Notes under the pieces: generated by a model
What the model was told of the DNA's origin: nothing
Seen by the model: only the letters and a program-made list of their open reading frames with translations
Database searches by the model: none
DNA from: Caulobacter sp.
GTDB lineage: Bacteria; Pseudomonadota; Alphaproteobacteria; Caulobacterales; Caulobacteraceae
Reading direction: 5' to 3'
Length of the DNA stretch: 64,000 nt
Assembly (NCBI GenBank): GCA_030678995.1
Contig: JAUXTQ010000038.1
Coordinates: 1-64,000 of the forward strand
Shown here: piece by piece, positions 1-64,000 of the stretch
Position numbering within the stretch: the first letter of the stretch is position 1
How the letters are laid out: every line of letters begins with the position of its first letter
Position numbers and translations under genes: made by a program

Positions 1-15
1 ATCTCCCCGGATCTC

Positions 16-150
16 ATGGCTGACCCGCTCGACTTCTTCTTCGCCGAGCACTTCCGCCATCGCCAGCTGTGCCACCTGATCGACCAGCTGAGCGCGACGG
101 TCTTCTTCGATGCCGACCGCATCGCCGAAGTGGTCGACTTCGTCCCGTAA
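16..150 (+). pseudogene. Hemerythrin-like protein, N-terminal fragment
   Basis: From ATG at 16 the reading frame gives 44 residues beginning MADPLDFFFAEHFRHRQLC and ends at TAA 148-150. The D-x-L-x-x-x-x-x-E-H start, followed by a second helix rich in acidic residues (DADRIAEVVDFV), resembles the first helices of bacterial hemerythrin-domain proteins, which are about 130-190 residues long and bind a di-iron centre through later H-x-x-x-E and H-x-x-x-H motifs. Those later motifs are absent here. The frame stops 24 bases before the left end of an IS6-type relic, so truncation by insertion or deletion is the likely cause. The family call rests on a short stretch and is an inference; the window edge hides the upstream context. 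Confidence 0.45.
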
Positions 151-174
151 CGCGCCCGGATCAAGCCCGATAAT

Positions 175-453
175 GGGGCCGTCAGGCTAACGCTAACTGG
201 TCTCCACTTTGGGGCCGCAGGATGCGGTTGACCGGGGAGGGACCATGCGGCCGATCTCGTTCAAACGGCATCGGTTCCCGCCGGAGGTCATCCGGCATGC
301 CCGAAAACAACGGGGTCGAGAACGCGCACCTGATCTCCCGACCAAGTCTCCGCAACCTGCGCGCCCGGGCCGGGGAAGCCGCGGCCGTCGCCGCCTGGTC
401 CAAGGGAAGGGGAGGGTCATTTCGGCTTGGCCGCGACTTAACGTGTCAGGCCC
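175..453 (+). mobile_element. Internally deleted IS6-family element
   Basis: The left end (GTCAGGCTAACGCTAAC at 181-197, followed by TCTCCACTTTGG) matches the left end of the nearly intact element at 63102. The right end (TTAACGTGTCAGG near 438-450) matches that element's right end. Between them, bases 245-300 encode ISFKRHRFPPEVIRHA, the start of an IS6-type transposase. A different frame further on gives MPENNGVENAHL, equivalent to the C-terminal catalytic-Glu region (MRENNRAENPHL in the full copy). The roughly 500 bases between these are gone. The result is a 279-base non-autonomous derivative with both termini. No flanking direct repeat is visible. Confidence 0.8.
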
Positions 454-583
454 GGCCGGACATCTTTTGGCAATTGGGATCTTGAGCTAAATCAATGCGC
501 CCGATTCAAAGGTTGGTCACGCTCGTGATTCAAAAGTAGGCGAGTAATTCGCTCGCAAAATTTCAAGTTTAGCAACTGTGGCT

Positions 584-1060
584 ATGATCGACCTTGGGCT
601 GGATGAGGCGAATGACAGTCCGGCAAGGGAGGCGGGGCCGATTATTCGCGCCTCGAGGGCCCATTTTCTGGAGTTGATCGCCCTCATTTCCGAGATGATG
701 TCGGGCGATCTCATGAAGGGAATCGTCTTTACCGCCATCGCCTCCGCCAACATGGAAATCGTCCGCCGGATGGATATGAGCGCCGAGACGTTCGCGACGT
801 CTTCGGGCGTTCCGCCTGACACGATGCGGCAGCCGGTCAGCGTCTATGCGTTGTCCAAGAGCCTCGGCCTGCCGTACGAGACCACCCGCCGTTACGTCGC
901 CAGCCTGATCGAGGACGGTCTCTGCGTCAGGGTCGACAAGAGGGGCGGCGTCATCGTCCCGGCCCAGGCCTCCGCGGGCGCCAAGGCGGAATCCTTGCGG
1001 CGGCGGCACCTCGCCAGCGTCAGGAAATTCGCCACCGCGGTTAATGGCCTTTCCAGATAG
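584..1060 (+). CDS. Winged-helix transcriptional regulator-like protein
   Basis: This 158-residue protein has a helix-rich N-terminal half (residues about 15-75, including SEMMSGDLMKGIVF) and a C-terminal winged helix-turn-helix. In the latter, ALSKSLGLPYETTRRYVASL reads as a recognition-helix motif, followed by the wing ERV/GGVIVP-like strand (residues about 95-135). Proteins with this fold generally bind DNA; the target is unknown. The start is uncertain: ATG 584 is used, and GTG 578 is two codons upstream with no better ribosome site. It stands alone, between an IS relic and the chemoreceptor gene, with about 350 bases of non-coding DNA after it. I do not recognise a named family. Confidence 0.6.
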   Translation: MIDLGLDEANDSPAREAGPIIRASRAHFLELIALISEMMSGDLMKGIVFTAIASANMEIVRRMDMSAETFATSSGVPPDTMRQPVSVYALSKSLGLPYETTRRYVASLIEDGLCVRVDKRGGVIVPAQASAGAKAESLRRRHLASVRKFATAVNGLSR

Positions 1061-1235
1061 AAGGCGCAAGACCAGTTTCGCCGCCGAGCCATATTTTCCA
1101 GATTACAGTGTTATTCCTAAAATTACCGACGCGCCTTATCCGTTGTCTAAACTCATGCTTGAGTTTTGGTGGGCAGATGGCGCAACTGATTCTCCATAAA
1201 TTCAGCATTACAACTGGCAATTGAAACTGAATGCT

Positions 1236-1266
1236 GGGAATTGCCCCCATTTTGGGGGCAATGTCC
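1236..1266. terminator. GC-rich hairpin in the gap before the che operon
   Basis: ATTGCCCCCA (1240-1249) and TGGGGGCAAT (1253-1262) are perfect inverted arms around a TTT loop. The pairing extends imperfectly outward to GGGA and TCCC. No T-run follows, so it is not a canonical intrinsic terminator in either direction. It could end the upstream gene, act as an operator, or shape the che mRNA leader. The remainder of the 1061-1417 gap is AT-richer at 1090-1215 and is the likely promoter region, but I see no clear sigma-70 boxes. Confidence 0.4.
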
Positions 1267-1417
1267 CCGATTTGTGACCAATGTTGCGAGCTCCTTTAAA
1301 GTAAACGCGAAAATCTGCCGTCATCAGCGTCGAGTCGGCGCCAAGGCCATCGGCGCGCTCGCCCGACCTGGCCGAGGCGCGGCGACCCGAACGCGGGGAC
1401 ATCCGGGGACATCAGTC

Positions 1418-3106
1418 ATGCCGGAAATGCAGGGGATCGCGGTCATGGCCGAAGACTACGCAGTGAGCGAACGGCTCGACTTCATGAAGCTGGACGGCGC
1501 GGCGCGCGAAGCGATCCGATCGCTCCGCCCCCTGATCCAGGAAGAGATAAAACCGGCGCTCGACGCATTTTACGCCCAGGTGCGTAATTTCCCCGAGACC
1601 CGGAAACATTTTTCCAGTGACAGCCACATGGCGGCGGCCGCCGACCGTCAGCGACAGCACTGGGACATCATCGCATCCGGCGACTACGGCGAGTCCTATG
1701 TGAACGCCGTGCGGGCGATCGGTCAGGTCCACGCCCGGATCGGCCTGGAGCCGCGCTGGTACATCGGCGGCTACGCCCTGCTGACCGAGCATCTGGTGAA
1801 GGCGGTGATCCGCAAGGCCTGGCCCAAGGGCTCGGTGTTCGCCAACCGGGGAGATCCGGACAAGACGGGCCACATGGCGGCCAGCCTGATCAAGGCCATC
1901 CTGCTCGACATGGACTTCGCCATCTCCGTGTATCTCGAGACGCTGGAAAGCCGGCGCAAGGAAGAAGAGGCCGTTCGTCAGGCCACCGAGCATCAGCAGA
2001 CGCTGGTGGTCGAGGCGCTCGGCGCCGCCCTGGCCAAACTGGCGGCGGGCGACCTCGCCTCGCGGCTCGACGAGGACGTGTCTCCGCAATTCCAGAAGCT
2101 CAAGGACGACTACAACGCGGCCATCACCACGTTGCAGGACGCCATGCGGTCGGTCGCCGATTCGACCGACGGCCTGCGGACGGGCACCGACGAAATCGCC
2201 ATGGCGTCTGACGACCTCTCCCGGCGCACCGAACAGCAGGCCGCCAGTCTGGAAGAGACCGCCGCGGCGCTCGACGAACTGACCGCTACCGTGAAGAAGG
2301 CCGCGTCCGGCGCCCGGCAGGCGTCGGACCTGGTTTCCACCGCCCGCGGCGAGGCCGAGCACTCCGGCGACGTCGTTAAGGATGCGGTCTCCGCCATGGG
2401 GCAGATTGAGAAGTCATCGAACCAGATCGCCCAGATCATCGGCGTCATCGACGAGATCGCCTTCCAGACGAACCTTCTGGCCCTGAACGCCGGCGTCGAG
2501 GCGGCCCGGGCCGGCGACGCCGGGCGCGGGTTCGCCGTGGTGGCCTCCGAGGTTCGAGCCCTGGCGCAGCGCTCCGCTGAGGCCGCCAAGGAGATCAAGG
2601 GCCTGATCTCGGCCAGCACCTACCAGGTGGGCGAGGGCGTGAAGCTCGTCGGCGAGACGGGCGACGCCCTGCGACGGATCATTGAACGGGTCGGGGAAAT
2701 CGACTCGCTGGTCTCGGAAATCGCGGCCTCCTCGGCAGAGCAGGCGACGGCGCTCAACGAGGTCAATACCGCCGTCAATCAGATGGACCAGGTGACGCAG
2801 CAGAACGCGGCCATGGTCGAGCAATCCACTGCGGCAACCCATTCGCTCAAGTCGGAAACCGGTGAGCTGGCGCGCCTGTTGCAGCAGTTCACCCTCGACG
2901 ACCAGCCGCGCCAGTCGCGCCGCCCCGCCGCCCCCGCCCCCGCCGTCGCCAGCCGACCGGCCGCGGTGCCGGCCGCCTACGCCGGCTCGGCGCCCAAGCC
3001 CTCGGTCCTGGCCGCCCGGGAACGTCTGAACGCCTTCATGTCCAAGCCCGTCACCCGCGGGGCGACGGCGCTCAAGGCCGACCCCGACGGTTGGGAGGAG
3101 TTCTGA
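1418..3106 (+). CDS. Soluble globin-coupled methyl-accepting chemotaxis protein
   Basis: This 562-residue chemoreceptor has no membrane segments. Residues about 20-180 form a protoglobin domain: the motif IGQVHARIGLEPRWYIGGY carries the expected proximal haem His (His105 from this start). A HAMP-like stretch (LAKLAAGDLASRLDEDV) follows, then the long coiled-coil signalling domain with the hairpin tip EIAFQTNLLALNAGVEAARA, which docks CheA and CheW. The protein ends in GWEEF, which fits the x-W-x-x-F peptide that tethers CheR and CheB in adaptation-competent receptors. It therefore probably senses O2 or another haem ligand and is methylated. ATG 1418 is preceded by GGGGA; ATG 1445, preceded by AGGGGA, is an equally good start. 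It opens the che operon and overlaps the next gene by one base. Confidence 0.93.
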   Translation: MPEMQGIAVMAEDYAVSERLDFMKLDGAAREAIRSLRPLIQEEIKPALDAFYAQVRNFPETRKHFSSDSHMAAAADRQRQHWDIIASGDYGESYVNAVRAIGQVHARIGLEPRWYIGGYALLTEHLVKAVIRKAWPKGSVFANRGDPDKTGHMAASLIKAILLDMDFAISVYLETLESRRKEEEAVRQATEHQQTLVVEALGAALAKLAAGDLASRLDEDVSPQFQKLKDDYNAAITTLQDAMRSVADSTDGLRTGTDEIAMASDDLSRRTEQQAASLEETAAALDELTATVKKAASGARQASDLVSTARGEAEHSGDVVKDAVSAMGQIEKSSNQIAQIIGVIDEIAFQTNLLALNAGVEAARAGDAGRGFAVVASEVRALAQRSAEAAKEIKGLISASTYQVGEGVKLVGETGDALRRIIERVGEIDSLVSEIAASSAEQATALNEVNTAVNQMDQVTQQNAAMVEQSTAATHSLKSETGELARLLQQFTLDDQPRQSRRPAAPAPAVASRPAAVPAAYAGSAPKPSVLAARERLNAFMSKPVTRGATALKADPDGWEEF

Positions 3107-3399
3107 TGTCGGCCCAGGCCGTGTCGCTTCCCCTGCCCGCCCGGCTGGACCTCAAGGCGGCCGCACCGCTTCGCGATGACCTGCTCGCCGTGCGTGGCGC
3201 GCCTGTCACGCTGGATGGGTCGGCCGTGCTCCAGCTCGGCGCATCGGGCCTGCAGGTGTTGCTGGCCGCCGCCGAGACCTGGCGCGCGGAAGGCCTGGAC
3301 TTCGGCATCGTCGATCCGTCCGCCGCCTTCCTGGAGGGATTGCGGCAGATGGGAGCCAGTTCGTCGTCACTCGCCGTTTCGGGAGCGCTTCCCCAATGA
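3106..3399 (+). CDS. STAS-domain protein of the che operon
   Basis: This 97-residue protein is a single STAS domain. It has the strand-helix pattern (LPLPARLDLKAAAPLRDDL, VTLDGSAVLQLGASGLQVLL) shared with anti-anti-sigma factors. In place of the D-S-S-G-L phosphorylation loop it reads L-G-A-S-G-L, so regulated phosphorylation is doubtful. The ATG overlaps the receptor stop (TGATG), with GGAGG seven bases upstream, so the two are translationally coupled. STAS genes occupy this position in other alphaproteobacterial che operons. A role in partner binding within the array is an inference. Confidence 0.8.
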   Translation: MSAQAVSLPLPARLDLKAAAPLRDDLLAVRGAPVTLDGSAVLQLGASGLQVLLAAAETWRAEGLDFGIVDPSAAFLEGLRQMGASSSSLAVSGALPQ

Positions 3400-3761
3400 A
3401 GCAGACCATTCTGACCGTCGATGACTCCCGGACCATGCGGGACATGCTGCGCCTGGCGCTGGTTGCGGCCGGCTACCGGGTGATCGAGGCGATCGACGGC
3501 GTGGACGGCCTCCAGGTCCTGACCGGTGAAAAGCCCGACGTCATCATCACCGACATCAACATGCCCAATCTCGACGGGTTCGGCTTCATCGAGGCCGTGC
3601 GCAAGGACGTCGCCTGGCGCGGAACGCCGATCCTCGTCCTGACCACCGAGAGCGACGCCGAGAAGAAGGCGCGCGCGCGGGACGCCGGCGCCACGGGATG
3701 GATCGTCAAGCCTTTCAGCCCCGACAAGCTGGTCCAGGCCATCCGTCGCGTGGCGGCCTAG
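3396..3761 (+). CDS. cheY: Chemotaxis response regulator CheY
   Basis: This 121-residue single receiver domain has all the catalytic residues visible: acidic pair Asp9-Asp10, phospho-acceptor Asp53 in IITDINMP, Thr in LVLTTES and Lys in WIVKPFS. It should receive phosphate from CheA and act on the flagellar switch or serve as a phosphate sink. It overlaps the STAS gene by four bases (ATGA) and is followed by cheA after 12 bases. Its position corresponds to CheYI of the C. crescentus major locus. Which of the several CheY proteins here binds the motor cannot be read from sequence. Confidence 0.95.
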   Translation: MKQTILTVDDSRTMRDMLRLALVAAGYRVIEAIDGVDGLQVLTGEKPDVIITDINMPNLDGFGFIEAVRKDVAWRGTPILVLTTESDAEKKARARDAGATGWIVKPFSPDKLVQAIRRVAA

Positions 3762-3773
3762 GAGGCGAACGCC

Positions 3774-5993
3774 GTGGACGAGATGGAAGCAATCAAGGCG
3801 ACCTTCTTCCAGGAGTGCGAGGAGCTGCTCGCCGACCTGGAAGTCGGCCTGCTGGCCATGCAGGCGGGGCCGGCCGACGGCGAGACCGTCAACGCCGTCT
3901 TCCGCGCGGTGCATTCGATCAAGGGTGGCGCCGGCGCCTTCGGCTTCGAGGGTCTCGTCCGCTTCGCTCACGTCTTCGAAACGCTGATGGACGGCCTGCG
4001 ATCGGGGAAGATTGAACAGTCTTCCGACCTCGTCGCAGCTTTGTTGCGGGCCGCCGACCTGCTGGCCGACCTCGTCGAGGCCGCCCGTGGCGGGGCCGAG
4101 GCCGAGGATGACCGCACCGGCGCCATGGCCGCCGAACTCCAGGTCCTCATCGAAGGCGGGGAGTCCGCCGGGTCCATGTCGGCGCCGGCCGCCGGGGAAG
4201 CGGCCGGGGAACTGGATGCCCCCTTCTCGTTTCAGCCGCTGGGCGCGTCCTCGCCCTGCGAGGCGGAAGCGCCCTTCACGCCGCTCGCGGTTCTGCCGCT
4301 GGATGGCCCGGCCGGCGACGCCGGTCCCGTCGCCTGGTCGATCGCCTTCAGGCCGCGGGCGAGTCTCTTTCACAACGGAAACGAGCCGGCCCTGATCCTG
4401 AGGGAGCTGGAGCGACTCGGCCCGGCGACGATCACCCTCGACGCCTCGTCTGTTCCGCCGCTGGCCTCGCTGGATCCCGAAGCCTCGTGGCTGAGCTGGG
4501 AAATCCTCCTGACGGCCAGTTGCGAGGAAACGGAAATCCGGGAGGTCTTCGAATTCGTCGATGGCGACTGCGACCTGTCGATCTCCCGAGCGGGCGAAGA
4601 CGCGCCGGCCGAGGCGGACACGGACGCCGCCTTCGCCGCCCTTCTGGCCAGCATTCAGGACCCGCCGGCCGCCGCGGTCGATCCGGACGTCGCTCCGCCC
4701 GTGATGGCTCCGCCGGTGGTCGCCGCGCCGGTCTCCCGGCCCGTCGTCGCCAAGGCTTCCACCGACCCGCAGGTCGCGGCGCCCCAGGCCACCATCCGGG
4801 TCGATCCCGAACGGATCGACCGGCTGATCGATCTGGTCGGCGAACTGGTGATCAACCAGGCGATGCTGGCCCAGCGGGTCATGGAGAGCGGCCTCTCGCC
4901 GTCGTCGGCCGTCTCGGTCGGTCTCGACGATCTCGAACAGCTGACCCGGGAAATCCAGGAAAGCGTGATGGCCATACGCGCCCAGCCGGTCAAATCGGTG
5001 TTCCAGAGGATGCCGCGGCTGGTGCGGGAAACAGCCGCCATGACCGGAAAGCAGGTGCGGCTGGTCACCGACGGCGAGAACACCGAGGTCGACAAGACGG
5101 TCATCGAGCGGCTCGCCGAGCCGATCACCCACATGATCCGCAACGCCATCGACCATGGCCTGGAGACGCCGGAGGCGCGGATCGCCGCCGGCAAGAACCC
5201 CGAAGGCATGGTGCGGCTGGCCGCTCTGCACCGGGGTGGCCGGATCGTCATCGAAGTCGCCGACGACGGGGCGGGGATCAACCGGCGCAAGGTCCTGGCC
5301 ATCGCCACCGACAGGGATCTGGTCGCCGCCGACGCGCAACTTTCCGACGAAGAGATCGACAATCTCATCTTCCTTCCCGGATTCTCGACCGCGACCCAGG
5401 TCTCGGACGTCTCGGGGCGTGGCGTCGGCATGGACGTCGTCAGGCGAAGCATCCAGGCCCTGGGCGGGCGCATCTCCATCGCGTCCCGGCCGGGGGAGGG
5501 ATCGACCTTCACCCTCAGCCTGCCGCTTACCCTGGCGGTGCTGGACGGGATGGTGATCGACGTCGCCGGCCACACCATGGTCGCGCCGCTGTCGGCCATT
5601 GTCGAAAGCCTGCGCCCCAAGCCCGAGGACGTTCGCCGGCTGGGACCGACCGGGATGGTCCTGGCCGTGCGCGACACGCACGTTCCGCTGCTGGACATCG
5701 GTTGTGTGCTGGGCTTCCGGACCGAGGCGCCCCCCGCCAGCGACCGCGTGGTGTTGCTGGTCGAGGCCGAGGACGGGTCCCGGGCGGCCCTGGTCGCCGA
5801 TGGCATCCACGGACAGCGCCAGGTGGTGATCAAGAGCCTTGAGGCCAACTATCGCCAGGTGCCGGGCATCGCCGCGGCGACCATCCTCGGGGACGGTCGC
5901 GTCGCGCTCATTCTCGATGTCGACGCCGTCATGACCCTGCGACCGCCCGGAGCCTCCCGCGCGGCCGAGTCCACCCTCATCGCCGCGGAATGA
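3774..5993 (+). CDS. cheA: Chemotaxis histidine kinase CheA
   Basis: This 739-residue kinase starts at GTG 3774, with GGAGG upstream in the CTAGGAGGCGAACGCC leader. It has an Hpt domain with phospho-acceptor His47 (AVHSIKGG). A long Ala/Pro-rich region (about 105-335) sits where P2 would be. The dimerisation domain ([17 protein letters not shown], about 345-410) follows. The HATPase has N box [12 protein letters not shown] and G boxes VADDGAG and GRGVGMDVV. The C-terminal CheW-like P5 domain spans about 605-725. It phosphorylates CheY and CheB under control of the globin receptor. It precedes cheW by 4 bases. The P2 region has an extra roughly 100-residue segment (about 180-280) that I cannot assign. 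Confidence 0.96.
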
Positions 5994-5997
5994 AGCC

Positions 5998-6465
5998 ATG
6001 ACCGATCCCGTCGAGCACTGTGTCAACGACATCTTCGAAATGATTTCCTTTCGCATCGGCGAGCAGGAGTTCTGCGTGGACATCATGGCGGTCCGTGAAA
6101 TCCGCGGGTGGGCGCCGGCCACGCCTCTTCCCCAGACGCCGTCCTACATGCGGGGGGTGATCAACCTGCGCGGCGCGGTGCTGCCGATCCTCGACCTGGC
6201 GGCCCGCCTCGAGCTGCCGTCCAGCGAGCCGTCGGCGCGCAGCGTCATCATCGTGATCGACGCCGGCGGTCGGCTGGTGGGTCTGCTGGTCGACGCCGTG
6301 TCGGACATCCTCAGCGTCTCGCGCGACGCCATCCAGCCGCCGCCGGACATCGCCTGCGACCCGGTGCGGAACTTCATCCGCGGCCTGATGTCCGTCGATG
6401 GACGAATGATCAGCCAGATCGCCGTCGAGCGCATTCTGCCGGAAGTGGAAACTCTCGCAGCATGA
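5998..6465 (+). CDS. cheW: Chemotaxis coupling protein CheW
   Basis: This 155-residue CheW fold couples receptors to CheA. Typical features are [20 protein letters not shown] at the N-terminus, [17 protein letters not shown] in the middle, and [13 protein letters not shown]. It lies four bases after cheA and overlaps cheR by four bases (ATGA), consistent with a fixed stoichiometry from one mRNA. The length matches the family. Nothing is unusual. Confidence 0.96.
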
Positions 6466-7334
6466 CCGTCGCCGCCCGTTCCCGCCGCCATGACGTCCTT
6501 GTGGAGGGCGAGTTTCCCTTCACGCATGAAGATTTCCGGCGCATCGCCGCGCTGCTTCACGCCATGGCCGGCATCACCCTCGTGGAATCCAAGGCGACGC
6601 TGGTCTATTCCCGCGTGGCCAAGCGTTTGCGCGCCCTGCGGCTGACCAGTTTCTCGGACTATTGCGATTTCGTCGCCGGGGACCAGGGTGTGGAGGAGCG
6701 GCAGGCGATGCTGGCCGCGCTGACGACCAACGTCACCCGCTTCTTTCGCGAACCGCACCACTTCGAACACCTGCGGACCCGCGTGCTCGAACCGCTGGCC
6801 GACGCCGTGCGGGCGGGACGCCGGCTGCGGATCTGGTCGGCGGGCTGTTCGTCGGGCCAGGAGCCCTACTCGATCGCCATGACCATCCTGGACGTGCTGC
6901 CGGATGCGGCGCGGCTCGACGTGCGAATTCTGGCCACCGACATCGATCCCAACGTCGTCGCCACGGCGCGCGAGGCCATCTACGCCGAGGAGCTGATCGA
7001 CCCCATTCCCGCGCCGCAACGCGGCCGCTGGCTGGAGCGCCGTCCCGACGGCGAATGGGCCGTGAACGCGACCGCCCGGAGTCTGGTCACCGCCCGCGAG
7101 CTCAACCTCATGGAACCCTGGCCGATGAAGGGGCCGTTCGACGCCATCTTCTGCCGCAACGTGGTGATCTATTTCGACGAGCCGACCCAGGAGCGGATGT
7201 GGAACCGCTTCGCGCCTCTCCTGTCGCCGGGCGGCCGGCTCTACGTCGGGCATTCCGAGCGGGTGGCCTTCGCGGGCTCCCGCTTCGTGACCGACGGTCT
7301 GACGACCTACCGGGCGCCGGGGGTGCTGGCATGA
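6462..7334 (+). CDS. cheR: Chemotaxis protein methyltransferase CheR
   Basis: This 290-residue protein has an N-terminal helical CheR domain ([16 protein letters not shown]...[15 protein letters not shown]) and a C-terminal SAM-dependent methyltransferase domain with the binding motif [14 protein letters not shown]. The late motifs [14 protein letters not shown] and LYVGHSERV follow. It methylates receptor glutamates for adaptation; the GWEEF tail of the operon's receptor is its expected tether. The start overlaps the cheW stop and its stop overlaps the cheB start, both as ATGA. Confidence 0.96.
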
Positions 7335-8356
7335 ACCCCGTCCGTGTTCTGGTGGTCGATGATTCCGCAACCATGCGCGGGCTGATCGGCGCGACCTTGA
7401 GGCGCGATCCCGGCCTCGAGGTCGTGGGTTTCGCCGCCGACCCGCACGAGGCGCGCGCGGCGATCAAGGCGCTCAATCCCGACGTCATCACCCTCGACAT
7501 CGAGATGCCGAACATGAACGGCCTCGAGTTTCTTGAGAAGATCATGCGGCTGCGGCCGATGCCGGTGGTGATGCTGTCGACGCTGACGGTCGCTGGCGCG
7601 GAGGCGACCCTGCGGTCGCTGGAACTGGGGGCGGTGGACTGCATCGCCAAGCCGACAGGGCTCGGGCAGGCTGGCGAGGGGCTCAATGAGCTGGCCGATC
7701 GGGTGAAGGCCGCCGCCGGGGCGCGGGTCAGGCCGGTGGGGTCGCCAGGCGCCATCAAGGCCGCGCCGGCGTCCTATCGATCCAACGGTCGCGTGCTGGC
7801 GATCGGATCTTCGACGGGCGGGGTGGAAGCCTTGCTGACGATCATCTCACAGTTCCCGCGCGACTGCCCGCCGACCGTGATCACCCAGCACATGCCGGCG
7901 ACCTTCACCCCCAGCTTCGCCGCCCGGCTCGACCGTTGCACCGAGGCCAGCGTGGCCGAGGCGCGAGACGGCGCGCCGATCGAGCCGGGGCGGATCTGGC
8001 TGGCGCCGGGCGGCGCGACCCACCTGGAGGTTGTCGGAACGACGACGCCGCGCTGTCGGTTGACGGTCGCCGATCCCGTGAATGGTCACCGGCCGTCCGT
8101 CGATGTGCTGTTCCGCTCGGCCGCCGCGGCCAAGGAGCGCGCGGTCGGCGTCATCCTCACCGGCATGGGCCGGGACGGCGCGGAGGGGCTGGGGCAGATG
8201 CGTAAGGCGGGCGCCCGGACCCTTGGCCAGGATGCTGACAGTTGCGTCGTCTACGGCATGCCCCGGGTGGCTTTCGAAAACGGGGCCGTCGAGCGCCAGG
8301 TCGGCCTCGATCGCATGGCCTCCGCCATCCTTGATTTGTGTCGCGAAGGAGGCTGA
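7331..8356 (+). CDS. cheB: Chemotaxis methylesterase/deamidase CheB
   Basis: This 341-residue protein has a receiver domain with Asp10-Asp11 and phospho-acceptor Asp56 (ITLDIEMP), a short linker and a C-terminal methylesterase. The catalytic Ser is in IGSSTGG, the His in [10 protein letters not shown] and the Asp in TGMGRDGA. It removes methyl groups added by CheR and deamidates receptors when phosphorylated by CheA. Translation is coupled to cheR (ATGA) and cheY2 follows after three bases. Confidence 0.96.
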
Positions 8357-8359
8357 ACA

Positions 8360-8749
8360 ATGCCCGCCGCATCCGCCATCAAGACCCTGGTCGTTGATGA
8401 CCAGCTCACCATGCGGGCGTTGATCCGCAGTGGCCTGCAACAGCTCGGTTTCACCCAGATCGAGGAAGCCGTCGACGGAGAAGACGCGCTGCGCCGCCTG
8501 ATCCAGAACCCTGTCCATCTGGTGCTGTCCGACTTCAACATGCCCAAGCTCGACGGGCTGAGCCTGTTGCGGGCCCTGCGGTCGCACGGTCCGACCCGCC
8601 AGGTCGCCTTCATCATGCTCACGGGCCGGGCCGACAACGATCTCGTCCAGCGCGCGGCCCAGTTCGGGGTCAACAACTACCTGGTCAAGCCGTTCACCGT
8701 CACGACGCTGAAGGGAAAAATCGAACAGGTCTTCGGGGCGTTGACGTGA
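8360..8749 (+). CDS. cheY: Second CheY response regulator of operon 1
   Basis: This 129-residue receiver has acidic Asp13-Asp14, phospho-acceptor Asp58 (VLSDFNMPKLDG), Thr in IMLTGRA and Lys in NNYLVKPFT. It resembles classical motor-binding CheY more closely than the first cheY of this operon, particularly at TMRALIRSGLQQLGF. The position corresponds to CheYII of the Caulobacter major locus. GTG of cheD overlaps its stop. Confidence 0.95.
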   Translation: MPAASAIKTLVVDDQLTMRALIRSGLQQLGFTQIEEAVDGEDALRRLIQNPVHLVLSDFNMPKLDGLSLLRALRSHGPTRQVAFIMLTGRADNDLVQRAAQFGVNNYLVKPFTVTTLKGKIEQVFGALT

Positions 8750-9279
8750 CGGGACGAGCGGTCGAAGCGAGCCGGAAGGTCCACGTGACCCAGGGAGAAC
8801 ACCATGTCTCCGACGATCCGGCCGTGGTCGCGACCACCGTGCTGGGTTCCTGCGTCGCGGCCTGCCTGCACGATCCGGTAGCCGGGCTCGGAGGGATGAA
8901 CCACTTCCTGTTGCCGGATGATGGCGGCCGCGATGACGCGGGGGCCATTCGATACGGCGCCTATGCCATGGAGGTGCTGATCAACAGCCTGCTCAAGAAA
9001 GGCGCCTCGCGGCAGCGGCTGCAGGCCAAGGTGTTCGGCGGCGCCCGCATGTTCGACGGCTTGTCAGACGTCGGGGCGACCAACGCCGTGTTCATCCGCC
9101 GGTTTCTCGACGACGAGGGCATTCCGCTGGTCAGCGAAAGCCTGGGCGGTCAGGCCGCCCGGCGCGTGGAGTTCTGGCCGGCCTCGGGCCGGGCCCGGGT
9201 GCGGGCGACAACGACGGCGCCGGCCGGGCGCCCGGCGCCCCCCGCGCTGGAACCCGCCGGCGATGTGGAGCTGTTCTGA
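8746..9279 (+). CDS. cheD: Chemoreceptor glutamine deamidase CheD
   Basis: The 177-residue CheD carries the catalytic Cys in TVLGSCVAACLHD and the His in GGMNHFLLP, with the conserved KVFGGARMF motif. It deamidates receptor glutamines and in other bacteria cooperates with CheC-type phosphatases; no CheC is visible here. It starts at GTG overlapping the cheY stop. The C-terminal 30 residues are Ala/Pro/Arg-rich and end in VELF, beyond the usual domain. Confidence 0.94.
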   Translation: MTGRAVEASRKVHVTQGEHHVSDDPAVVATTVLGSCVAACLHDPVAGLGGMNHFLLPDDGGRDDAGAIRYGAYAMEVLINSLLKKGASRQRLQAKVFGGARMFDGLSDVGATNAVFIRRFLDDEGIPLVSESLGGQAARRVEFWPASGRARVRATTTAPAGRPAPPALEPAGDVELF

Positions 9280-9280
9280 C

Positions 9281-9631
9281 ATGATCGCGAACGGTCAACT
9301 TCCGCTCCAGCAGTTCCTGGTCAGGGTGGCCCACGCCATCGGCGCGGCCGCGGCCCTGTCCGACGACTGTCAGGCTCATGTCGGCGATCTGTTCGATGGC
9401 GTGGAGGCGCGCGACGGCGACCATCACCGGCTCCAGCGGCTCGATCTCCTGAGCCAGACCCTGCATGGCCTGGCCCATGCGGTCGGCGAGGCCGCCGCCC
9501 GGGCGCCGGCGACGATCATGGTCGATCCCGCGCCGATCCTCTCCGGCATCAACCTCAGGGCTCTGGCCGCCAGCCTGACCGGGACGACGCTTGCCGAGGA
9601 CCATCCGGCTGGCGAGTGCGAGATGTTTTGA
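9281..9631 (+). CDS. cheU: CheU-like small helical protein
   Basis: This predicted all-helical protein of 116 residues sits where cheU lies in the C. crescentus locus (after cheD), which is the basis of the name. Residues 50-63 read RLQRLDLLSQTLHG. The D-x-x-S-Q spacing (Asp55, Gln59) resembles the D-x-x-G-Q active-site motif of CheZ phosphatases, and the equivalent protein of cluster 2 (24782-25132) has an exact D-I-V-G-Q. A CheY phosphatase role is therefore possible but inferred. ATG 9281 is chosen because it follows the cheD stop by one base. Confidence 0.6.
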   Translation: MIANGQLPLQQFLVRVAHAIGAAAALSDDCQAHVGDLFDGVEARDGDHHRLQRLDLLSQTLHGLAHAVGEAAARAPATIMVDPAPILSGINLRALAASLTGTTLAEDHPAGECEMF

Positions 9632-9636
9632 GCGCC

Positions 9637-10245
9637 ATGACCCCTCGCCCGAAAATGTTGCCGAGCACCAAGGTGAACCTGGAAAAGCTCGACGTGATGC
9701 TGGTGGACGACAATTCCCAGGGGCTCGACATCCTCGCGCAGGTGGTGTCCGGCTTCGGCGTCCGCAGCATCGTCCGCTGCGCCTCCGGAGACGAGGCGAG
9801 GACCCAGCTGCTCAAGGGCGCTTACGACCTTGTCCTCACCGATGCCCAGATGCCGGGGCTGGACGGCTACGAGCTGGCATCCTGGCTGCGCCACAGCGGG
9901 CCCGACCAGAACCGGTTCGTCCCGGTGCTCCTGATCACCGCGCATACGCGGCATTCCGACGTCGCGCGGGCGCGGGATTGCGGCGCCAACTACCTGATCG
10001 CCAAACCGGTAACCCCCAAGACGGTGCTTGAGCGCATCTACTGGGTCGCGCGGGAAGATCGGATATTCGTCGAGAGCGACTCCTACGCCGGCCCCGATCG
10101 CCGGTTCCGACGCGAGGGGCCGCCGCCGGGCATGGCCGGGCGACGTTCCGGCGACCTGTCCGTCGCGGTGGGACATGCCGAGACTCCCAATCTCTCGCAG
10201 GACCAGATCGACTCCCTGATGAAGCCCACGAAGGTGTCCATATGA
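9637..10245 (+). CDS. Response regulator with arginine-rich tail and FliM-like end
   Basis: The protein has 202 residues. Residues about 20-140 are a receiver with the acidic pair in VMLVDDN, acceptor Asp in VLTDAQMPGLDG, Thr in LLITAHT and Lys in YLIAKPVT. A 60-residue extension follows with YAGPDRRFRREGPPPGMAGR and ends LSQDQIDSLMKP. The arginine-rich stretch recalls the tails of the CheY-like c-di-GMP effectors (Cle proteins) of Caulobacter. The position matches CheYIII/CleA, although I cannot confirm orthology. The last segment resembles the N-terminal L-S-Q-x-E-I-D-x-L peptide of FliM. It overlaps cheE by four bases. Confidence 0.85.
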   Translation: MTPRPKMLPSTKVNLEKLDVMLVDDNSQGLDILAQVVSGFGVRSIVRCASGDEARTQLLKGAYDLVLTDAQMPGLDGYELASWLRHSGPDQNRFVPVLLITAHTRHSDVARARDCGANYLIAKPVTPKTVLERIYWVAREDRIFVESDSYAGPDRRFRREGPPPGMAGRRSGDLSVAVGHAETPNLSQDQIDSLMKPTKVSI

Positions 10246-10715
10246 GCCCGGCGCGTCGATATCACGTCCCCAACCGGCTGCGGGCGATGTTGTTCGATGG
10301 GGGAGGAAAGCAAGTCAACGAGGCCCTGGCCGACGCGGAGGCGCGACTGTCGACCCTGGCCGAGGCCTGCGACACGACCGTGCGAAACCTGATCGTCGAG
10401 ATCGAAGCAGCCTTCGGGCCGGCCTCGCGCGGTCGCGAGCGTTCCAGTCCCCGGGACCTCTACGATCTGGTGGCGCGGATCATTGATTCCTCGATCAGCC
10501 AGACCTCCCCGGGACTGTTCGAGATCTGCACCACCTTCTGCGACCTGCTCGACAGCTGCCAGGAGCAGAACCGCTGGGACTGGCCGGCCGTCGATGTCCA
10601 TATCGCCGCCCTGCGCCTGCTGAGCGCCGATGCGTCGCTCCCGGCCACCGCCCGGCTGCGTATCGTCTCCGGCCTCGCCCAATTGCGACGGCGGCGCGCC
10701 GAGGCAGGCGGCTGA
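10242..10715 (+). CDS. cheE: CheE-like chemotaxis accessory protein
   Basis: This 157-residue, mostly helical protein closes operon 1, overlapping the preceding regulator (ATGA). The name follows position in the Caulobacter locus. Its start (RYHVPNRLRAMLFDGGG) parallels that of the last gene in cluster 2 (ARIFTPENRLARVLSSLQG), showing a shared family. No catalytic motif is visible. The stop codon (10713-10715) directly abuts the left end of an IS6-type relic, so the C-terminal residues may not be original. Confidence 0.7.
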   Translation: MSPARRYHVPNRLRAMLFDGGGKQVNEALADAEARLSTLAEACDTTVRNLIVEIEAAFGPASRGRERSSPRDLYDLVARIIDSSISQTSPGLFEICTTFCDLLDSCQEQNRWDWPAVDVHIAALRLLSADASLPATARLRIVSGLAQLRRRRAEAGG

Positions 10716-10802
10716 GTGCTGTCAGTCTAACGCTACCCCTCCGCCACCTCCGGGCCCAGGCTCTCCGGACGTGGGCGGTCGCGACCTCCGCTGCCGGTCC
10801 CC
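10716..10802 (+). mobile_element. IS6-family relic: left end joined to transposase tail
   Basis: GTGCTGTCAGTCTAACGCTA (10716-10735) is identical to the left terminus of the element at 63102. It is joined directly to about 60 bases that encode LRHLRAQALRTWAVATSAA. That peptide is the counterpart of the transposase C-terminus LRYLRAKSHRTWAGATAAA in the full copy. All intervening transposase sequence is deleted and no right end is seen. Confidence 0.8.
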
Positions 10803-10917
10803 ACAGGCCTAACCCAACCCTCCCGAGTCCGCTTGGTCCGGACGTCCTTGGGCTAGAGTTCGGCTCGCGGTCGGCAGCCCTGGAGCGCCACCTCGTCGGT
10901 CAAGACCAGCCGCAAGG

Positions 10918-11045
10918 CGGTTCCTGACGGTCGACGCGGCTGTCTGCAACACCTTCTACACGGCCCGGCATCCGACCCGTCGGCCAACATTCAAGGTGCT
11001 CCGAGCCGAAGCGTTCGAGGCGTGATCACGGGCGACCTGGGCCTG
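10918..11045 (+). pseudogene. IS6-family transposase C-terminal fragment
   Basis: In-frame translation gives RFLTVDAAVCNTFYTARHPT and then LRAEAFEA, a TGA stop where Trp is expected, and SRAT. This matches the conserved end of IS6-group transposases (AAVxNTFN-QRHL-LRAEA-x-x-W). It differs from the neighbouring relic at 10716 and so derives from another copy or a related element. It overlaps the 3' end of the leftward S9 peptidase gene. Confidence 0.7.
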
Positions 11046-13095
11046 GAATTCGGCCGGGCCGGGATTGTTTCAGTCCCGACCGGTCAACCAGACTACAGCC
11101 CTTTTTCACCAAGCCGGGCCACACGCGAGGTCCGGAAGCGCGGACAGTAACATCGTCGCCCAACATCTGTGCAAGGAACCGGTCGGTAAGTCCGGCAACA
11201 GACTGGGTAACCGGCCCACCATCGAGTCCATGGCCCTGACCTGGCGCGACATAGTAACTAAATGGCTTGCCCAGGGTGCAGAGCTTGGCGGCATAAGCGT
11301 TTACGCTGCGAACGGGGACCTTCGCGTCGCGATCTCCAGCAAGGAGCAGCACGGGTCGGTGCAGGCGGTTCGCCATCGCCATCGGTGATTGCGCGCCCAG
11401 TCGCCGCATCGCGGGAGCGTTGGCGATATCCAGGCCCAGGTGAGCAAACGATGTGCGGAGGCTAAGACCAGCATCATCGCCTTGTTCGGCCATTGCCTGG
11501 TACCGGGCCACCCATGCCATGTCGGCGGGCGGAACCATGGCCACGGCCCCGCGAAATCGGTCTGGCCACAGAGTTGTCGCCATCAGGGCGGCATAGCCTC
11601 CGAACGAGGCTCCCATGATCGCCATCCGGTCGCCGTCGGCCTCTCCCCGCGCGACGAGCCAGTCGGCGCTTTCCCGGAGATCGCGCAGCACCCGGCCGTC
11701 ACCGAGATCGTCACCGGCAGCCAGCATGTAGCGTTGGCCATAGCCCCGGCTTGCGCGGAACTGCGGCTCGACCACCAGATATCCTTGCGCGGCAAGCCGG
11801 GCGGCCGTGGAACTATAGCCCGGCGGCGAGATACTCCACGGCCCTCCGTGAACCAATACGACCAGGGGCCGCGGTGTCCGGGCCGCACCGGCCGGGCGTG
11901 TGACATAGGCAAATATGCGCATGCCATCGGAGGCGGCGAATGACTCCAGACGGCGGCGTGGCAAGGCCGGCGATAACATCGCCTTCCGGCGATGTGGGAA
12001 GGCGGGGCGCCAGTTCGCCCCGTCGTCATCGGCGAGTTCCCACTCAAACGCCGCGTGGCGGCCGTCGCGCGTCCCGACAAGCCAGCGGCCCTGCGCATGA
12101 CCGGCCACCCGGATCTCGCTCGTATCCGGATGACGCCGGGCAAGCGCCGCAAGCAACCGGCGGGCCGCAGGCGTCGCTTCGACCGCTCGCCCACCGGCAT
12201 AAGGGATATGCAGAAGCTCCGGCGTGCGGGTGACCGGATCGATCACGACACCTTCGCCATCTCCCGTCGCAAGTGGATCGCGGGCGACCAGCCGAAGCGG
12301 CCCGGTTCCGTTCATACGGTACAGGCCGTCAAGATTGGCGCCGGCCGATGTCAGCAGATAGAGCGTTCCGCGCTGATCCACCGAGACAAGACTGCACCGC
12401 TCCAGCGGACGGCACTGATAGCGCCTCTCCAATTTGCCAGATGGATCCAACCGGCTGATTTCGACCTGGTTCTGCCCGACCAGGCGCAGCCAGACAGCCC
12501 CGTCCCGAGCCGTGATCGCGCTGCTTACACGGCGGTCCCCGGCCCAGAGTTCTTCGGTGCGGCCACCGGGGTACAGGCGCAGGAGCGCGAAGCGATCGAC
12601 CTGCCCGTCACCGTCGCTATCGTCCTCGACGGCGACCAGGGCGGCGGCTCGCCAGGCATCGACGCCCAGATACCGGCGGCCCGTCACACCGCCGAGCTGC
12701 GTGATGATGCCTGACCCGGTCCTGTTGGATGTGGTCAGGGACATCAGCTTGCCAGGGGCGACCAGGAACAACCATTCGCCATCCGACGACCAGGCGAGAT
12801 CGGTCGCGTCCGTGCGCCGCAGCAACCTTCTGGCGGCGCCGACCCATTCCGCCAGCCAGAGGCTCGAGCCTGCCGCATCGCTTTCGATCCAGGCGTGGCG
12901 GAGGCCGTCCGGGGACAGCGCGATCGCCGCGACAGGGTCGGCCGGCGCCTGGGGCCTGGGCGGGACCCGCGCCGCGTCTTCGACAGCCGACGGCCTCGGC
13001 ACGGTCGGGGCGGACATGCGCATGGCGAGCCCTCCAGCCAGGAGTCCAATCAGGGCAAGACCCGCCAAAGCCGCCGACCATCGCCAGCTCAGCAT
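11026..13095 (-). CDS. S9 family (prolyl oligopeptidase-type) serine peptidase
   Basis: The protein has 689 residues. A single N-terminal hydrophobic segment (AALAGLALIGLLAGGLAM) suggests a membrane anchor or signal. Residues about 60-410 look like a beta-propeller (SPDG, LAWSSDGEWLFL). The C-terminal alpha/beta hydrolase has nucleophile Ser in MGASFGGYAA, the Asp in LLAGDRDAKVP and the His in GQGHGLDG. It should cleave short peptides outside the cytoplasm. It is the last gene of a GntR-ABC-permease operon; its ATG overlaps the permease stop. The final 45 residues run into IS6 relic sequence, so the native end probably lay nearer FLAQMLG. A peptide-maturation or clearing role for the transporter is inferred. 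Confidence 0.88.
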   Translation of the reverse strand: MLSWRWSAALAGLALIGLLAGGLAMRMSAPTVPRPSAVEDAARVPPRPQAPADPVAAIALSPDGLRHAWIESDAAGSSLWLAEWVGAARRLLRRTDATDLAWSSDGEWLFLVAPGKLMSLTTSNRTGSGIITQLGGVTGRRYLGVDAWRAAALVAVEDDSDGDGQVDRFALLRLYPGGRTEELWAGDRRVSSAITARDGAVWLRLVGQNQVEISRLDPSGKLERRYQCRPLERCSLVSVDQRGTLYLLTSAGANLDGLYRMNGTGPLRLVARDPLATGDGEGVVIDPVTRTPELLHIPYAGGRAVEATPAARRLLAALARRHPDTSEIRVAGHAQGRWLVGTRDGRHAAFEWELADDDGANWRPAFPHRRKAMLSPALPRRRLESFAASDGMRIFAYVTRPAGAARTPRPLVVLVHGGPWSISPPGYSSTAARLAAQGYLVVEPQFRASRGYGQRYMLAAGDDLGDGRVLRDLRESADWLVARGEADGDRMAIMGASFGGYAALMATTLWPDRFRGAVAMVPPADMAWVARYQAMAEQGDDAGLSLRTSFAHLGLDIANAPAMRRLGAQSPMAMANRLHRPVLLLAGDRDAKVPVRSVNAYAAKLCTLGKPFSYYVAPGQGHGLDGGPVTQSVAGLTDRFLAQMLGDDVTVRASGPRVWPGLVKKGCSLVDRSGLKQSRPGRIPGPGRP

Positions 13096-14864
13096 GACGT
13101 CTTGCGCCTGTGCAGCAGCAGGAACGCGATCAGCATGGGCGGACCAAGGAAAAGGGCCGCGATCACCCAAATGACCCGCTCGCGCCGATCGGTCAGGACG
13201 CGTCCGCCGCGCCACCACGCCCCCAGCGCCGACAGGATGTGCAGCAGCAATGCCAGGGCAAGGATGCTCGAAGGCGCCGCGCGTGGCCCTGTATCCGCCA
13301 TGACATTGGGTGGGCCGAACGCGCCGCGCAGTGCCGCCGCTCCGGACGTGAGAAGCGGGGCAAACCACAAGTCTGCGTGGCGCATAATAGCGGGATAGTC
13401 CGGATCGAGGGGGCGACGGAGCACCGGGGTCACGCGGCCTGCCTCGACGAGCCAGAGTTGCTGCTCGGGCTGGCTCCTTCCTTCCGCGCTGCGCTGGCCA
13501 TAGGTGAAAGACACCAGGTAGCCGTCGAGCAGCTCGAGCATGTCGATCCGCACAAGCGCGCCGGGCGGGCCGGCCAGATCGACCGTGCCGAGCGGTGGCA
13601 GGTTGCCGTCGCCATGCCGCATGACCCGGCCGTCATAGACCCGCAAGGCATGGTCGGACAGGATCGCAAGCTGGTCCCAGGCGGGCTGCGGTGGCGCGAT
13701 CAGCCGTTCACCCGCCGGAAGCGTTATCCGGTCGCTGAAGCGGCTCGACTGCGCCTCGTACTGGAGGATCCGGTTCCCCGCGATGATCGTCTGACCATCT
13801 CCGGCCACCAGAGGCGGGACCGGCAGGGGCGGTGGCGACAGCTCGGGTTTCCAGGGTCTACGGGTCGCCATGCTGGTCGCGGCATAGCGCATGGTGTCGT
13901 GACTGAAGCTCCAGACGAGGCGGGAAACGTCATCCTCGATGGTGCTGTCACCCGGGCTTGTCAGGCTGAAGCGCGCTGTTGCATCGCGCAGTTCCGGGAC
14001 GATTGTGACGACCTCAGAAAGACCCGCCTGTTCGGACCAGAAGCGATTCCGCTCGGAGGGCCGCGACGCGAGCCCGCTGGCCATCAGGGCGGCGCCGTCA
14101 GCTCGCATCGCCTCGACAAGGCCACCCGTGGGCGGGACGCCGTTCAGCGGATGATTGCCAACAAGCATCATCCCGATCTGGAGCGCGAAACGCAGGGCAA
14201 ACGTCCCGACGACGCCGATGGCCAGAGCCGCCACGAACGAGGTGGCCATTCTACGCGGCAGGCGATCGGGGGCTGTCCGATCCGGGCGAAAATCTCCCAG
14301 CGCCAAAAGGAAGGCGATCCCGGCCGCCAGCACCTGCAGGCCCGCCGCGGCCGGGCCGGAAGCCTGTGCCTGATAAAGCCAGACCAGCAGGATCGTGGCG
14401 GTGAACGCCAGTCGCGGCGGGCCCAGGCGAAGGTGAACGCCGAGCAGGTATCCGGTGGCGCCCACCGCCCAGGCGACCAACGGGAAAAGCAGATGGCGGC
14501 TCTCCACGCCTTGCCCGGCCGTGATGTCATGAAATGGAAGAAGCAAGGCAACCGGAAGCGCGACCGCGACGCACGTCAGGGCCAGACCGGTGAGCAGCAA
14601 CGCGGCCCCGATCCGGCGCGGCGCGACCGGACGATGAAGCAGGTCGATCCAGGCTGCCTGGCGGGCATAGGCGGATACCTGGTAGAGGCCGAACGCCGTC
14701 CCGAGCAGAGCCAGTATCCCCAGGTAGACCTGATAAACGATCGCCTGCTGCTGCAGCGGATCCGCAACCCGATCGGCGAACAACAACCAGCCCAGATGCA
14801 GCAGGCCGAGGACAAGCGCCCAGCGGTGAAACCGCAGCCATTCCGCTCTAATGAGGCCCCACAT
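13089..14864 (-). CDS. ABC-type permease with a large extracytoplasmic domain
   Basis: The protein has 591 residues. Roughly six or seven hydrophobic segments fill residues 15-245 (for example ILALLGTAFGLYQVSA, LALTCVAVALPVALLL). A soluble region of about 280 residues (245-525) with beta-rich character follows (ILQYEAQSSRFSDRITL, LRVYDGRVM). Two further transmembrane helices close the protein (ILALALLLHILSALGAWW, VIWVIAALFLGPPMLIAFL). It is the membrane partner of the ATPase encoded just upstream, 12 bases away. The embedded soluble domain is not typical of ABC-2 permeases and I cannot assign it. Substrate unknown. Confidence 0.75.
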   Translation of the reverse strand: MWGLIRAEWLRFHRWALVLGLLHLGWLLFADRVADPLQQQAIVYQVYLGILALLGTAFGLYQVSAYARQAAWIDLLHRPVAPRRIGAALLLTGLALTCVAVALPVALLLPFHDITAGQGVESRHLLFPLVAWAVGATGYLLGVHLRLGPPRLAFTATILLVWLYQAQASGPAAAGLQVLAAGIAFLLALGDFRPDRTAPDRLPRRMATSFVAALAIGVVGTFALRFALQIGMMLVGNHPLNGVPPTGGLVEAMRADGAALMASGLASRPSERNRFWSEQAGLSEVVTIVPELRDATARFSLTSPGDSTIEDDVSRLVWSFSHDTMRYAATSMATRRPWKPELSPPPLPVPPLVAGDGQTIIAGNRILQYEAQSSRFSDRITLPAGERLIAPPQPAWDQLAILSDHALRVYDGRVMRHGDGNLPPLGTVDLAGPPGALVRIDMLELLDGYLVSFTYGQRSAEGRSQPEQQLWLVEAGRVTPVLRRPLDPDYPAIMRHADLWFAPLLTSGAAALRGAFGPPNVMADTGPRAAPSSILALALLLHILSALGAWWRGGRVLTDRRERVIWVIAALFLGPPMLIAFLLLHRRKTSC

Positions 14865-14876
14865 CGCCGTCCCCCT

Positions 14877-15782
14877 TCAGTTCGGCGCCGCGTGGCCGGC
14901 GGACAGGAATGCGCTGACGGCCTGATCGAGGTTGACGCGCTGTTGCCTGATGGAGAGCGCGCCCGCCGCCTTGAGCCAGTTTCCAAAGCCATCGCCCTGA
15001 TCGAGAACGAGGTAGTGGAACAGCCCGTCCAGGCGCCGCACCTGCAGCAGACCCGGGATGCTCGCCGGATCTGGCCCCTTGAAGGGCATGTCGGCGATCC
15101 AGAGCCGAACCCGCTCGGTAAAGTCGTCGGGCGCGGAATAGTTCGCGAGTTTGCCGCGCTCGAGAATGATCAGCGTGTCGGCAAGCCGCTCGATCTCGTC
15201 CATCTGATGCGAGCAGTAGATGATCGTGGCGTCTTCGGCCTGGGCGCTGTGGATGAGCGCCTCCATGAAGGCGCGTTTGGCGACGACGTCGAGACCCAGT
15301 GTCGGCTCGTCCAGAATCAGCAAGTCGGGCTGGCGTGCCAGTGCGATGGCCAGACTGAAGCCGGCGCGCTCCCCTCGCGACAATTCGCGCACGCGCGCTG
15401 AGCGGGAGACGGCGAAATAGCCAAGCACCCTGCTCAGGACGGCTTCGTCCCAGCGAGGGTAGAGCGACCGTTGCATCGCGATGAGGGATTTGAGCCGCAG
15501 CCAGGCCGGGAGTGTATGGGCATCGTTCACATAGCCCACCCGACCTCGAAGCGCGGGTGTCAGGTGATGAGACGGTGAGCCAAGCAGCATCGACTCCCCG
15601 GCGTCTGGCGCCTGGAATCCCAGGACGACGCGGAAAAGGGTCGACTTTCCCGCGCCGTTGGCGCCGACGATGGCATGAATGCCCTCCCTCGGGATCGCGA
15701 GGGTGAGACTGTCCAGCGCCCGCTTCCGGCCATAGCAGTGCGTAAGCGCGCGCGTTTCGAGGACGTTGTCGGTGTGCGCCAT
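14877..15782 (-). CDS. ABC transporter ATP-binding protein
   Basis: This 301-residue ATPase has Walker A VGANGAGKST, signature RELSRGERAG (variant of LSGGQ), Walker B LLILDEPTLGLD and the H-loop IYCSHQMDE. The C-terminal 80 residues are a regulatory extension as seen in ABC-2 type ATPases linked to GntR/YtrA regulators. Its ATG overlaps the stop of the GntR gene (TGATG) and the permease follows. It likely energises export by the downstream membrane protein. Confidence 0.92.
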   Translation of the reverse strand: MAHTDNVLETRALTHCYGRKRALDSLTLAIPREGIHAIVGANGAGKSTLFRVVLGFQAPDAGESMLLGSPSHHLTPALRGRVGYVNDAHTLPAWLRLKSLIAMQRSLYPRWDEAVLSRVLGYFAVSRSARVRELSRGERAGFSLAIALARQPDLLILDEPTLGLDVVAKRAFMEALIHSAQAEDATIIYCSHQMDEIERLADTLIILERGKLANYSAPDDFTERVRLWIADMPFKGPDPASIPGLLQVRRLDGLFHYLVLDQGDGFGNWLKAAGALSIRQQRVNLDQAVSAFLSAGHAAPN

Positions 15783-16192
15783 CACGCCACCCTGCGCGCG
15801 TCGAGATCCTGGAGCGCCGCGGTAACCGCGGCCAGGGCGATCGAGGGTGGAAGATCGATCTCCACAATGGTCGCCACGAAGGCGCCGACCGCCTCGTCCA
15901 GCCGTCGCCGCCGTTCGGTCTGTGACAGGCGCCCCTGCTGTCCCGCCACGAACATTCCCTGCCCATGCTGCCCTTGAAGCCAGCCCTCGCTCGCCAGGTC
16001 CGAATAGGCCCGCGCCACGGTATTGCTGTTGACGAGCAACTGGCTGGCCAGCGCCCTTACGCTGGGAAGCCGCGCGCCGTGCCCAAGTTCGCCGGTGGTG
16101 ATGGCCAACCGGATCTGGTCGGCTATCTGCCGCACGATCGGGCGCGGGCCACCGGGAGCGAGCACGATCGCCAGGGGAGTTGCTCGGGACAT
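15782..16192 (-). CDS. GntR-family (YtrA-type) transcriptional regulator
   Basis: This 136-residue protein has an N-terminal winged helix (PIVRQIADQIRLAITTGELG, LPSVRALASQLLVNSNTVAR) and only a short helical C-terminus. This is the architecture of the YtrA subfamily that controls adjacent ABC transporter operons. ATG 16192 is preceded by AGAGG on its strand. A near-perfect palindrome lies 15 bases upstream, so it probably represses its own operon until a signal, often a membrane-active compound in this subfamily, releases it. Confidence 0.9.
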   Translation of the reverse strand: MSRATPLAIVLAPGGPRPIVRQIADQIRLAITTGELGHGARLPSVRALASQLLVNSNTVARAYSDLASEGWLQGQHGQGMFVAGQQGRLSQTERRRRLDEAVGAFVATIVEIDLPPSIALAAVTAALQDLDARRVA

Positions 16193-16206
16193 CTGGCCTC
16201 TCGAGA

Positions 16207-16239
16207 TGTAAGTGTACCATGACACATGGTACACTTACA
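16207..16239. promoter_or_regulatory. Palindromic operator of the GntR-ABC operon
   Basis: Two 15-base arms, TGTAAGTGTACCATG (16207-16221) and CATGGTACACTTACA (16225-16239), are perfect inverted repeats around a three-base spacer. The GTGTAC/GTACAC core resembles YtrA-type operators, and the site sits just upstream of the gntR start. It is the presumed autoregulatory site. Confidence 0.85.
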
Positions 16240-16483
16240 CCGCCCCAAGGCGACTGTCACCCCACATGCTGGTTTCCCAGTGCGTTGCGGCGAGCCCGGG
16301 TTTGGCGGATGAGCGAGGCTTGGCCCCGTGGCAGACGCTTCGAAAATCGCTGCTTCGAACTGCATCGCCGCCGCATGCGTCGATGCCCGCTATTCCCTGC
16401 ACCGTTGGCTCGGCGTGCCGACGGCCCCCTCAAGTCCGGGGCTCCACTGTTCCTGTGGCTGACGACCGATCGGCGGAATCAAG

Positions 16484-16792
16484 TCAGCTGCATGGCTTGG
16501 TGCCGCAGACCGCCAGTCCGGAGCGTTGCGCGGCTTCAAGGTCTTGCCGGTCGGTGCGGGTGCGTTCGTCCCACTCCGCGCGGGTCATGCAGATGCGACT
16601 CGGAACGCGCCTGCCGATGACGGGCTGCGTTTTGCAGATTCGCTGAGCCGGATCCTTTTTCGCGGCAGGGGCTGCCACGGCGGCGGGGTTTGGCGAGGGT
16701 GCGGGCGCCGGCTCTTCGGCGGCGGCGATGCCAATGGAAATGATCGCCGAGAGAGTCGCGGCGAGCGAAAGCGGGGTTAGATGGCGGTTCAT
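16484..16792 (-). CDS. Small secreted cysteine-containing protein
   Basis: The protein has 102 residues. An N-terminal signal peptide (LTPLSLAATLSAIISIGIAA) is followed by an Ala/Pro linker. The mature domain has the pattern RICKTQPVIGRRVPSRICMT, a conserved Cys pair within an R-x-x-S-R-I-C motif, then a helix TRAEWDERT and a C-terminal CGTKPC. Similar small periplasmic proteins occur in caulobacters and sphingomonads; their function is unknown to me. ATG 16792 is chosen because it directly precedes the signal peptide. It is divergent from the AraC gene. Confidence 0.7.
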   Translation of the reverse strand: MNRHLTPLSLAATLSAIISIGIAAAEEPAPAPSPNPAAVAAPAAKKDPAQRICKTQPVIGRRVPSRICMTRAEWDERTRTDRQDLEAAQRSGLAVCGTKPCS

Positions 16793-16972
16793 GACGAGTG
16801 TCCGTTGGCTTGGCGCGCGGCGTCCTGGATCGCCCAGGGCGCCGTACAACCTCATTCTCACGTTCATTTCGAACTGATACGTGACCGCGTCGATGTGCCT
16901 TATCGTCTGAGATGTGTCTTCTCCGGCAGGACGCCTGGCCGGGGCGGACTTTGCGTCGTCTATGCAAAGGAG

Positions 16973-17878
16973 ATGATCCTGGACACCGTTCTTGACGCCA
17001 TCGACGTGTCACTGGAGCCGTTCGCCCTGTGCGAGATCAGGGGCGAGGCGTCGCTGGGGCTCGGCTGCAGACCCCATGCCGTCCTCCACTACGTGATCGC
17101 CGGGGAGGGCAGGGTCACCGTCGATGGCTGGCCGCCCATCCCAACCCGGGCCGGTTCGATCGTCCTGGTTCCGGCGTTCGCCGCGCACAGTCTCCACGGG
17201 TCCGGAACAGGGCTGGGCACGCTACCCAGCTGCCGACCGCTGGAGATTTCCATCGAGCACGTCCGGGCCGGTGACGGCGACGGGGTCCTGGTGGCGATCT
17301 GTGGGCGTATCGGGATCGTCTATCGGGGTCTTGGCGGGGCCATGGACCTGCTCCGCGCGCCGCTGGTCGAGCATCTGGACCCCGGCGACCGGGTGCGCAG
17401 CGCCCTGGAGGATCTGGTCGCGGAGCTGGCGTCTCCGACCATCGGCACCCGCGCGCTGGCGCGCAGTCTGTTGCTCCAGTGCGTCATTCTGCTGCTTCGC
17501 CGTCGGCTTCTGGCTGGCGACCGGTCCCTTGTCTGGATGCAGGGCCTGTCCGACGAGGCGTTGTGGGGCGCGTTGAGGGTCATGCTGGACCAGCCGGGGC
17601 GGGAGCACACCCTGGACTCGCTGGCCGAGCTGGCCGGCATGAGCCGCGCGACGTTCGCCGCCCGCTTCCGCACCGCCTACGAAGGCGGGCCGATCGAACT
17701 GCTCCGGGGCATCCGGATGCGGCGCGCGGCCGAACTGCTGATGACGACGGACTGGCCGATCAAGCGCATCGCGGCGGCGGTGGGGTACGAAAGCCGTACC
17801 TACTTCTCCAGAGCCTTCAGGGACCAGCACGGGCAGCCGCCCGACGCGTTCCGCCGGCGCATCACCGCTACGGCTTGA
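16973..17878 (+). CDS. AraC-family transcriptional regulator with cupin domain
   Basis: This 301-residue regulator has an N-terminal cupin-type ligand domain (HAVLHYVIAGEGRVTVDGWP; GSIVLVPAFAAHSL) and a C-terminal pair of AraC helix-turn-helix motifs. These are HTLDSLAELAGMSRATFAAR and IKRIAAAVGYESRTYFSRAF, with the family signature ending PPDAFRR. ATG 16973 follows AAAGGAG closely; the frame continues upstream without a better start. The AraC cupin_6 group often controls adjacent oxidoreductase or stress genes. The neighbouring TetR gene begins after an operator-like site, so the two may be independent. Confidence 0.88.
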   Translation: MILDTVLDAIDVSLEPFALCEIRGEASLGLGCRPHAVLHYVIAGEGRVTVDGWPPIPTRAGSIVLVPAFAAHSLHGSGTGLGTLPSCRPLEISIEHVRAGDGDGVLVAICGRIGIVYRGLGGAMDLLRAPLVEHLDPGDRVRSALEDLVAELASPTIGTRALARSLLLQCVILLLRRRLLAGDRSLVWMQGLSDEALWGALRVMLDQPGREHTLDSLAELAGMSRATFAARFRTAYEGGPIELLRGIRMRRAAELLMTTDWPIKRIAAAVGYESRTYFSRAFRDQHGQPPDAFRRRITATA

Positions 17879-17880
17879 CG

Positions 17881-17900
17881 TTAACCGAACGATCGGTAAA
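17881..17900. promoter_or_regulatory. TetR-type operator (copy 1)
   Basis: TTAACCGAACGATCGGTAAA contains the arms ACCGA and TCGGT separated by four bases. The same arms recur before the genes at 19320 and 21987. It lies about 85 bases upstream of the tetR start at 17984, so autoregulation is likely. Confidence 0.75.
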
Positions 17901-17983
17901 GTACGAGGTCGGCCCTGATGGCGAGAGTCTATGGAGACTTGGCCGTCCGTCAGGCAAACCGAGCCGAGAGACCAGGAGCACCC

Positions 17984-18553
17984 GTGGGCCGCAAGGCGTC
18001 GATCGATGAAGCGGACCTGATGGCCCGGCTGAGCGCCGCCTTTCGCGAGTTCGGCTTTGAAGGCGCGACCCTGACGGTTCTGTCCCGGGCGACGGGACTG
18101 AAGCGGGCGAGCCTCTACCACCGCTTTCCGGACGGCAAGGAGCAGATGGCGCGCGAGGTGCTCGAGGCCGCTGGAACCTGGCTCCAGGTAAATGTTCTGG
18201 CGCCCCTCAAGGACGGTGGTCCGCCGGCCGAACGGATCGGCCGGATGGTCGGGAAGCTCGACGAATTCTATTCGGGCGGCAGGCAGGCGTGCCTCCTGAA
18301 TCTGCTGTCGTCGGCGCACATTCACGAGGGACCGTTCACCCAGCTCATCAGACAGACTTTCGAGGCCTGGATCGGGGCGCTGACCACGACCCTGGTCGAC
18401 GCGGGCCTGACCGAGGCGACGGCCAGGGCGCGCGCCGAGCGTGGCGTGGTTCTGCTGCAGGGAAGTCTGGTCCTGTCACGCGGAACGGGCGACACGCGGC
18501 CCTTCCGTGAATTCCTGAAAACGCTTCCGCAAGAGCTTCTGGGCGCCGACTGA
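17984..18553 (+). CDS. TetR-family transcriptional regulator
   Basis: The protein has 189 residues. The N-terminal helix-turn-helix lies in FGFEGATLTVLSRATGLKRA followed by SLYHRFPDGKEQM, and the rest is the helical ligand domain. GTG 17984, with AGGAG six bases upstream, is preferred over an ATG further upstream because the domain begins right after it. It probably represses its own promoter and the other genes carrying the ACCGA-N4-TCGGT site. It converges on the next tetR with a two-base gap. Confidence 0.87.
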   Translation: MGRKASIDEADLMARLSAAFREFGFEGATLTVLSRATGLKRASLYHRFPDGKEQMAREVLEAAGTWLQVNVLAPLKDGGPPAERIGRMVGKLDEFYSGGRQACLLNLLSSAHIHEGPFTQLIRQTFEAWIGALTTTLVDAGLTEATARARAERGVVLLQGSLVLSRGTGDTRPFREFLKTLPQELLGAD

Positions 18554-18555
18554 CG

Positions 18556-19125
18556 TCAGCTGGATGCCCCGGGATCGGACAGAAGTCTGACCGCCACGGC
18601 TTTCGCATCCCGCGCCGGGCTGCTCGTGTGGCCGAGCATGGCGAGCACAACTGCCCCCTCTTTCAACAGCGTGAGCTGACGAGCAAGCGTTGCTGGATCC
18701 GGCAATCCGGCCTCCTCGGCGAGTTCGCGAATCCTGTCGGTCAGCTTTTCAACATGTCCGGCGGCCTGGCGATTTATCGGATGGTCGGCATCCTGATACT
18801 CGGAGGTGGCCTTGGCGAACATACAGCCGCGAAAGGTCGGCTCGCTGAACCATTCGCCCAGGGCGTCGAACATGGCGATGAGCTGTTCGCGCGGCGTGGA
18901 GCCGAGTTCCTGCATTCGCCGAAATAGCCAGCCGCGGATGTGCTCATCCCGCAATTTCAGGGTGGCGAGGATCAGTTCCTCCTTCGTCCTGAAGTGCTTG
19001 TAGATCGACGTCTTCGAAATCCCGGTCTCGGCGACAAGCATATCCATCCCGGACGCCTGGAACCCGTTCCGGTAGAAAATGTCCGTCGCCTTGCGGACGA
19101 GTTCGTCACGTTTGGTTGGTCGCAT
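18556..19125 (-). CDS. TetR-family transcriptional regulator
   Basis: This 189-residue regulator has the DNA-binding segment GFQASGMDMLVAETGISKTS and IYKHFRTKEELI, then a C-terminal ligand-binding helical domain with conserved GCMFAKATSEY. ATG 19125, preceded by GGAAGG, is used. It is divergent from the isochorismatase-like gene, and the intervening 19126-19319 region holds two operator-like sites. Either this protein or its TetR neighbour could bind them. Confidence 0.87.
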   Translation of the reverse strand: MRPTKRDELVRKATDIFYRNGFQASGMDMLVAETGISKTSIYKHFRTKEELILATLKLRDEHIRGWLFRRMQELGSTPREQLIAMFDALGEWFSEPTFRGCMFAKATSEYQDADHPINRQAAGHVEKLTDRIRELAEEAGLPDPATLARQLTLLKEGAVVLAMLGHTSSPARDAKAVAVRLLSDPGASS

Positions 19126-19220
19126 TGCACCTTCCAATTCCCGCAGCATGAATTGCGTGGGTGGTAAATCTATATGTATCAATCACTTACGGATCCCTCG
19201 CCGGTCCTCTTTGATGAGGC

Positions 19221-19268
19221 TTGACAGAGTGTACCGATCGTTCCACCTAGTTGGTACCGATCGGTACA
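19221..19268. promoter_or_regulatory. Promoter region with tandem TetR-type operators (copy 2)
   Basis: TTGACA at 19221-19226 fits a -35 box. It is followed by a half-like site GTACCGATCGTTC (19231-19243) and the perfect palindrome GTACCGATCGGTAC (19254-19267). Both share the ACCGA/TCGGT arms of the other sites. They separate the leftward tetR from the rightward isochorismatase gene, so either gene could be controlled here. Confidence 0.7.
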
Positions 19269-19319
19269 CCCACTAGGCGCGCATCGCGCACGATTTCAAG
19301 CCTCCCACGGAGATTGCAT

Positions 19320-20096
19320 ATGAGACATCTATCCACAGCACGGGTTCAATCCGCCTTGTGCGTGGCCGCCGCTATCATGCTGGCGAGCCTGACCGCTGGA
19401 ACGGCCGCCGTCGCGGACGGACTGCCTGACCCGGGGTTCGAGATCGTCCAGGGGCAGACCGCCCTGGTCATCACCGACCCTCAGAACGACTTTCTCAGCC
19501 CCAAGGGCGTCGCCTGGGGCGTCGTCGGCAAGAACGTCGTCGCCAACGGAACCGTCGGGCACATCGACGACCTCTTCGCGACCGCCAAGGCGTCGGGCAT
19601 GCCGGTGTTCGTTTCGCCCCACTACTACTACCCGACCGATCACGGGTGGCGCTTTGAAGGCGCGCTCGAGACCCTGATGCACAAGATCGGCATGTTCGAT
19701 CGCAAGGGAGCGCTGACTACCGAGGGCTTCGCCGGCTCGGGCGCCGACTGGCTGGAGCAATACAAGCGCTACATCAATGACGGCCAGACCATCGTCACCA
19801 GCCCGCACAAGGTCTACGGCCCCGAAACCAACGACCTGGTCCTGCAGCTGCGCAAGCGCGGCGTCACCAAGGTCATCCTCGCGGGGATGTCGGCGAACCT
19901 GTGCACCGAGTCGCACATGCGCGAACTGGTCGAGCAGGGGTTCGAGGTGATGGTCGTTTCGGACGCCACGGCCGCGGCCCAGCTTCCGGGACTCGATGGC
20001 TACGGCGCGGCCCTGGCCAACTTCCGCATGATCGCCAGCCACGTCGCCGATACCCGGACGACGCTGGAGATGATCCGCTCCGCGCCGCGTAGCTGA
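19320..20096 (+). CDS. Secreted isochorismatase-family cysteine hydrolase
   Basis: This 258-residue protein has an N-terminal signal peptide (LCVAAAIMLASLTAGTAAVA). The isochorismatase fold shows catalytic Asp in ALVITDPQNDFLSP, Lys in SPHKVYGPETNDL and nucleophilic Cys in AGMSANLCTESHMRELVEQG. Members hydrolyse amides such as nicotinamide or N-carbamoyl compounds; the substrate here is not evident. An exported member is uncommon. ATG 19320 is preceded by GGAGA. It lies behind a TetR-type operator, suggesting induction by a small toxic compound. Confidence 0.88.
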   Translation: MRHLSTARVQSALCVAAAIMLASLTAGTAAVADGLPDPGFEIVQGQTALVITDPQNDFLSPKGVAWGVVGKNVVANGTVGHIDDLFATAKASGMPVFVSPHYYYPTDHGWRFEGALETLMHKIGMFDRKGALTTEGFAGSGADWLEQYKRYINDGQTIVTSPHKVYGPETNDLVLQLRKRGVTKVILAGMSANLCTESHMRELVEQGFEVMVVSDATAAAQLPGLDGYGAALANFRMIASHVADTRTTLEMIRSAPRS

Positions 20097-20116
20097 CCCC
20101 TGGCAGCAAATCGACA

Positions 20117-20142
20117 CCGGTCAGGCCTGCGGGCCTGACCGG
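20117..20142 (+). terminator. Stem-loop terminator or attenuator
   Basis: CCGGTCAGGCC (20117-20127) and GGCCTGACCGG (20132-20142) form an 11-base perfect stem with a four-base loop, 20 bases after the isochorismatase stop and 23 before the next start. No U-run follows, so partial termination or mRNA stabilisation is likely. Confidence 0.65.
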
Positions 20143-20165
20143 CTGTCCCGACAGGAGCAAGGACC

Positions 20166-20630
20166 ATGTCAGTTTTGAAAGCGTTCGAATTCACCGCGGA
20201 GAGCGCCCGCCTGAAGGTTCGCGCGGCGGAAGACGCGTGGAACACCCGCGAGCCAGGCCGTATCGTACTCGCCTACTCCCCCGGGAGCCGCTGGCGAAAC
20301 CGGGCCGAGTTCGTCACGGGCCGCGAGGACATCGAGGCCTTCCTCAAGCGCAAGTGGGCGCGCGAGCTCGACTACCGGCTCATCAAGGAACTGTGGGCCT
20401 TCGCGGGCAATCGCATCGCGGTCCGCTTCGCCTACGAATGGCGAGACGATTCCGGCGGCTGGTTCAGATCCTACGGCAACGAGAACTGGGAATTCGACGA
20501 GGCCGGGCTCATGCGGACCCGGTTCGCGAGCATCAACGATCTGCCCATCCTCGCGTCCGAGCGGAAATTTCACTGGCCTCCTGGAGCTCGACCAGAGGAC
20601 CATCCGGGTCTGACCGACCTGGGACTGTAG
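20166..20630 (+). CDS. DUF1348 / NTF2-like protein
   Basis: This 154-residue NTF2-like fold of the DUF1348 family has the characteristic stretch [20 protein letters not shown], then [39 protein letters not shown] and the C-terminal [15 protein letters not shown]. The family is widespread and its molecular activity is unassigned. It follows the isochorismatase gene after a stem-loop and probably shares its promoter. ATG 20166 is preceded by AGGAG. Confidence 0.85.
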
Positions 20631-20701
20631 GTCGGCGCCGCCAGCGCGGCGGCGGGAGGGCGCCGATAGATGTTCGAGATTTTGATCAGGTCGAACGCGA
20701 T

Positions 20702-21148
20702 GTGGCGGCCCGTTACCGCGACGTCGGTCAAATCACGGTGGCGGATCTTGCGCGGGCGATATCCCGCCAGGGCCCGCTGCTGCTGGTCGATGTGCGGGAG
20801 GTCGATGAGTTCGCCGTGAGCCGGCTGAGAGGCGCTGTGCGCCTCGATCCCGGCGCCTCGGTCGCCGCCGCGCGATCGAGCCTGTCCGGAAACGTCAGAG
20901 GCCGTGTGCTCGTTCTCTATTGCTCGGTCGGACGAAGGAGTTCGGCGATGGCCCGGCGCATTCAGGCGGTGATGGCGGCGGACGGCGCGACGGGGGTGTT
21001 GAATCTGAGAGGCGGCATCTTCGCCTGGCACAACGCCGGCCTCCCGCTGGTCAATACAGGCGGGGCGACGCGGTATGTTCATCCCTTCAACGCGGCGTGG
21101 GGGCGCTTGTTGACCCACCGGAATCTGGCGTCACACGTCCCGGCGTGA
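20702..21148 (+). CDS. Rhodanese-like sulfurtransferase
   Basis: This single rhodanese domain of about 148 residues has [20 protein letters not shown], the active-site loop [15 protein letters not shown] (catalytic Cys in C-S-V-G-R-R-S) and [17 protein letters not shown]. It would transfer sulfane sulfur to a thiol acceptor. The start is uncertain: no ATG is in frame, GTG 20702 is the nearest usable codon, and the domain's first strand begins about 20 residues later. It follows DUF1348 and its 3' end overlaps the convergent GST gene by 18 bases. Confidence 0.8.
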
Positions 21149-21817
21149 ACTCGCCTCCACGGTCGGGGAAGCGGGAGGCGTAGCAAGATGCGCCAGCGGT
21201 GCGCCCGGGGCGTAGAGGCCGACCGGATGGATCGCGAACGGGACAAAGCCGGGCAGCGCCTCGATGCGTTCGAGCCAGGTCCGAACACGCGGGTATGCGT
21301 CGAGGGCGACGTTGCCTTCAGGCGCGCGGGCCACGTAGCTGTAGAGCGCGATGTCGGCGATCGTCGGGCGATCGGCGGCAAGCCAGCCGGTTCGCGCCAG
21401 TTCCGCCTCGATCAGGGCGAGCAGGGCGTGCGCTCGGTCGATAGCGGCATGAGCGTCGATCTTTGCGCCAAACAGGGTGACCAATCTTGCGCTTGCCGGA
21501 CCCTGGACAAGCTGGCCCGCGGCGATCGAAAGCCAACGCTGCACGGACGCTGCCCCCACGGCCTCGTCCGGATACCAGTCCGCACGGCCGAGCTTCCTGG
21601 CGAGATAGACGAGGATCGCGTTCGAATCGGCGATCGTCACGCCGTCGTCCTCCAGCACCGGAATCTGGCCCAAGGGGTTCATGTGCAGGAAGTCCGCGCT
21701 CTTGTGCTGGCGCGCGGCGAGATCGACTTCGATGAGATCGAACGCGATGCCAAGCAGCGACAGAAACAGCCGCGCCCGGTGCGAATGCCCTGACCTGGGG
21801 CTGAAGTAGAGTTTCAC
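21131..21817 (-). CDS. Glutathione S-transferase
   Basis: The 228-residue protein has an N-terminal thioredoxin-like domain beginning [20 protein letters not shown], with the glutathione-binding [20 protein letters not shown] (Pro of the cis-Pro loop, Asp-Ser of the gamma-Glu site). A helical C-terminal domain includes [19 protein letters not shown]. It probably conjugates or reduces electrophiles with glutathione. Its promoter region is shared with the rightward DsrE-like operon and includes two TetR-type operator sites. Confidence 0.92.
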
Positions 21818-21885
21818 GCGCGTCTCCCTGTCCGTGACCGGCCCGCCGTCAAGCGCATCACGCGCCCTTCGTCAGGCGATTATAA

Positions 21886-21960
21886 TTTACCGAATGATCG
21901 GTATAATACCTTGACGCCAATCCGTCGAGCCTCTAATTCAAGTGGACCGATCGTTCGGTA
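21886..21960. promoter_or_regulatory. Divergent promoter with two TetR-type operators (copies 3 and 4)
   Basis: ACCGAATGATCGGT (21889-21902) and ACCGATCGTTCGGT (21946-21959) carry the ACCGA/TCGGT arms seen at 17881 and 19254 and are 57 bases apart. TTGACG at 21911 with TAATTC at 21934 (17-base spacer) fits a rightward promoter lying between them. The arrangement would allow tight repression of the DsrE-like operon and possibly of the divergent GST gene. Confidence 0.75.
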
Positions 21961-21986
21961 AAAATTAAGCGGCAAACGGAGAACCC

Positions 21987-22364
21987 ATGACCAAGACCGC
22001 CATCATCCTCTATTCCGACCCCAAGGCCGGATCCGAAGAAGCGCTGGGCCGCCTCTTCAACGGCCTGTTCCTCGCTTACGAACTCAAGGAGAAGAAGCAG
22101 GACGTCGCCGTCATCTTCCAGGGCGCGGCCACGCGCTGGCCGGCTGAACTCGTCAAGACCGATCACCCGGCGCACGGGCTCTACGAGGCGGTCAAGGATG
22201 TCGTGGCCGGCGTCTGCGGCGGCTGCGCCGACGTCTTCGGGGCGACCGAGGATGCGCGAAAGACCGGGCTCAAGCTCGACTACGAGAAGGCGATTCCCGG
22301 AACCCCGGGCGTGCTCGACGTCTCGAGCTACCTCGACCAGGGCTACAGCCTGGTCACCTTCTGA
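21987..22364 (+). CDS. DsrE/DsrF-like family protein
   Basis: This 125-residue protein begins MTKTAIILYSDPKAGSEEAL, the alpha/beta start of DsrE-like proteins, and carries a paired Cys motif GVCGGCADVFGA near residue 75. DsrE-fold proteins take part in sulfur relay or persulfide chemistry. The nearby rhodanese and GST genes fit a thiol-stress theme, but the exact role is unknown. It lies directly behind two TetR-type operators and is followed by a strong hairpin and a flavoprotein-like gene. ATG 21987 has GGAG upstream. Confidence 0.75.
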   Translation: MTKTAIILYSDPKAGSEEALGRLFNGLFLAYELKEKKQDVAVIFQGAATRWPAELVKTDHPAHGLYEAVKDVVAGVCGGCADVFGATEDARKTGLKLDYEKAIPGTPGVLDVSSYLDQGYSLVTF

Positions 22365-22370
22365 CCCCTG

Positions 22371-22406
22371 TTCGGCGCCCGGTCGGCCCCAGGGCCGGGC
22401 GCCGAA
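22371..22406 (+). terminator. Strong GC hairpin between operon genes
   Basis: TTCGGCGCCCGG (22371-22382) and CCGGGCGCCGAA (22395-22406) pair perfectly over 12 bases with a 12-base loop. It starts six bases after the DsrE-like stop. Without a U-run it may act as a partial terminator or an mRNA 3' stabiliser that lowers expression of the downstream gene. Confidence 0.7.
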
Positions 22407-22432
22407 CCCCCTGTCTCCGAATCGGATCGAAC

Positions 22433-23041
22433 ATGGATAGTGAACGTCCAACCAGCGACATCGCCTTTACCGATACCGTGAAGCAGCTGCAGGCCCGCAA
22501 TGGCTCGCGCGACACCTATGCCAAGGTGGAAGCCCGAGGGGGTTGGTCCGATCGCATCACGCCTCAACTCGCGGGCTTCATCGCACAGCAGAACAGCTTC
22601 TACCTCGCGACCGTCAACGCCGAGGGGCAGCCATATATCCAGCATCGCGGCGGACCGCGCGGCTTCCTCAAGCCGATCGACGAGCAAACGCTGGCGATGG
22701 CCGATTTCAGGGGCAACCGGCAGTTCATATCGCAGGGCAACCTGCTCGAAAGCCGCAAGGCCTTCATCTTCCTGATGGACTACGCCAACCGCCGCCGCAT
22801 CAAGATCTGGGGCGAGGCGCGGATGATCGAAGACGACCCCGCCTTGCTGCAGTCGGTCATGCCCGAGGGCTTTGCCGCGGCGGCCGAGCGCGTGCTGCTG
22901 TTCAGGATTTCAGCGTGGGATCCCAACTGCCCCCAACATATCCCGCGCAAGATCGACGCCGACGAAGTCGAGGCCATGTTGGCGGAGCGGGACCGGGAAA
23001 TCGCCGAGCTCAAGGCGCAAATCGAACACCTGAGACAGTAG
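22433..23041 (+). CDS. Pyridoxamine 5'-phosphate oxidase-family flavin-binding protein
   Basis: This 202-residue protein has a split-barrel FMN-binding fold: FIAQQNSFYLATVNAEGQPY, QHRGGPRGFLKPID, FLMDYANRRRIKIWGEARM. A C-terminal helix rich in charged residues (MLAERDREIAELKAQIEHL) looks like a short coiled coil and follows CPQHIPRK. Relatives are often annotated as pyridoxamine phosphate oxidase-like but commonly reduce other compounds. It probably shares the TetR-controlled promoter at 21911. Confidence 0.85.
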   Translation: MDSERPTSDIAFTDTVKQLQARNGSRDTYAKVEARGGWSDRITPQLAGFIAQQNSFYLATVNAEGQPYIQHRGGPRGFLKPIDEQTLAMADFRGNRQFISQGNLLESRKAFIFLMDYANRRRIKIWGEARMIEDDPALLQSVMPEGFAAAAERVLLFRISAWDPNCPQHIPRKIDADEVEAMLAERDREIAELKAQIEHLRQ

Positions 23042-23216
23042 GTTTCTGACAGTCATATTCCAAAAATCCATCACTATTAACGTGACGAATTCGAGGAAGC
23101 ATTGATTCCAACGCCTGAAATATTGTTGTTACCATCAGTGGCCTTCGCCCGGTCGTCAAACAAGCGGTCTCTGCACCTCGTCAAACCTCACCGGGGAGAC
23201 TCGAGTGACGGGGCGG

Positions 23217-23262
23217 GGCGCTGTCACTCCAATGACAATATGTCTCCACTTTGGGGGCCATT
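23217..23262 (+). mobile_element. IS6-type left-end relic
   Basis: GGCGCTGTCACTCC followed by TGTCTCCACTTTGGGGG matches the degenerate left end of the IS6-type element (GGTGCTGTCAGTCTAACG...TCTCCACTTTGGGG). No transposase or right end is recognisable. The rest of the 23042-23720 gap shows no gene I can support. Confidence 0.55.
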
Positions 23263-23720
23263 GGCGCAAGGTGGCGTCGGGTCAGCCATGAGGCGGTTGG
23301 CCCCCGGGTCACCTGCTTCGGTCCAGGCCTGCGCAAGGGTCGGCTCCGAACGAGGGACAGGCCCGGGCCGGCAAGCTATGGTCCAACCCGGGTCGGTCTA
23401 CCGGACCATGGGTGACCGGCCGGCCGCGCAGACGATCCGGGCGAGGCGGCGGTCGTCGTCCAGGCACGCACGCTTGGCTCCGCTGATGGGTCCCCGGTGG
23501 CGGAACAGATGGTTCCGGACAGTGGAACATGAGCGACGCCGTTACCTATATTGAGGACAGATCGGAACTTCCGGCTTCTGATGTTTGTCATCAGTGGCGC
23601 TAATGGCCGGCAACTTGAACGCCCAGCCGATCCGTCGCCCGCGGGAGTCAGGCGGTCAGCGAGGCGCCCACGCAGCGCCTGGGGAGATCGGCGAGCCACC
23701 CCCCTTTCGATGCGTCAGCG

Positions 23721-24188
23721 CTATTCTGAAATGCCGATGGACCGGCGCATCGTCAGAAGTTGATCCATGATCGCCTTGACCTGGGCGGCCCCGGGCGATG
23801 GCGTCTGGCTGAGCAAGGCCAGGGCGTCGAGATGCAGCTTCAGGGCGTCGGTATGCCAGACGCCGCGGTCGAGCAGGCCTTCCACCATGGCGCTGATCCC
23901 GCGGGCGGCCTCTCCGATCGTGACCATTCCACCGGCGGCGGCGACTTCCGAAATGTCGAGCGACATTGCGCCGAGGTCCTGGCACCGGGCGAACAGGGCG
24001 GCCTCATCCAGGTCGGCATAGGCCATGATCGGCGTCAGCCGGTCCTGCACATAGGCGCGAATGGCTGTCTCAAGCCCGGCCACCCTCGCCTCGGCGTTGG
24101 CGACCAGTTGTTCGGCCGTCGCGCCCTGCAGCGATGAAAGCACCCGGGCGAGCCGGTTCTCGGGAGTGAATATGCGCGCCTGACCCAT
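23721..24188 (-). CDS. CheE-like protein of cluster 2
   Basis: The protein has 155 residues and is predicted helical. Its N-terminus ARIFTPENRLARVLSSLQG parallels that of CheE in operon 1, and it likewise follows a long response regulator. No catalytic motif is visible. It is the last gene of the leftward group cheY, CheZ-like, long regulator, cheE-like, mirroring the end of operon 1. The shared order shows that the two chemosensory loci have a common ancestral module. Function unknown. Confidence 0.65.
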   Translation of the reverse strand: MGQARIFTPENRLARVLSSLQGATAEQLVANAEARVAGLETAIRAYVQDRLTPIMAYADLDEAALFARCQDLGAMSLDISEVAAAGGMVTIGEAARGISAMVEGLLDRGVWHTDALKLHLDALALLSQTPSPGAAQVKAIMDQLLTMRRSIGISE

Positions 24189-24197
24189 TGCGTGCCC

Positions 24198-24767
24198 TCA
24201 GTTGAACAATGCGTCGATGTCGTTTTGGGAGAGCGCCCGATCGGGCGTCGCCGCGAGTGCTATGCCCTCCGCCCGCCGGTCCTCGATCCCGTCTGGCGGC
24301 GGGGCCTTGCGAAACCGCCGGTCAGGGCCGCAGTAGGCTGGGGCGGAGACGAAGGGACGCGTGTTCCGCGCCAGCCAGGATATCCGGTCGAGAAGGACGG
24401 CGGGGACGATGGGTTTCTTGATGAAGACGTTCACCCCGGCATCCCGGGCCCGGCGGATCCTTTCCAGCGGCGTGTGGCTGCTGGCGAGGACAACGGGTGA
24501 CGTGAAGTTTGGCTGATCCGGCCGGCTGCGAATGCGTTGTGTGAGGGTGATACCGTCCTCATCGGGCATGTCGGCGTCGATGATCAAAAGGTCGAACCTC
24601 GTCGTCGCCAGAAGATCTTGCGCCGCCAGCGCGCTGGCGCAGACGGTGGTGTTTCCGGCGCGAAACCCGCGCAATATCTCTTCAAGCAACCCCAGCGCCT
24701 GGTTGTTGTCATCGACCGCGAAGATGCTGACGGCGTTGAAATCGAGCCGTGACGTCGTGAGCGACAT
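24198..24767 (-). CDS. Response regulator with arginine/proline tail and FliM-like end
   Basis: In this 189-residue protein the receiver has the acidic pair in FAVDDNNQ, acceptor Asp in LLIIDADMPDEDG, Ser in VLASSHT and Lys in VFIKKPIV. The tail carries CGPDRRFRKAPPPDG and ends LSQNDIDALFN. It is the paralogue of the regulator at 9637, sharing tail layout as well as receiver. The last residues closely mimic the FliM N-terminal CheY-binding peptide. The arginine-rich segment resembles those proposed to bind c-di-GMP in Caulobacter Cle proteins. Confidence 0.85.
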   Translation of the reverse strand: MSLTTSRLDFNAVSIFAVDDNNQALGLLEEILRGFRAGNTTVCASALAAQDLLATTRFDLLIIDADMPDEDGITLTQRIRSRPDQPNFTSPVVLASSHTPLERIRRARDAGVNVFIKKPIVPAVLLDRISWLARNTRPFVSAPAYCGPDRRFRKAPPPDGIEDRRAEGIALAATPDRALSQNDIDALFN

Positions 24768-24781
24768 CCCCGGTTGCTCCC

Positions 24782-25132
24782 TCAGGGCCGATGCCGCGTT
24801 ACGGGTGCGGCCATCAGGAGATCCGCGGCGGCCTGGTCGATGCCGGCGCCCGCGATCGCCGGCCCGTTCAGCAGCGGGTCACTCGCCGGACTCTTCTGCG
24901 CCAGCGCGTCATCGAGCTGGCTGAGCCGCTGACCGACGATGTCTCCAAACGCGCAGGCTTCCAGCATGGCGCAAAAGCTCGCCTCGATCCGATCGATTGC
25001 GGCGACATCGCCCTGTCTCCAGAGCGCGAGGTCGGCGAGCCCCTGCTCCACCAATGACAGGAGACTGTCCGCAGCCGCACTGACGCCACCCCGGATGTCG
25101 GATGTGATGCGGCGCGCGCCGTCGGCGTCCAT
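24782..25132 (-). CDS. Small helical protein with CheZ-like active-site motif
   Basis: The protein has 116 residues and is predicted all-helical. Residues 61-70 read AFGDIVGQRL. In CheZ phosphatases the motif D-L-T-G-Q supplies the Asp and the catalytic Gln that dephosphorylate CheY; here Asp64 and Gln68 keep that spacing. It lies directly after cheY on the same strand, as expected for a partner. It is shorter than CheZ and lacks an obvious C-terminal CheY-binding helix. The same slot in operon 1 is held by the cheU-like gene. A phosphatase role is inferred. Confidence 0.6.
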   Translation of the reverse strand: MDADGARRITSDIRGGVSAAADSLLSLVEQGLADLALWRQGDVAAIDRIEASFCAMLEACAFGDIVGQRLSQLDDALAQKSPASDPLLNGPAIAGAGIDQAAADLLMAAPVTRHRP

Positions 25133-25133
25133 C

Positions 25134-25520
25134 TCAGAGCTCTCCGAGCACTGTGGTGAGCTTCTGGCGAAGCACCGCCAGATTGAACGGCTTGATGATG
25201 TAGTTGTTGACCCCCGCCTGCCGGGCGGCGACCACGTTCTCTGTCTTGGCTTCGGCGGTGACCATCACGAACGGCGTGGCGCGCGTGCGTGGATCGGCCC
25301 GAACGGCTTTCAAGAGCTCAAGCCCGGTCATCGGCGCCATGTTCCAGTCCGACAGGATCAGGCCGTAGCCGTTGGCGCGGATCAGCGCCAGGGCCGCCGG
25401 GCCGTCCGTGGCGTCGTCGATGTTGTGGAACCCCAGTTGTTCCATCAGCCCACGGATGATCCTGACCATCGTCTTGTAGTCATCCACCACGAGCACGTTC
25501 ATGGATTTGTCGACGGCCAT
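25134..25520 (-). CDS. cheY: CheY response regulator of cluster 2
   Basis: This 128-residue receiver has Asp13-Asp14, acceptor Asp58 (LILSDWNMAPMTG), Thr in VMVTAEA and Lys in NNYIIKPFN. MNVLVVDDYKTMVRIIRGLM is close to classical motor-type CheY. It heads the leftward group of cluster 2, divergent from the hybrid cheA, with an AT-rich 319-base promoter region between them. It should accept phosphate from that kinase. Confidence 0.93.
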   Translation of the reverse strand: MAVDKSMNVLVVDDYKTMVRIIRGLMEQLGFHNIDDATDGPAALALIRANGYGLILSDWNMAPMTGLELLKAVRADPRTRATPFVMVTAEAKTENVVAARQAGVNNYIIKPFNLAVLRQKLTTVLGEL

Positions 25521-25839
25521 TTCGCGATTCCTCCCGAGCTTCGGCGCCAGCCGACCAAGAAGGAACGATTCACCACTAATAAATGGTAAGCATACGATTG
25601 CATGACAAAGATTACATGCAGTCTAAAAGGACTACAAAATACACCTAAAGCGTATTTTTATGCCCTAAATAGCGCATTACATTTACGTCAAATGTAAGTT
25701 TCTGTTTCGATTGAACTGAACTTCACCGTTCGCAGTCCAATATAATGCTTGAAGATAACGAGAATCAAACAATGAATCATCACCAGCATCGCTGAGTCGG
25801 CGCCCGGCCGCGGCTTCCGCGATCGGCGAAGTCTGGCGA
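25521..25839. promoter_or_regulatory. AT-rich divergent regulatory region of chemosensory cluster 2
   Basis: This is one of the most AT-rich stretches of the window and separates divergent cheY and cheA. It holds two inverted repeats: TGCATG-N10-CATGCA (25599-25620) and TTACATTT-acgtc-AAATGTAA (25677-25697). Either could be a regulator site. I cannot name the regulator or assign promoter boxes with confidence. Confidence 0.5.
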
Positions 25840-28731
25840 ATGGGGGGCGCGTTGGACGATCTGGTTAGCGACTTCATCGCGGAGACGCGCGAAGGCCTGG
25901 AAGCACTCGACAGCGAACTCGTTCGCTTCGAACAACAACCCGATGACCCAGAAACGCTCAGCGGCATCTTTCGCCTGATGCATACGATCAAGGGGACCTG
26001 CGGGTTTCTTGGTCTCGGCCGGCTCCAGGCGCTGGCGCACGCCGCTGAAAGCGTCCTGGGCGCATTTCGCGACGGGGAGGCGGCCGTCACGCCGGCGGCG
26101 ATGTCCGCCATTCTCGAAGCAGTCGACGTTATCCGGGGACTGGTCGATGGCCTGGCTCAGTCTGGATCCGAGCCGGAGGGAAGCGACGAACCTCTGATCG
26201 CCAGGCTTGAAGCACTGCTTACGGCAGAGGTCGCGCCCTCGGCCAAGGTCGAACCGGGGCCGACATCCGGTCCCGCGAAAAGCCTGATCGAGCGGCTTGG
26301 GGGCGACGCGACCCTCGACGCCGCGGCCGAAATGGCAATTGTCCGGTTGCGGCAAGACCCCCAGGTCGGGCCGGCCCTGCTCGATCACGACGTCGATGCG
26401 CTGCAGACCGGGTTGCGAGATGGCCTGACGCGTCTTGCCCGCACCAGGTCCGGGCAGGAATCCCTGGAGGGATTCCTCGATGGCGCCGCGCCCGGTCTCC
26501 TGACGGTGGTCATGCGAGCGGTGTCTGTCGCACTGGGCGAACTGGACATTGACGACGAAACCATTGCCGACCTGACCGCGCTTGCCATGCCCGTCGAGCG
26601 GGCGGCGGCGCAGGAGGCGGCGGCCGCGCCGGAGGGCGTGGCGCCGCCAGCCAGGGTGATCGACAATCCGGCGGCCAGGCCCGCCGCAACCGCCCAGGGG
26701 GAGGGCGGCGCGCAGACCATTCGCGTCAGCGTCGACGCCCTGGAACATCTCATGACCGTGGTCAGCGAGCTGGTCCTGATCCGCAACCAGTTGATCCAGA
26801 CCCTGCGGCTGGTCCCTGAAAGTCCCTTCGCCGCGCCGCTCAACCGCCTGAACCAGGTGACGAGCGAACTGCAGGAAGGGGTCATGACCACCCGCATGCA
26901 GCCGATCAGCGGGGCCTGGGCGAAGCTGCCCCGTCTTGTCCGTGACCTGGCGAACGACCTCGGCAAGCGGATCGACCTCGTGATGGCGGGGCAGGAGACG
27001 GAGCTGGACCGCCAGGTCCTTGAGCTGATCAAGGACCCCCTGACCCACATGATCCGCAATGCCGCCGACCACGGGCTCGAAAGCCCGGCGGAAAGGCGGG
27101 CGGCGGGAAAGTCGGAGACCGGGCGCATCTCGTTGCAGGCCCGCCACGAGGGCGGCGCGATCGTCATCGAGGTGGCGGATGACGGGCGCGGCCTGTCGGC
27201 CGAGAAGATCCGGGCCAAGGCCATCGCGGCCGGGCTTCTGACCGCGGCGCAGGGGGAGCAGGCCTCCGACGCCGATGTGCGTCAGCTGGTCTTTCTGCCC
27301 GGCTTTTCGACGGCCGCGGAGGTTACCAACGTCTCCGGTCGCGGCGTCGGCATGGATGTCGTTCGCACCAACATCGAGAAGATTGGCGGCACCATCGAGG
27401 TGACCTCAGTCGAGGGAAACGGCGCTCGCTTCATCATCCGGATTCCCCTGACCCTGACCATCGTGTCGGCCCTTATCGTTGAATGCTGCGGCGAGCGGTT
27501 TGCCGTTCCGCAATCGTCCGTGGTCGAACTGGTCAGCGCCAGCGGCGGTTCAGGGCGGAGCGTGGAATACATCGAGGGCGCCGCGGTGCTGCGCCTGCGG
27601 GACCGACTGTTGCCCTTGGTTTCGCTTCAGAACCTGCTGCAACTCGAGGCTTCCGAAGAGGCGTCCGCCGAAGCCTGCATCGTCGTGACCCGCGTCGGAG
27701 CCTTCACGTTCGGCGTCATTGTCGACCGCGTGTTCGACATCGAGGAGATCGTCGTAAAGCCTGTCGCCACGGTCCTGCGGCACCTGCGGCTCTATTCCGG
27801 CGCGACCATTCTGGGCGACGGGTCGGTGATCCTGATCCTGGATCCGAAGGGAATGTCGGTCGAGGCCGGCGCGGGTCAGGTGGAAGGCACGGCCGCCGAA
27901 CCCGGCGAACTCGCGGCGGCAGCTGGCTCAACCGCAACCAGCGAGGCGCTGCTGATCTTCCGGGCCGGCCAGGACACGCTCAAAGCGGCGCCCTTGGTCG
28001 CGGTATCCCGAATTGAAGAGATCGACGCGAAGCAGTTCGAGCGGGTGGATGGCCGTACGGTGATCCAGTATCGCGGCCGGCTGATGCCGGTGGTCGATGC
28101 CGCGGTGGAACCGGCGAAGGCATGGGAGAACGGCTCGCGGCGCCCCCTTCTGGTGTTCACCCGGGACGAGCGGGCGGTCGGACTTCTGGTCGATGAGATC
28201 GTCGACACGGTTACCTGCGCGGTCGAAGGCGACCTTGGTTCAGGCGGCAGCGCGACCCGAGGCAGCCTGATTATCGGCGGCAACGCGACCGAGCTGATCG
28301 ACGTCGACTATTTCTGGCGCAAGGCCTTCGGCGGTGAGGCCCCGCCGGCGCCAGCGATTGAAGCGACCACGGCGGCGCCGAAGACTACCCGCCGTCTGCT
28401 GGTTATCGACGCCAGCCCCTTCTCCCAGCTTCTGCTCCAGCCTCTTCTGTCGCAGGCCGGCTACGAGGTGGTCGTGGCGCCGGACGCCGAGAGCGCCATG
28501 GCCCTCTACCGCGAGGGCAATCGTTTCCACCTCATCATGGCTGACACCCAGCCGGGCGCCCCGGCGACCCAGGCCTTCGCCCGCACGCTGGCGCAGGCGT
28601 CCGACTGGCACGGTACGCCCTTGCTGAGCCTGGGGCTGACGCCGTCACTGGGCCGGGAACCGACCTTCGACACAACCACCCTGCTGGCCACGGTCTCGGC
28701 GGCTCTCGACGCTGAACGGAGCGCCGCGTGA
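25840..28731 (+). CDS. cheA: Hybrid CheA with two CheW-like domains and a degenerate receiver
   Basis: This 963-residue kinase has an Hpt with acceptor His48 (LMHTIKGTCG), a linker, a dimerisation helix pair (ALEHLMTVVSELVLIRNQLI) and an HATPase with N box HMIRNAADHGLE and G boxes VADDGRG and [10 protein letters not shown] first CheW-like domain spans about 540-675 (ALIVECCGERFAVPQSSVVE) and a second spans about 700-825. A C-terminal receiver-like domain lies at about 845-960. The receiver keeps a candidate acceptor Asp (LIMADTQPG), but the acidic pair is reduced to VIDAS and the conserved Lys is missing. It probably phosphorylates the divergent CheY and long regulator. Confidence 0.93.
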   Translation: MGGALDDLVSDFIAETREGLEALDSELVRFEQQPDDPETLSGIFRLMHTIKGTCGFLGLGRLQALAHAAESVLGAFRDGEAAVTPAAMSAILEAVDVIRGLVDGLAQSGSEPEGSDEPLIARLEALLTAEVAPSAKVEPGPTSGPAKSLIERLGGDATLDAAAEMAIVRLRQDPQVGPALLDHDVDALQTGLRDGLTRLARTRSGQESLEGFLDGAAPGLLTVVMRAVSVALGELDIDDETIADLTALAMPVERAAAQEAAAAPEGVAPPARVIDNPAARPAATAQGEGGAQTIRVSVDALEHLMTVVSELVLIRNQLIQTLRLVPESPFAAPLNRLNQVTSELQEGVMTTRMQPISGAWAKLPRLVRDLANDLGKRIDLVMAGQETELDRQVLELIKDPLTHMIRNAADHGLESPAERRAAGKSETGRISLQARHEGGAIVIEVADDGRGLSAEKIRAKAIAAGLLTAAQGEQASDADVRQLVFLPGFSTAAEVTNVSGRGVGMDVVRTNIEKIGGTIEVTSVEGNGARFIIRIPLTLTIVSALIVECCGERFAVPQSSVVELVSASGGSGRSVEYIEGAAVLRLRDRLLPLVSLQNLLQLEASEEASAEACIVVTRVGAFTFGVIVDRVFDIEEIVVKPVATVLRHLRLYSGATILGDGSVILILDPKGMSVEAGAGQVEGTAAEPGELAAAAGSTATSEALLIFRAGQDTLKAAPLVAVSRIEEIDAKQFERVDGRTVIQYRGRLMPVVDAAVEPAKAWENGSRRPLLVFTRDERAVGLLVDEIVDTVTCAVEGDLGSGGSATRGSLIIGGNATELIDVDYFWRKAFGGEAPPAPAIEATTAAPKTTRRLLVIDASPFSQLLLQPLLSQAGYEVVVAPDAESAMALYREGNRFHLIMADTQPGAPATQAFARTLAQASDWHGTPLLSLGLTPSLGREPTFDTTTLLATVSAALDAERSAA

Positions 28732-29285
28732 GCGCGGAGGGCGCATCCGGTATTGACCTGCAAGGCGCCGCCGAGGGTCTCGTCTCGGTGCGCATTGGCG
28801 GCCAGGCGTTCGGAATTCCGGTGCTCCAGGTCCAGGACGTCATCGCACAGGGAACCACCAACCGGGTGCCGCTCGGACCGCCCGAGGTCGCGGGATCCCT
28901 GAATCTTCGCGGTCGAATCGTCACCGCCATCGACATGCGCCGGCGCCTCGGCATGGAGCCGCGGCGGTCCGCCGACGGGCACATGTCGGTCATCGTCGAA
29001 CGCCATGGCGAGCTCTACGCCCTGCTGGTGGACGATGTCGGCGATGTGCTGTGGCTTCCCCCGACCTTGCATGAAGCGGCGCCGTTGACGCTGTCCGCGG
29101 AATGGCGAGGGCTTTCCCTGGGGCTCTATCGGCTGGAGGGGGAGCTGCTGCTCGTCCTCAACATCGCCGAGGTGCTCACGCTCTCCCGCCAGGCCCCCGC
29201 CTCCCCGGCCGCCGCCGTGGCGAGAGACGCCGCCAGACCAGAACAGGAGCCCGCCGTCGCCGACGGCGCCCTGGTGACCCGATGA
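28728..29285 (+). CDS. cheW: CheW coupling protein of cluster 2
   Basis: This 185-residue CheW fold includes GLVSVRIGGQAFGIPVLQVQ, VAGSLNLRGRIVTAIDMRRR and YALLVDDVGDVLWL, plus a disordered Ala/Pro-rich C-terminus of about 30 residues. It starts at GTG overlapping the cheA stop. With the two CheW-like domains of the kinase it should link the haem receptor to the array. Confidence 0.93.
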   Translation: MSAEGASGIDLQGAAEGLVSVRIGGQAFGIPVLQVQDVIAQGTTNRVPLGPPEVAGSLNLRGRIVTAIDMRRRLGMEPRRSADGHMSVIVERHGELYALLVDDVGDVLWLPPTLHEAAPLTLSAEWRGLSLGLYRLEGELLLVLNIAEVLTLSRQAPASPAAAVARDAARPEQEPAVADGALVTR

Positions 29286-29313
29286 TCCTGTTTGAGCCTT
29301 CCGGAGAGACCCG

Positions 29314-31335
29314 ATGACCAACACATCCGCCGCCAGGCAGCAGTATGAGGCGACCGACGCCGTTGGCTCGGCGCCCAGTCTTTTCGAGCGCCTCGGGGGC
29401 GCCGCCGCGGTTGAGGGGGCCGTCGAGCTGTTCTATCGAAAGGTCCTCGCTGATCCTCGCCTCAGCGGCTTCTTCAGCGGCGTGAACATGAAGCGCCAGA
29501 CGGGTCGCCAGCGGGCGTTCCTGACCATGCTGATGGGCGGACCGGCGGCCTATGAGGGGCCGGGCCTTCGGGCCAGCCATCGGCGGCTCGTCGATATGGG
29601 TCTCAACGACGTCCACTTCGACGCGGTGGTGAAGCACCTGGCCGACACGCTGCGGGATCTGGGGGCCGCCGAGGCCGACATCGCCGAGGTCGGGACGCTG
29701 GCGGAGTCCGCTCGCGCGGACGTGCTCGATCGCGGAGGCGAGGCCGCCGCGAGCCAGGTGGCCGTGGCGCGCCCGGGCGCGGCCAGCTCAGGGGTCGATC
29801 AGACCGAACTGCGGCGGTTGCAGCAGATGCTCGACGAGGCGCCCTTCAATGTGATGCTCTGCGACCTGGACGGGTTCGTCGTCACCTACGCGAACCAGGC
29901 GACCATCCGCACGCTTCGGTCCATCGAACACCTGCTTCCGATCAAGGCTGAGGCGCTCGTCGGCACGAGCATCGACCTGTTCCACAAGAACCCGGCCCAC
30001 CAGCGGCGGATGCTGGCCGATGAGCGTAACCTGCCCCACCAGGCGACGATCGAGATTGGCGGCGAGTACCTCGATTTGCTGGTCACACCGGTCCGCAATC
30101 CTGACGGACGCTATGCCGCGGCGATGGCGACCTGGTCGATCGTGACCGAGCGGGTCAAGGCGGAGCGCGACAACCGCCGCCTGCTGCAGATGCTCGATGA
30201 CATGCCGTTGAACGTCATGCTCTGCGACCCGGAAGAGTTCCGCATCACCTATGTCAACAAGCGCTCCATCGAGACCTTGAGGCCGCTCCAGCATCTGCTT
30301 CCGGTGTCCGTCGACAAGCTGGTGGGACAGTGTTTCGACATCTTCCACAAGAACCCGGCCCATCAGCGCCGGATCGTCGGCAACCCGGACGCGCTGCCCC
30401 ACCGGGCCATGATCAAACTGGGTGATCATGATCTGGACCTCAACGTCGCGCCGCTTCGCGACGAGGCCGGCGGCTATCTCGGCGCCATGCTGACCTGGTC
30501 AGTGGTGACCGAGCAGATGCGGTTCATCGGGAGGGTCACCGAGTTCAGCAAGGAGGTCGCTGACGCCGCCGACAGCATGCGGGGCATGGCCCAGACCATG
30601 GCGGCCAGCGCCGAAGAGAGCAGCAACCAGGCGGCGGCGGTCGCCGCCGCATCCGACGAAGCCTCCTCCAATGTCCAGACGGTCGCCTCCGCGGCCGAAG
30701 AGCTGTCGGCTTCGATCCAGGAGATTACCCGCCAGGTCGAACAGTCGAGCAGCATCTCGAGACAGGCGGTGGACGAGGCGCTCTCGACCGACGAGACGAT
30801 GCGCGGCCTGGCCGACTCCGCCGAGCGCGTCGGCGAAGTGGTCGGATTGATTCAGGAGATCGCCTCGCAAACCAAGCTTCTTGCGCTCAACGCGACGATT
30901 GAGTCCGCCCGCGCCGGCGAAGCCGGCAAGGGGTTCGCGGTGGTCGCGTCGGAGGTCAAGAACCTGGCCGATCAGACGGCCAAGGCGACCAAGCAGATCG
31001 CCGAACAGGTCGGCTCCATCCAGAAGGCGAGTCAGGCCGCGGTGGCCGCGATCGAGAGCATCCGGCGCACCATCGAACAGGCGAACGAGGCCTCTTCGGC
31101 CATCGCCAGCGCCGTTGAGCAGCAGGGCGCGGCTACCCAGGAGATTACGCGAAACGTCCAGGAAGCCGCGACGGGCACACGGGAGGTGTCGTCGAACATC
31201 TCCGGCGTGACACAGGCGGCGACGGAAAACGCCCTTGCCGCCGCCGACATGCTGCAGGCTACGCACGGGCTCGCGGGCAAGGCCCAGGAGCTGGACACGC
31301 TACGCTCCGAGATCGAAGCCTTCATGAAGCAGTAG
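29314..31335 (+). CDS. Soluble chemoreceptor: truncated haemoglobin, two PAS domains, MCP signalling domain
   Basis: The 673 residues contain no membrane segment. Residues about 20-120 are a group-1-like truncated haemoglobin: SLFERLGG start, [15 protein letters not shown] with Tyr41 in the distal B10 position, and proximal His89 in LRASHRRL. Two near-identical PAS domains follow (about 165-285 and 290-405), each containing [10 protein letters not shown]. The MCP domain has the tip [20 protein letters not shown]. It lacks the C-terminal CheR-binding pentapeptide seen on the first receptor. It probably senses O2, NO or redox state. ATG 29314 has GGAGAGA upstream. Confidence 0.92.
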
Positions 31336-31341
31336 AGAGGG

Positions 31342-31365
31342 TTCGGCCGGTGTGCCGGCCGGACC
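31342..31365. terminator. Bidirectional hairpin between convergent receptor and cheR
   Basis: CGGCCGG and CCGGCCG (31344-31361) form a seven-base stem with a TGTG loop, between the stop of the rightward receptor and the stop of the leftward cheR. It probably terminates transcription from both sides. Confidence 0.55.
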
Positions 31366-31368
31366 CGG

Positions 31369-32208
31369 TCAGGCCGTTCTGGCGAGGGCCGCCGGAACGG
31401 TGGACGGCCGGTAGAGGCCCGGGGCGCCGGGGGTCAGCTCGAAAGCTTCGGTGATTCCGATGACGGTCTCGGCGCTTCCGAGGAACAGCGCCCCATGGTC
31501 GGCCAGCGCCGTTGCAAGGTCGGCGAAAATGGCCCGCTTCTGCGGCACGTCGAAGTAGATCAGGACGTTGCGGCAGAAGATGACGTCGAAGGTCCCCAGG
31601 CCCGCTGCTCCCTGCAGCAGATTCTGGGGGCGGAACGAGACCATCTGTTGCAGCGCCGGGGAGACCCGCCAGGCGGCGCCTTCTTGCGTGAACCAGCGAT
31701 TTCGCCGGGCCTCTGACAGACCCCGGTTGACCTCGAAGTCCGTGTAGAGGCCGGATCGGGCTTTTGCGAGAATGGACTCGGACATGTCGGTGGCAACGAT
31801 TTCCGTCCGCCAGCCCGCCAGCGCCCCGCCGGCCTCCTGCAGCAGCATGGCCACGGAATAGGGTTCCTGACCGCTCGAACAGGCGGCGCACCAGATGCGC
31901 AGGCTCCGGCTCGCGCGTCGGGCCTCGATCAGGCCCGGCAGCACCCGTTCGGCCAGCAGGTTGAAGGGCGTGCCATCCCGGAAGAAGAAGGATTCGTGGG
32001 TGGCCATGGCGTCGACGCAGCGCCGCAGCAACACCTCCGGCGCGCCCAGCCTCAATCGGGTGAGAAGCGCCGGAACGTCTGGCAGTCCTTCCGCCCGGGC
32101 AATCGGGGCGAGCCGGCTGAGCACCAGGTAAGCCTTGTCCGGCGTCAGGGCGAGGCCGGACCGCAGCCGCACCAGCTGGCGGAAATGGTCGAAATCAAGG
32201 TCTGTCAT
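31369..32208 (-). CDS. cheR: Chemotaxis methyltransferase CheR of cluster 2
   Basis: This 279-residue CheR has an N-terminal helical domain (FRQLVRLRSGLALTPDKAYL, TRLRLG) and a methyltransferase core with [19 protein letters not shown]. Late motifs are FDVIFCRNVLIYFD and LFLGSAETV. The usual SAM motif A-G-C-S-S-G-x-E is C-A-A-C-S-S-G-Q-E here, within normal variation. ATG 32208 overlaps the cheB stop as ATGA. Its target is presumably the adjacent haemoglobin receptor. Confidence 0.94.
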   Translation of the reverse strand: MTDLDFDHFRQLVRLRSGLALTPDKAYLVLSRLAPIARAEGLPDVPALLTRLRLGAPEVLLRRCVDAMATHESFFFRDGTPFNLLAERVLPGLIEARRASRSLRIWCAACSSGQEPYSVAMLLQEAGGALAGWRTEIVATDMSESILAKARSGLYTDFEVNRGLSEARRNRWFTQEGAAWRVSPALQQMVSFRPQNLLQGAAGLGTFDVIFCRNVLIYFDVPQKRAIFADLATALADHGALFLGSAETVIGITEAFELTPGAPGLYRPSTVPAALARTA

Positions 32209-33278
32209 CGCACCAGTTCCATTGTCCTGCGCAGCCATGGTCCAATTTCCGCAAGGGGCAGGACGCCCTGCGCAAGACCCGTCGCCGCGGCGGCTCCGGG
32301 CATTCCCCAAACGACGCTGGAAGCCTCGTCCTGAACAACAAACCGGCCGCCGGCGCGGGCCACGGCTTCGCAGCCCTTCGCCCCATCCGAACCCATGCCG
32401 GTAAGGATGGTCGCGACCACGCCCCGGCCGTAGGCCAGGGCGGCGCTGCGAAGGAGTGGATCGACCGCCGGCCGGCAGAAGTTTTCCGGTGGATTCTGAT
32501 TCAGCCGTACGACAGCCGGACCGTTCTCCCGATCAACGGTCATGTGCCAGCCGCCGGGCGCGACATAGCATCGGCCGGGCTGGACGATCTCGCCGTCCCG
32601 GCCTTCGGCGCAGGGCCGGTCGCCGGCGCGCGACAGCTGTTCGGCGAGCAGCGCCGTGAAGGTCGCGGGCATGTGCTGGGTCAGCAGGATGGGTTGCCGC
32701 ACGGCGCCCTTGAGGGCCTCGAAGAGCTTGAGCAGCGCGGGCGGCCCGCCGGTCGAGGCGCCGATGGCCAGCACTTCGGGAACGGCCTGGCCCGGGCGGG
32801 AGGCGGGCGGCGGCGTACACGCCGGCGTCGCGATCGCCCTGCGGCGGGGCGCCAGGGCGCGGAGGCGGGCAAGAAGGTCGATGCGAAAGGCCTCGGCGCC
32901 GGCGATGCCGTTCTCGGGCTTGGCCACATAGTCCGCCGCCCCGAGCTGCAATGCCTTCAGGCTGATCTCGGCGTTTCGGCGGGTCAGGGTTGAGACCATG
33001 ATCACGCGCACCTGCGGGTACTCCGCCACGATCCGCTGAAGGGCCGTCAGGCCGTCCATGACCGGCATCTCGATGTCGAGCACCACCAGGTCGACCGGGT
33101 GGCGCGACAGTTCACGAAGGGCGAGCTCGCCATTGGAGGCCGTGGCGACAACCGTCAGGTCATCTTCGGCCTCGACTTGGCGCGCAATGAGCCCCCGGAC
33201 GACCGCCGAATCATCGACAATCAAAACTCGCGTGGCGTTCTTCGGTGCGATCGGGGCAGGGGGCAAGGGACCGTTCAA
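32205..33278 (-). CDS. cheB: Chemotaxis methylesterase CheB of cluster 2
   Basis: This 357-residue protein has a receiver with the Asp pair in VLIVDDSAVVRGL, acceptor Asp in LVVLDIEMPVMDG, and a methylesterase domain. The catalytic Ser is in IGASTGGPPAL, the His in [12 protein letters not shown] and the Asp in TGMGSDGAKG. The only start in frame before the receiver is TTG 33278; a TGA lies eight codons further upstream. It precedes cheR with translational coupling and is transcribed toward the receptor. Confidence 0.94.
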   Translation of the reverse strand: MNGPLPPAPIAPKNATRVLIVDDSAVVRGLIARQVEAEDDLTVVATASNGELALRELSRHPVDLVVLDIEMPVMDGLTALQRIVAEYPQVRVIMVSTLTRRNAEISLKALQLGAADYVAKPENGIAGAEAFRIDLLARLRALAPRRRAIATPACTPPPASRPGQAVPEVLAIGASTGGPPALLKLFEALKGAVRQPILLTQHMPATFTALLAEQLSRAGDRPCAEGRDGEIVQPGRCYVAPGGWHMTVDRENGPAVVRLNQNPPENFCRPAVDPLLRSAALAYGRGVVATILTGMGSDGAKGCEAVARAGGRFVVQDEASSVVWGMPGAAAATGLAQGVLPLAEIGPWLRRTMELVR

Positions 33279-33551
33279 GGAGAGGCTGGCCTGTGCATTT
33301 CAATTGGAGCGAGAGCGGGCGCCGCACCGAAGTGGGCCATGTATAGATAAGGAATATGAAAGAAAAAATGGTTAATGGAAACCGGTGTCACCCACCGAGT
33401 TAACATCCAGTGGGCTGAAAGGCGGTTATCATGGGCATTATAACTATAACAGTGTGGCCAAAGGCAGGGTCGTCTGGTAACCGTGTTATCAAATCAGGCT
33501 CTAATCTATACACCTGAAGTGTAATTACAGTGTCCTCAGGGGGGGGGAGCA

Positions 33552-34382
33552 ATGAGTGGCGGCTCGTTCGGCATCACTGGAGAGCAGATAAGGGCAGCGC
33601 GGGCGCTCGCGCGCCTTGAGCAGGCGGAGCTGGCTCGCCTGTGCGGCCTCAGTCTCGAGACGATCAAAAGGCTGGAGCGGATCCGCGGGCCCGTTGACGC
33701 GAACACCCGCACGCTTAACGCGATCATTGAGGCGCTCAGCGGCCTGGGCATCCAGTTCGACGGATGCGAGGATGGTGGTGTCGGCGTCTGTCGTCTCCCG
33801 GCGCGGATGGCGCGGGAGGCGGGCCATCGCCACGCGCCGCCTCCGAAGCGCGAGACCCAACCGCTGCGTCGGCTGATCTTCCACAGCGTGGCGAACGTGG
33901 CGTCCAGGCAGGACTTCAAGGCGTCCATTGACGAGATCAGCCGGTCGTCCGCCATACAGAACGAGCAGCTTGGCATTACCGGCGTTCTCTTCTCCTCCAA
34001 CGGCCGGTTCCTGCAGGTTATTGAAGGGCCGAAGGATAGTGTGAGGCAGGCTTTTGGGGCCATCTCATGCGACCCGCGGCATTCGATGGTGACCGTCCTC
34101 CAGGATCGCGACGTCGCCATCCGGCTGTTTTCTGACTGGAGCCTGTGTTGCGGACGGTTCGCTTCGGACGATGCAATCCTGAAGGGGGAGCCTTCGCTGG
34201 ACGATGGCTTTCGGCCCGAGACACTTTCGCCCGCCGGAGCGCTAGGTCTGCTGAGTGTCGTGCGGGATATGCAGGCCGCTCCCCCCAGGACCAACCGTCC
34301 GGTCTCCGGCGTCTGTCCGCTCGCCGACAACTGCCTGGACGAAACATGCTCGGCCAGCAACGGCTTCCATGGCGCGGCATGA
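33552..34382 (+). CDS. XRE helix-turn-helix protein fused to a BLUF domain
   Basis: The protein has 276 residues. Residues 8-65 form a Cro/XRE-type helix-turn-helix (ITGEQIRAARALARLEQAEL, CGLSLETIKRLERI). Residues about 105-200 form a BLUF flavin domain: RRLIFHSVANVASRQDFKAS, NEQLGITGVLFSSNGRFLQV, DPRHSMVTVLQDRD, FSDWSL. The flavin-contact Asn137 and Gln155 are present, but the photochemically essential Tyr is Phe110 (codon 33879-33881). A Cys-bearing tail ends the protein (GVCPLADNCLDETCS). It could be a light- or redox-responsive DNA-binding protein. The GGGGGGAG upstream supports ATG 33552. Confidence 0.88.
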   Translation: MSGGSFGITGEQIRAARALARLEQAELARLCGLSLETIKRLERIRGPVDANTRTLNAIIEALSGLGIQFDGCEDGGVGVCRLPARMAREAGHRHAPPPKRETQPLRRLIFHSVANVASRQDFKASIDEISRSSAIQNEQLGITGVLFSSNGRFLQVIEGPKDSVRQAFGAISCDPRHSMVTVLQDRDVAIRLFSDWSLCCGRFASDDAILKGEPSLDDGFRPETLSPAGALGLLSVVRDMQAAPPRTNRPVSGVCPLADNCLDETCSASNGFHGAA

Positions 34383-34427
34383 CTGCGTCAACTTGTCGCA
34401 GCCGGGCCGCCCTGACCCCTGGGGCGT

Positions 34428-36248
34428 ATGGGTTCTTACCCTGTCGTTCAGAAAACCGTCCCTCCGGTCAATCGGGGCCCGACGGGGCATGACGGGACCA
34501 GAATGGCGCGTTCTCCGTCCCTTCCAAATCAGGGCACCAGTGTTCCGGGTGCGGGAGAGCGTGCGGCATGGAGCAGCTGGTTCGTGAGCGGGACTGATCA
34601 GACTGACAATGTTCCTGGCTTGCTGGTCAGCGCGCAACAGCGGTGGCGCAACGCCCGGGCGGCGCTCCGTCGGAGGATCGCGGTCAATGCCGGTCTGCCG
34701 GACCGGGCCGAAGACATCCTGGCCAGCATTCTGAACATTTCCGACGAAGGCCTGATCGTTGTTGGACCCGACCTCAGGATCCTGGTGTTCAGCGACGGCG
34801 CCGGCGCCATTTTCGGCTACAGGCCCAGCGAGGTGTTGGGCCGACCCCTCCATGTCCTGGTGCCTCTGGAACATCGCGCCGCCCACGGGGGTCACATGCG
34901 CGGCTTCGCGGCCGAGGGGGGCGCCAGCCGCCGAATGGTCGGCCGCCAAACCATCCACGGCCTCACCAAGACAGGCGCGATCATTCCGCTGGAGGTTGGC
35001 CTGTCGAAGCTGGGTTCGGGAGAGGAGGCCCTGTACACGGCCTTCATTCGCGACATTTCAGATCGCGTCGCCGCCGAGGCAGCACTGACGCGGGCGGCGG
35101 CCAGCGCCAACGCGGCCAATGACGCCAAGAGCGCCTTCCTGGCGACCATGAGCCACGAAATACGCACCCCGCTGAACGGTGTGCTCGGGATGGCGCAGGC
35201 CATGGCGCGGGATGATCTGCCAGCGCGCCAAATGGAACGCCTGGAGGTTATCCGCCAGTCGGGGGAGACTCTCCTGGTCATCCTCAATGACCTGTTGGAT
35301 CTGGCGAAGATCGAGGCAGGCAAGTTGGAAATCGAAGACGCGGAGTTCGATCTGGTCGAGCTCGTGACCGCGTCTCACGCCACCTTCGCCGCCCTGGCGG
35401 CCCAGAAGGGGCTCGACCTTGATTTGCGCCTCCTTGATCGGGCCCGTGGGGTTTATCTGGGCGATCCCCTGCGCATTCGCCAGATCCTTCACAACCTCAT
35501 CTCAAACGCGATCAAGTTCACCGACGCCGGCTCGGTCCGGATAACCGCAGGCCGCCGCGCCGGTGTTCTGAACTTCATCGTCAAGGATACCGGCATCGGC
35601 ATGCCGCCCGAGCGGATTCCGGATCTGTTTCGCAAGTTCGAGCAGGTGGATGCGTCCAGCACGCGGCGCTTCGGCGGCACCGGTCTTGGCCTGGCGATCT
35701 GCCGCGATCTGGTGGGGCTGATGGGCGGCCACATTGCCGTCGATAGTCGGCCGGGCCGGGGAACCCTGTTTCGCGTCACTCTCCCGCTGTCGAAGATCGC
35801 ATCGCAAAGCCGCCCGACGAGCCCGCCCCTGGCGGCACAGCCGGCCGCCAACCAGGCGTTGCGGATTCTGGTTGCCGAGGACAACGCCACGAACCAACTG
35901 GTCATCCGGACCCTGCTCAGCCAGGTCGGCATCGAGCCGGATGTGGTTGCCGACGGGCAGGCGGCGGTCTCCGCCTGGGAAGACGGCGAGTACGACCTCA
36001 TCCTGATGGACATTCAAATGCCGCGGATGGACGGCGCCACCGCGGCCGGGATCATTCGCGAGCGGGAGGCGAGAGACGGGCTTCCCAGGACCCCGATCCT
36101 TGCCCTTACAGCCAACGCCATGACTCACCAGCTGGCCGACTATCGTCAGGCCGGCATGGATGGGCACGTCGCCAAGCCAATCGAGGTCGATAAACTCTTC
36201 CACGCCATCGAAGCGGCTGTCACGCCCACGCCGGCCGGGCCGCCTTGA
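34428..36248 (+). CDS. Hybrid sensor histidine kinase (PAS-HisKA-HATPase-REC)
   Basis: This protein has about 606 residues and is probably cytoplasmic. A PAS domain spans about 95-220 (ILNISDEGLIVVGPDLRILV). A HisKA has phospho-acceptor His in FLATMSHEIRTPLNGVLGMA. The HATPase has N box NLISNAIKFTD and G boxes KDTGIGM and GGTGLGLAICRDL. A C-terminal receiver has acceptor Asp in YDLILMDIQMPRMDG and Lys in GHVAKPIE. The start is uncertain: ATG 34428 is used, ATG 34503 is a possible later start. It follows the BLUF gene by 45 bases and may take part in the same signalling route. No output domain is attached. Confidence 0.9.
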   Translation: MGSYPVVQKTVPPVNRGPTGHDGTRMARSPSLPNQGTSVPGAGERAAWSSWFVSGTDQTDNVPGLLVSAQQRWRNARAALRRRIAVNAGLPDRAEDILASILNISDEGLIVVGPDLRILVFSDGAGAIFGYRPSEVLGRPLHVLVPLEHRAAHGGHMRGFAAEGGASRRMVGRQTIHGLTKTGAIIPLEVGLSKLGSGEEALYTAFIRDISDRVAAEAALTRAAASANAANDAKSAFLATMSHEIRTPLNGVLGMAQAMARDDLPARQMERLEVIRQSGETLLVILNDLLDLAKIEAGKLEIEDAEFDLVELVTASHATFAALAAQKGLDLDLRLLDRARGVYLGDPLRIRQILHNLISNAIKFTDAGSVRITAGRRAGVLNFIVKDTGIGMPPERIPDLFRKFEQVDASSTRRFGGTGLGLAICRDLVGLMGGHIAVDSRPGRGTLFRVTLPLSKIASQSRPTSPPLAAQPAANQALRILVAEDNATNQLVIRTLLSQVGIEPDVVADGQAAVSAWEDGEYDLILMDIQMPRMDGATAAGIIREREARDGLPRTPILALTANAMTHQLADYRQAGMDGHVAKPIEVDKLFHAIEAAVTPTPAGPP

Positions 36249-36348
36249 CGTGTCAGTGCCGTCTGGCCGGGTTCGCCCTCTTCCGCCGCGTCGCTCGTCG
36301 ACAGTCCGCTTTAACAGGCCTTTCAGAGACTTGGCGTAACAGGGAGCG

Positions 36349-37812
36349 ATGGACGAACAGGAGCCGAATTCTGGCCGGCAGGCCCGCGAGGACGCGGATA
36401 GTCAACTCTGCATCGCCATTGATTGCCTGACAGCGGGCGTGGGGGGCGTTCGTCTGCCTGACGCCTCGCCCTACGCCGCCTCGTTCAATGCCCTTTCCGC
36501 AAGGCTGGATCAGGTTGACGGCCGGGCAAAGGAGAAGTCCGCGGAATCCATGCTGGCCCCGTCGCTGTTCGCCTCGGGCAAAACCCGGGATTGGCCCGTG
36601 TTCGTCGCTGTGGTCGGCCTGGACCGATTCAGCGATCTTCGTCGCCAGGTGGGGGCGGAGATGGCGGACCGCATCCTTCAGGCGGTCTCGGCCCGCATCC
36701 ATGGCCGAATTTCCCCCGCCCTGACCGGTCGGATCGGCCGCACCATCGTGGAGTTCGCCTTTCCGGCGGAGAGCCAGGCCGCCGCCACAGCGCAGCTCGA
36801 ACAGCTGCGGGAGGATCTCGAGGAGCGCCTGGAAGTCGATGGCCAGACCTTCGATCTGGGTGTCGCCATCGGCGTCGCTCCCCGTGTCGGACGTCAGGAG
36901 TCGGTCGTCGAAAACGCCGCCATCGCCCTGGCGCATGCCCAGGCCGGCCACATCAAGGTCGTCGCCTTCTGCGAAGAAGACCGGGAAGCGGCCCTGGCGC
37001 GTCTGTCGCTGCTCGGCGATCTGCGAACCGCGATCGCCCGGGACGAGTTGTTCCTCTGCTACCAGCCCAAGTATCGTTGCCGCACCGGCGCCGTCGATGT
37101 CGCGGAAGCGCTGATCCGCTGGCGGCATCCCAGGCGGGGGCTGCTCCCGCCCGACGAGTTCATCGGACTGGCCGAAGAGACCGGGCTGATCACCGATCTC
37201 ACCAAGTGGGTGCTTTCACAAGCGATCGCCGATCAGGCCCGGCTGCTCGCCGAGGGGCATGTGATCGCCCTCCATGTGAACATCTCCGGCCGATTGGTGC
37301 CCGACCCGGCCTTCGCCGATTGGGCGCTGAAGATCGTTGCGGAGAAGGCCGTCGGCCTGATCGGGTTCGAGATCACCGAAACCGCGGTGATCGACGAACC
37401 GGAGCGCGCGCTGCGCAATCTCGAGGCCTTCGCCAAGGCCGGGATCAAGATCGCCATCGACGACTACGGCTCGGGGCTGTCGTCGCTGGCCTACCTGAAG
37501 CAGCTGCCGGCCCATGAGCTGAAGATCGACCGGATGTTCATTTCAGGCCTCGCATCGAGCCACCGCGATCCCCTGCTGGTCCGCTCGACCATCGACCTGG
37601 CCCACGCTCTGGACATGGAAGTGACCGCCGAGGGCGTCGACACGGCCAGCGCGCTGGCCCTGCTGCGCATGATGGGGTGCGACCTCATCCAAGGCTATTT
37701 GATTTCCAAGCCCATCAATATTGAAGAGTTAGAGTCATTCTTGAAGAATGACCCTGTCGTGGATATCAAGAACCCATTCATTATGAGTCGACCCGAGTCC
37801 AAGATCGGGTAA
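36349..37812 (+). CDS. Cyclic-di-GMP phosphodiesterase (degenerate GGDEF plus EAL)
   Basis: In this 487-residue protein, residues about 80-215 resemble a GGDEF domain that lacks the GGDEF motif and so is not a cyclase. The EAL domain (about 225-470) has E-A-L in DVAEALIRWRHPRRG. The metal and catalytic residues appear complete: Asn in VNISG, Glu in FEITETAV, Asp-Asp in IAIDDYGSG, Lys in ELKIDRMF, Glu in TAEGVD and Gln in IQGYLISKP. It should hydrolyse c-di-GMP. ATG 36349 follows AGGGAGCG. It lies near the long regulators with Arg-rich tails, suggesting local c-di-GMP control of motility. Confidence 0.92.
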   Translation: MDEQEPNSGRQAREDADSQLCIAIDCLTAGVGGVRLPDASPYAASFNALSARLDQVDGRAKEKSAESMLAPSLFASGKTRDWPVFVAVVGLDRFSDLRRQVGAEMADRILQAVSARIHGRISPALTGRIGRTIVEFAFPAESQAAATAQLEQLREDLEERLEVDGQTFDLGVAIGVAPRVGRQESVVENAAIALAHAQAGHIKVVAFCEEDREAALARLSLLGDLRTAIARDELFLCYQPKYRCRTGAVDVAEALIRWRHPRRGLLPPDEFIGLAEETGLITDLTKWVLSQAIADQARLLAEGHVIALHVNISGRLVPDPAFADWALKIVAEKAVGLIGFEITETAVIDEPERALRNLEAFAKAGIKIAIDDYGSGLSSLAYLKQLPAHELKIDRMFISGLASSHRDPLLVRSTIDLAHALDMEVTAEGVDTASALALLRMMGCDLIQGYLISKPINIEELESFLKNDPVVDIKNPFIMSRPESKIG

Positions 37813-37834
37813 GGTGATATTAACTCTATAACTG

Positions 37835-37862
37835 TTGACACGGTTACCGGCATTTTTACTAC
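37835..37862 (+). promoter_or_regulatory. Candidate promoter of the S8 autotransporter gene
   Basis: TTGACA (37835-37840) and TACTAC (37857-37862) with a 16-base spacer lie 80 bases before the ATG at 37943. The -10 is a weak match, so this is tentative. Confidence 0.4.
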
Positions 37863-37942
37863 GCTCTTTGACTCTCCCTAAATTCTTCCCTGCGCATAGT
37901 CGACGCATCGGGGAGAATCTCCGAGCAGGGGAGGGGCATAGG

Positions 37943-40858
37943 ATGTCTCGCGCTATTCGTCATTTCAGCCTGAAGCTGGCCGCGGTCGCGTCGGTCTCCA
38001 TGATCGCGCTGCCGGTTTGCGCACAGACCTCGACGCCGCCCGCGGCGGGCAATGTGGTCAGGCCGTACTACGGCAACATCCAGCCGTTCTACGGCAACAT
38101 TCAACCGTTCTATGGCAATCTTCAGCCCTTCTATGGCAACCTCAATCCGTTCTACGGAAACCTGCAGCCGTTCTGGGGCAACATCCAGCCGTTCTGGGGC
38201 AACCTCCAGCCATTCTACGGCAACCTTCAGCCGTTCTGGGGCAACATCCAGCCGTTCACCGGCGCCGACGGTGCGCCGACGAGCAGCGGTCTGGAGGCCT
38301 ACTGGACGGACGCTGGTTCTGACTGGACCGTCATCTCGGGCGCCTGGTCGAGCGTCGGAACCGCCGACGGACCGGCGGACTACGGCGTCGTCGCAGGGCA
38401 GCTGCAGGGCCTGATCACCGACGCCTCCGTCGTTTGGGGCTCGGTCGTCCAGGCGCGGACCGGAAAGTCCTTACAGGAAGGTTTCGCCTCGCCCCTGCTG
38501 GCCCGCTACGGCATCGATCTGAACGACAGCAGCACGCTGTCCGCCCTGTCGGAAAGCCAGCGGGCGATGTTCTTCCTCGACTGGTACGACGGCCTGATGG
38601 AGTTTTCGGGCTCCGACCACGTCGACCACTGGATGCGGACCGTCAACTGGACGCCCGCCCTGACGCAGACGCAGGGCTCCGGCTCGGACACCGTCATCGG
38701 CCTGCTCGACTTCACCGTCACCGGCCAGGCGGACCTGGGTCGGACCATCGTCGCCTACGACGGCGTCTCCGACTTCGCCAACGGACACGGTTCGGCCGTG
38801 GCCAGCCTGATGGTCGGCGCCCATGACGGCCGCGGCGTGATGGGCATCGCGCCCCAGGCCTCGGTGATCGCCTACAACCCGTTCGACGCCACCGGCACGG
38901 CCAACTGGACGGACGTCACCAACGGCATCCTGATGCTGACCAACAACGGCGCGTCGATCGTCAACATGTCGCTCGGCGTCCCGGGATCCACGCTGGACCA
39001 GGGTTGGAACGACGTCTTCTCCAACGCGGCGGTCGCCGCGGCGAGTCAGCGGACGGTGTTCGTCATAGCCGCCGGCAACGAGGGCGTGACCCAGACCCAG
39101 GACCTGAACTGGAACTTCGCCACCAACCCCAACATCATCGTCGTGGGTTCGGTCGATCTGGCCGGCAACATCTCGAGCTTCTCCAACCGTCCGGGCCTGG
39201 CCTGCCTGCTTGACGCCGGCGTCTGCAAGGCCGGCAACCGGCTGATGGACCACTTCATCGTCGCCCCGGGCGAGCTGATTCTCGTCTCGGACGGCGCCGG
39301 CGGCGTCACCCGGGCGTCCGGCACCTCCTTCGCCGCGCCGCTGGTCTCGGGCGCCATCGCCCTGCTGCATGACCGCTGGCCCTGGCTGGCCAACTATCCG
39401 GGCCTGAGCGCCGACATCATCCTCAAATCCGCCCGCGACCTGGGCGAGCCAGGGGTCGATCCGGTCTACGGCGTGGGTATGCTGGACGTGCAGGCTTCGC
39501 AGTCGCCGCTGGCCTTCAATGGCCTGAGGTGGCTGTACGCGGACAACGGGACCATCAGGGAGGCGTCAACCTCGTCGGTGGCCTCGACCGTGGTCAACAA
39601 CGATGTGTCGAAATTTGACTCCAAGGGCATCTTCTACTTCGCCTTCGAGTCGTTCTCGGCGACGAACCGCGACTTCGCCATCCCGCTGTCTTCCAAGCTG
39701 ATCGGCCAGACCGTGACGACAGCCAGCGGTTCGCAGGAACAGTTCCAGGCCTATCTGCTGAGCCAGCTCGGCGCCTGGGCGGCGACCTATAAGCCCGCCT
39801 CCACCTCCGGCTTCGTCCAAGGCAACTTCGTCGGAACGGGCTACGGCCTCATCGACTCGGGTGTTCCGGTCGGCGGCGCCTGGGGCATGGACATGCGGCT
39901 GTCGATCACGCCGCGGACGACGCCCTACGGCTTCCGCCAGGACGGGCCGGCTTACCAGTCCCAGCTGCGGCTCACGGGCGAGCGGTTCACGGCCGACCTC
40001 GGCTTCGGTGACGGCGCGCCGGTGATGAACGGCGTCCCGGGCCTCGGCCTGGCTACCGACTACGACAGCGACCGCGGCGGCGTGAACCCGATCCTGGGCC
40101 TGGCCTCCGGCGGCGGCTACGCCAACATGAGCCTTGACCTGACCGACCGGTTGAGCCTGTCGGCGGGCGCTACCCAGCGTCTCGCCAAGCGGGATCCGAG
40201 GGCGGCGCCGGGCGTGGATCGCGGCAACAACGGCGCCGAGATCTTCCAGGCCGCGGCCTCGCAGTTCGCCCTCACCTATCGTGTGACGGACGGCGCCTAT
40301 CTCGTCGGCTCCTACACCCGCCTGCGGGAAGCCCGGAGCCTGCTCGGCGTCCAGTCGTTCGACCCGCATGACTTCGCGGGCGGCTCGACCACCGACGCCT
40401 ACACCCTGGGCGTGGGCCTTTCGCTGAGCCGCGACTTGACCCTGGCCGCCTCGGCCACCACCGCCAGCACCCGTCAGAGCGAGGGCGGCCAGTCGATCGC
40501 TGTCGCGCCGGGGGGTCTGACGTCGAGCGCCTACCAGGTGTCGCTGACCAAGGCGAACCTGCTGGCCAAAGGCGACGTGGCCCGGTTCAGCCTGTCCCAG
40601 CCCCTGGTCGTCGAAGACGGCCGGTTCGATGTCACCACCGTCCAGGTGGTCGATCGTGAAACCGGCGAAATCGGCATCGTGACCCAGAGCTTCGACGTCT
40701 CACAGGCGCGGCCCTATGCCGCCGAGCTCCTCTACGGTCGCCAGGTGCTCGACGACCAGGCCGACCTGTCCTTCTTCGGCCGGGTCGACGTGAAACCCGG
40801 ATCGGACGGCGAGCAGGAATCCTGGATGGCCGGCGCCCGTTTCCGCATCGGCTTCTAG
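37943..40858 (+). CDS. S8 (subtilisin-type) serine protease autotransporter
   Basis: The protein has 971 residues. A signal peptide (LKLAAVASVSMIALPVCA) precedes nine tandem aromatic heptads (residues 43-105). The protease domain has catalytic Asp256 (VIGLLDF), His282 (NGHGSAVASL) and Ser462 (ASGTSFAAPLVSGA). A beta-rich C-terminal region of about 330 residues, with repeated amphipathic strands, ends in FRIGF. A terminal aromatic residue is typical of outer-membrane barrels and supports type V secretion. ATG 37943 has GGAGGGG upstream. The function is surface proteolysis or self-release; the heptads may be a surface stalk or linker. Confidence 0.88.
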   Translation: MSRAIRHFSLKLAAVASVSMIALPVCAQTSTPPAAGNVVRPYYGNIQPFYGNIQPFYGNLQPFYGNLNPFYGNLQPFWGNIQPFWGNLQPFYGNLQPFWGNIQPFTGADGAPTSSGLEAYWTDAGSDWTVISGAWSSVGTADGPADYGVVAGQLQGLITDASVVWGSVVQARTGKSLQEGFASPLLARYGIDLNDSSTLSALSESQRAMFFLDWYDGLMEFSGSDHVDHWMRTVNWTPALTQTQGSGSDTVIGLLDFTVTGQADLGRTIVAYDGVSDFANGHGSAVASLMVGAHDGRGVMGIAPQASVIAYNPFDATGTANWTDVTNGILMLTNNGASIVNMSLGVPGSTLDQGWNDVFSNAAVAAASQRTVFVIAAGNEGVTQTQDLNWNFATNPNIIVVGSVDLAGNISSFSNRPGLACLLDAGVCKAGNRLMDHFIVAPGELILVSDGAGGVTRASGTSFAAPLVSGAIALLHDRWPWLANYPGLSADIILKSARDLGEPGVDPVYGVGMLDVQASQSPLAFNGLRWLYADNGTIREASTSSVASTVVNNDVSKFDSKGIFYFAFESFSATNRDFAIPLSSKLIGQTVTTASGSQEQFQAYLLSQLGAWAATYKPASTSGFVQGNFVGTGYGLIDSGVPVGGAWGMDMRLSITPRTTPYGFRQDGPAYQSQLRLTGERFTADLGFGDGAPVMNGVPGLGLATDYDSDRGGVNPILGLASGGGYANMSLDLTDRLSLSAGATQRLAKRDPRAAPGVDRGNNGAEIFQAAASQFALTYRVTDGAYLVGSYTRLREARSLLGVQSFDPHDFAGGSTTDAYTLGVGLSLSRDLTLAASATTASTRQSEGGQSIAVAPGGLTSSAYQVSLTKANLLAKGDVARFSLSQPLVVEDGRFDVTTVQVVDRETGEIGIVTQSFDVSQARPYAAELLYGRQVLDDQADLSFFGRVDVKPGSDGEQESWMAGARFRIGF
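38069..38257 (+). repeat. Nine 21-base tandem repeats encoding [YW]GN[IL]QPF
   Basis: Nine consecutive in-frame units encode YGNIQPF or close variants; one unit reads YGNLNPF, and three have Trp in place of the leading Tyr. Codons vary between units, so selection on the protein rather than recent slippage maintains the repeat. Confidence 0.95.
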
Positions 40859-40865
40859 AGGGCGA

Positions 40866-40889
40866 GACCGGGCTGTCGAAGGCCCGGTC
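40866..40889 (+). terminator. Terminator-like hairpin after the autotransporter
   Basis: GACCGGGC (40866-40873) and GCCCGGTC (40882-40889) pair perfectly with an eight-base loop, seven bases after the stop codon. A short CATCCTCTTG stretch follows, weaker than a true U-run. Confidence 0.6.
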
Positions 40890-40957
40890 CCATCCTCTTG
40901 ATTTAGCGCTAACTTAAGGAACCTCCCGCAAGCTCCAGGGCCTGTGGGAGGCTTCCT

Positions 40958-43456
<2,499 letters not shown>

Positions 43457-43530
43457 GGCCCGGAGATGAACCTTCGGTCACTTGACTGGTCGATCACCTA
43501 GCCGTTTGCTGCACCCAAGGAGCGCGCGCC

Positions 43531-43923
43531 ATGTTGGTTCTGTTCGTCGAGGATGATGCGATGAACCGGCGCGTGGTCAAGGACATGCTGGGCGTCGCCG
43601 GCCTCGAGATGGCCGAGGCGCCGGAGGCCGCCACCGGCCTGACCATGATCGACCAGAACGACTACGACCTGATCCTGATGGACCTGCGCATGCCGGGCAT
43701 GGACGGCCTGACCGCGATCCGCAACATCCGCGCCCGGGGCGACGCCAAGGCGGGCCTTCCGATCATCGTGGTCACGGCCGACACGGCGCTCGACATGCGC
43801 GCCGACTGCATGGCCGCCGGCGCTGACGACGTGATCCTCAAGCCCGTCGCCATGACCCTGCTGTTCGACGCCATCGGCCGCATGATGGCCCGCGGCGGCG
43901 AAGCCGGCACGATCCTCAGCTAA
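43531..43923 (+). CDS. Single-domain response regulator
   Basis: This 130-residue receiver has the acidic pair in LFVEDDAMNRRVV, acceptor Asp in YDLILMDLRMPGMDG, Thr in IIVVTADTALD and Lys in DVILKPVA. It is of the hybrid-kinase receiver type rather than motor CheY. It follows the TPR kinase by 74 bases and probably accepts its phosphate, compensating for the degenerate receiver there. There is no output domain. Confidence 0.92.
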   Translation: MLVLFVEDDAMNRRVVKDMLGVAGLEMAEAPEAATGLTMIDQNDYDLILMDLRMPGMDGLTAIRNIRARGDAKAGLPIIVVTADTALDMRADCMAAGADDVILKPVAMTLLFDAIGRMMARGGEAGTILS

Positions 43924-43959
43924 CCGCGCGCAGGGGCTTGCCTCGACCGGGGGATGGGG

Positions 43960-44001
43960 GTGCTGTCAGTCTGGCGCTAACTTGTCTCCACCTTGGCCCC
44001 C
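43960..44001 (+). mobile_element. IS6-type left-end relic
   Basis: GTGCTGTCAGTCTGGCGCTA followed by ACTTGTCTCCACC matches the left terminus of the element at 63102. No transposase follows. The next gene, on the opposite strand, runs into this sequence and stops there. Confidence 0.75.
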
Positions 44002-44237
44002 TGCGGGGCGGCCAACCGCGTCTGTTCCGCGAGTTCCCGATCCGTCAGGCGGCTTTCGGCCGGCGCCGTTACCAGCACGGCGGCCTTGCCGCCCCTTCCC
44101 AACGCCTCCAGCGCGACCTCCGGGCTGACGTACTCAACCATGTGCATGCCATCGCACCGCAGGCCTTCGGCCAGCGGCGCGCGCAGGCGTTCGTCAGGCT
44201 CGGCAAGCCAAATGGCGTGAGCGGCATCGGAGTACAT
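43977..44237 (-). pseudogene. Truncated receiver-like protein
   Basis: The frame runs from ATG 44237 for 86 residues: MYSDAAHAIWLAEPDERLRA, then GMHMVEYVSPEVALEAL and AAVLVTAPAES. The start has a receiver-like strand-helix pattern without a full acidic pocket. Its final residues KVETS and stop codon are encoded by the IS6-type left end, so the original C-terminus has been lost. Without the remainder its function cannot be assigned. Confidence 0.55.
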
Positions 44238-44282
44238 GACGTCTTCCTAAAACCAGTCGCGATCATGTGTAGAACCGCTTGC

Positions 44283-44774
44283 ATGATGCATAAAGCATCA
44301 CTAGGAAGGCTTTGCCAATCAGTCTCATCGCTGGAAGCCGCTTTGAAACACCTCAACCCGGAAACCTACATTGCCGACAATTTGGATGACCTTTCGGTGA
44401 GAGGCCTGGCCCTTGTCGGCGCGGAGCGCACGCTCGACGCTTGGCCAGCCGCTTGCCGCACAGGCGCTGTGCGCTCGCAAGGGAGGCTGGTGCTGACCGA
44501 TCTGAGAATCGCATTCCTGGATGACACCGGTCAGCTTACAGCCTTTCCCCTCGGGAACACCGAGTGTCGGATCACCTCTGTTCCGGCGCGGATTGTCCTG
44601 ACGACGTGGTTTGGTTCCCTGTGCCTCGAATTCAACAGCCCAGCTGTGGCGCGTGTCGTTGCGGAGAGGCTTTGGCATGTCTCTGTCGGCGCGCAGGCGG
44701 GGCGCACCGATTTCGCCAACCCGTCCGGGGAGGTTTCGGGCCAGCCCACGCGGCGCCTCATGCCCATCACCTGA
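44283..44774 (+). CDS. Hypothetical protein
   Basis: A 163-residue protein of unrecognised family. It has an N-terminal helical part (LGRLCQSVSSLEAALKHLNP), a central beta-rich segment (RLVLTDLRIAFLDDTGQLTA; ARIVLTTWFGSLCLEF) and a disordered C-terminus. Start is uncertain between adjacent ATGs at 44283 and 44286. It sits between an IS relic and a small helix-turn-helix gene, both in the accessory stretch after the TPR kinase. Confidence 0.5.
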   Translation: MMHKASLGRLCQSVSSLEAALKHLNPETYIADNLDDLSVRGLALVGAERTLDAWPAACRTGAVRSQGRLVLTDLRIAFLDDTGQLTAFPLGNTECRITSVPARIVLTTWFGSLCLEFNSPAVARVVAERLWHVSVGAQAGRTDFANPSGEVSGQPTRRLMPIT

Positions 44775-44843
44775 CGCGCTCCGGCGCCGCACATCAGGAT
44801 CATCCCTCTTGCTGATGCCAAAACCATCATTATAGATAGGCGA

Positions 44844-45122
44844 ATGATCACGGGTGCACAGATTAAGGCCGCGCGGGCGCTCATCGGCATTGACCAGAAG
44901 GAGTTGGCCCGCCTCTCAGGCGTCTCGCTGCCGACGATTCAGCGCATGGAATCAAGCGACGGTATCGTTCGAGCCGTCGTAGACAGCCTGGAAAAAGTGG
45001 TCAACGCCATCAACGAGACCGGGGTCGAGTTGATCACGGTCGGCGCACGAAGCGAGGGGACCGGCCGCGGCGTCCGCTTGCTCGATCGTCATCCCGCACC
45101 GAAGCTGCCCGTTGACGTCTAG
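44844..45122 (+). CDS. XRE-family helix-turn-helix protein
   Basis: This 92-residue protein has an N-terminal Cro/C1-type domain: ITGAQIKAARALIGIDQKEL, LSGVSLPTIQRMES. The sequence and layout are strikingly close to the N-terminal HTH of the BLUF protein at 33552 (ITGEQIRAARAL...LCGLSLETIKRLE). After the HTH comes the conserved strand VVNAINETGVELI and a short tail. It is a likely stand-alone DNA-binding regulator; no palindrome is obvious before it. Confidence 0.85.
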   Translation: MITGAQIKAARALIGIDQKELARLSGVSLPTIQRMESSDGIVRAVVDSLEKVVNAINETGVELITVGARSEGTGRGVRLLDRHPAPKLPVDV

Positions 45123-45343
45123 AGCATCACCTTAGGTGGGCTGAATATCGACAGAGCGAGGTTGGACGTGGTGGTGTGGTTCACATGCTCACGACCAGAA
45201 AGATGGACAGCGAGGGCTGCCTCGTGTCCGGCTGCGGGCGACCAGCGATCCCCAGGACCGCGACTTCGCGGGCAAGCCCGCACCGGGCGCCGCGGAACCA
45301 GCCCCCGTCGCCGCGGGCCCTCGACAGCGCGACGATCATTTCA

Positions 45344-45523
45344 ATGCCGAGCCCTGATCTGGGGCCTGACGCCCGCGGCGCGGAGCTCACAAGGCTCCTA
45401 TTCGTCTGCCGGACCCACGCGGCCTTAAGCCCGATGGCTGAGGGGTTGGCGGAGGTCGCCTACCAGCGTCTTGGCATCGCGGTTCAAAGCGCCGGGGTGT
45501 CGCCCCGCGGCATCGAGGAATAG
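45344..45523 (+). pseudogene. Low-molecular-weight tyrosine phosphatase-like fragment
   Basis: The 59-residue frame contains RLLFVCRTHAALSPMAEGLA, which matches the P-loop start of LMW phosphatases and arsenate reductases (V-C-x5-R-S-P-M-A-E). The catalytic Arg is replaced by Leu and the frame stops after SAGVSPRGIEE. It overlaps the 3' end of the leftward gene at 45484. Probably a decayed remnant. Confidence 0.5.
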
Positions 45524-46200
45524 ACTTCCAGTTCCGCGCGCCGTCGGGCCTGGATTGCAGGGTCTTGGAACGCCGAAGTTCGAGTATTGCGACAAACGAC
45601 GAGGGTATTGCCCACCTCGCCGTCCATCACCGAGACCAGGGTCGGGGCCAGGCCTGCGTGGCGCAGGGCTTTCGCGATCCATCGAGCCGGCCATGAGCGG
45701 GGGCAGTCGGCGACATTCCATACTATCAACCCGCCGGGCTGGACGACGCTCGCCAAGAGAGCCCCGATATCAGGGGTCAAGAAGGCGTCCGGAATTTCCA
45801 CGCCGTGAAAGACGTCGATGGCGACGGCGGACCATTGCCTTGGCGTCCCGCGCAGGAAGGCGAGGGCCTCGGCGTGGATACATTCGACCTCGGTCGGAAG
45901 GTGAAACCACCGTCGGGCGATTTCGAACGCGGCGGGCCAGTTGTCCACCGCGGTGACCGCGCCGCCCCGCCGGCTCAACAGGGTCGCCAAAGCGCCGCCC
46001 GCCGTGCCGAGCATCAGGACGCTGTCGGCGCCCCGCAGCGCGCGGTCCATGGCCGTGATATATTCAAGAAGATTGTTTCCTTCGGCATCGACGTGCGTGT
46101 AGAGGGCGCCGCCGTCGAAGTATAATCGCGACCCGTCACGACGGTGTTCGACAACGCGAATCCGCCGTTCATCCTCGTCGCGTTCCACCAGGATCTTCAT
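45484..46200 (-). CDS. Spermidine synthase-like methyltransferase-fold protein
   Basis: This 238-residue protein has the spermidine synthase-like Rossmann fold: SRLYFDGGALYTHVDAEGNN, the nucleotide loop VLMLGTAGGALATLLSRRGG, the acidic second strand VTAVDNWP, and WSAVAIDVFHGVEIPDAFLT. The aminopropyltransferase active-site Asp-x-x-Asp motif is not clear, so it may be a related methyltransferase. ATG 46200 is chosen at the domain start. Its 3' end overlaps a phosphatase-like fragment on the other strand. No polyamine genes are nearby. Confidence 0.75.
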   Translation of the reverse strand: MKILVERDEDERRIRVVEHRRDGSRLYFDGGALYTHVDAEGNNLLEYITAMDRALRGADSVLMLGTAGGALATLLSRRGGAVTAVDNWPAAFEIARRWFHLPTEVECIHAEALAFLRGTPRQWSAVAIDVFHGVEIPDAFLTPDIGALLASVVQPGGLIVWNVADCPRSWPARWIAKALRHAGLAPTLVSVMDGEVGNTLVVCRNTRTSAFQDPAIQARRRAELEVYSSMPRGDTPAL

Positions 46201-46561
46201 ACCGTTGGGACTCCACGCCGACCGTGAATTCCTGGCGCGGCATCGCTGAATACGCTGGGGCCAGCCGAAGCTCGCGCCCAAGTGTACGGCGGTGAGAGCC
46301 GCGCATCAACTTTGAGCATCGATGCTCAAAACATCATGCTTGCGGCTTGAAGCCCGCATGGCGCCGGCCTGGATACGAAACGTGCGCGACGCGCCTGAAC
46401 AGCGCCGCCACGCGGAAGCTCTGCTGCCGTCGAGATCCATTGCAGCAAGGCCGCCGGTCCGACATCGCACGGTCTCAGGCGCGCCGAAGATGTCTCATGA
46501 GGGCTCGAGTCCTTCGACGCTCGGCGATCTCCGACGCGAGACCTCATTTCTGGAGATCGCC

Positions 46562-46837
46562 ATGATCACCGGTCAAACCGCTTACCTGGCAATGGTCGTC
46601 ATCGGGATGCTTTCCCTGCCGCTCGCCCGGCTGTGGGCCGTGATTTACACCAGTCTGCAGGGTCGAGGGGCCCGCGAAGGCGCCCTCGCCCATGGGCCCT
46701 CACCAAAAGTTCGCCGACCATGGAGCACGACCCACAGAGTATTGACCGACGTCTCGGGCCAGGAACCCTTCCCCTCCTGGTCGCGATCTCTCGGTCGCCG
46801 GTGGCCGGCCCTCATCGCGGGTCCGAAATTTCTGTGA
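46562..46837 (+). CDS. Possible small membrane protein
   Basis: A 91-residue frame begins MITGQTAYLAMVVIGMLSLP, with one predicted transmembrane helix, then a basic tail. The rest of 46201-47074 holds no gene I can support apart from this doubtful one. No ribosome site is obvious and the C-terminal half looks non-coding, so it may be spurious. Confidence 0.3.
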   Translation: MITGQTAYLAMVVIGMLSLPLARLWAVIYTSLQGRGAREGALAHGPSPKVRRPWSTTHRVLTDVSGQEPFPSWSRSLGRRWPALIAGPKFL

Positions 46838-47074
46838 TGTGGTGGACATCACGATAGATGTAAATATAATCAATGGGAGCCGCCACGGCCTTCCACCTGC
46901 TTCGCTCGATGGAGGCGCGCGGTAAGGAATTCGGCAGGCCGCGTTCGCGTATCGCGCGAGAACCGATCGCACAGTGGGGGGACCGGTCTCAGGCAGGCAC
47001 AATCAAGATTGATACGGCGGCGAGCTCTCGCCGTCGGCCGATTTCCGAGTGATCCTTCCAGCGCCGACACAGGC

Positions 47075-49090
47075 ATGAATCTTAGCGTCTTATCTGCTGC
47101 GATCTGGTCAATTGTCGCCTTGCTCGCGCTCAGTGCGTGCGGGGCCGTCGCCGCGCGGACCCGCCTGGCGCAAGTGTTGATCTACCCTTTGTGCGCCGCG
47201 ATCTGCGCCGCGATCGGGGCGCTCGCGCTCTGGGGTCTGTTGCGGGGCGGCAGCGAGAGCCTGGTGCTTCCTCTGGGGGTGCCTTGGATCGGCTCCCACT
47301 TTCGTCTGGACGCCCTGGCGGCGCTGTTCCTCGCGATCGTCGGTTTCGGCGGATGCGCCGCCAGCGTCTACGCAATTGGCTATGGCCGCCACGAGGCCGC
47401 GCCAGCGCGCGTGCTGCCCTTCTATCCGGCGTTTCTTGCCGGGATGAGCCTGGTTGTGTTGGCGGGTGACGCCTTCACCTTCCTCGTCTCCTGGGAATTC
47501 ATGTCGGTCATGTCCTGGGCGCTTGTGATGGCGCACCACAAGGAGCCCGGCAACACGCTGGCGGGCTATGTCTATCTGGTGATGGCCAGCTTCGGCACAT
47601 TGGCCCTGCTGCTGGCGTTCGGCCTGTTGGCCGGGCCGGAGGGTCACTACGACTTCGCCTCCATGAGGGACCTCGTGGGCGCTCGTCCACTGGCGGGTGT
47701 AGCGCTTATGCTGGCCCTGGTCGGGACCGGCTCGAAGGCGGGCCTGGTCCCCCTGCATGTGTGGCTGCCGCTGGCTCACCCCGCGGCGCCCAGCCACGTC
47801 TCCGCGCTCATGAGCGGAATTATGACCAAGGTCGCGATTTACGGGTTCATCAGGATCGCATTCGATCTTCTCGGTCCGCCGCAATGGTGGTGGAGCGTGG
47901 CCCTGCTCTCGGCTGGCGCTGTGACCGCCGTCGTCGGCCTTCTCTACGCCCTCCTCCAGGACGATCTCAAACGCCTACTGGCCTACAGCACAGTGGAGAA
48001 TATCGGGATCATTTTCCTGGGCCTCGGGCTGGCCCTGGCGTTCAAGGCCAACGGCATGGGCGAGGCCGCGGCGCTGGCGCTGGTGGCGAGCCTGCTGCAC
48101 GCGATCAACCACGCAACCTTCAAGAGCCTGCTGTTCTTCGGCGCGGGGTCAGTCCTTTCGGCGACTGGCGAGCGCGACCTGGCCGCCATGGGCGGATTGA
48201 TCCACCGGCTTCCCTTCACCGCCGCCTTGATGCTGGTCGGCGCGGCGGCGATCTCGGCGCTGCCGCCGTTGAACGGGTTCGTGTCGGAATGGCTGCTGTT
48301 CCAGGCAATCCTGATCAGTCCGAGCCTGCCGCAATGGCTGCTGAAGTTTCTGACCCCGGCCGCCGGCGCGATGCTGGCGCTTGCCGCCGCCCTGGCCGCC
48401 GCCTGTTTCGTGCGCGCCTACGGGATGGCCTTCCTGGGCCGGCCCCGCTCGCCGGCGGCGGAGACGGCGCGGGAAGTGGACGGCTTCCAGATCGGGGCGA
48501 TGAGCATGCTTGCGCTGGGCTGCCTGCTCATCGGTATCCTGCCGGGCCCGGTCCTGGACGCGCTCGCGCCAATCGCACGGGTTCTTGTCGGCCAGGCGCT
48601 CCCGGCGCAGTCCGGTCAGCCGTGGCTCATGCTGGCGCCCCTGGCCGATCACCGGAGTTCCTACGACGGGCTCATGGTGTTCGCCTTCATCGCCGTCTCG
48701 GCGGCTGCCTCGGCGCTGCTGGTGCGGGCTGTCGCCGCCAAGGCCATGCGGCGGGCCCCGGCCTGGGACTGCGGCTTCCCGGACCCCCGACCGGCGACTC
48801 AGTACTCGCCAAGCAGTTTCGCTCAGCCACTCCGTCGCGTCTTCGGCGCCTTGGTGTTCGGCGCCCGCGAGCGCGTGGAGATGCCGGCGCCCGGGACCAC
48901 GGGCCCCGCGCGCTTCACGCTGCGAATTCATGACTTCGTCTGGGAGGGGCTCTATCTGCCAATCGCCGCCGGGGTCGGCCGCATCGCCGAACGGCTCAAT
49001 CACCTGCAGTTCCTGACCATCCGCCAGTACCTGTCGCTCGTGTTCGGCGCGTTGGTGCTGCTTCTGACCCTGCTGACCGTATGGCGCTGA
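47075..49090 (+). CDS. hyfB: Hydrogenase-4 component B-like proton-pumping subunit
   Basis: This 671-residue polytopic membrane protein of the NuoL/MrpA/HyfB family has about 14-16 hydrophobic segments. Antiporter core motifs include LVSWEFMSVMSWALVMAHHK, SKAGLVPLHVWLPLAHPAAP (with the conserved Lys and His of the channel) and LLHAINHATFKSLLFFGAGS. It should translocate H+ or Na+ driven by electron flow through the attached hydrophilic arm. It opens a six-gene operon and overlaps hyfC by ten bases. ATG 47075 is preceded by an extended leader frame with no ribosome site. Confidence 0.9.
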   Translation: MNLSVLSAAIWSIVALLALSACGAVAARTRLAQVLIYPLCAAICAAIGALALWGLLRGGSESLVLPLGVPWIGSHFRLDALAALFLAIVGFGGCAASVYAIGYGRHEAAPARVLPFYPAFLAGMSLVVLAGDAFTFLVSWEFMSVMSWALVMAHHKEPGNTLAGYVYLVMASFGTLALLLAFGLLAGPEGHYDFASMRDLVGARPLAGVALMLALVGTGSKAGLVPLHVWLPLAHPAAPSHVSALMSGIMTKVAIYGFIRIAFDLLGPPQWWWSVALLSAGAVTAVVGLLYALLQDDLKRLLAYSTVENIGIIFLGLGLALAFKANGMGEAAALALVASLLHAINHATFKSLLFFGAGSVLSATGERDLAAMGGLIHRLPFTAALMLVGAAAISALPPLNGFVSEWLLFQAILISPSLPQWLLKFLTPAAGAMLALAAALAAACFVRAYGMAFLGRPRSPAAETAREVDGFQIGAMSMLALGCLLIGILPGPVLDALAPIARVLVGQALPAQSGQPWLMLAPLADHRSSYDGLMVFAFIAVSAAASALLVRAVAAKAMRRAPAWDCGFPDPRPATQYSPSSFAQPLRRVFGALVFGARERVEMPAPGTTGPARFTLRIHDFVWEGLYLPIAAGVGRIAERLNHLQFLTIRQYLSLVFGALVLLLTLLTVWR

Positions 49091-50040
49091 TCTCCGATTA
49101 CCTGGTCCAGGGCGTTCAGATGCTGCTGGTGCTCGCGCTGGCGCCGCTGGTCACCGGCGTCGTGCGCAAGGTGAAGGCGCGGCTGCTCAGACGCCGCGGC
49201 GCTTCGGTTTGGCAGCCCTATCGCGATCTCCTGCGGCTGATTCGCAAGGAGGCGGTGATCGCGGAGAATGCCTCCTGGCTGTTCCGCGCCGCGCCCTATC
49301 TGATTTTCGCGGCCACCTGGGTGGCGGCGAGCCTCGCGCCGACCTTCGCCTCGGGGCTGATGTTCAGCTGGGCCGCCGACCTGATCGCCATCGTCGCGCT
49401 CCTGGGCAGCGCCCGCTTTTTCCAGACCCTGGCGGGCCTGGATATCGGTACAAGCTTCGGCGGGATCGGCTCCAGCCGCGAGGTGATGATCGCTTCGCTG
49501 GCCGAGCCGGCCCTGCTGATGGTCGCCTTCACCCTCTCCCTGCTCGCCCATTCCACCCAGCTATCGTCCATCATCGAGGTGACCCAATCACCGGCGGTGG
49601 GTCTGCGGATCTCGCTGGCGATGGTGCTGGTGTCGTTGGTCCTGGTGGCGCTGGCGGAGAACGCCCGGATACCGGTGGACAATCCCGCCACCCACCTTGA
49701 ACTCACCATGGTGCATGAGGCCATGGTGCTGGAGTACTCAGGACGCCACCTGGCGATGATCGAGTTCGGAGCGGCGCTGAAGCTGCTGCTCTATATGTCC
49801 CTGATCGGGGGTATTTTCGTGCCCGTCGGCATGGCGCGCAGCGGCGATCCCTGGCCGGCTTATTTCGTGGGGATGGGCGCCTATGTCGCCAAGCTCGGTG
49901 TCGGCGCGGTCGCGCTCGGCGTGTTCGAGACCGCCATCGCCAAGATGCGGGTCTTCCGCGTGCCGGAGTTCCTTGGCGGGGCCCTGATGCTGGGCTTCCT
50001 GGCGATCCTGCTGCTGTTCGTCTCGCGGGGGCATCTATGA
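49081..50040 (+). CDS. hyfC: Hydrogenase-4 component C-like (NuoH-type) subunit
   Basis: This 319-residue membrane subunit has about eight hydrophobic helices. NuoH/HyfC signatures are GASVWQPYRDLLRLIRKEAV, AENARIPVDNPATHLELTMV and HEAMVLEYSGRHLAMIE. It connects the hydrophilic catalytic arm to the pump. It overlaps hyfB at its start and hyfE at its end (ATGA), so the operon is tightly coupled. Confidence 0.92.
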   Translation: MALISDYLVQGVQMLLVLALAPLVTGVVRKVKARLLRRRGASVWQPYRDLLRLIRKEAVIAENASWLFRAAPYLIFAATWVAASLAPTFASGLMFSWAADLIAIVALLGSARFFQTLAGLDIGTSFGGIGSSREVMIASLAEPALLMVAFTLSLLAHSTQLSSIIEVTQSPAVGLRISLAMVLVSLVLVALAENARIPVDNPATHLELTMVHEAMVLEYSGRHLAMIEFGAALKLLLYMSLIGGIFVPVGMARSGDPWPAYFVGMGAYVAKLGVGAVALGVFETAIAKMRVFRVPEFLGGALMLGFLAILLLFVSRGHL

Positions 50041-50699
50041 GCAGTCTCGACTTCGACGTCGCCCATCTTCTGTCCGGGCTCATGGTGCTGGTCTGCTTCC
50101 TGATGCTCTATCAGGACCGGCTCTACAGCTTGCTGAACACCTTCGCGCTCCATGCCGTCGTCCTGGCGCTCGCCGTGGCCTGGCAGGCCTACATCCAGGC
50201 CGCGCCCCATCTCTACGTCACCGCCGCGATCGCGCTGCTGTTCAAGGGCGGGTTCATTCCTATCGCCCTGCACCGGTTGATCCGCCGCATGGAGATTCAC
50301 CGGGAGGTGGAGATAGTCGGCGGCGTGGGCGTCACCATGCTGTTCGGGTTGGCGCTCGTGGCGCTCTCCATCTCGGTCATGCTGCCGGTCACCTCCTCGG
50401 CCGGGACTCTGGCGCGGGAAGACCTGGCGTTCGCGTTGTCGGTCGTCCTGCTCGGCCTGCTGATGATGATCACCCGCCGCAACGCCGTGAGCCAGGTGGT
50501 CGGCTTCATGACGCTGGAGAACGGCCTGGTGCTCGCCGCCACCGGGGCCAAGGGTATGCCGCTGGTCGTGGAGATCAGCGTCGCCTTCTCGATCCTGATC
50601 GCCTTCATCGTCATCGGCATCTTCCTGTTCCGCATCCGGGAACGGTTCGACACCGTCGATGTCTCCGCGCTGGATACCTTCCGAGGAGATCGCCAGTGA
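50037..50699 (+). CDS. hyfE: Hydrogenase-4 component E-like subunit
   Basis: This 220-residue membrane protein with about six helices is NuoK-like in its core: ITRRNAVSQVVGFMTLENGL, VVEISVAFSILIAFIVIGIF. Its N-terminus adds helices as in HyfE. It overlaps hyfC and hyfF by four bases. Confidence 0.9.
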   Translation: MSSLDFDVAHLLSGLMVLVCFLMLYQDRLYSLLNTFALHAVVLALAVAWQAYIQAAPHLYVTAAIALLFKGGFIPIALHRLIRRMEIHREVEIVGGVGVTMLFGLALVALSISVMLPVTSSAGTLAREDLAFALSVVLLGLLMMITRRNAVSQVVGFMTLENGLVLAATGAKGMPLVVEISVAFSILIAFIVIGIFLFRIRERFDTVDVSALDTFRGDRQ

Positions 50700-52144
50700 G
50701 CGGGCTTGGAGCTTATGCCCTCGCGGGGATGTTGCTGATTCCGCTGGTGTTCGCGGCGCTACTGGCCCTGTCGCCTGGCTACCGTCTAAGCGCACGTCTC
50801 AATGTTCTGGCCTCCGGCGGCGCGTTCCTCTGCGCTTTGGCCCTGATCCAGCAGCGTCCCGCGCCCAGCGACTATCTGTTCGTTGACGACCTCAATGTCG
50901 TGTTTCTGGTGCTCAACACCTTTATCGGCTTCACCACCAGCATCTTCAGCGCCAGCTACATCCGCCACGAGCTGGAGACCGGCCGCCTGACCCCGATCTA
51001 CCTGCGGTTCTACCACGCCATGTACCAGCTCATGCTCTTCGGCATGAGCCTGGCGCTGTCGGCCCAGAACGTCGGGCTGATGTGGGTGGCCGTCGAGCTG
51101 GCCACGCTCACCACGGTCGTGATGGTGGGAATTTACCGAACCCACGAGGCGATCGAGGCGGCCTGGAAGTATTTTATCCTCGGCAGCGTCGGCATCGCCC
51201 TGGCGCTGTTCGGCACGATCCTCGTCTATCTCGCGGCCCAGCCGGTGATCGGGGAGGGGCTCAACGCCATGTCCTGGCTGCAGCTCGTGGCCCATGCCAA
51301 CCGCTTCGATCCGGCGCTGCTCAACCTGGCCTTCGTGTTCCTGCTGCTCGGCTACGGCACCAAGGTGGGCCTGGCGCCGCTGCACGCCTGGCTGCCGGAC
51401 GCCCACGCGGAGGGGCCGACGCCGATCTCGGCCGTGCTCTCGGGCCTGCTGTTGAACGTGGCGCTCTACGCCATCCTGAGGTTCAAGGTGGTGATGGCGG
51501 CCAATGACCGCGCGCTGACGCCCGGACCGCTGCTGATCACCATGGGCCTGGTGTCGGTGCTGTTCGCGGCGTTCATGCTCTACCGCCGCCGCGACATCAA
51601 ACGGATGTTTGCCTACTCCTCGATTGAGCACATGGGCATCATCGCCTTCGCCTTCGGCATGGGCGGCCCGCTCGCCAATTTCGCTGGTTTGCTGCACATG
51701 ACCATGCACAGCCTGACCAAGTCGGCGATCTTCTTCGCCGTCGGCCATGTGGCCCAGGCCAAGGGCACCCAGAAGCTCTCCGAGATGGGCGGCCTCACGG
51801 TCACCCATCCCGCGCTGGGCTGGGGCCTCGTCCTTGGTGTCGTCGCCATCCTCGGCGTGCCGCCGATGGGCGTGTTCATGAGCGAGTTCCTGGTGGTCAG
51901 CTCGACCTTTGCGCGCCAACCGCTGCTGGCTATCCCGTTGGTTCTCGGCCTGCTGATCGCCTTCGGCGCCCTAATTCTGCGCATGCAGCAGGTGGTGTTC
52001 GGCGAACCCAAGGGCGTCAGCCATCCGGTCCAGGCCTCCTACCTGCCGATGATCGTGCACCTTGCGCTTGTGCTGATCGCCGGCGTGTACCTGCCGCCCG
52101 CGGTCGTCGCGTGGTTCCAGAACGTGGCCAAGGCGCTCGGGTGA
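50696..52144 (+). CDS. hyfF: Hydrogenase-4 component F-like antiporter subunit
   Basis: This 482-residue NuoM/HyfF-type subunit has about 14 helices and channel motifs KVGLAPLHAWLPDAHAEGPT, MFAYSSIEHMGIIAFAFGMG and LLHMTMHSLTKSAIFFAVGH. It starts at GTG overlapping the hyfE stop. With hyfB it makes two antiporter-like pumps. A hyfD gene, present in E. coli hyf, is missing from this operon. Confidence 0.92.
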   Translation: MSGLGAYALAGMLLIPLVFAALLALSPGYRLSARLNVLASGGAFLCALALIQQRPAPSDYLFVDDLNVVFLVLNTFIGFTTSIFSASYIRHELETGRLTPIYLRFYHAMYQLMLFGMSLALSAQNVGLMWVAVELATLTTVVMVGIYRTHEAIEAAWKYFILGSVGIALALFGTILVYLAAQPVIGEGLNAMSWLQLVAHANRFDPALLNLAFVFLLLGYGTKVGLAPLHAWLPDAHAEGPTPISAVLSGLLLNVALYAILRFKVVMAANDRALTPGPLLITMGLVSVLFAAFMLYRRRDIKRMFAYSSIEHMGIIAFAFGMGGPLANFAGLLHMTMHSLTKSAIFFAVGHVAQAKGTQKLSEMGGLTVTHPALGWGLVLGVVAILGVPPMGVFMSEFLVVSSTFARQPLLAIPLVLGLLIAFGALILRMQQVVFGEPKGVSHPVQASYLPMIVHLALVLIAGVYLPPAVVAWFQNVAKALG

Positions 52145-52148
52145 ACGT

Positions 52149-53675
52149 ATGACCGCACGTCCCCCGTTCCTCGCGAAACTGACCGGCCGGGCCGAGCCGG
52201 ACGCCACGAAACGACGCTGGCGGCGCTATCCCATAGACCCCGCCGCCTGGGACGAGCTTTGCGGCGCATTGGGAACCGGGCTGGACCTGGTGAGCCTCTG
52301 GGGCGAGCCCGGGGCGGTGCACATGGCGCTTCGCGAAGGCGACGAAGCGGTGATCGTAACGCTGCCCTGTCCGTCGGGCCGTTACCCGTCCGTCGGACGC
52401 CTGCACGCACCCGCGGTGCGGCTCGAGCGCGCGGTGCAAGACCTGACCGGATTGGTGGCCGAAGGCCTTCCGGACGCCAGGCCCTGGCTCGACCACAATC
52501 GGTGGGGCGTCCGACATCCGTTGTGGTCGGCGGAGCCCGTGGCGGCCGACGGCGCGCCATACCCCTTCCTGCCGGTGGAAGGAGAGGGCCTGCACCAGAT
52601 CCCGGTCGGGCCGGTCCACGCCGGCGTCATCGAGCCTGGGCACTTCCGGTTCACGGTCAATGGCGAGGCCGTGGTGCGTCTGGAGCAGCGCCTCGGCTAC
52701 GCGCACAAGGGAACCGCCGCCCTGATGACCGGCGCGCCCCTCGCGCACGCGGGCCGCCTCGCGGGCCGCATTTCCGGCGACAGCACCGTGGCCTACGCTC
52801 TGGCCTTCGCCCTGGCCGTGGAAGAGGCGACCGGCAGTCAGGTTCCCGATCGGGCACAATGGCTACGCGGCCTGATGGCCGAGCTGGAGCGCCTGGCCAA
52901 TCACCTGGGCGACATCGGAGCCATCGCCAACGACGCGGCGTTCGCGATCCTGCACGCGCACACCGGCATGCTCCGCGAACAGGTTCTGCGCGCCAGCCAC
53001 ACGGCCTTCGGGCATCGCCTGATGATGGACCGCATCGTCCCCGGCGGCGTCGCGCAAGACCTCGCGGCGGAGGGCCGTGCGGCGATCGCCGCCACGGTGG
53101 GCCATATCCGGCGGGTGTTCCCAAAGCTGGTCGAGGTCTACGACGAGACCAACTCGCTGCAGGACCGGGTGGTCGGTACGGGCGTGGTCCGGCCGGAGTG
53201 GGTCAACCAGTTCGCCACCGGCGGCTTCGTCGGCCGCGCGGCCGGCCGGGCGTTCGACGCCCGGCGCTGGGCGGCGTATGCGCCCTATCATTCGCTCACG
53301 GTCGAGCCGCCCGTCTTCGAGCAGGGCGACGTCAACGCGCGGGTGTGGGTGCGCATTCGTGAGGTCGAGCAGAGCCTGACGCTCATCGACCGCATGCTTG
53401 AGACCTTACCCTCCGACCCCATCCTGGCGCCTCTGGGCTCGGGACCAGCCGCGGGGCCGGAGACGGAGGGGGCTGCCCTCGTCGAGAGCTTTCGCGGCGA
53501 TGTTTTCTTCTGGGTGCGGGTGACGGCCGAGGGCAGGGTGGCCGCCTGCCATTTCCGTGACCCGTCCTGGTTCCAATGGCCGCTGCTGGAGGCAGCCGTC
53601 GAGGCCAACATCGTGGCCGATTTCCCGCTCTGCAATAAGTCGTTCAACTGCGCCTATTCCGGGCACGACGGGTAA
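52149..53675 (+). CDS. hyfG: Hydrogenase-4 component G-like large subunit lacking [NiFe] ligands
   Basis: The 508-residue protein has an N-terminal NuoC-like domain (about 1-150) and a C-terminal NuoD/large-subunit domain. Where [NiFe] hydrogenases carry R-x-C-G-x-C, this protein has RISGDS (Ser209 and Ser212). Near the C-terminus, where C-x-x-C is expected, it has PLCNKSFNCAYSGHDG (Cys495 and Ser498, with an extra Cys501). At least three of the four metal-binding cysteines are gone, so hydrogenase activity is unlikely. This is typical of complex I-related Ehr-type complexes. HFRFTVNGEAVVRLEQRLGY and MAELERLANHLGDIGAIAND are normal for the family. Confidence 0.88.
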   Translation: MTARPPFLAKLTGRAEPDATKRRWRRYPIDPAAWDELCGALGTGLDLVSLWGEPGAVHMALREGDEAVIVTLPCPSGRYPSVGRLHAPAVRLERAVQDLTGLVAEGLPDARPWLDHNRWGVRHPLWSAEPVAADGAPYPFLPVEGEGLHQIPVGPVHAGVIEPGHFRFTVNGEAVVRLEQRLGYAHKGTAALMTGAPLAHAGRLAGRISGDSTVAYALAFALAVEEATGSQVPDRAQWLRGLMAELERLANHLGDIGAIANDAAFAILHAHTGMLREQVLRASHTAFGHRLMMDRIVPGGVAQDLAAEGRAAIAATVGHIRRVFPKLVEVYDETNSLQDRVVGTGVVRPEWVNQFATGGFVGRAAGRAFDARRWAAYAPYHSLTVEPPVFEQGDVNARVWVRIREVEQSLTLIDRMLETLPSDPILAPLGSGPAAGPETEGAALVESFRGDVFFWVRVTAEGRVAACHFRDPSWFQWPLLEAAVEANIVADFPLCNKSFNCAYSGHDG

Positions 53676-53680
53676 AGCAC

Positions 53681-54247
53681 ATGGCCAATCTCCTGCTCCA
53701 GGGACTTCTCGGGCCCTTGACCGAGCCGGCGCCGGACGCCGATCCCGCCGCGAGCGCGGAGCTGGCGCGCCTGGCCGCGGAAGTGGGGAAGGCGGCACGC
53801 CGGCGGCTCGGCCGTAGCCTGTCGATACGCGAGGTCGATGCCGGCTCCTGCAACGCCTGCGAGCTGGAGATCAACGCGCTCAGCAACAGCTACTACGATA
53901 TTGAGCGGTTTGGGTTGCGGTTCGTAGCGTCCCCGCGTCATGCCGACGTGCTGCTGGTCACGGGACCGGTGACCAAGAACATGCGACAAGCCCTGGAGCG
54001 AACTTACGAGGCGACGCCCGGGCCCAAGTGGGTGGTGGCGGCCGGCGATTGCGCGGGCGGCTGCGGCCTGTTCGCCGACAGCTACGCCTGTGTCGGCCGC
54101 GTGGCGGACGTCCTGCCCGTCGATCTACATATTCCCGGCTGCCCGCCCACACCCCTCGCGCTTCTGAGCGGACTGCTTGGCTTGCTGGAGGTCAACCAGG
54201 CTCCAGGCCGTCCCTTAAGCGCCCGGCAGCGCGAAATCGGCTCTTGA
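53681..54247 (+). CDS. hyfI: Hydrogenase-4 component I-like iron-sulfur subunit (NuoB-type)
   Basis: The 188-residue small subunit has an N2-like [4Fe-4S] site: Cys57 and Cys60 in GSCNACELEI, a Cys in AAGDCAGGCG and a Cys in IPGCPPTP. All four cluster ligands are present, so electron transfer is possible even though the partner large subunit lacks nickel ligands. It follows hyfG by five bases and ends the operon. HyfA/H-type ferredoxin subunits and maturation genes are absent nearby. Confidence 0.9.
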   Translation: MANLLLQGLLGPLTEPAPDADPAASAELARLAAEVGKAARRRLGRSLSIREVDAGSCNACELEINALSNSYYDIERFGLRFVASPRHADVLLVTGPVTKNMRQALERTYEATPGPKWVVAAGDCAGGCGLFADSYACVGRVADVLPVDLHIPGCPPTPLALLSGLLGLLEVNQAPGRPLSARQREIGS

Positions 54248-54488
54248 GCGCACTGGCGCGTTCCTGATGAACCGTTCGAATCTCGTCATGGGCTTTGAGG
54301 TGACGCAGCGAGGTCGTGAAGATGAAGCCGTCGGCGTCGCTGCGGATGGCGTCGATGATGACGGCGCCGAAGCACGGCGTTGCGTTCACCGGGATTCACC
54401 CGGCGCGTGATGACCTTGGCCTCCGGACGAGATGTTTGACTCTATCAGCGAGTAAGCGCCTGTTCCGAGCAGGCGGGGCCTTTCCACA

Positions 54489-57400
54489 ATGCGTGTGTTT
54501 GGACGGTGGTTTCTAGCGAGCATCTTGCTGTGTCTGGGCCTGTGGGGCGCCGGCGCCTTGGCGCAGGTCCGGATCGACATCCCCGGCGGCCGGGGGCGCC
54601 CCGACGAGGGACCCAATGCTGGCCAGATCGTCGGCGGCCTGCTCGCCCTGAAGGACGGCTACGACCGGTCTCGTCCGGGCTTCATCTGCGTCCAGACCTA
54701 CAACGACATCAACGCCAACGGTGCGCGCGATAACGGCGAGGGCCCGCTGCCCGGCTGGAATTTCACCATCGTTTCCGCGGCGGGCGCCCCTGCCGCCCAG
54801 GGCCAGACCGACGCCAAGGGTCGGTTCTGCAACGAGCGGCGACTGCCGCCCGGGGCCTATCGGGTCAGTCAGGCGTCCGGCGCGGGCTGGGTGAATACCG
54901 AGCCGGGCGCGCCCTCGCCCCCCACCAAGAGCGTCACCCTGCCGGCCGACAAATCGGTGATCGTGTTGTTCGGCAACTGCGCGGGCGATCGCTGCGGCCG
55001 GGCCGGCGGACCGCCGCCCCGGCCCGGGCCCGGGCGGGGACCGCCGCCGCCCACACCCCAGGCCGGAACCGAACTGCGCTTCCACAAGGTGGTGCTGAGC
55101 AATGCGCCGGGCGGCGGCTATCCGCTCACCGGGCTGACGTTCGGGACAATGTTCGAGATTTTCCACAGCTGCGTGTTGGGTGGCCAGAGCTACACCAATG
55201 TGACGGACGTACTGCCGAACGCGACGTTCCCGATCCCGGGCCACGTGAACATTCCGGTCAACGCCATCTGCACGTTCACCGAGACCCCGCCGCAAGGCTC
55301 TCTCGCCTGGGCGCCCTGTCCTTCGGGCGCGGGGCAATGGGCGCCGCCGGTCATCTCGCCGCAGCCGCTGATCATGGCGCCCGGTGTGAATGTCGTCACA
55401 GTAACCAACAAGTTCGTCTGCAACGCGCCCTCGCCGACAGCGAGCATCTGCGTCACCAAGTACCATGACCTGAACGGCAACGGCCTGCGGGACCCCGGCG
55501 AGCCCTTGCTGCCCGGCTGGATCTTCAGCGTGAAGACCGGCGCCGGGGCCATGATCGCGTTCGGGACCACCAACGCTCAAGGCAAGTTCTGCACGCCATC
55601 GGCTCTGGCGGCGGGCGGCTACTCCATCTTCGAGACGCCAAAGCCTGGATGGACCAGCACCAACCCTGGCGGCGCCTTGCCCACCAAGGCCATCACCCTT
55701 GTGGCCGGCCAGGCGGCCAATGCGGATTTCGGCAACCGCACGCCGGGCGTCTGCGTCACGAAATACAATGACCTGAACGGCAACGGCATGCGCAACACCG
55801 GCGAGCCGGCGCTGGCGGGTTGGGCGTTCGCCGTGAAGAACGCGTCGGGGGTCGTGATCGACTCCGGCGTGACCGACGCCCAGGGCCTGTGGTGCACCAC
55901 CCAACCGTTGCCCGTGGGCGCGGTGACGGTTGCCGAGACCCCGCAACCGGGCTGGTCCAACACCGATCCCGGCGGCTCCACGCCGACCAAGGCGCTGAGT
56001 CTGGTCGCCGGCCAGACCGCGAACGTCAAGTTCGGCAACCGGATGCCGCCATCCACCGGCAAGATCTGCGTCGTCAAATACCGGAGCATGGGCAACAGCA
56101 GCGGCGGCTTTGGCGCGCCCTTGCTTGCCGGCTGGCAGTTCACCGTAACCGGACCTTCGGGCCCGCTGACCCTGACGACCGGCGCGAACGGCAAGGCCTG
56201 CACGCCGGCGACCCTGGCGGCGGGAACCTATACCGTGGTCGAGACCATGCAGGCCGGCTGGACGAGCGTGACGCCCGGCGGGGCCACGCCCCAGCGGACG
56301 GCCGTGGTGATGAGCAATACGGTGAATCTGGACTTCGGCAACGCCCTGGCCCAGGCCCGTCAGATCTGCGTCAACAAGTATCATGACCTGGACAAGAACG
56401 GACGCTGGGACGCTGGCGAACCGACCCTGCCTGGCTGGACCTTCGAAGTGCGCAACGGCGCCGGCGTGCTGGTCTCCACCGCGACCACGGACGCCCAGGG
56501 ACGCTGGTGCTCGGCGGCCAACCTTCCAACCGGCGCCTACACCGTCACCGAGGTCGTGAAGCCATGGTGGGTGACCACCGATCCAGCGGGGCCGCCGAAC
56601 GCATCGCCGCCCTATGACAAGACCGCGTCCGTTTCCCCGACGCTCGGCGCCGATCTCCACTTCGGCAACATGGGGGCCGGCCAAGCCTGCGTCACCAAAT
56701 ACAACGACCTGAACGGCAACGGACAGCGCGACCCCGGCGAGCCGCCCCTGGCCGGCTTCACCTTCCGGTTCCAAGGCACATCATCGGCGACCATCTGGGA
56801 TGTGACCCTGACCACGGACGCCTCGGGAATGGTCTGCGTGTACCTGCCCCCGAGCAACCAGCACATGGTTCTGGAAACTGCGATCCCCGGCTGGATCAAC
56901 ACCGATCCCGGAACGCCGGGCGCCTTCAAGTATGAGATCTTCACCATCGTCGAAGGGCAGACCAACAACCTGCTGTTCGGCAACCGTCAGACCACGCCGA
57001 CGTATGGACGCATCTGCGTGGTCAAGTTCAACGATCTGAACGGCGATGGCGTGAAGCAGGCCGGCGAGCCGCTGCTGGGCGGCTGGCAGTTCAGTATCGT
57101 CCGGCCCAACGGAACCCAGTCGGGCTTCACCGCCGCCGGGACGGGCCAGTGGTGCACACCGCAAAACTATCCGCCGGGATCCTACACGGTCACCGAGACG
57201 CTGCAGCCGGGCTGGGTCAGCACCACTCCGGGCGGGACCGCGCCGCAAGCGCTCGCGGCGGTCACCGGCGGCCAGACCACCACGGTCACCTTCGGCAACC
57301 GTCTCGCCCCGCCGACGCCGGGCGGAATCTGCGTGGTCAAGTTCAATGACCTGAACGGCGATGGCGCAAGGCAGACGGGCGAGCCGTTCCTGGGCGGGTG

Positions 57401-58694
57401 GCAGTTCAGCCTGGCGGGTCCCTCCGGCCCCCTGTCAGGGACCACTGGCGACCAGAAGGGCCAGTGGTGCACGCCCAAGACCCTGACGCCCGGGACCTAC
57501 ACGATCTCCGAGTCGATGAAGCCCGGCTGGGTCAGCACCACGCCCGGCGGAACCAACCCGCAGGTCACGGTCGTCGTGACCAGCGGTCAGGTCGCCCTGG
57601 TCGCCTTCGGCAACCGCAAGACCACGCCGCCGACCGGCCAGGTCTGCGTGACCAAGTACAATGACCTGAACGTCAACGGTCAGAAGGACGTCGGCGAGGC
57701 GCCCATGGCCGGCTGGCAGATGTCCATCCGCAATGGCGCCGGCGCGGTCATCGCCCAGGGAACCACCAACGCCAGTGGTCAGGTCTGTTTCACCCTGCCG
57801 CCCGGCGCCTACCAGGCTTTCGAGGCGCCGCAGCCGGGCTGGAGCAATTCCGATCCGGGCGGACCCAGTCCGCCGCACAGGCCGGTCATGATCGTCAACG
57901 GCCAGACGACCAACGTCGTCTTCGGCAACTACCAGCCGACGAAGCTACGGTTCCGCAAGGTGGTGCTGAGCAGCGCGCCGGGCGGCGGGTTTCCGCTGAC
58001 CGGACTGACCTTTGGCAATGCGTTCACGGTCAACCACAGCTGTGTTCTGGGCAACCAGATCGGCGGCGGCCCCACCTATGTGCCGGCCAATGGCGTCGCG
58101 CCGATCGCGGGATACACCGGCAGTTCGGTGGGCGCGGTCTGCACCACCACCGAGACGCCGCCGCCGGGGATCATCGCCTATGCGCCCTGTCCGACGGGCG
58201 GGGGCCACTGGGCGACGCCGATCATCTCACCCAGCCCGCTGACGCTCGCGCCGGGGATGAACGAGGTCACCGTGACCAACCAGTTCGTCTGCGAAAAGGC
58301 GGCGGCCCCGAGCCTGTCGGTCGAGAAGTTCGTTGATCTTGATTGCGGCCCCGTGACGGGGATCACCAACCCCTGTGTGTTCCGTATTCGCATCCGGAAC
58401 ACCGGCTCGGCGGTCTATTCCGGGCCGGTCACCTTCACGGATTCGGTGAACTTCCAGGGGCTGCCGCAGTTTCCGGGGGCGACGGTGCTGGTCGCGCCGT
58501 TGCCGGCGGGATGGGGCTGCATCGGAACCAGCGCGCCCATCACCTGCACCGGAACTGTCAGTCTGGGGCCGGGCCAATGGGTCGATGTGGTGCTGACCAT
58601 GAACCTCGCCCACGCGGTGATGCCGTCGGCGAACTGCGCCCGCCTCACCGCGCCGGTGGCCGCCGGACCATCCTGCGTGCCGATCGACGGGTAG
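54489..58694 (+). CDS. Large secreted protein with nine SdrD B-like repeats
   Basis: In this 1401-residue protein a signal peptide (FLASILLCLGLWGAGALAQV) precedes a Gly/Pro/Arg-rich segment. Nine B-like repeats follow, each opening with a variant of CVTKYNDLNGNGxRDxGEP (for example at residues about 77, 318, 420). The D-x-N-x-N-G-x-x-D-x-G-E pattern resembles a Ca2+-binding loop. Two copies of another beta domain (LRFHKVVLSNAPGGGYPLTG and LRFRKVVLSSAPGGGFPLTG) bracket repeats 2-9. The C-terminus is a DUF11-like domain (LSVEKFVDLDCG, FRIRIRNTG). There is no LPXTG or anchor. It is probably an extracellular or surface-associated adhesin, but function is inferred. ATG 54489 precedes the signal peptide. 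Confidence 0.85.
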   Translation: MRVFGRWFLASILLCLGLWGAGALAQVRIDIPGGRGRPDEGPNAGQIVGGLLALKDGYDRSRPGFICVQTYNDINANGARDNGEGPLPGWNFTIVSAAGAPAAQGQTDAKGRFCNERRLPPGAYRVSQASGAGWVNTEPGAPSPPTKSVTLPADKSVIVLFGNCAGDRCGRAGGPPPRPGPGRGPPPPTPQAGTELRFHKVVLSNAPGGGYPLTGLTFGTMFEIFHSCVLGGQSYTNVTDVLPNATFPIPGHVNIPVNAICTFTETPPQGSLAWAPCPSGAGQWAPPVISPQPLIMAPGVNVVTVTNKFVCNAPSPTASICVTKYHDLNGNGLRDPGEPLLPGWIFSVKTGAGAMIAFGTTNAQGKFCTPSALAAGGYSIFETPKPGWTSTNPGGALPTKAITLVAGQAANADFGNRTPGVCVTKYNDLNGNGMRNTGEPALAGWAFAVKNASGVVIDSGVTDAQGLWCTTQPLPVGAVTVAETPQPGWSNTDPGGSTPTKALSLVAGQTANVKFGNRMPPSTGKICVVKYRSMGNSSGGFGAPLLAGWQFTVTGPSGPLTLTTGANGKACTPATLAAGTYTVVETMQAGWTSVTPGGATPQRTAVVMSNTVNLDFGNALAQARQICVNKYHDLDKNGRWDAGEPTLPGWTFEVRNGAGVLVSTATTDAQGRWCSAANLPTGAYTVTEVVKPWWVTTDPAGPPNASPPYDKTASVSPTLGADLHFGNMGAGQACVTKYNDLNGNGQRDPGEPPLAGFTFRFQGTSSATIWDVTLTTDASGMVCVYLPPSNQHMVLETAIPGWINTDPGTPGAFKYEIFTIVEGQTNNLLFGNRQTTPTYGRICVVKFNDLNGDGVKQAGEPLLGGWQFSIVRPNGTQSGFTAAGTGQWCTPQNYPPGSYTVTETLQPGWVSTTPGGTAPQALAAVTGGQTTTVTFGNRLAPPTPGGICVVKFNDLNGDGARQTGEPFLGGWQFSLAGPSGPLSGTTGDQKGQWCTPKTLTPGTYTISESMKPGWVSTTPGGTNPQVTVVVTSGQVALVAFGNRKTTPPTGQVCVTKYNDLNVNGQKDVGEAPMAGWQMSIRNGAGAVIAQGTTNASGQVCFTLPPGAYQAFEAPQPGWSNSDPGGPSPPHRPVMIVNGQTTNVVFGNYQPTKLRFRKVVLSSAPGGGFPLTGLTFGNAFTVNHSCVLGNQIGGGPTYVPANGVAPIAGYTGSSVGAVCTTTETPPPGIIAYAPCPTGGGHWATPIISPSPLTLAPGMNEVTVTNQFVCEKAAAPSLSVEKFVDLDCGPVTGITNPCVFRIRIRNTGSAVYSGPVTFTDSVNFQGLPQFPGATVLVAPLPAGWGCIGTSAPITCTGTVSLGPGQWVDVVLTMNLAHAVMPSANCARLTAPVAAGPSCVPIDG

Positions 58695-58794
58695 GGGCGT
58701 GGTCGGGAGCAGTCGCTCTTGGCTACACCCCTGCGCCGCCGGCTCATCCAGGGCACGGACCGCCCCTCTGCCTGCGGGCCATATGGCTGGCGGT

Positions 58795-58947
58795 GGAGGC
58801 AGTCCGACGCTAGATGGTCTCCACGCGGGCAAACTGGCGACGTGTCGACGCCGCAAAATGGTCATCCTGACAAGCCGCCACTATTGCCGCATGACTTGGG
58901 TGAGGGAGGGTTCTCCCGCAGTCTGATCGGGTTAACGTGTCAGTACC
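58795..58947 (+). mobile_element. Mini IS6-type element with both ends
   Basis: A left-end match (AGTCCGACGCTAGATGGTCT followed by CCACG, beginning near 58801) and a right-end match (GGTTAACGTGTCAGTACC, 58930-58947) bound about 150 bases with no recognisable transposase. The right end supplies the stop codon of the adjacent B2-like gene. The stretch 58695-58794 shows no gene. Confidence 0.6.
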
Positions 58948-59371
58948 AGCAGGCGAGTTCGGTGAACCCGCTTCCGACCGGATAGCCGGTGACCTTGGCG
59001 CCGGCGGTGTTGAGCCAGGCGTGGGCGTCCAGGCCCGCGGCATTGGGCGCGACGCCGAAATGCAGCGCACTCTGAATGCCACGCCGCCGCAGCATCATCT
59101 TCGCCGCGACGCCCTGTTGCAGGCAGACCGCCTTGAACGGCACCTTGCCCGCCATCATCCGGACCGCCCACCCCACGGCCCTGGCGGCGTCAGCCTCTCC
59201 CGGAACGCAGCTCAACTGATCGATCCGCCCGGCGGCGACCGCCGGAAGGCAGACTTCACCCAGGTGCGCGGCGACCGTGCGGAAGGGAAACAGCACCAGC
59301 GCCACCCGCGCCAAAGCCAGCCAGACCGTCGCCTCGAGGAGAAGGGCGCGCTGTGCGCGGGTCATCCTCAT
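58940..59371 (-). CDS. Lasso-peptide-type B2 (leader) protease
   Basis: This 143-residue protein of the transglutaminase-like fold (Transglut_core3) is used as the B2 protease in lasso peptide synthesis. It has the helix LLLEATVWLALARVALVLFP, catalytic Cys in VPFKAVCLQQGVAAKMMLRR and catalytic His in LDAHAWLNTAGAKVTGYPV. Such proteins cut the leader peptide of a precursor recognised by a PqqD-like B1. Neither a B1, a precursor nor the asparagine-synthetase-like cyclase is visible in the window. Its last two codons and stop lie inside an IS right end, so the C-terminus is altered. ATG 59371 is the start; ATG 59365 is equally possible. Confidence 0.75.
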   Translation of the reverse strand: MRMTRAQRALLLEATVWLALARVALVLFPFRTVAAHLGEVCLPAVAAGRIDQLSCVPGEADAARAVGWAVRMMAGKVPFKAVCLQQGVAAKMMLRRRGIQSALHFGVAPNAAGLDAHAWLNTAGAKVTGYPVGSGFTELACWY

Positions 59372-59542
59372 GAGTGTACTCAATTTCCGCTGAATCAACT
59401 GACGATCCCAAAGGCAGCGCCCGCCCTGCACGGGGTTCAATCTCCACAGCGGCAGGTTAGCGTCAGACCCGTCTGGCCGCCAGCAGGCAAGGTATTGCTG
59501 GACCTTGCGGGCGTCACGCCGTTATTCGACCGGACTTTGACC

Positions 59543-59555
59543 GGTGCTGTCAGTC
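59543..59555 (+). mobile_element. IS6-type left-end core, isolated
   Basis: GGTGCTGTCAGTC exactly equals the outer 13 bases of the element at 63102, with no further match. It lies in the 270-base gap between the B2-like gene and the nucleotidyltransferase gene. The gap also holds a degenerate inverted copy near 59451-59465 (GTTAGCGTCAGAC). Weak evidence on its own. Confidence 0.35.
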
Positions 59556-59644
59556 GGAGACGGGGAGCTCAGCAGAGGGTGCAGTCAGTCCAACAGCAAC
59601 CCGTGGACCCGTGACCGCGCCGGCCTCGCCGGGTAGGTTCGCTG

Positions 59645-60883
59645 ATGGGCAGGCGCATGGCGGCAAAGACGGTGGACCAGCGGGCGCTCTCGCCCGACCT
59701 TCGGCTACTGGCGGCCTGCGTGCGCTGGCCCCCGTCGCCGGCCAGAACCGCGGCCATCATCGACGCCCTGGCCAATCCCGAGCTCGACTGGGCGCGCGTG
59801 GCCCTGGCCGTCGAGCGACATCGCGTCGCCGGCTTCGTGCATGACGGACTGAAAGCCGCCGGCGCGACCTCCGCTCCCCCGGAGGTGCTGGCCTTGTTCG
59901 GCGCGTCAGCGTCCGCCGACGCCCTGCTGAACCTGAGGTTCACCGGAGAGGCCCTCCGCCTCGTGCGGCGGCTTCGGGATGCGGGCATCGACGTCCTGGT
60001 GCTCAAGGGGGCCGGGCTGATGACGCTGGTCTATGGCAATCTGGCGGTCCGCCACAGCCGCGATCTGGATCTTCTCGTGCCGGTCGGCAGCATCATCCAG
60101 GCTGGCGACGTCTGCCAGCGGGCCGGCTACGACCGTATCCAGCCGCCGCCGTCGGCCAGCGATATCGAGCTGGCCGAATGGCTGCGCTGGCGCAAGGACT
60201 TCGTCTATCACCACAGGACCGCGCCCCTGACGCTGGAACTGCATTTCCGGGCGACTGACAGCCCCCGGCTGACCCGGGGCCTTGATCTGTGGTGCGCGGG
60301 GCGGGAGGTCGCCATTCAGGGAAGCGCGAGCCTGCCGGCCCCCGATGGCGGAGCGCTCTACGCCTATCTTTGTCTGCATGGGGCGATGTGCGCCTGGTTC
60401 AGGCTGAAGTGGCTGGCTGATATCGCCGCCCTGACCGCCGGCCGGTCGGAAGAAGAGCTGGCGGCCCTGCATGCGTCGGCCGTGGAGAGGGGCGTCGGCC
60501 GGGCATCGGGTCAGGCCCTGCTTCTGGTGGAGGCGGTGTTTGGCGATCCGTTGCCGTCGTCGCTCAGGAAATCGCTCCTGGCTGATCGCAGGGTGCTTTG
60601 GCTGGCGCGCTTCGGCTTGCGGGTGATGAGCGATCCCAGGACGCCGCACGAGGTTCCGTTTCGCTCCAGCCAGGTTGGACTGTCCCATCTGCTGCTGTCG
60701 GACGACTGGCGGGTCGGGCTGGACGAGGTTCGAAGCTGGCTGATCGACTGGCCGCTGGTCTTTTCACTGAGGCTGCCGAGAGGCCTGCGGTTCCTCTATG
60801 TGATGCTCAGGGGACCGGTCTGGCTGGCGCGGAAGTTTTCCAGGGGTCCGAAGCGCGGACCAGGCGACCGCGGTCGAACGTGA
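59645..60883 (+). CDS. Nucleotidyltransferase family protein (PF14907 type)
   Basis: In this 412-residue protein the nucleotidyltransferase active site is in VLKGAGLMTLVYGNLAVRHS followed by RDLDLLVP, giving the D-x-D pair of the family. The rest is helical (YAYLCLHGAMCAWFRLKWLA). Such proteins sit in lasso peptide and related clusters, where their precise role is not settled. The 3' end overlaps the convergent ABC gene by 77 bases. ATG 59645 is used, with ATG 59657 as an alternative. Confidence 0.85.
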   Translation: MGRRMAAKTVDQRALSPDLRLLAACVRWPPSPARTAAIIDALANPELDWARVALAVERHRVAGFVHDGLKAAGATSAPPEVLALFGASASADALLNLRFTGEALRLVRRLRDAGIDVLVLKGAGLMTLVYGNLAVRHSRDLDLLVPVGSIIQAGDVCQRAGYDRIQPPPSASDIELAEWLRWRKDFVYHHRTAPLTLELHFRATDSPRLTRGLDLWCAGREVAIQGSASLPAPDGGALYAYLCLHGAMCAWFRLKWLADIAALTAGRSEEELAALHASAVERGVGRASGQALLLVEAVFGDPLPSSLRKSLLADRRVLWLARFGLRVMSDPRTPHEVPFRSSQVGLSHLLLSDDWRVGLDEVRSWLIDWPLVFSLRLPRGLRFLYVMLRGPVWLARKFSRGPKRGPGDRGRT

Positions 60884-62633
60884 GGACCCGGTCGCAGCGG
60901 CTCAGGCTCTCGGCGCGGTGGGCGACGATGACGATGAGGGCCTTGGGGAATGCCGCGCGCAGACGTCCAAGGATCTCGTCCTCGGTCCGGGTATCGACGG
61001 CGCTGGTCGCCTCATCGAGGATCAGCAGTTCCGGGCGCCGCAGGATGGCGCTGGCCAGGGCCAGACGTTGGCGTTCACCTCCCGACACCCTGGCCCCCCG
61101 TTCCCCCACCAGGGTGTCGAGCCCCTGAGGCAGCCGCCTGACCAGATCATCGGCGCCGGCGATCGCCAGCGCGTCCCACAGCTGGGCTTCGCTCGCGTCC
61201 GGAGCCGACCAGAGCAGATTGTGGCGGACGGTGTCATGGAGCAGGAACGGATCCTGCGGGACATAGGCGATGCGATCGCGCCAGACGCGCGCCGTCGCGC
61301 CCGCCAGGATCTGGCCGCCCACCACGATACGGCCCGACCCTGGTGGATAGAGACCCGACAGCAGGTCGGCGAAGGTGGTCTTTCCCGCGCCCGACGGGCC
61401 TGAGACGCCGACAAAGGAGCCCGGTTCCAGGTATAGATCGAGGTCGCGAACGCCCTGCGCCGCGTCCTCGTCCGATCGGTCGGCCGCCAGATGGCTGAAC
61501 CTCACCCGCTCGAAAATCACCGGAGCGAAATGGGGGAGAGGGAGGGCGGCGGTCGGCGGGCACGGCGGCCTGGCCGCGGCGGCGAGTTCGGCCTCCAGAG
61601 CCCTGACCAGGTCATAGGCGGGCAGGGCATGGACCAGCTGCAGGGCGCCCTGCTGGATCTGGGTGGCGGGGCCGGCGGTCCTGGCGAGGACGAGCAGCAG
61701 GGTCATCAGCACCGCGGGCGCCAGCCCCAGAACGCCGTGACCGACCAGCAGCGCGACGCCGGCGATCGCCGCCGCCATGGCCGTCAAAGCCATCCGCGAC
61801 CCGGTGCGCTGCCAGACGAAATCGAGCTGGTTCTGGCGCAGGGCCTCGAGCGTGTCCTGGACCTGGAGGACGAACGCCTGTTCGCGATTGTGGCTGAAGG
61901 CCTGTTTCAGGCCGCCGAGGAACTGGCCGGTGTCTCGCGTCAGGGTGAACTGGCCCTGGCTGGCGTTCAGACCGTTGGCGTGGGCGCGGAGCAGGAACGG
62001 GCCCAGCAGCAGGGCGGAGGCGCCCAGCAGGGCCAGGCTCAGGCCTGCCAGTTCCGGCGACAGCAGGAAGGCGAGGCCGAGCTGGGCGGTCAGCATGACC
62101 AGCGCCACGCCGCACTGAAGGGTAAAAGTCGCCGCCACGCCGCAGCGCTGGATGTCGGCGCTCATCAGATGGGCAAGCCGGGCGTGCGACAGGCGGTTGA
62201 TGGTCTCCCAGCTGGTGGCGGCCAGTCCTCGCGTGATGGCGAGCCGCTGGGCTTCCACAAAGCCGATCTGAAGGCGGGCCAGCATGACGTCGCGGGCCAG
62301 GATGATCGCCGAACGCGCCGCCATCGACATTGCGAAGACGCCGAGTAGCAGCGCCAGCGACATCAGCCGGGACTGGCTGGCGAGCACCCCCAACAGCGAC
62401 CCCGTCAGGTCTCCAATCCAGCCGCCAACCTCGCCGGTCCCGGTCAGCAGGACCAGCAGCGGCACGAGCAGCAGGATGCCCACCCCCTCGGCCATGCCGC
62501 CCAGCCCGACGAGAATCGCCGCCACCGCCATGCGCCGACCGCCGAAACGAACGAAGTCCCGGACGAAGCGCCAGGCCTGGCGTCCAATCCAATTCATCGC
62601 GACGGTGTCCGGGGTCCGGTGAGCATGGCCCAT
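60807..62633 (-). CDS. ABC transporter with fused permease and ATPase
   Basis: This 608-residue half-transporter has six predicted transmembrane helices (1-310; ILVGLGGMAEGVGILLLVPL) and a C-terminal ATPase. Walker A is VSGPSGAGKTTF, the Q-loop is VPQDPF, the signature is VSGGERQRLALA, Walker B is LLILDEATSAVD and the H-loop VAHRAES. It forms a homodimeric exporter. As a D-type protein it could export a peptide made with the B2 protease nearby. The start is uncertain (62633 or ATG 62597). Confidence 0.88.
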   Translation of the reverse strand: MGHAHRTPDTVAMNWIGRQAWRFVRDFVRFGGRRMAVAAILVGLGGMAEGVGILLLVPLLVLLTGTGEVGGWIGDLTGSLLGVLASQSRLMSLALLLGVFAMSMAARSAIILARDVMLARLQIGFVEAQRLAITRGLAATSWETINRLSHARLAHLMSADIQRCGVAATFTLQCGVALVMLTAQLGLAFLLSPELAGLSLALLGASALLLGPFLLRAHANGLNASQGQFTLTRDTGQFLGGLKQAFSHNREQAFVLQVQDTLEALRQNQLDFVWQRTGSRMALTAMAAAIAGVALLVGHGVLGLAPAVLMTLLLVLARTAGPATQIQQGALQLVHALPAYDLVRALEAELAAAARPPCPPTAALPLPHFAPVIFERVRFSHLAADRSDEDAAQGVRDLDLYLEPGSFVGVSGPSGAGKTTFADLLSGLYPPGSGRIVVGGQILAGATARVWRDRIAYVPQDPFLLHDTVRHNLLWSAPDASEAQLWDALAIAGADDLVRRLPQGLDTLVGERGARVSGGERQRLALASAILRRPELLILDEATSAVDTRTEDEILGRLRAAFPKALIVIVAHRAESLSRCDRVLTFDRGRLVRASDPWKTSAPARPVP

Positions 62634-62808
62634 CTCCTAACGCACCCTCGGCCGCCATCCTAGGAATTCAGGGGAGGGCGTCCGCCGACATGACGACCCC
62701 GGGAAGCCTGGCGCCGGCGCTCACCCTGCGCGGTCGCGGAGATGAAGTTTCCCGGCCGTGAGCGGTTGCGCCGTCGTCCGATCGATGAGCCGGGTCGGCG
62801 AATTTCCG

Positions 62809-63101
62809 TCAGTCGCCGTCAACTTGATCGGGCGCCTCGTTGAGCCAGCCATTGACGGTCCAGCGTCCGTCGAGAGGGGCGTCGGTCTCACCGGCTATCC
62901 GCGTCAGGACACGGAGGCGGTTGGCCGGGAACAGCAGCAGGCTGCTGTGGGTGGGCACAATGCGGGTGAAGGCGGCGGTCCCGCTGCGCCCACCGGATTC
63001 ATCCTCGTCGAACAGAAGCAGGTCTCCTCCGTCGAAGCCCCGCGGCCCCGGACCGGCGACCGGTCGACGAGATGGTGGTGAAGATTGCCAGCCGGCGCAT
63101 G
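62809..63101 (-). pseudogene. 2-oxoglutarate/Fe(II) oxygenase-like C-terminal fragment
   Basis: On the minus strand, translation from the IS boundary gives GFDGGDLLLFDEDESGGRSG, then FTRIVPTHSSLLLFPANRL and DGRWTVNGWL before a TGA at 62811-62809. This matches the C-terminal beta-sheet of 2OG-Fe(II) oxygenases (GG-x-L-x-L, LFP, GRFTVNGW). The expected metal-binding His after the LFP motif is not present. The 5' part has been removed by the element at 63102. No native start remains. Confidence 0.6.
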
Positions 63102-63918
63102 GGTGCTGTCAGTCTAACGCTAACCCTTCTCCACTAAGGCCCTGGTGGCCAAAGCGGAGGCTGCGTTGAGATCGATTTCCTACAAGCGTCACCGCGTCCC
63201 GCCGGAGGTGACCCGTCATTCGGTCTGGCTGTACTTCCGGTACACCCTGAGCCTTCGGGATGTCGAGGAACTGCTCGCGCAGCGGGGTGTCGAGGTCAGC
63301 TACGAGACCATCCGGTGCTGGACGCTCAAGTTCGGCCGGCAGTTCGCGCACAACCGCAGACGGTCCCGGCCACGGCCGACCGGTTCTTGGCATCTGGCCG
63401 AAATGGTCGTCAAAATTGGCGGCAAGAGGATGTTGCTCTGGCGGGCTGTCGATGACGAGGGCGAGGTTCTGGACATGCTGGTTCAGGAGCGGCGCAACAA
63501 GCGTGCAGCCCTTAGGCTGCTTCGGAAATTGCTGAGGAACCAGGGCGTTCGCCCTGACGCCATCATCACCGACAAGCTGGCCTCGTATCGCGCGGCGGCC
63601 CGGGACTTGGGCCTGACGGATCGCCACCAGCCCGGCGGGATGCGTGAGAACAATCGGGCGGAAAACCCTCACTTGCCGATCCGGCGCCGGGAGCGAAAGC
63701 AGCGGAAGTTCAAGTCAAAAGCGTCGGCTCAGAAGTTCCTGGCCACCCACGCCGCAGTCTACAACGTCTTCAATCTCCAACCCCACCTGATTCGCCGACC
63801 GACCCTCCGCTACCTCCGCGCCAAATCTCACCGGACGTGGGCGGGTGCGACTGCCGCTGCCTGATCAACGAGTTGGGTAGGGGCTATCGCGGCCCGCCGC
63901 GGTTAACCTGACAGGACC
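63102..63918 (+). mobile_element. Nearly full-length IS6-family insertion sequence
   Basis: The left end GGTGCTGTCAGTCTAACG (63102) and right end GGTTAACCTGACAGGACC (63901-63918) are imperfect 18-base inverted repeats around one transposase gene, total 817 bases. The eight bases on either side (ggcgcatg and accctcga) do not match, so no target duplication survives. Its left end truncates an oxygenase gene. The last 82 bases of the window after it show no gene. Confidence 0.85.
63145..63864 (+). CDS. IS6-family transposase, catalytic Asp replaced
   Basis: This 239-residue DDE transposase has an N-terminal helix-turn-helix (TRHSVWLYFRYTLSLRDVEE, YETIRCWTLKFG) and the RNase-H catalytic core. 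The first catalytic Asp of the family motif W-x-x-D-E is Ala85 here (HLAEMVV; codon GCC 63397-63399). The second Asp (AIITDKLASY) and the Glu (ENNRAENPH) are intact. The copy should therefore be unable to transpose. The C-terminus ends in LRYLRAKSHRTWAGATAAA, the segment found in the relic at 10716. GTG 63145 is the start. Confidence 0.9.
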   Translation: MAKAEAALRSISYKRHRVPPEVTRHSVWLYFRYTLSLRDVEELLAQRGVEVSYETIRCWTLKFGRQFAHNRRRSRPRPTGSWHLAEMVVKIGGKRMLLWRAVDDEGEVLDMLVQERRNKRAALRLLRKLLRNQGVRPDAIITDKLASYRAAARDLGLTDRHQPGGMRENNRAENPHLPIRRRERKQRKFKSKASAQKFLATHAAVYNVFNLQPHLIRRPTLRYLRAKSHRTWAGATAAA

Positions 63919-64000
63919 ACCCTCGATGTCATTCTCCCCTTTATGACCCGATGGTCATGTGCTCTAATGAGGCATGAGATCCTTCTCCCTCCCGTTGATG

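Follow-up and report, generated by a model that had tools for sequence, protein, structure and literature searches.

The 64,000-nucleotide stretch of Caulobacter DNA analysed here (the window) encodes a chemoreceptor, P0001, in which a truncated haemoglobin and two PAS domains precede an MCP signalling domain (Table 1). By its sequence it is a soluble, cytosolic protein, and we lean towards reading it as a cytoplasmic receptor for O2 or a similar diatomic gas, in which PAS haems signal while the globin modulates the response as a tethered module. Truncated haemoglobins are also found inside the CheA kinases of related systems, and the CheA encoded beside the receptor appears to contain a decayed one.

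Table 1. Features of the receptor gene and of the chemotaxis genes around it (positions in the window; AF2, AlphaFold2 model)
Feature	Position	Strand	Evidence
Receiver-domain protein	24198..24767	-	Pfam
CheY-like single receiver	25134..25520	-	Pfam
CheA (Hpt, H-kinase_dim, HATPase, CheW)	25840..28731	+	Pfam
Putative decayed remnant of a truncated haemoglobin in CheA (residues 149-262; B10 Tyr and F8 His absent)	26284..26625	+	hhalign, AF2, Foldseek, alignments
CheW	28728..29285	+	Pfam
Globin-PAS-PAS-MCP receptor gene (P0001, 673 aa, ATG start)	29314..31335	+	ORF list, Pfam
Group-1 truncated haemoglobin domain, residues 22-124 (Tyr41, Gln62, Gln66, His89)	29377..29685	+	Pfam, PDB sequences, residues, fold
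Low-complexity linker, residues 141-165	29734..29808	+	pLDDT < 50, composition
PAS1, Aer2 type, presumed haem ligand His224, Trp274	29812..30165	+	Pfam, NCBIfam, PDB sequences, own profiles, alignments
PAS2, Aer2 type, presumed haem ligand His345, Trp395	30172..30528	+	NCBIfam, PDB sequences, own profiles, alignments
MCP signalling domain, residues 483-639	30760..31230	+	Pfam
CheR	31369..32310	-	Pfam
CheB	32205..33278	-	Pfam

The receptor and its genetic neighbourhood

The open reading frame proposed in an earlier note on this DNA was recovered with the same start and end, and the note's combination of a truncated haemoglobin, a PAS pair and an MCP tail in one soluble protein agrees with both the Pfam domains and the Kyte-Doolittle profile. 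Pfam assigns the N-terminal domain to Bac_globin (E 2.8e-17, 63.5 bits against a cut-off of 21) and the C-terminal one to MCPsignal (E 2.8e-32), and the PAS matches are PAS_8, in two stretches, and PAS_4. The boundaries of PAS1 (residues 167-284) and PAS2 (287-405) were taken from profiles built in this analysis, with the profile positions on the open frame renumbered from the ATG. No transmembrane segment is apparent in P0001 (the highest 19-residue mean is 0.97), and a HAMP domain is not among its Pfam matches at E<=0.01. The two PAS domains had been called near-identical, which they are not: 62 of 121 residues (51%) and 228 of 363 bases agree.

The globin is a group-1 truncated haemoglobin and is predicted to bind haem. 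Its closest solved sequence is Chlamydomonas THB1 (4xdi, E 1.5e-32), followed by other group-1 truncated haemoglobins, and where the predicted structure aligns with 6cii in the fold comparison, the identity is 49%. A profile search of residues 20-120 scored this region as a truncated haemoglobin, with Bac_globin covering 22-124 and THB1 nearest, and this Pfam score and the nearest structures bear out the group-1-like assignment made before. All pocket residues are present, namely Tyr41, Gln62, Gln66 and His89, which we take to be helix positions B10, E7, E11 and F8, with Tyr B10 distal and His F8 proximal. Tyr41 and His89 stand where the earlier note had placed them and occupy invariant columns in an alignment of 13 fused globins. 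The Tyr/Gln/Gln/His set is common to THB1, HbN and cyanoglobin, from which the window's globin differs in forming part of a signalling protein. Because Protoglobin (PF11563) gives no match to P0001 at E<=0.01, an assignment to the HemAT/protoglobin type was dropped, and the distinction that the note had drawn from this type holds. Weak PF11563 matches near the 25-bit cut-off occur in two relatives, L055 (27.8) and L084 (23.4). The window's genome encodes a second truncated haemoglobin, L001 (G000:C10:124256-124600), which is standalone and lies far from the receptor globin in the tree described below.

Among solved sequences, both PAS domains are closest to 6ceq, 3vol and 4hi4. Each of these is a haem PAS domain from Aer2, and in the fold comparison the window's domains are 33-38% identical to them. 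Residues 163-403 match the NCBIfam model of Vibrio Aer2 with E 1.3e-67 and 228.7 bits, the curated whole-protein cut-off of this model being far higher at 1200. Both domains carry an FHKNPAHQR motif and a Trp. We placed H234, the haem residue of Pseudomonas aeruginosa Aer2, on the FH of a ten-residue stretch by counting back from a Trp which we assume to be W283, and in this register His224 and His345 are the presumed ligands, with Trp274 and Trp395 as their partners. In a first PAS alignment all 17 alphaproteobacterial rows, taken from globin-fused and neighbouring receptors, keep the FH motif, and the 16 of them that are readable at the Trp all keep it; a second alignment has FH in each of its 11 alphaproteobacterial rows. 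Since the FH rows include some without the second His of the motif, this fits FH as the ligand. The available text of a 2026 aerotaxis review names H234 as the residue through which P. aeruginosa Aer2 binds haem, reports tandem haem PAS domains for Aer2 of Vibrio cholerae and V. vulnificus, and describes work on Aer2 responses in E. coli lacking its own receptors (PMC13401364). At the FH position nine myxococcal PAS rows have His in four cases and Glu in two and are gapped in three. Glu is found in the two readable rows of myxococcal PAS1, three others being gapped there, and the sole PAS domain that our profile finds in the receptor of G1154 is of the Glu type, so that not all receptors built in this way have PAS haem.

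PAS1 and PAS2 of the window receptor thus probably bind haem b, and together with the group-1 globin three haems are predicted. The earlier note had left a choice between PAS-bound redox and a second haem. The Aer2 PAS matches and the kept His and Trp favour haem, and the FAD redox part of that suggestion is disfavoured.

The CheA and CheW genes lie 5' of the receptor gene on the same strand, CheR and CheB follow downstream on the opposite strand, and two receiver genes stand upstream, likewise on the opposite strand. Between the two receiver genes there is an open frame of 115 residues (24782-25132, minus strand) with no Pfam match, which by eye is possibly CheZ-like. CheB is neighboured by a gene for an HTH protein with a BLUF (blue-light, FAD) domain (33552-34382, plus strand; Pfam), and downstream of it a PAS hybrid histidine kinase with a receiver is encoded (34428-36248, plus strand; Pfam). 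A second chemotaxis set of MCP, CheA and CheW was found on the plus strand at about 1190-6462 (CheA-CheW at about 3762-6462; own profiles), and the genome therefore has at least two CheA.

Truncated haemoglobins in related receptors and kinases

Matches to the window globin were found in 81 of 398 genomes (window's order). The nearest fused relative among the fetched loci belongs to G561, a genome of the same family and another genus, and its receptor is 74% identical to that of the window over the globin and over PAS2-MCP. The other fused receptors from alphaproteobacteria are one with a globin, four PAS domains and an MCP domain (L053, same contig as L084), a partial globin-PAS-PAS receptor (L054/L078), a partial globin-PAS protein (L146), and one of the order PAS-PAS-MCP-globin, in which the truncated haemoglobin is C-terminal (L095, 556-2445, plus strand). 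The scan of the genome collection, in which 80 loci were kept of 157 relatives among 268 stretches, gave six fusions by our own profiles; in nine of the kept loci these profiles saw no second domain in a long frame. From the phylum sample (398 genomes), G989, G1026, G1025 and G481 were dropped as candidates for fusions, since their frames are long by chance reading only; loci of G481 and G1025 were among those fetched. The plasmid search returned 4,326 records with some match and none with one place covering 80% of P0001. In five loci from other Pseudomonadota (L221, L230, L269, L270, L271) a single open frame encodes two truncated haemoglobins in tandem.

The globin is matched in 75 of 146 sampled Myxococcota genomes, and 11 of the matched genomes have frames of 579-867 residues in which the match reaches about 94-110 bits; five of these were examined. 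L298-L301 encode globin-PAS-PAS-MCP receptors with CheA and CheW genes adjoining, and G1154 (L261, at a contig end) encodes, by our own profile, a globin-PAS-MCP receptor. In the gammaproteobacterial sample at least 101 of 274 genomes have a globin match, and in five long frames (L262, L302-L305) our profiles found no second domain. Gammaproteobacterial receptors with PAS, Bac_globin and MCPsignal are named in the available text of PMC6194562.

Globins are also found in CheA. Sixteen of 20 fetched loci (L055-L070; own profiles), all 20 preselected for a globin match in a long frame, have a globin between the Hpt domain and the CheA core. With five further loci (L177, L244, L245, L247, L248) the total among fetched loci is 21 in 20 genomes, all of them alphaproteobacterial, the window's class. 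In L056 and L057 the CheW domain of CheA is interrupted by a second globin. Pfam supports this for L134, a locus that shares its contig with L057, and it also matches Bac_globin in L055 and L140. A globin on CheW was seen once among the fetched loci, in G561 (own profile and Pfam). A CheA core match at E<=1e-30 is present in 64 of 133 genomes of the window's class. The 55 window-type CheA (54 complete matches at >=54% identity plus a partial one, some cut at the 5' side) include seven with a globin by profile, eight with the window's own. We dropped the idea that the globin replaces a folded P2 domain: globin-free CheA of the window type mostly have, by eye, a low-complexity linker at this site, and insertion into a linker fits better. 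Tyr and His are both kept in 10 of 18 aligned CheA-embedded globins.

We interpret residues 149-262 of the window's CheA as a globin fold in which the haem ligands have been lost. This region is invisible to Pfam and to our own globin profile. When the window and G561 CheA regions were aligned to the fused globins, hhalign gave a probability of 95.4, an E of 1.9e-8 and a score of 52.7 (44.7 for the window region by itself), against 16.0 for reversed rows, 21.1 for the best of 150 column shuffles and 14.8 for the best of 51 other CheA linkers. The AF2 model shows the helices in truncated-haemoglobin order with helix F missing, and its pLDDT, averaged over ten residues, is about 80-90 here except for 56-58 near residues 201-220. 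The CheA model as a whole has a mean pLDDT of 71.8 and a pTM of 0.43 from three sequences, and because two of the three alignment rows are CheA with intact globins it is biased towards a globin-like result. In the Foldseek search with this model CheA P1 ranks first and truncated haemoglobins appear from rank 15, the best of them being a weak match (3aq5, E 7.4e-3, TM by target 0.73) alongside which designed four-helix bundles score. Among 41 genomes of the genus only the window's own has the remnant region, so this CheA looks accessory in the genus, and the window genome may have acquired its chemotaxis cluster. The decayed domain and the CheA and CheW globins of related systems lie outside what the earlier note had read. 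The window's CheA has no receiver at E<=0.01 (Pfam), and its last 110 residues look, by eye, like a decayed one; the globin-bearing CheA of L055, L134 and L140 end in a receiver domain (Pfam).

A quick tree was built from 136 globins over 124 columns without bootstrapping; it has long branches, and 56 of its 133 inner branches are open. It joins the window globin to both globins of G561 (support 97). Four changes of the receptor label and four of the CheA label are needed on this tree, and at least two of each are forced by well-supported branches. Repeated fusion of the globin, or fusion and loss, is likely; the weak resolution of the tree means that the fusions cannot be dated or ordered.

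Possible roles of the globin

A tethered globin beside signalling PAS haems is the reading we prefer. Binding of a ligand at the PAS2 haem would be passed by a helix into the MCP helices and would so switch CheA; the AF2 model predicts a helix at residues 400-419, after PAS2 and towards the MCP part. The globin, on its floppy linker, probably does not push on the MCP helices, and would more likely capture or deliver O2, or destroy NO, beside the PAS haems. In HemAT a rigid helix couples the globin to the signalling part. The linkers that flank fused globins (50 in number, one of which, in the G561 receptor, has 278 residues and contains further PAS domains) have on average 12% hydrophobic letters, compared with 33% in the globins, and such low-complexity linkers of variable length favour a tethered module over rigid coupling of the HemAT kind, even if docking could still let the globin signal.

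That the truncated haemoglobin itself is the main gas sensor, with its change relayed through the PAS domains to the MCP helices as in HemAT-like direct sensing, seems to us rather unlikely. Its pocket is intact, and the related receptors that were examined still have the globin, among them the myxococcal ones whose PAS1 lost the His. However, the connecting linker is of low complexity, has a predicted pLDDT below 50 in P0001 and varies in length between sister receptors (77 residues in L053, 25 in L054), and in L095 the globin sits at the other end of the protein. We give similarly little credit to a shielding role outside the signal path, in which the globin would convert NO to nitrate and protect the PAS haems; truncated haemoglobins are slow without a reductase partner. 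A Tyr/Gln/Gln pocket in a group-1 truncated haemoglobin would suit this role, as would the tethering of the globin beside haem PAS domains in receptors and beside receptors in the array. Globins as NO dioxygenases are reviewed in PMC3820574, as far as its available text goes.

Still less probable is FAD-based energy taxis, with PAS domains that bind FAD and report the redox state. Soluble tandem-PAS FAD receptors do exist in alphaproteobacteria (AerC of Azospirillum), and the AF2 model of residues 1-420 (mean pLDDT 66.3, pTM 0.34, four sequences in the alignment) has the FAD PAS proteins NifL and MmoS among its best fold matches, alongside DosP and Aer2, so that the fold alone cannot separate haem from FAD. 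The solved structures nearest in sequence are nevertheless Aer2 haem PAS domains, and both window domains keep the His and the Trp. We consider it very improbable that the receptor globin is a relic which only docks to other proteins and no longer binds gas, as the decayed CheA globin may do. The window's CheA domain has lost the haem ligands, and 8 of the 18 aligned CheA-embedded globins do not have both of them, but the receptor globin keeps every pocket residue and is 74% identical over 119 residues to its counterpart in another genus.

With the tethered module as the preferred reading of the receptor, a broader proposal can be put forward, tentatively and with doubts outweighing confidence. 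The alphaproteobacterial truncated haemoglobin may be a movable, flexibly tethered subunit of chemoreceptor arrays, placed on the receptor, on CheW, in the gap between Hpt and dimerisation domains of CheA, or in the CheW domain of CheA. Gas binding may then affect the kinase complex itself, with no classical receptor in between, and in several lineages, including the window's CheA, the haem ligands would be lost and a structural or docking domain would remain. In the window's CheA this remnant may act as a spacer or docking domain.

Relation to known systems

According to the available text of PMC6194562 (2018), receptors with PAS, Bac_globin and MCPsignal domains were identified in silico and are rare (7 proteins in 8,075 complete genomes); one of them is from Phenylobacterium zucineum, and aerotaxis was predicted. 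The window architecture is therefore not new, and its receptor is a member of the kind described there by prediction. The earlier note's distinct sensor class stands as regards structure and falls as regards novelty. In that text the receptor Cc_4972 of Corallococcus coralloides is, like P0001, soluble and built from the same three domain families, and it belongs to a CheA-CheW-MCP cluster with CheB and CheR, as in the window. The myxococcal L298 receptor, 34% identical to that of the window over 696 columns at full length, is presumably of the Cc_4972 type. Myxococcal receptors differ in PAS1, which where readable lacks the presumed haem His kept in the window, and the four myxococcal CheA examined (L298-L301) show no globin, whereas the window's CheA has the decayed one.

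Aer2 of P. aeruginosa, V. cholerae and V. vulnificus shares with the window receptor PAS domains of the haem type, in which the window keeps the presumed ligand His and the Trp. It has HAMP domains around the PAS domains, whereas the window receptor has none and has an added truncated haemoglobin; a full Aer2 assignment was dropped because HAMP is missing from P0001. HemAT and other globin-coupled sensors are likewise soluble, with an N-terminal globin and an MCP domain, but the window globin is a Bac_globin and not a Protoglobin, and a flexible linker and PAS domains stand between it and the MCP domain. The direct O2 chemoreceptors known so far sense through protoglobin, hemerythrin or a PAS haem, as far as the available texts of PMC12442639 and PMC13401364 go. 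The literature searched, with subscription papers mostly outside its scope, showed no globin-CheA or globin-CheW fusion; the main text of a paper on truncated haemoglobin evolution (PMC4720485) makes no mention of fused, chimeric or chemotaxis, and the word 'truncated' is absent from the available text of PMC13401364.

A receptor that combines a truncated haemoglobin with two haem PAS domains would have gas sites of two types, three in all, and these might extend the sensing range or make the response to one gas depend on another. The globins in CheA and CheW would be the stronger departure, if the proposal is true, with the kinase complex itself binding gas. The decayed copies form a natural series from haem-competent to haem-free at one position of CheA, and they make the question of haem versus scaffold directly testable.
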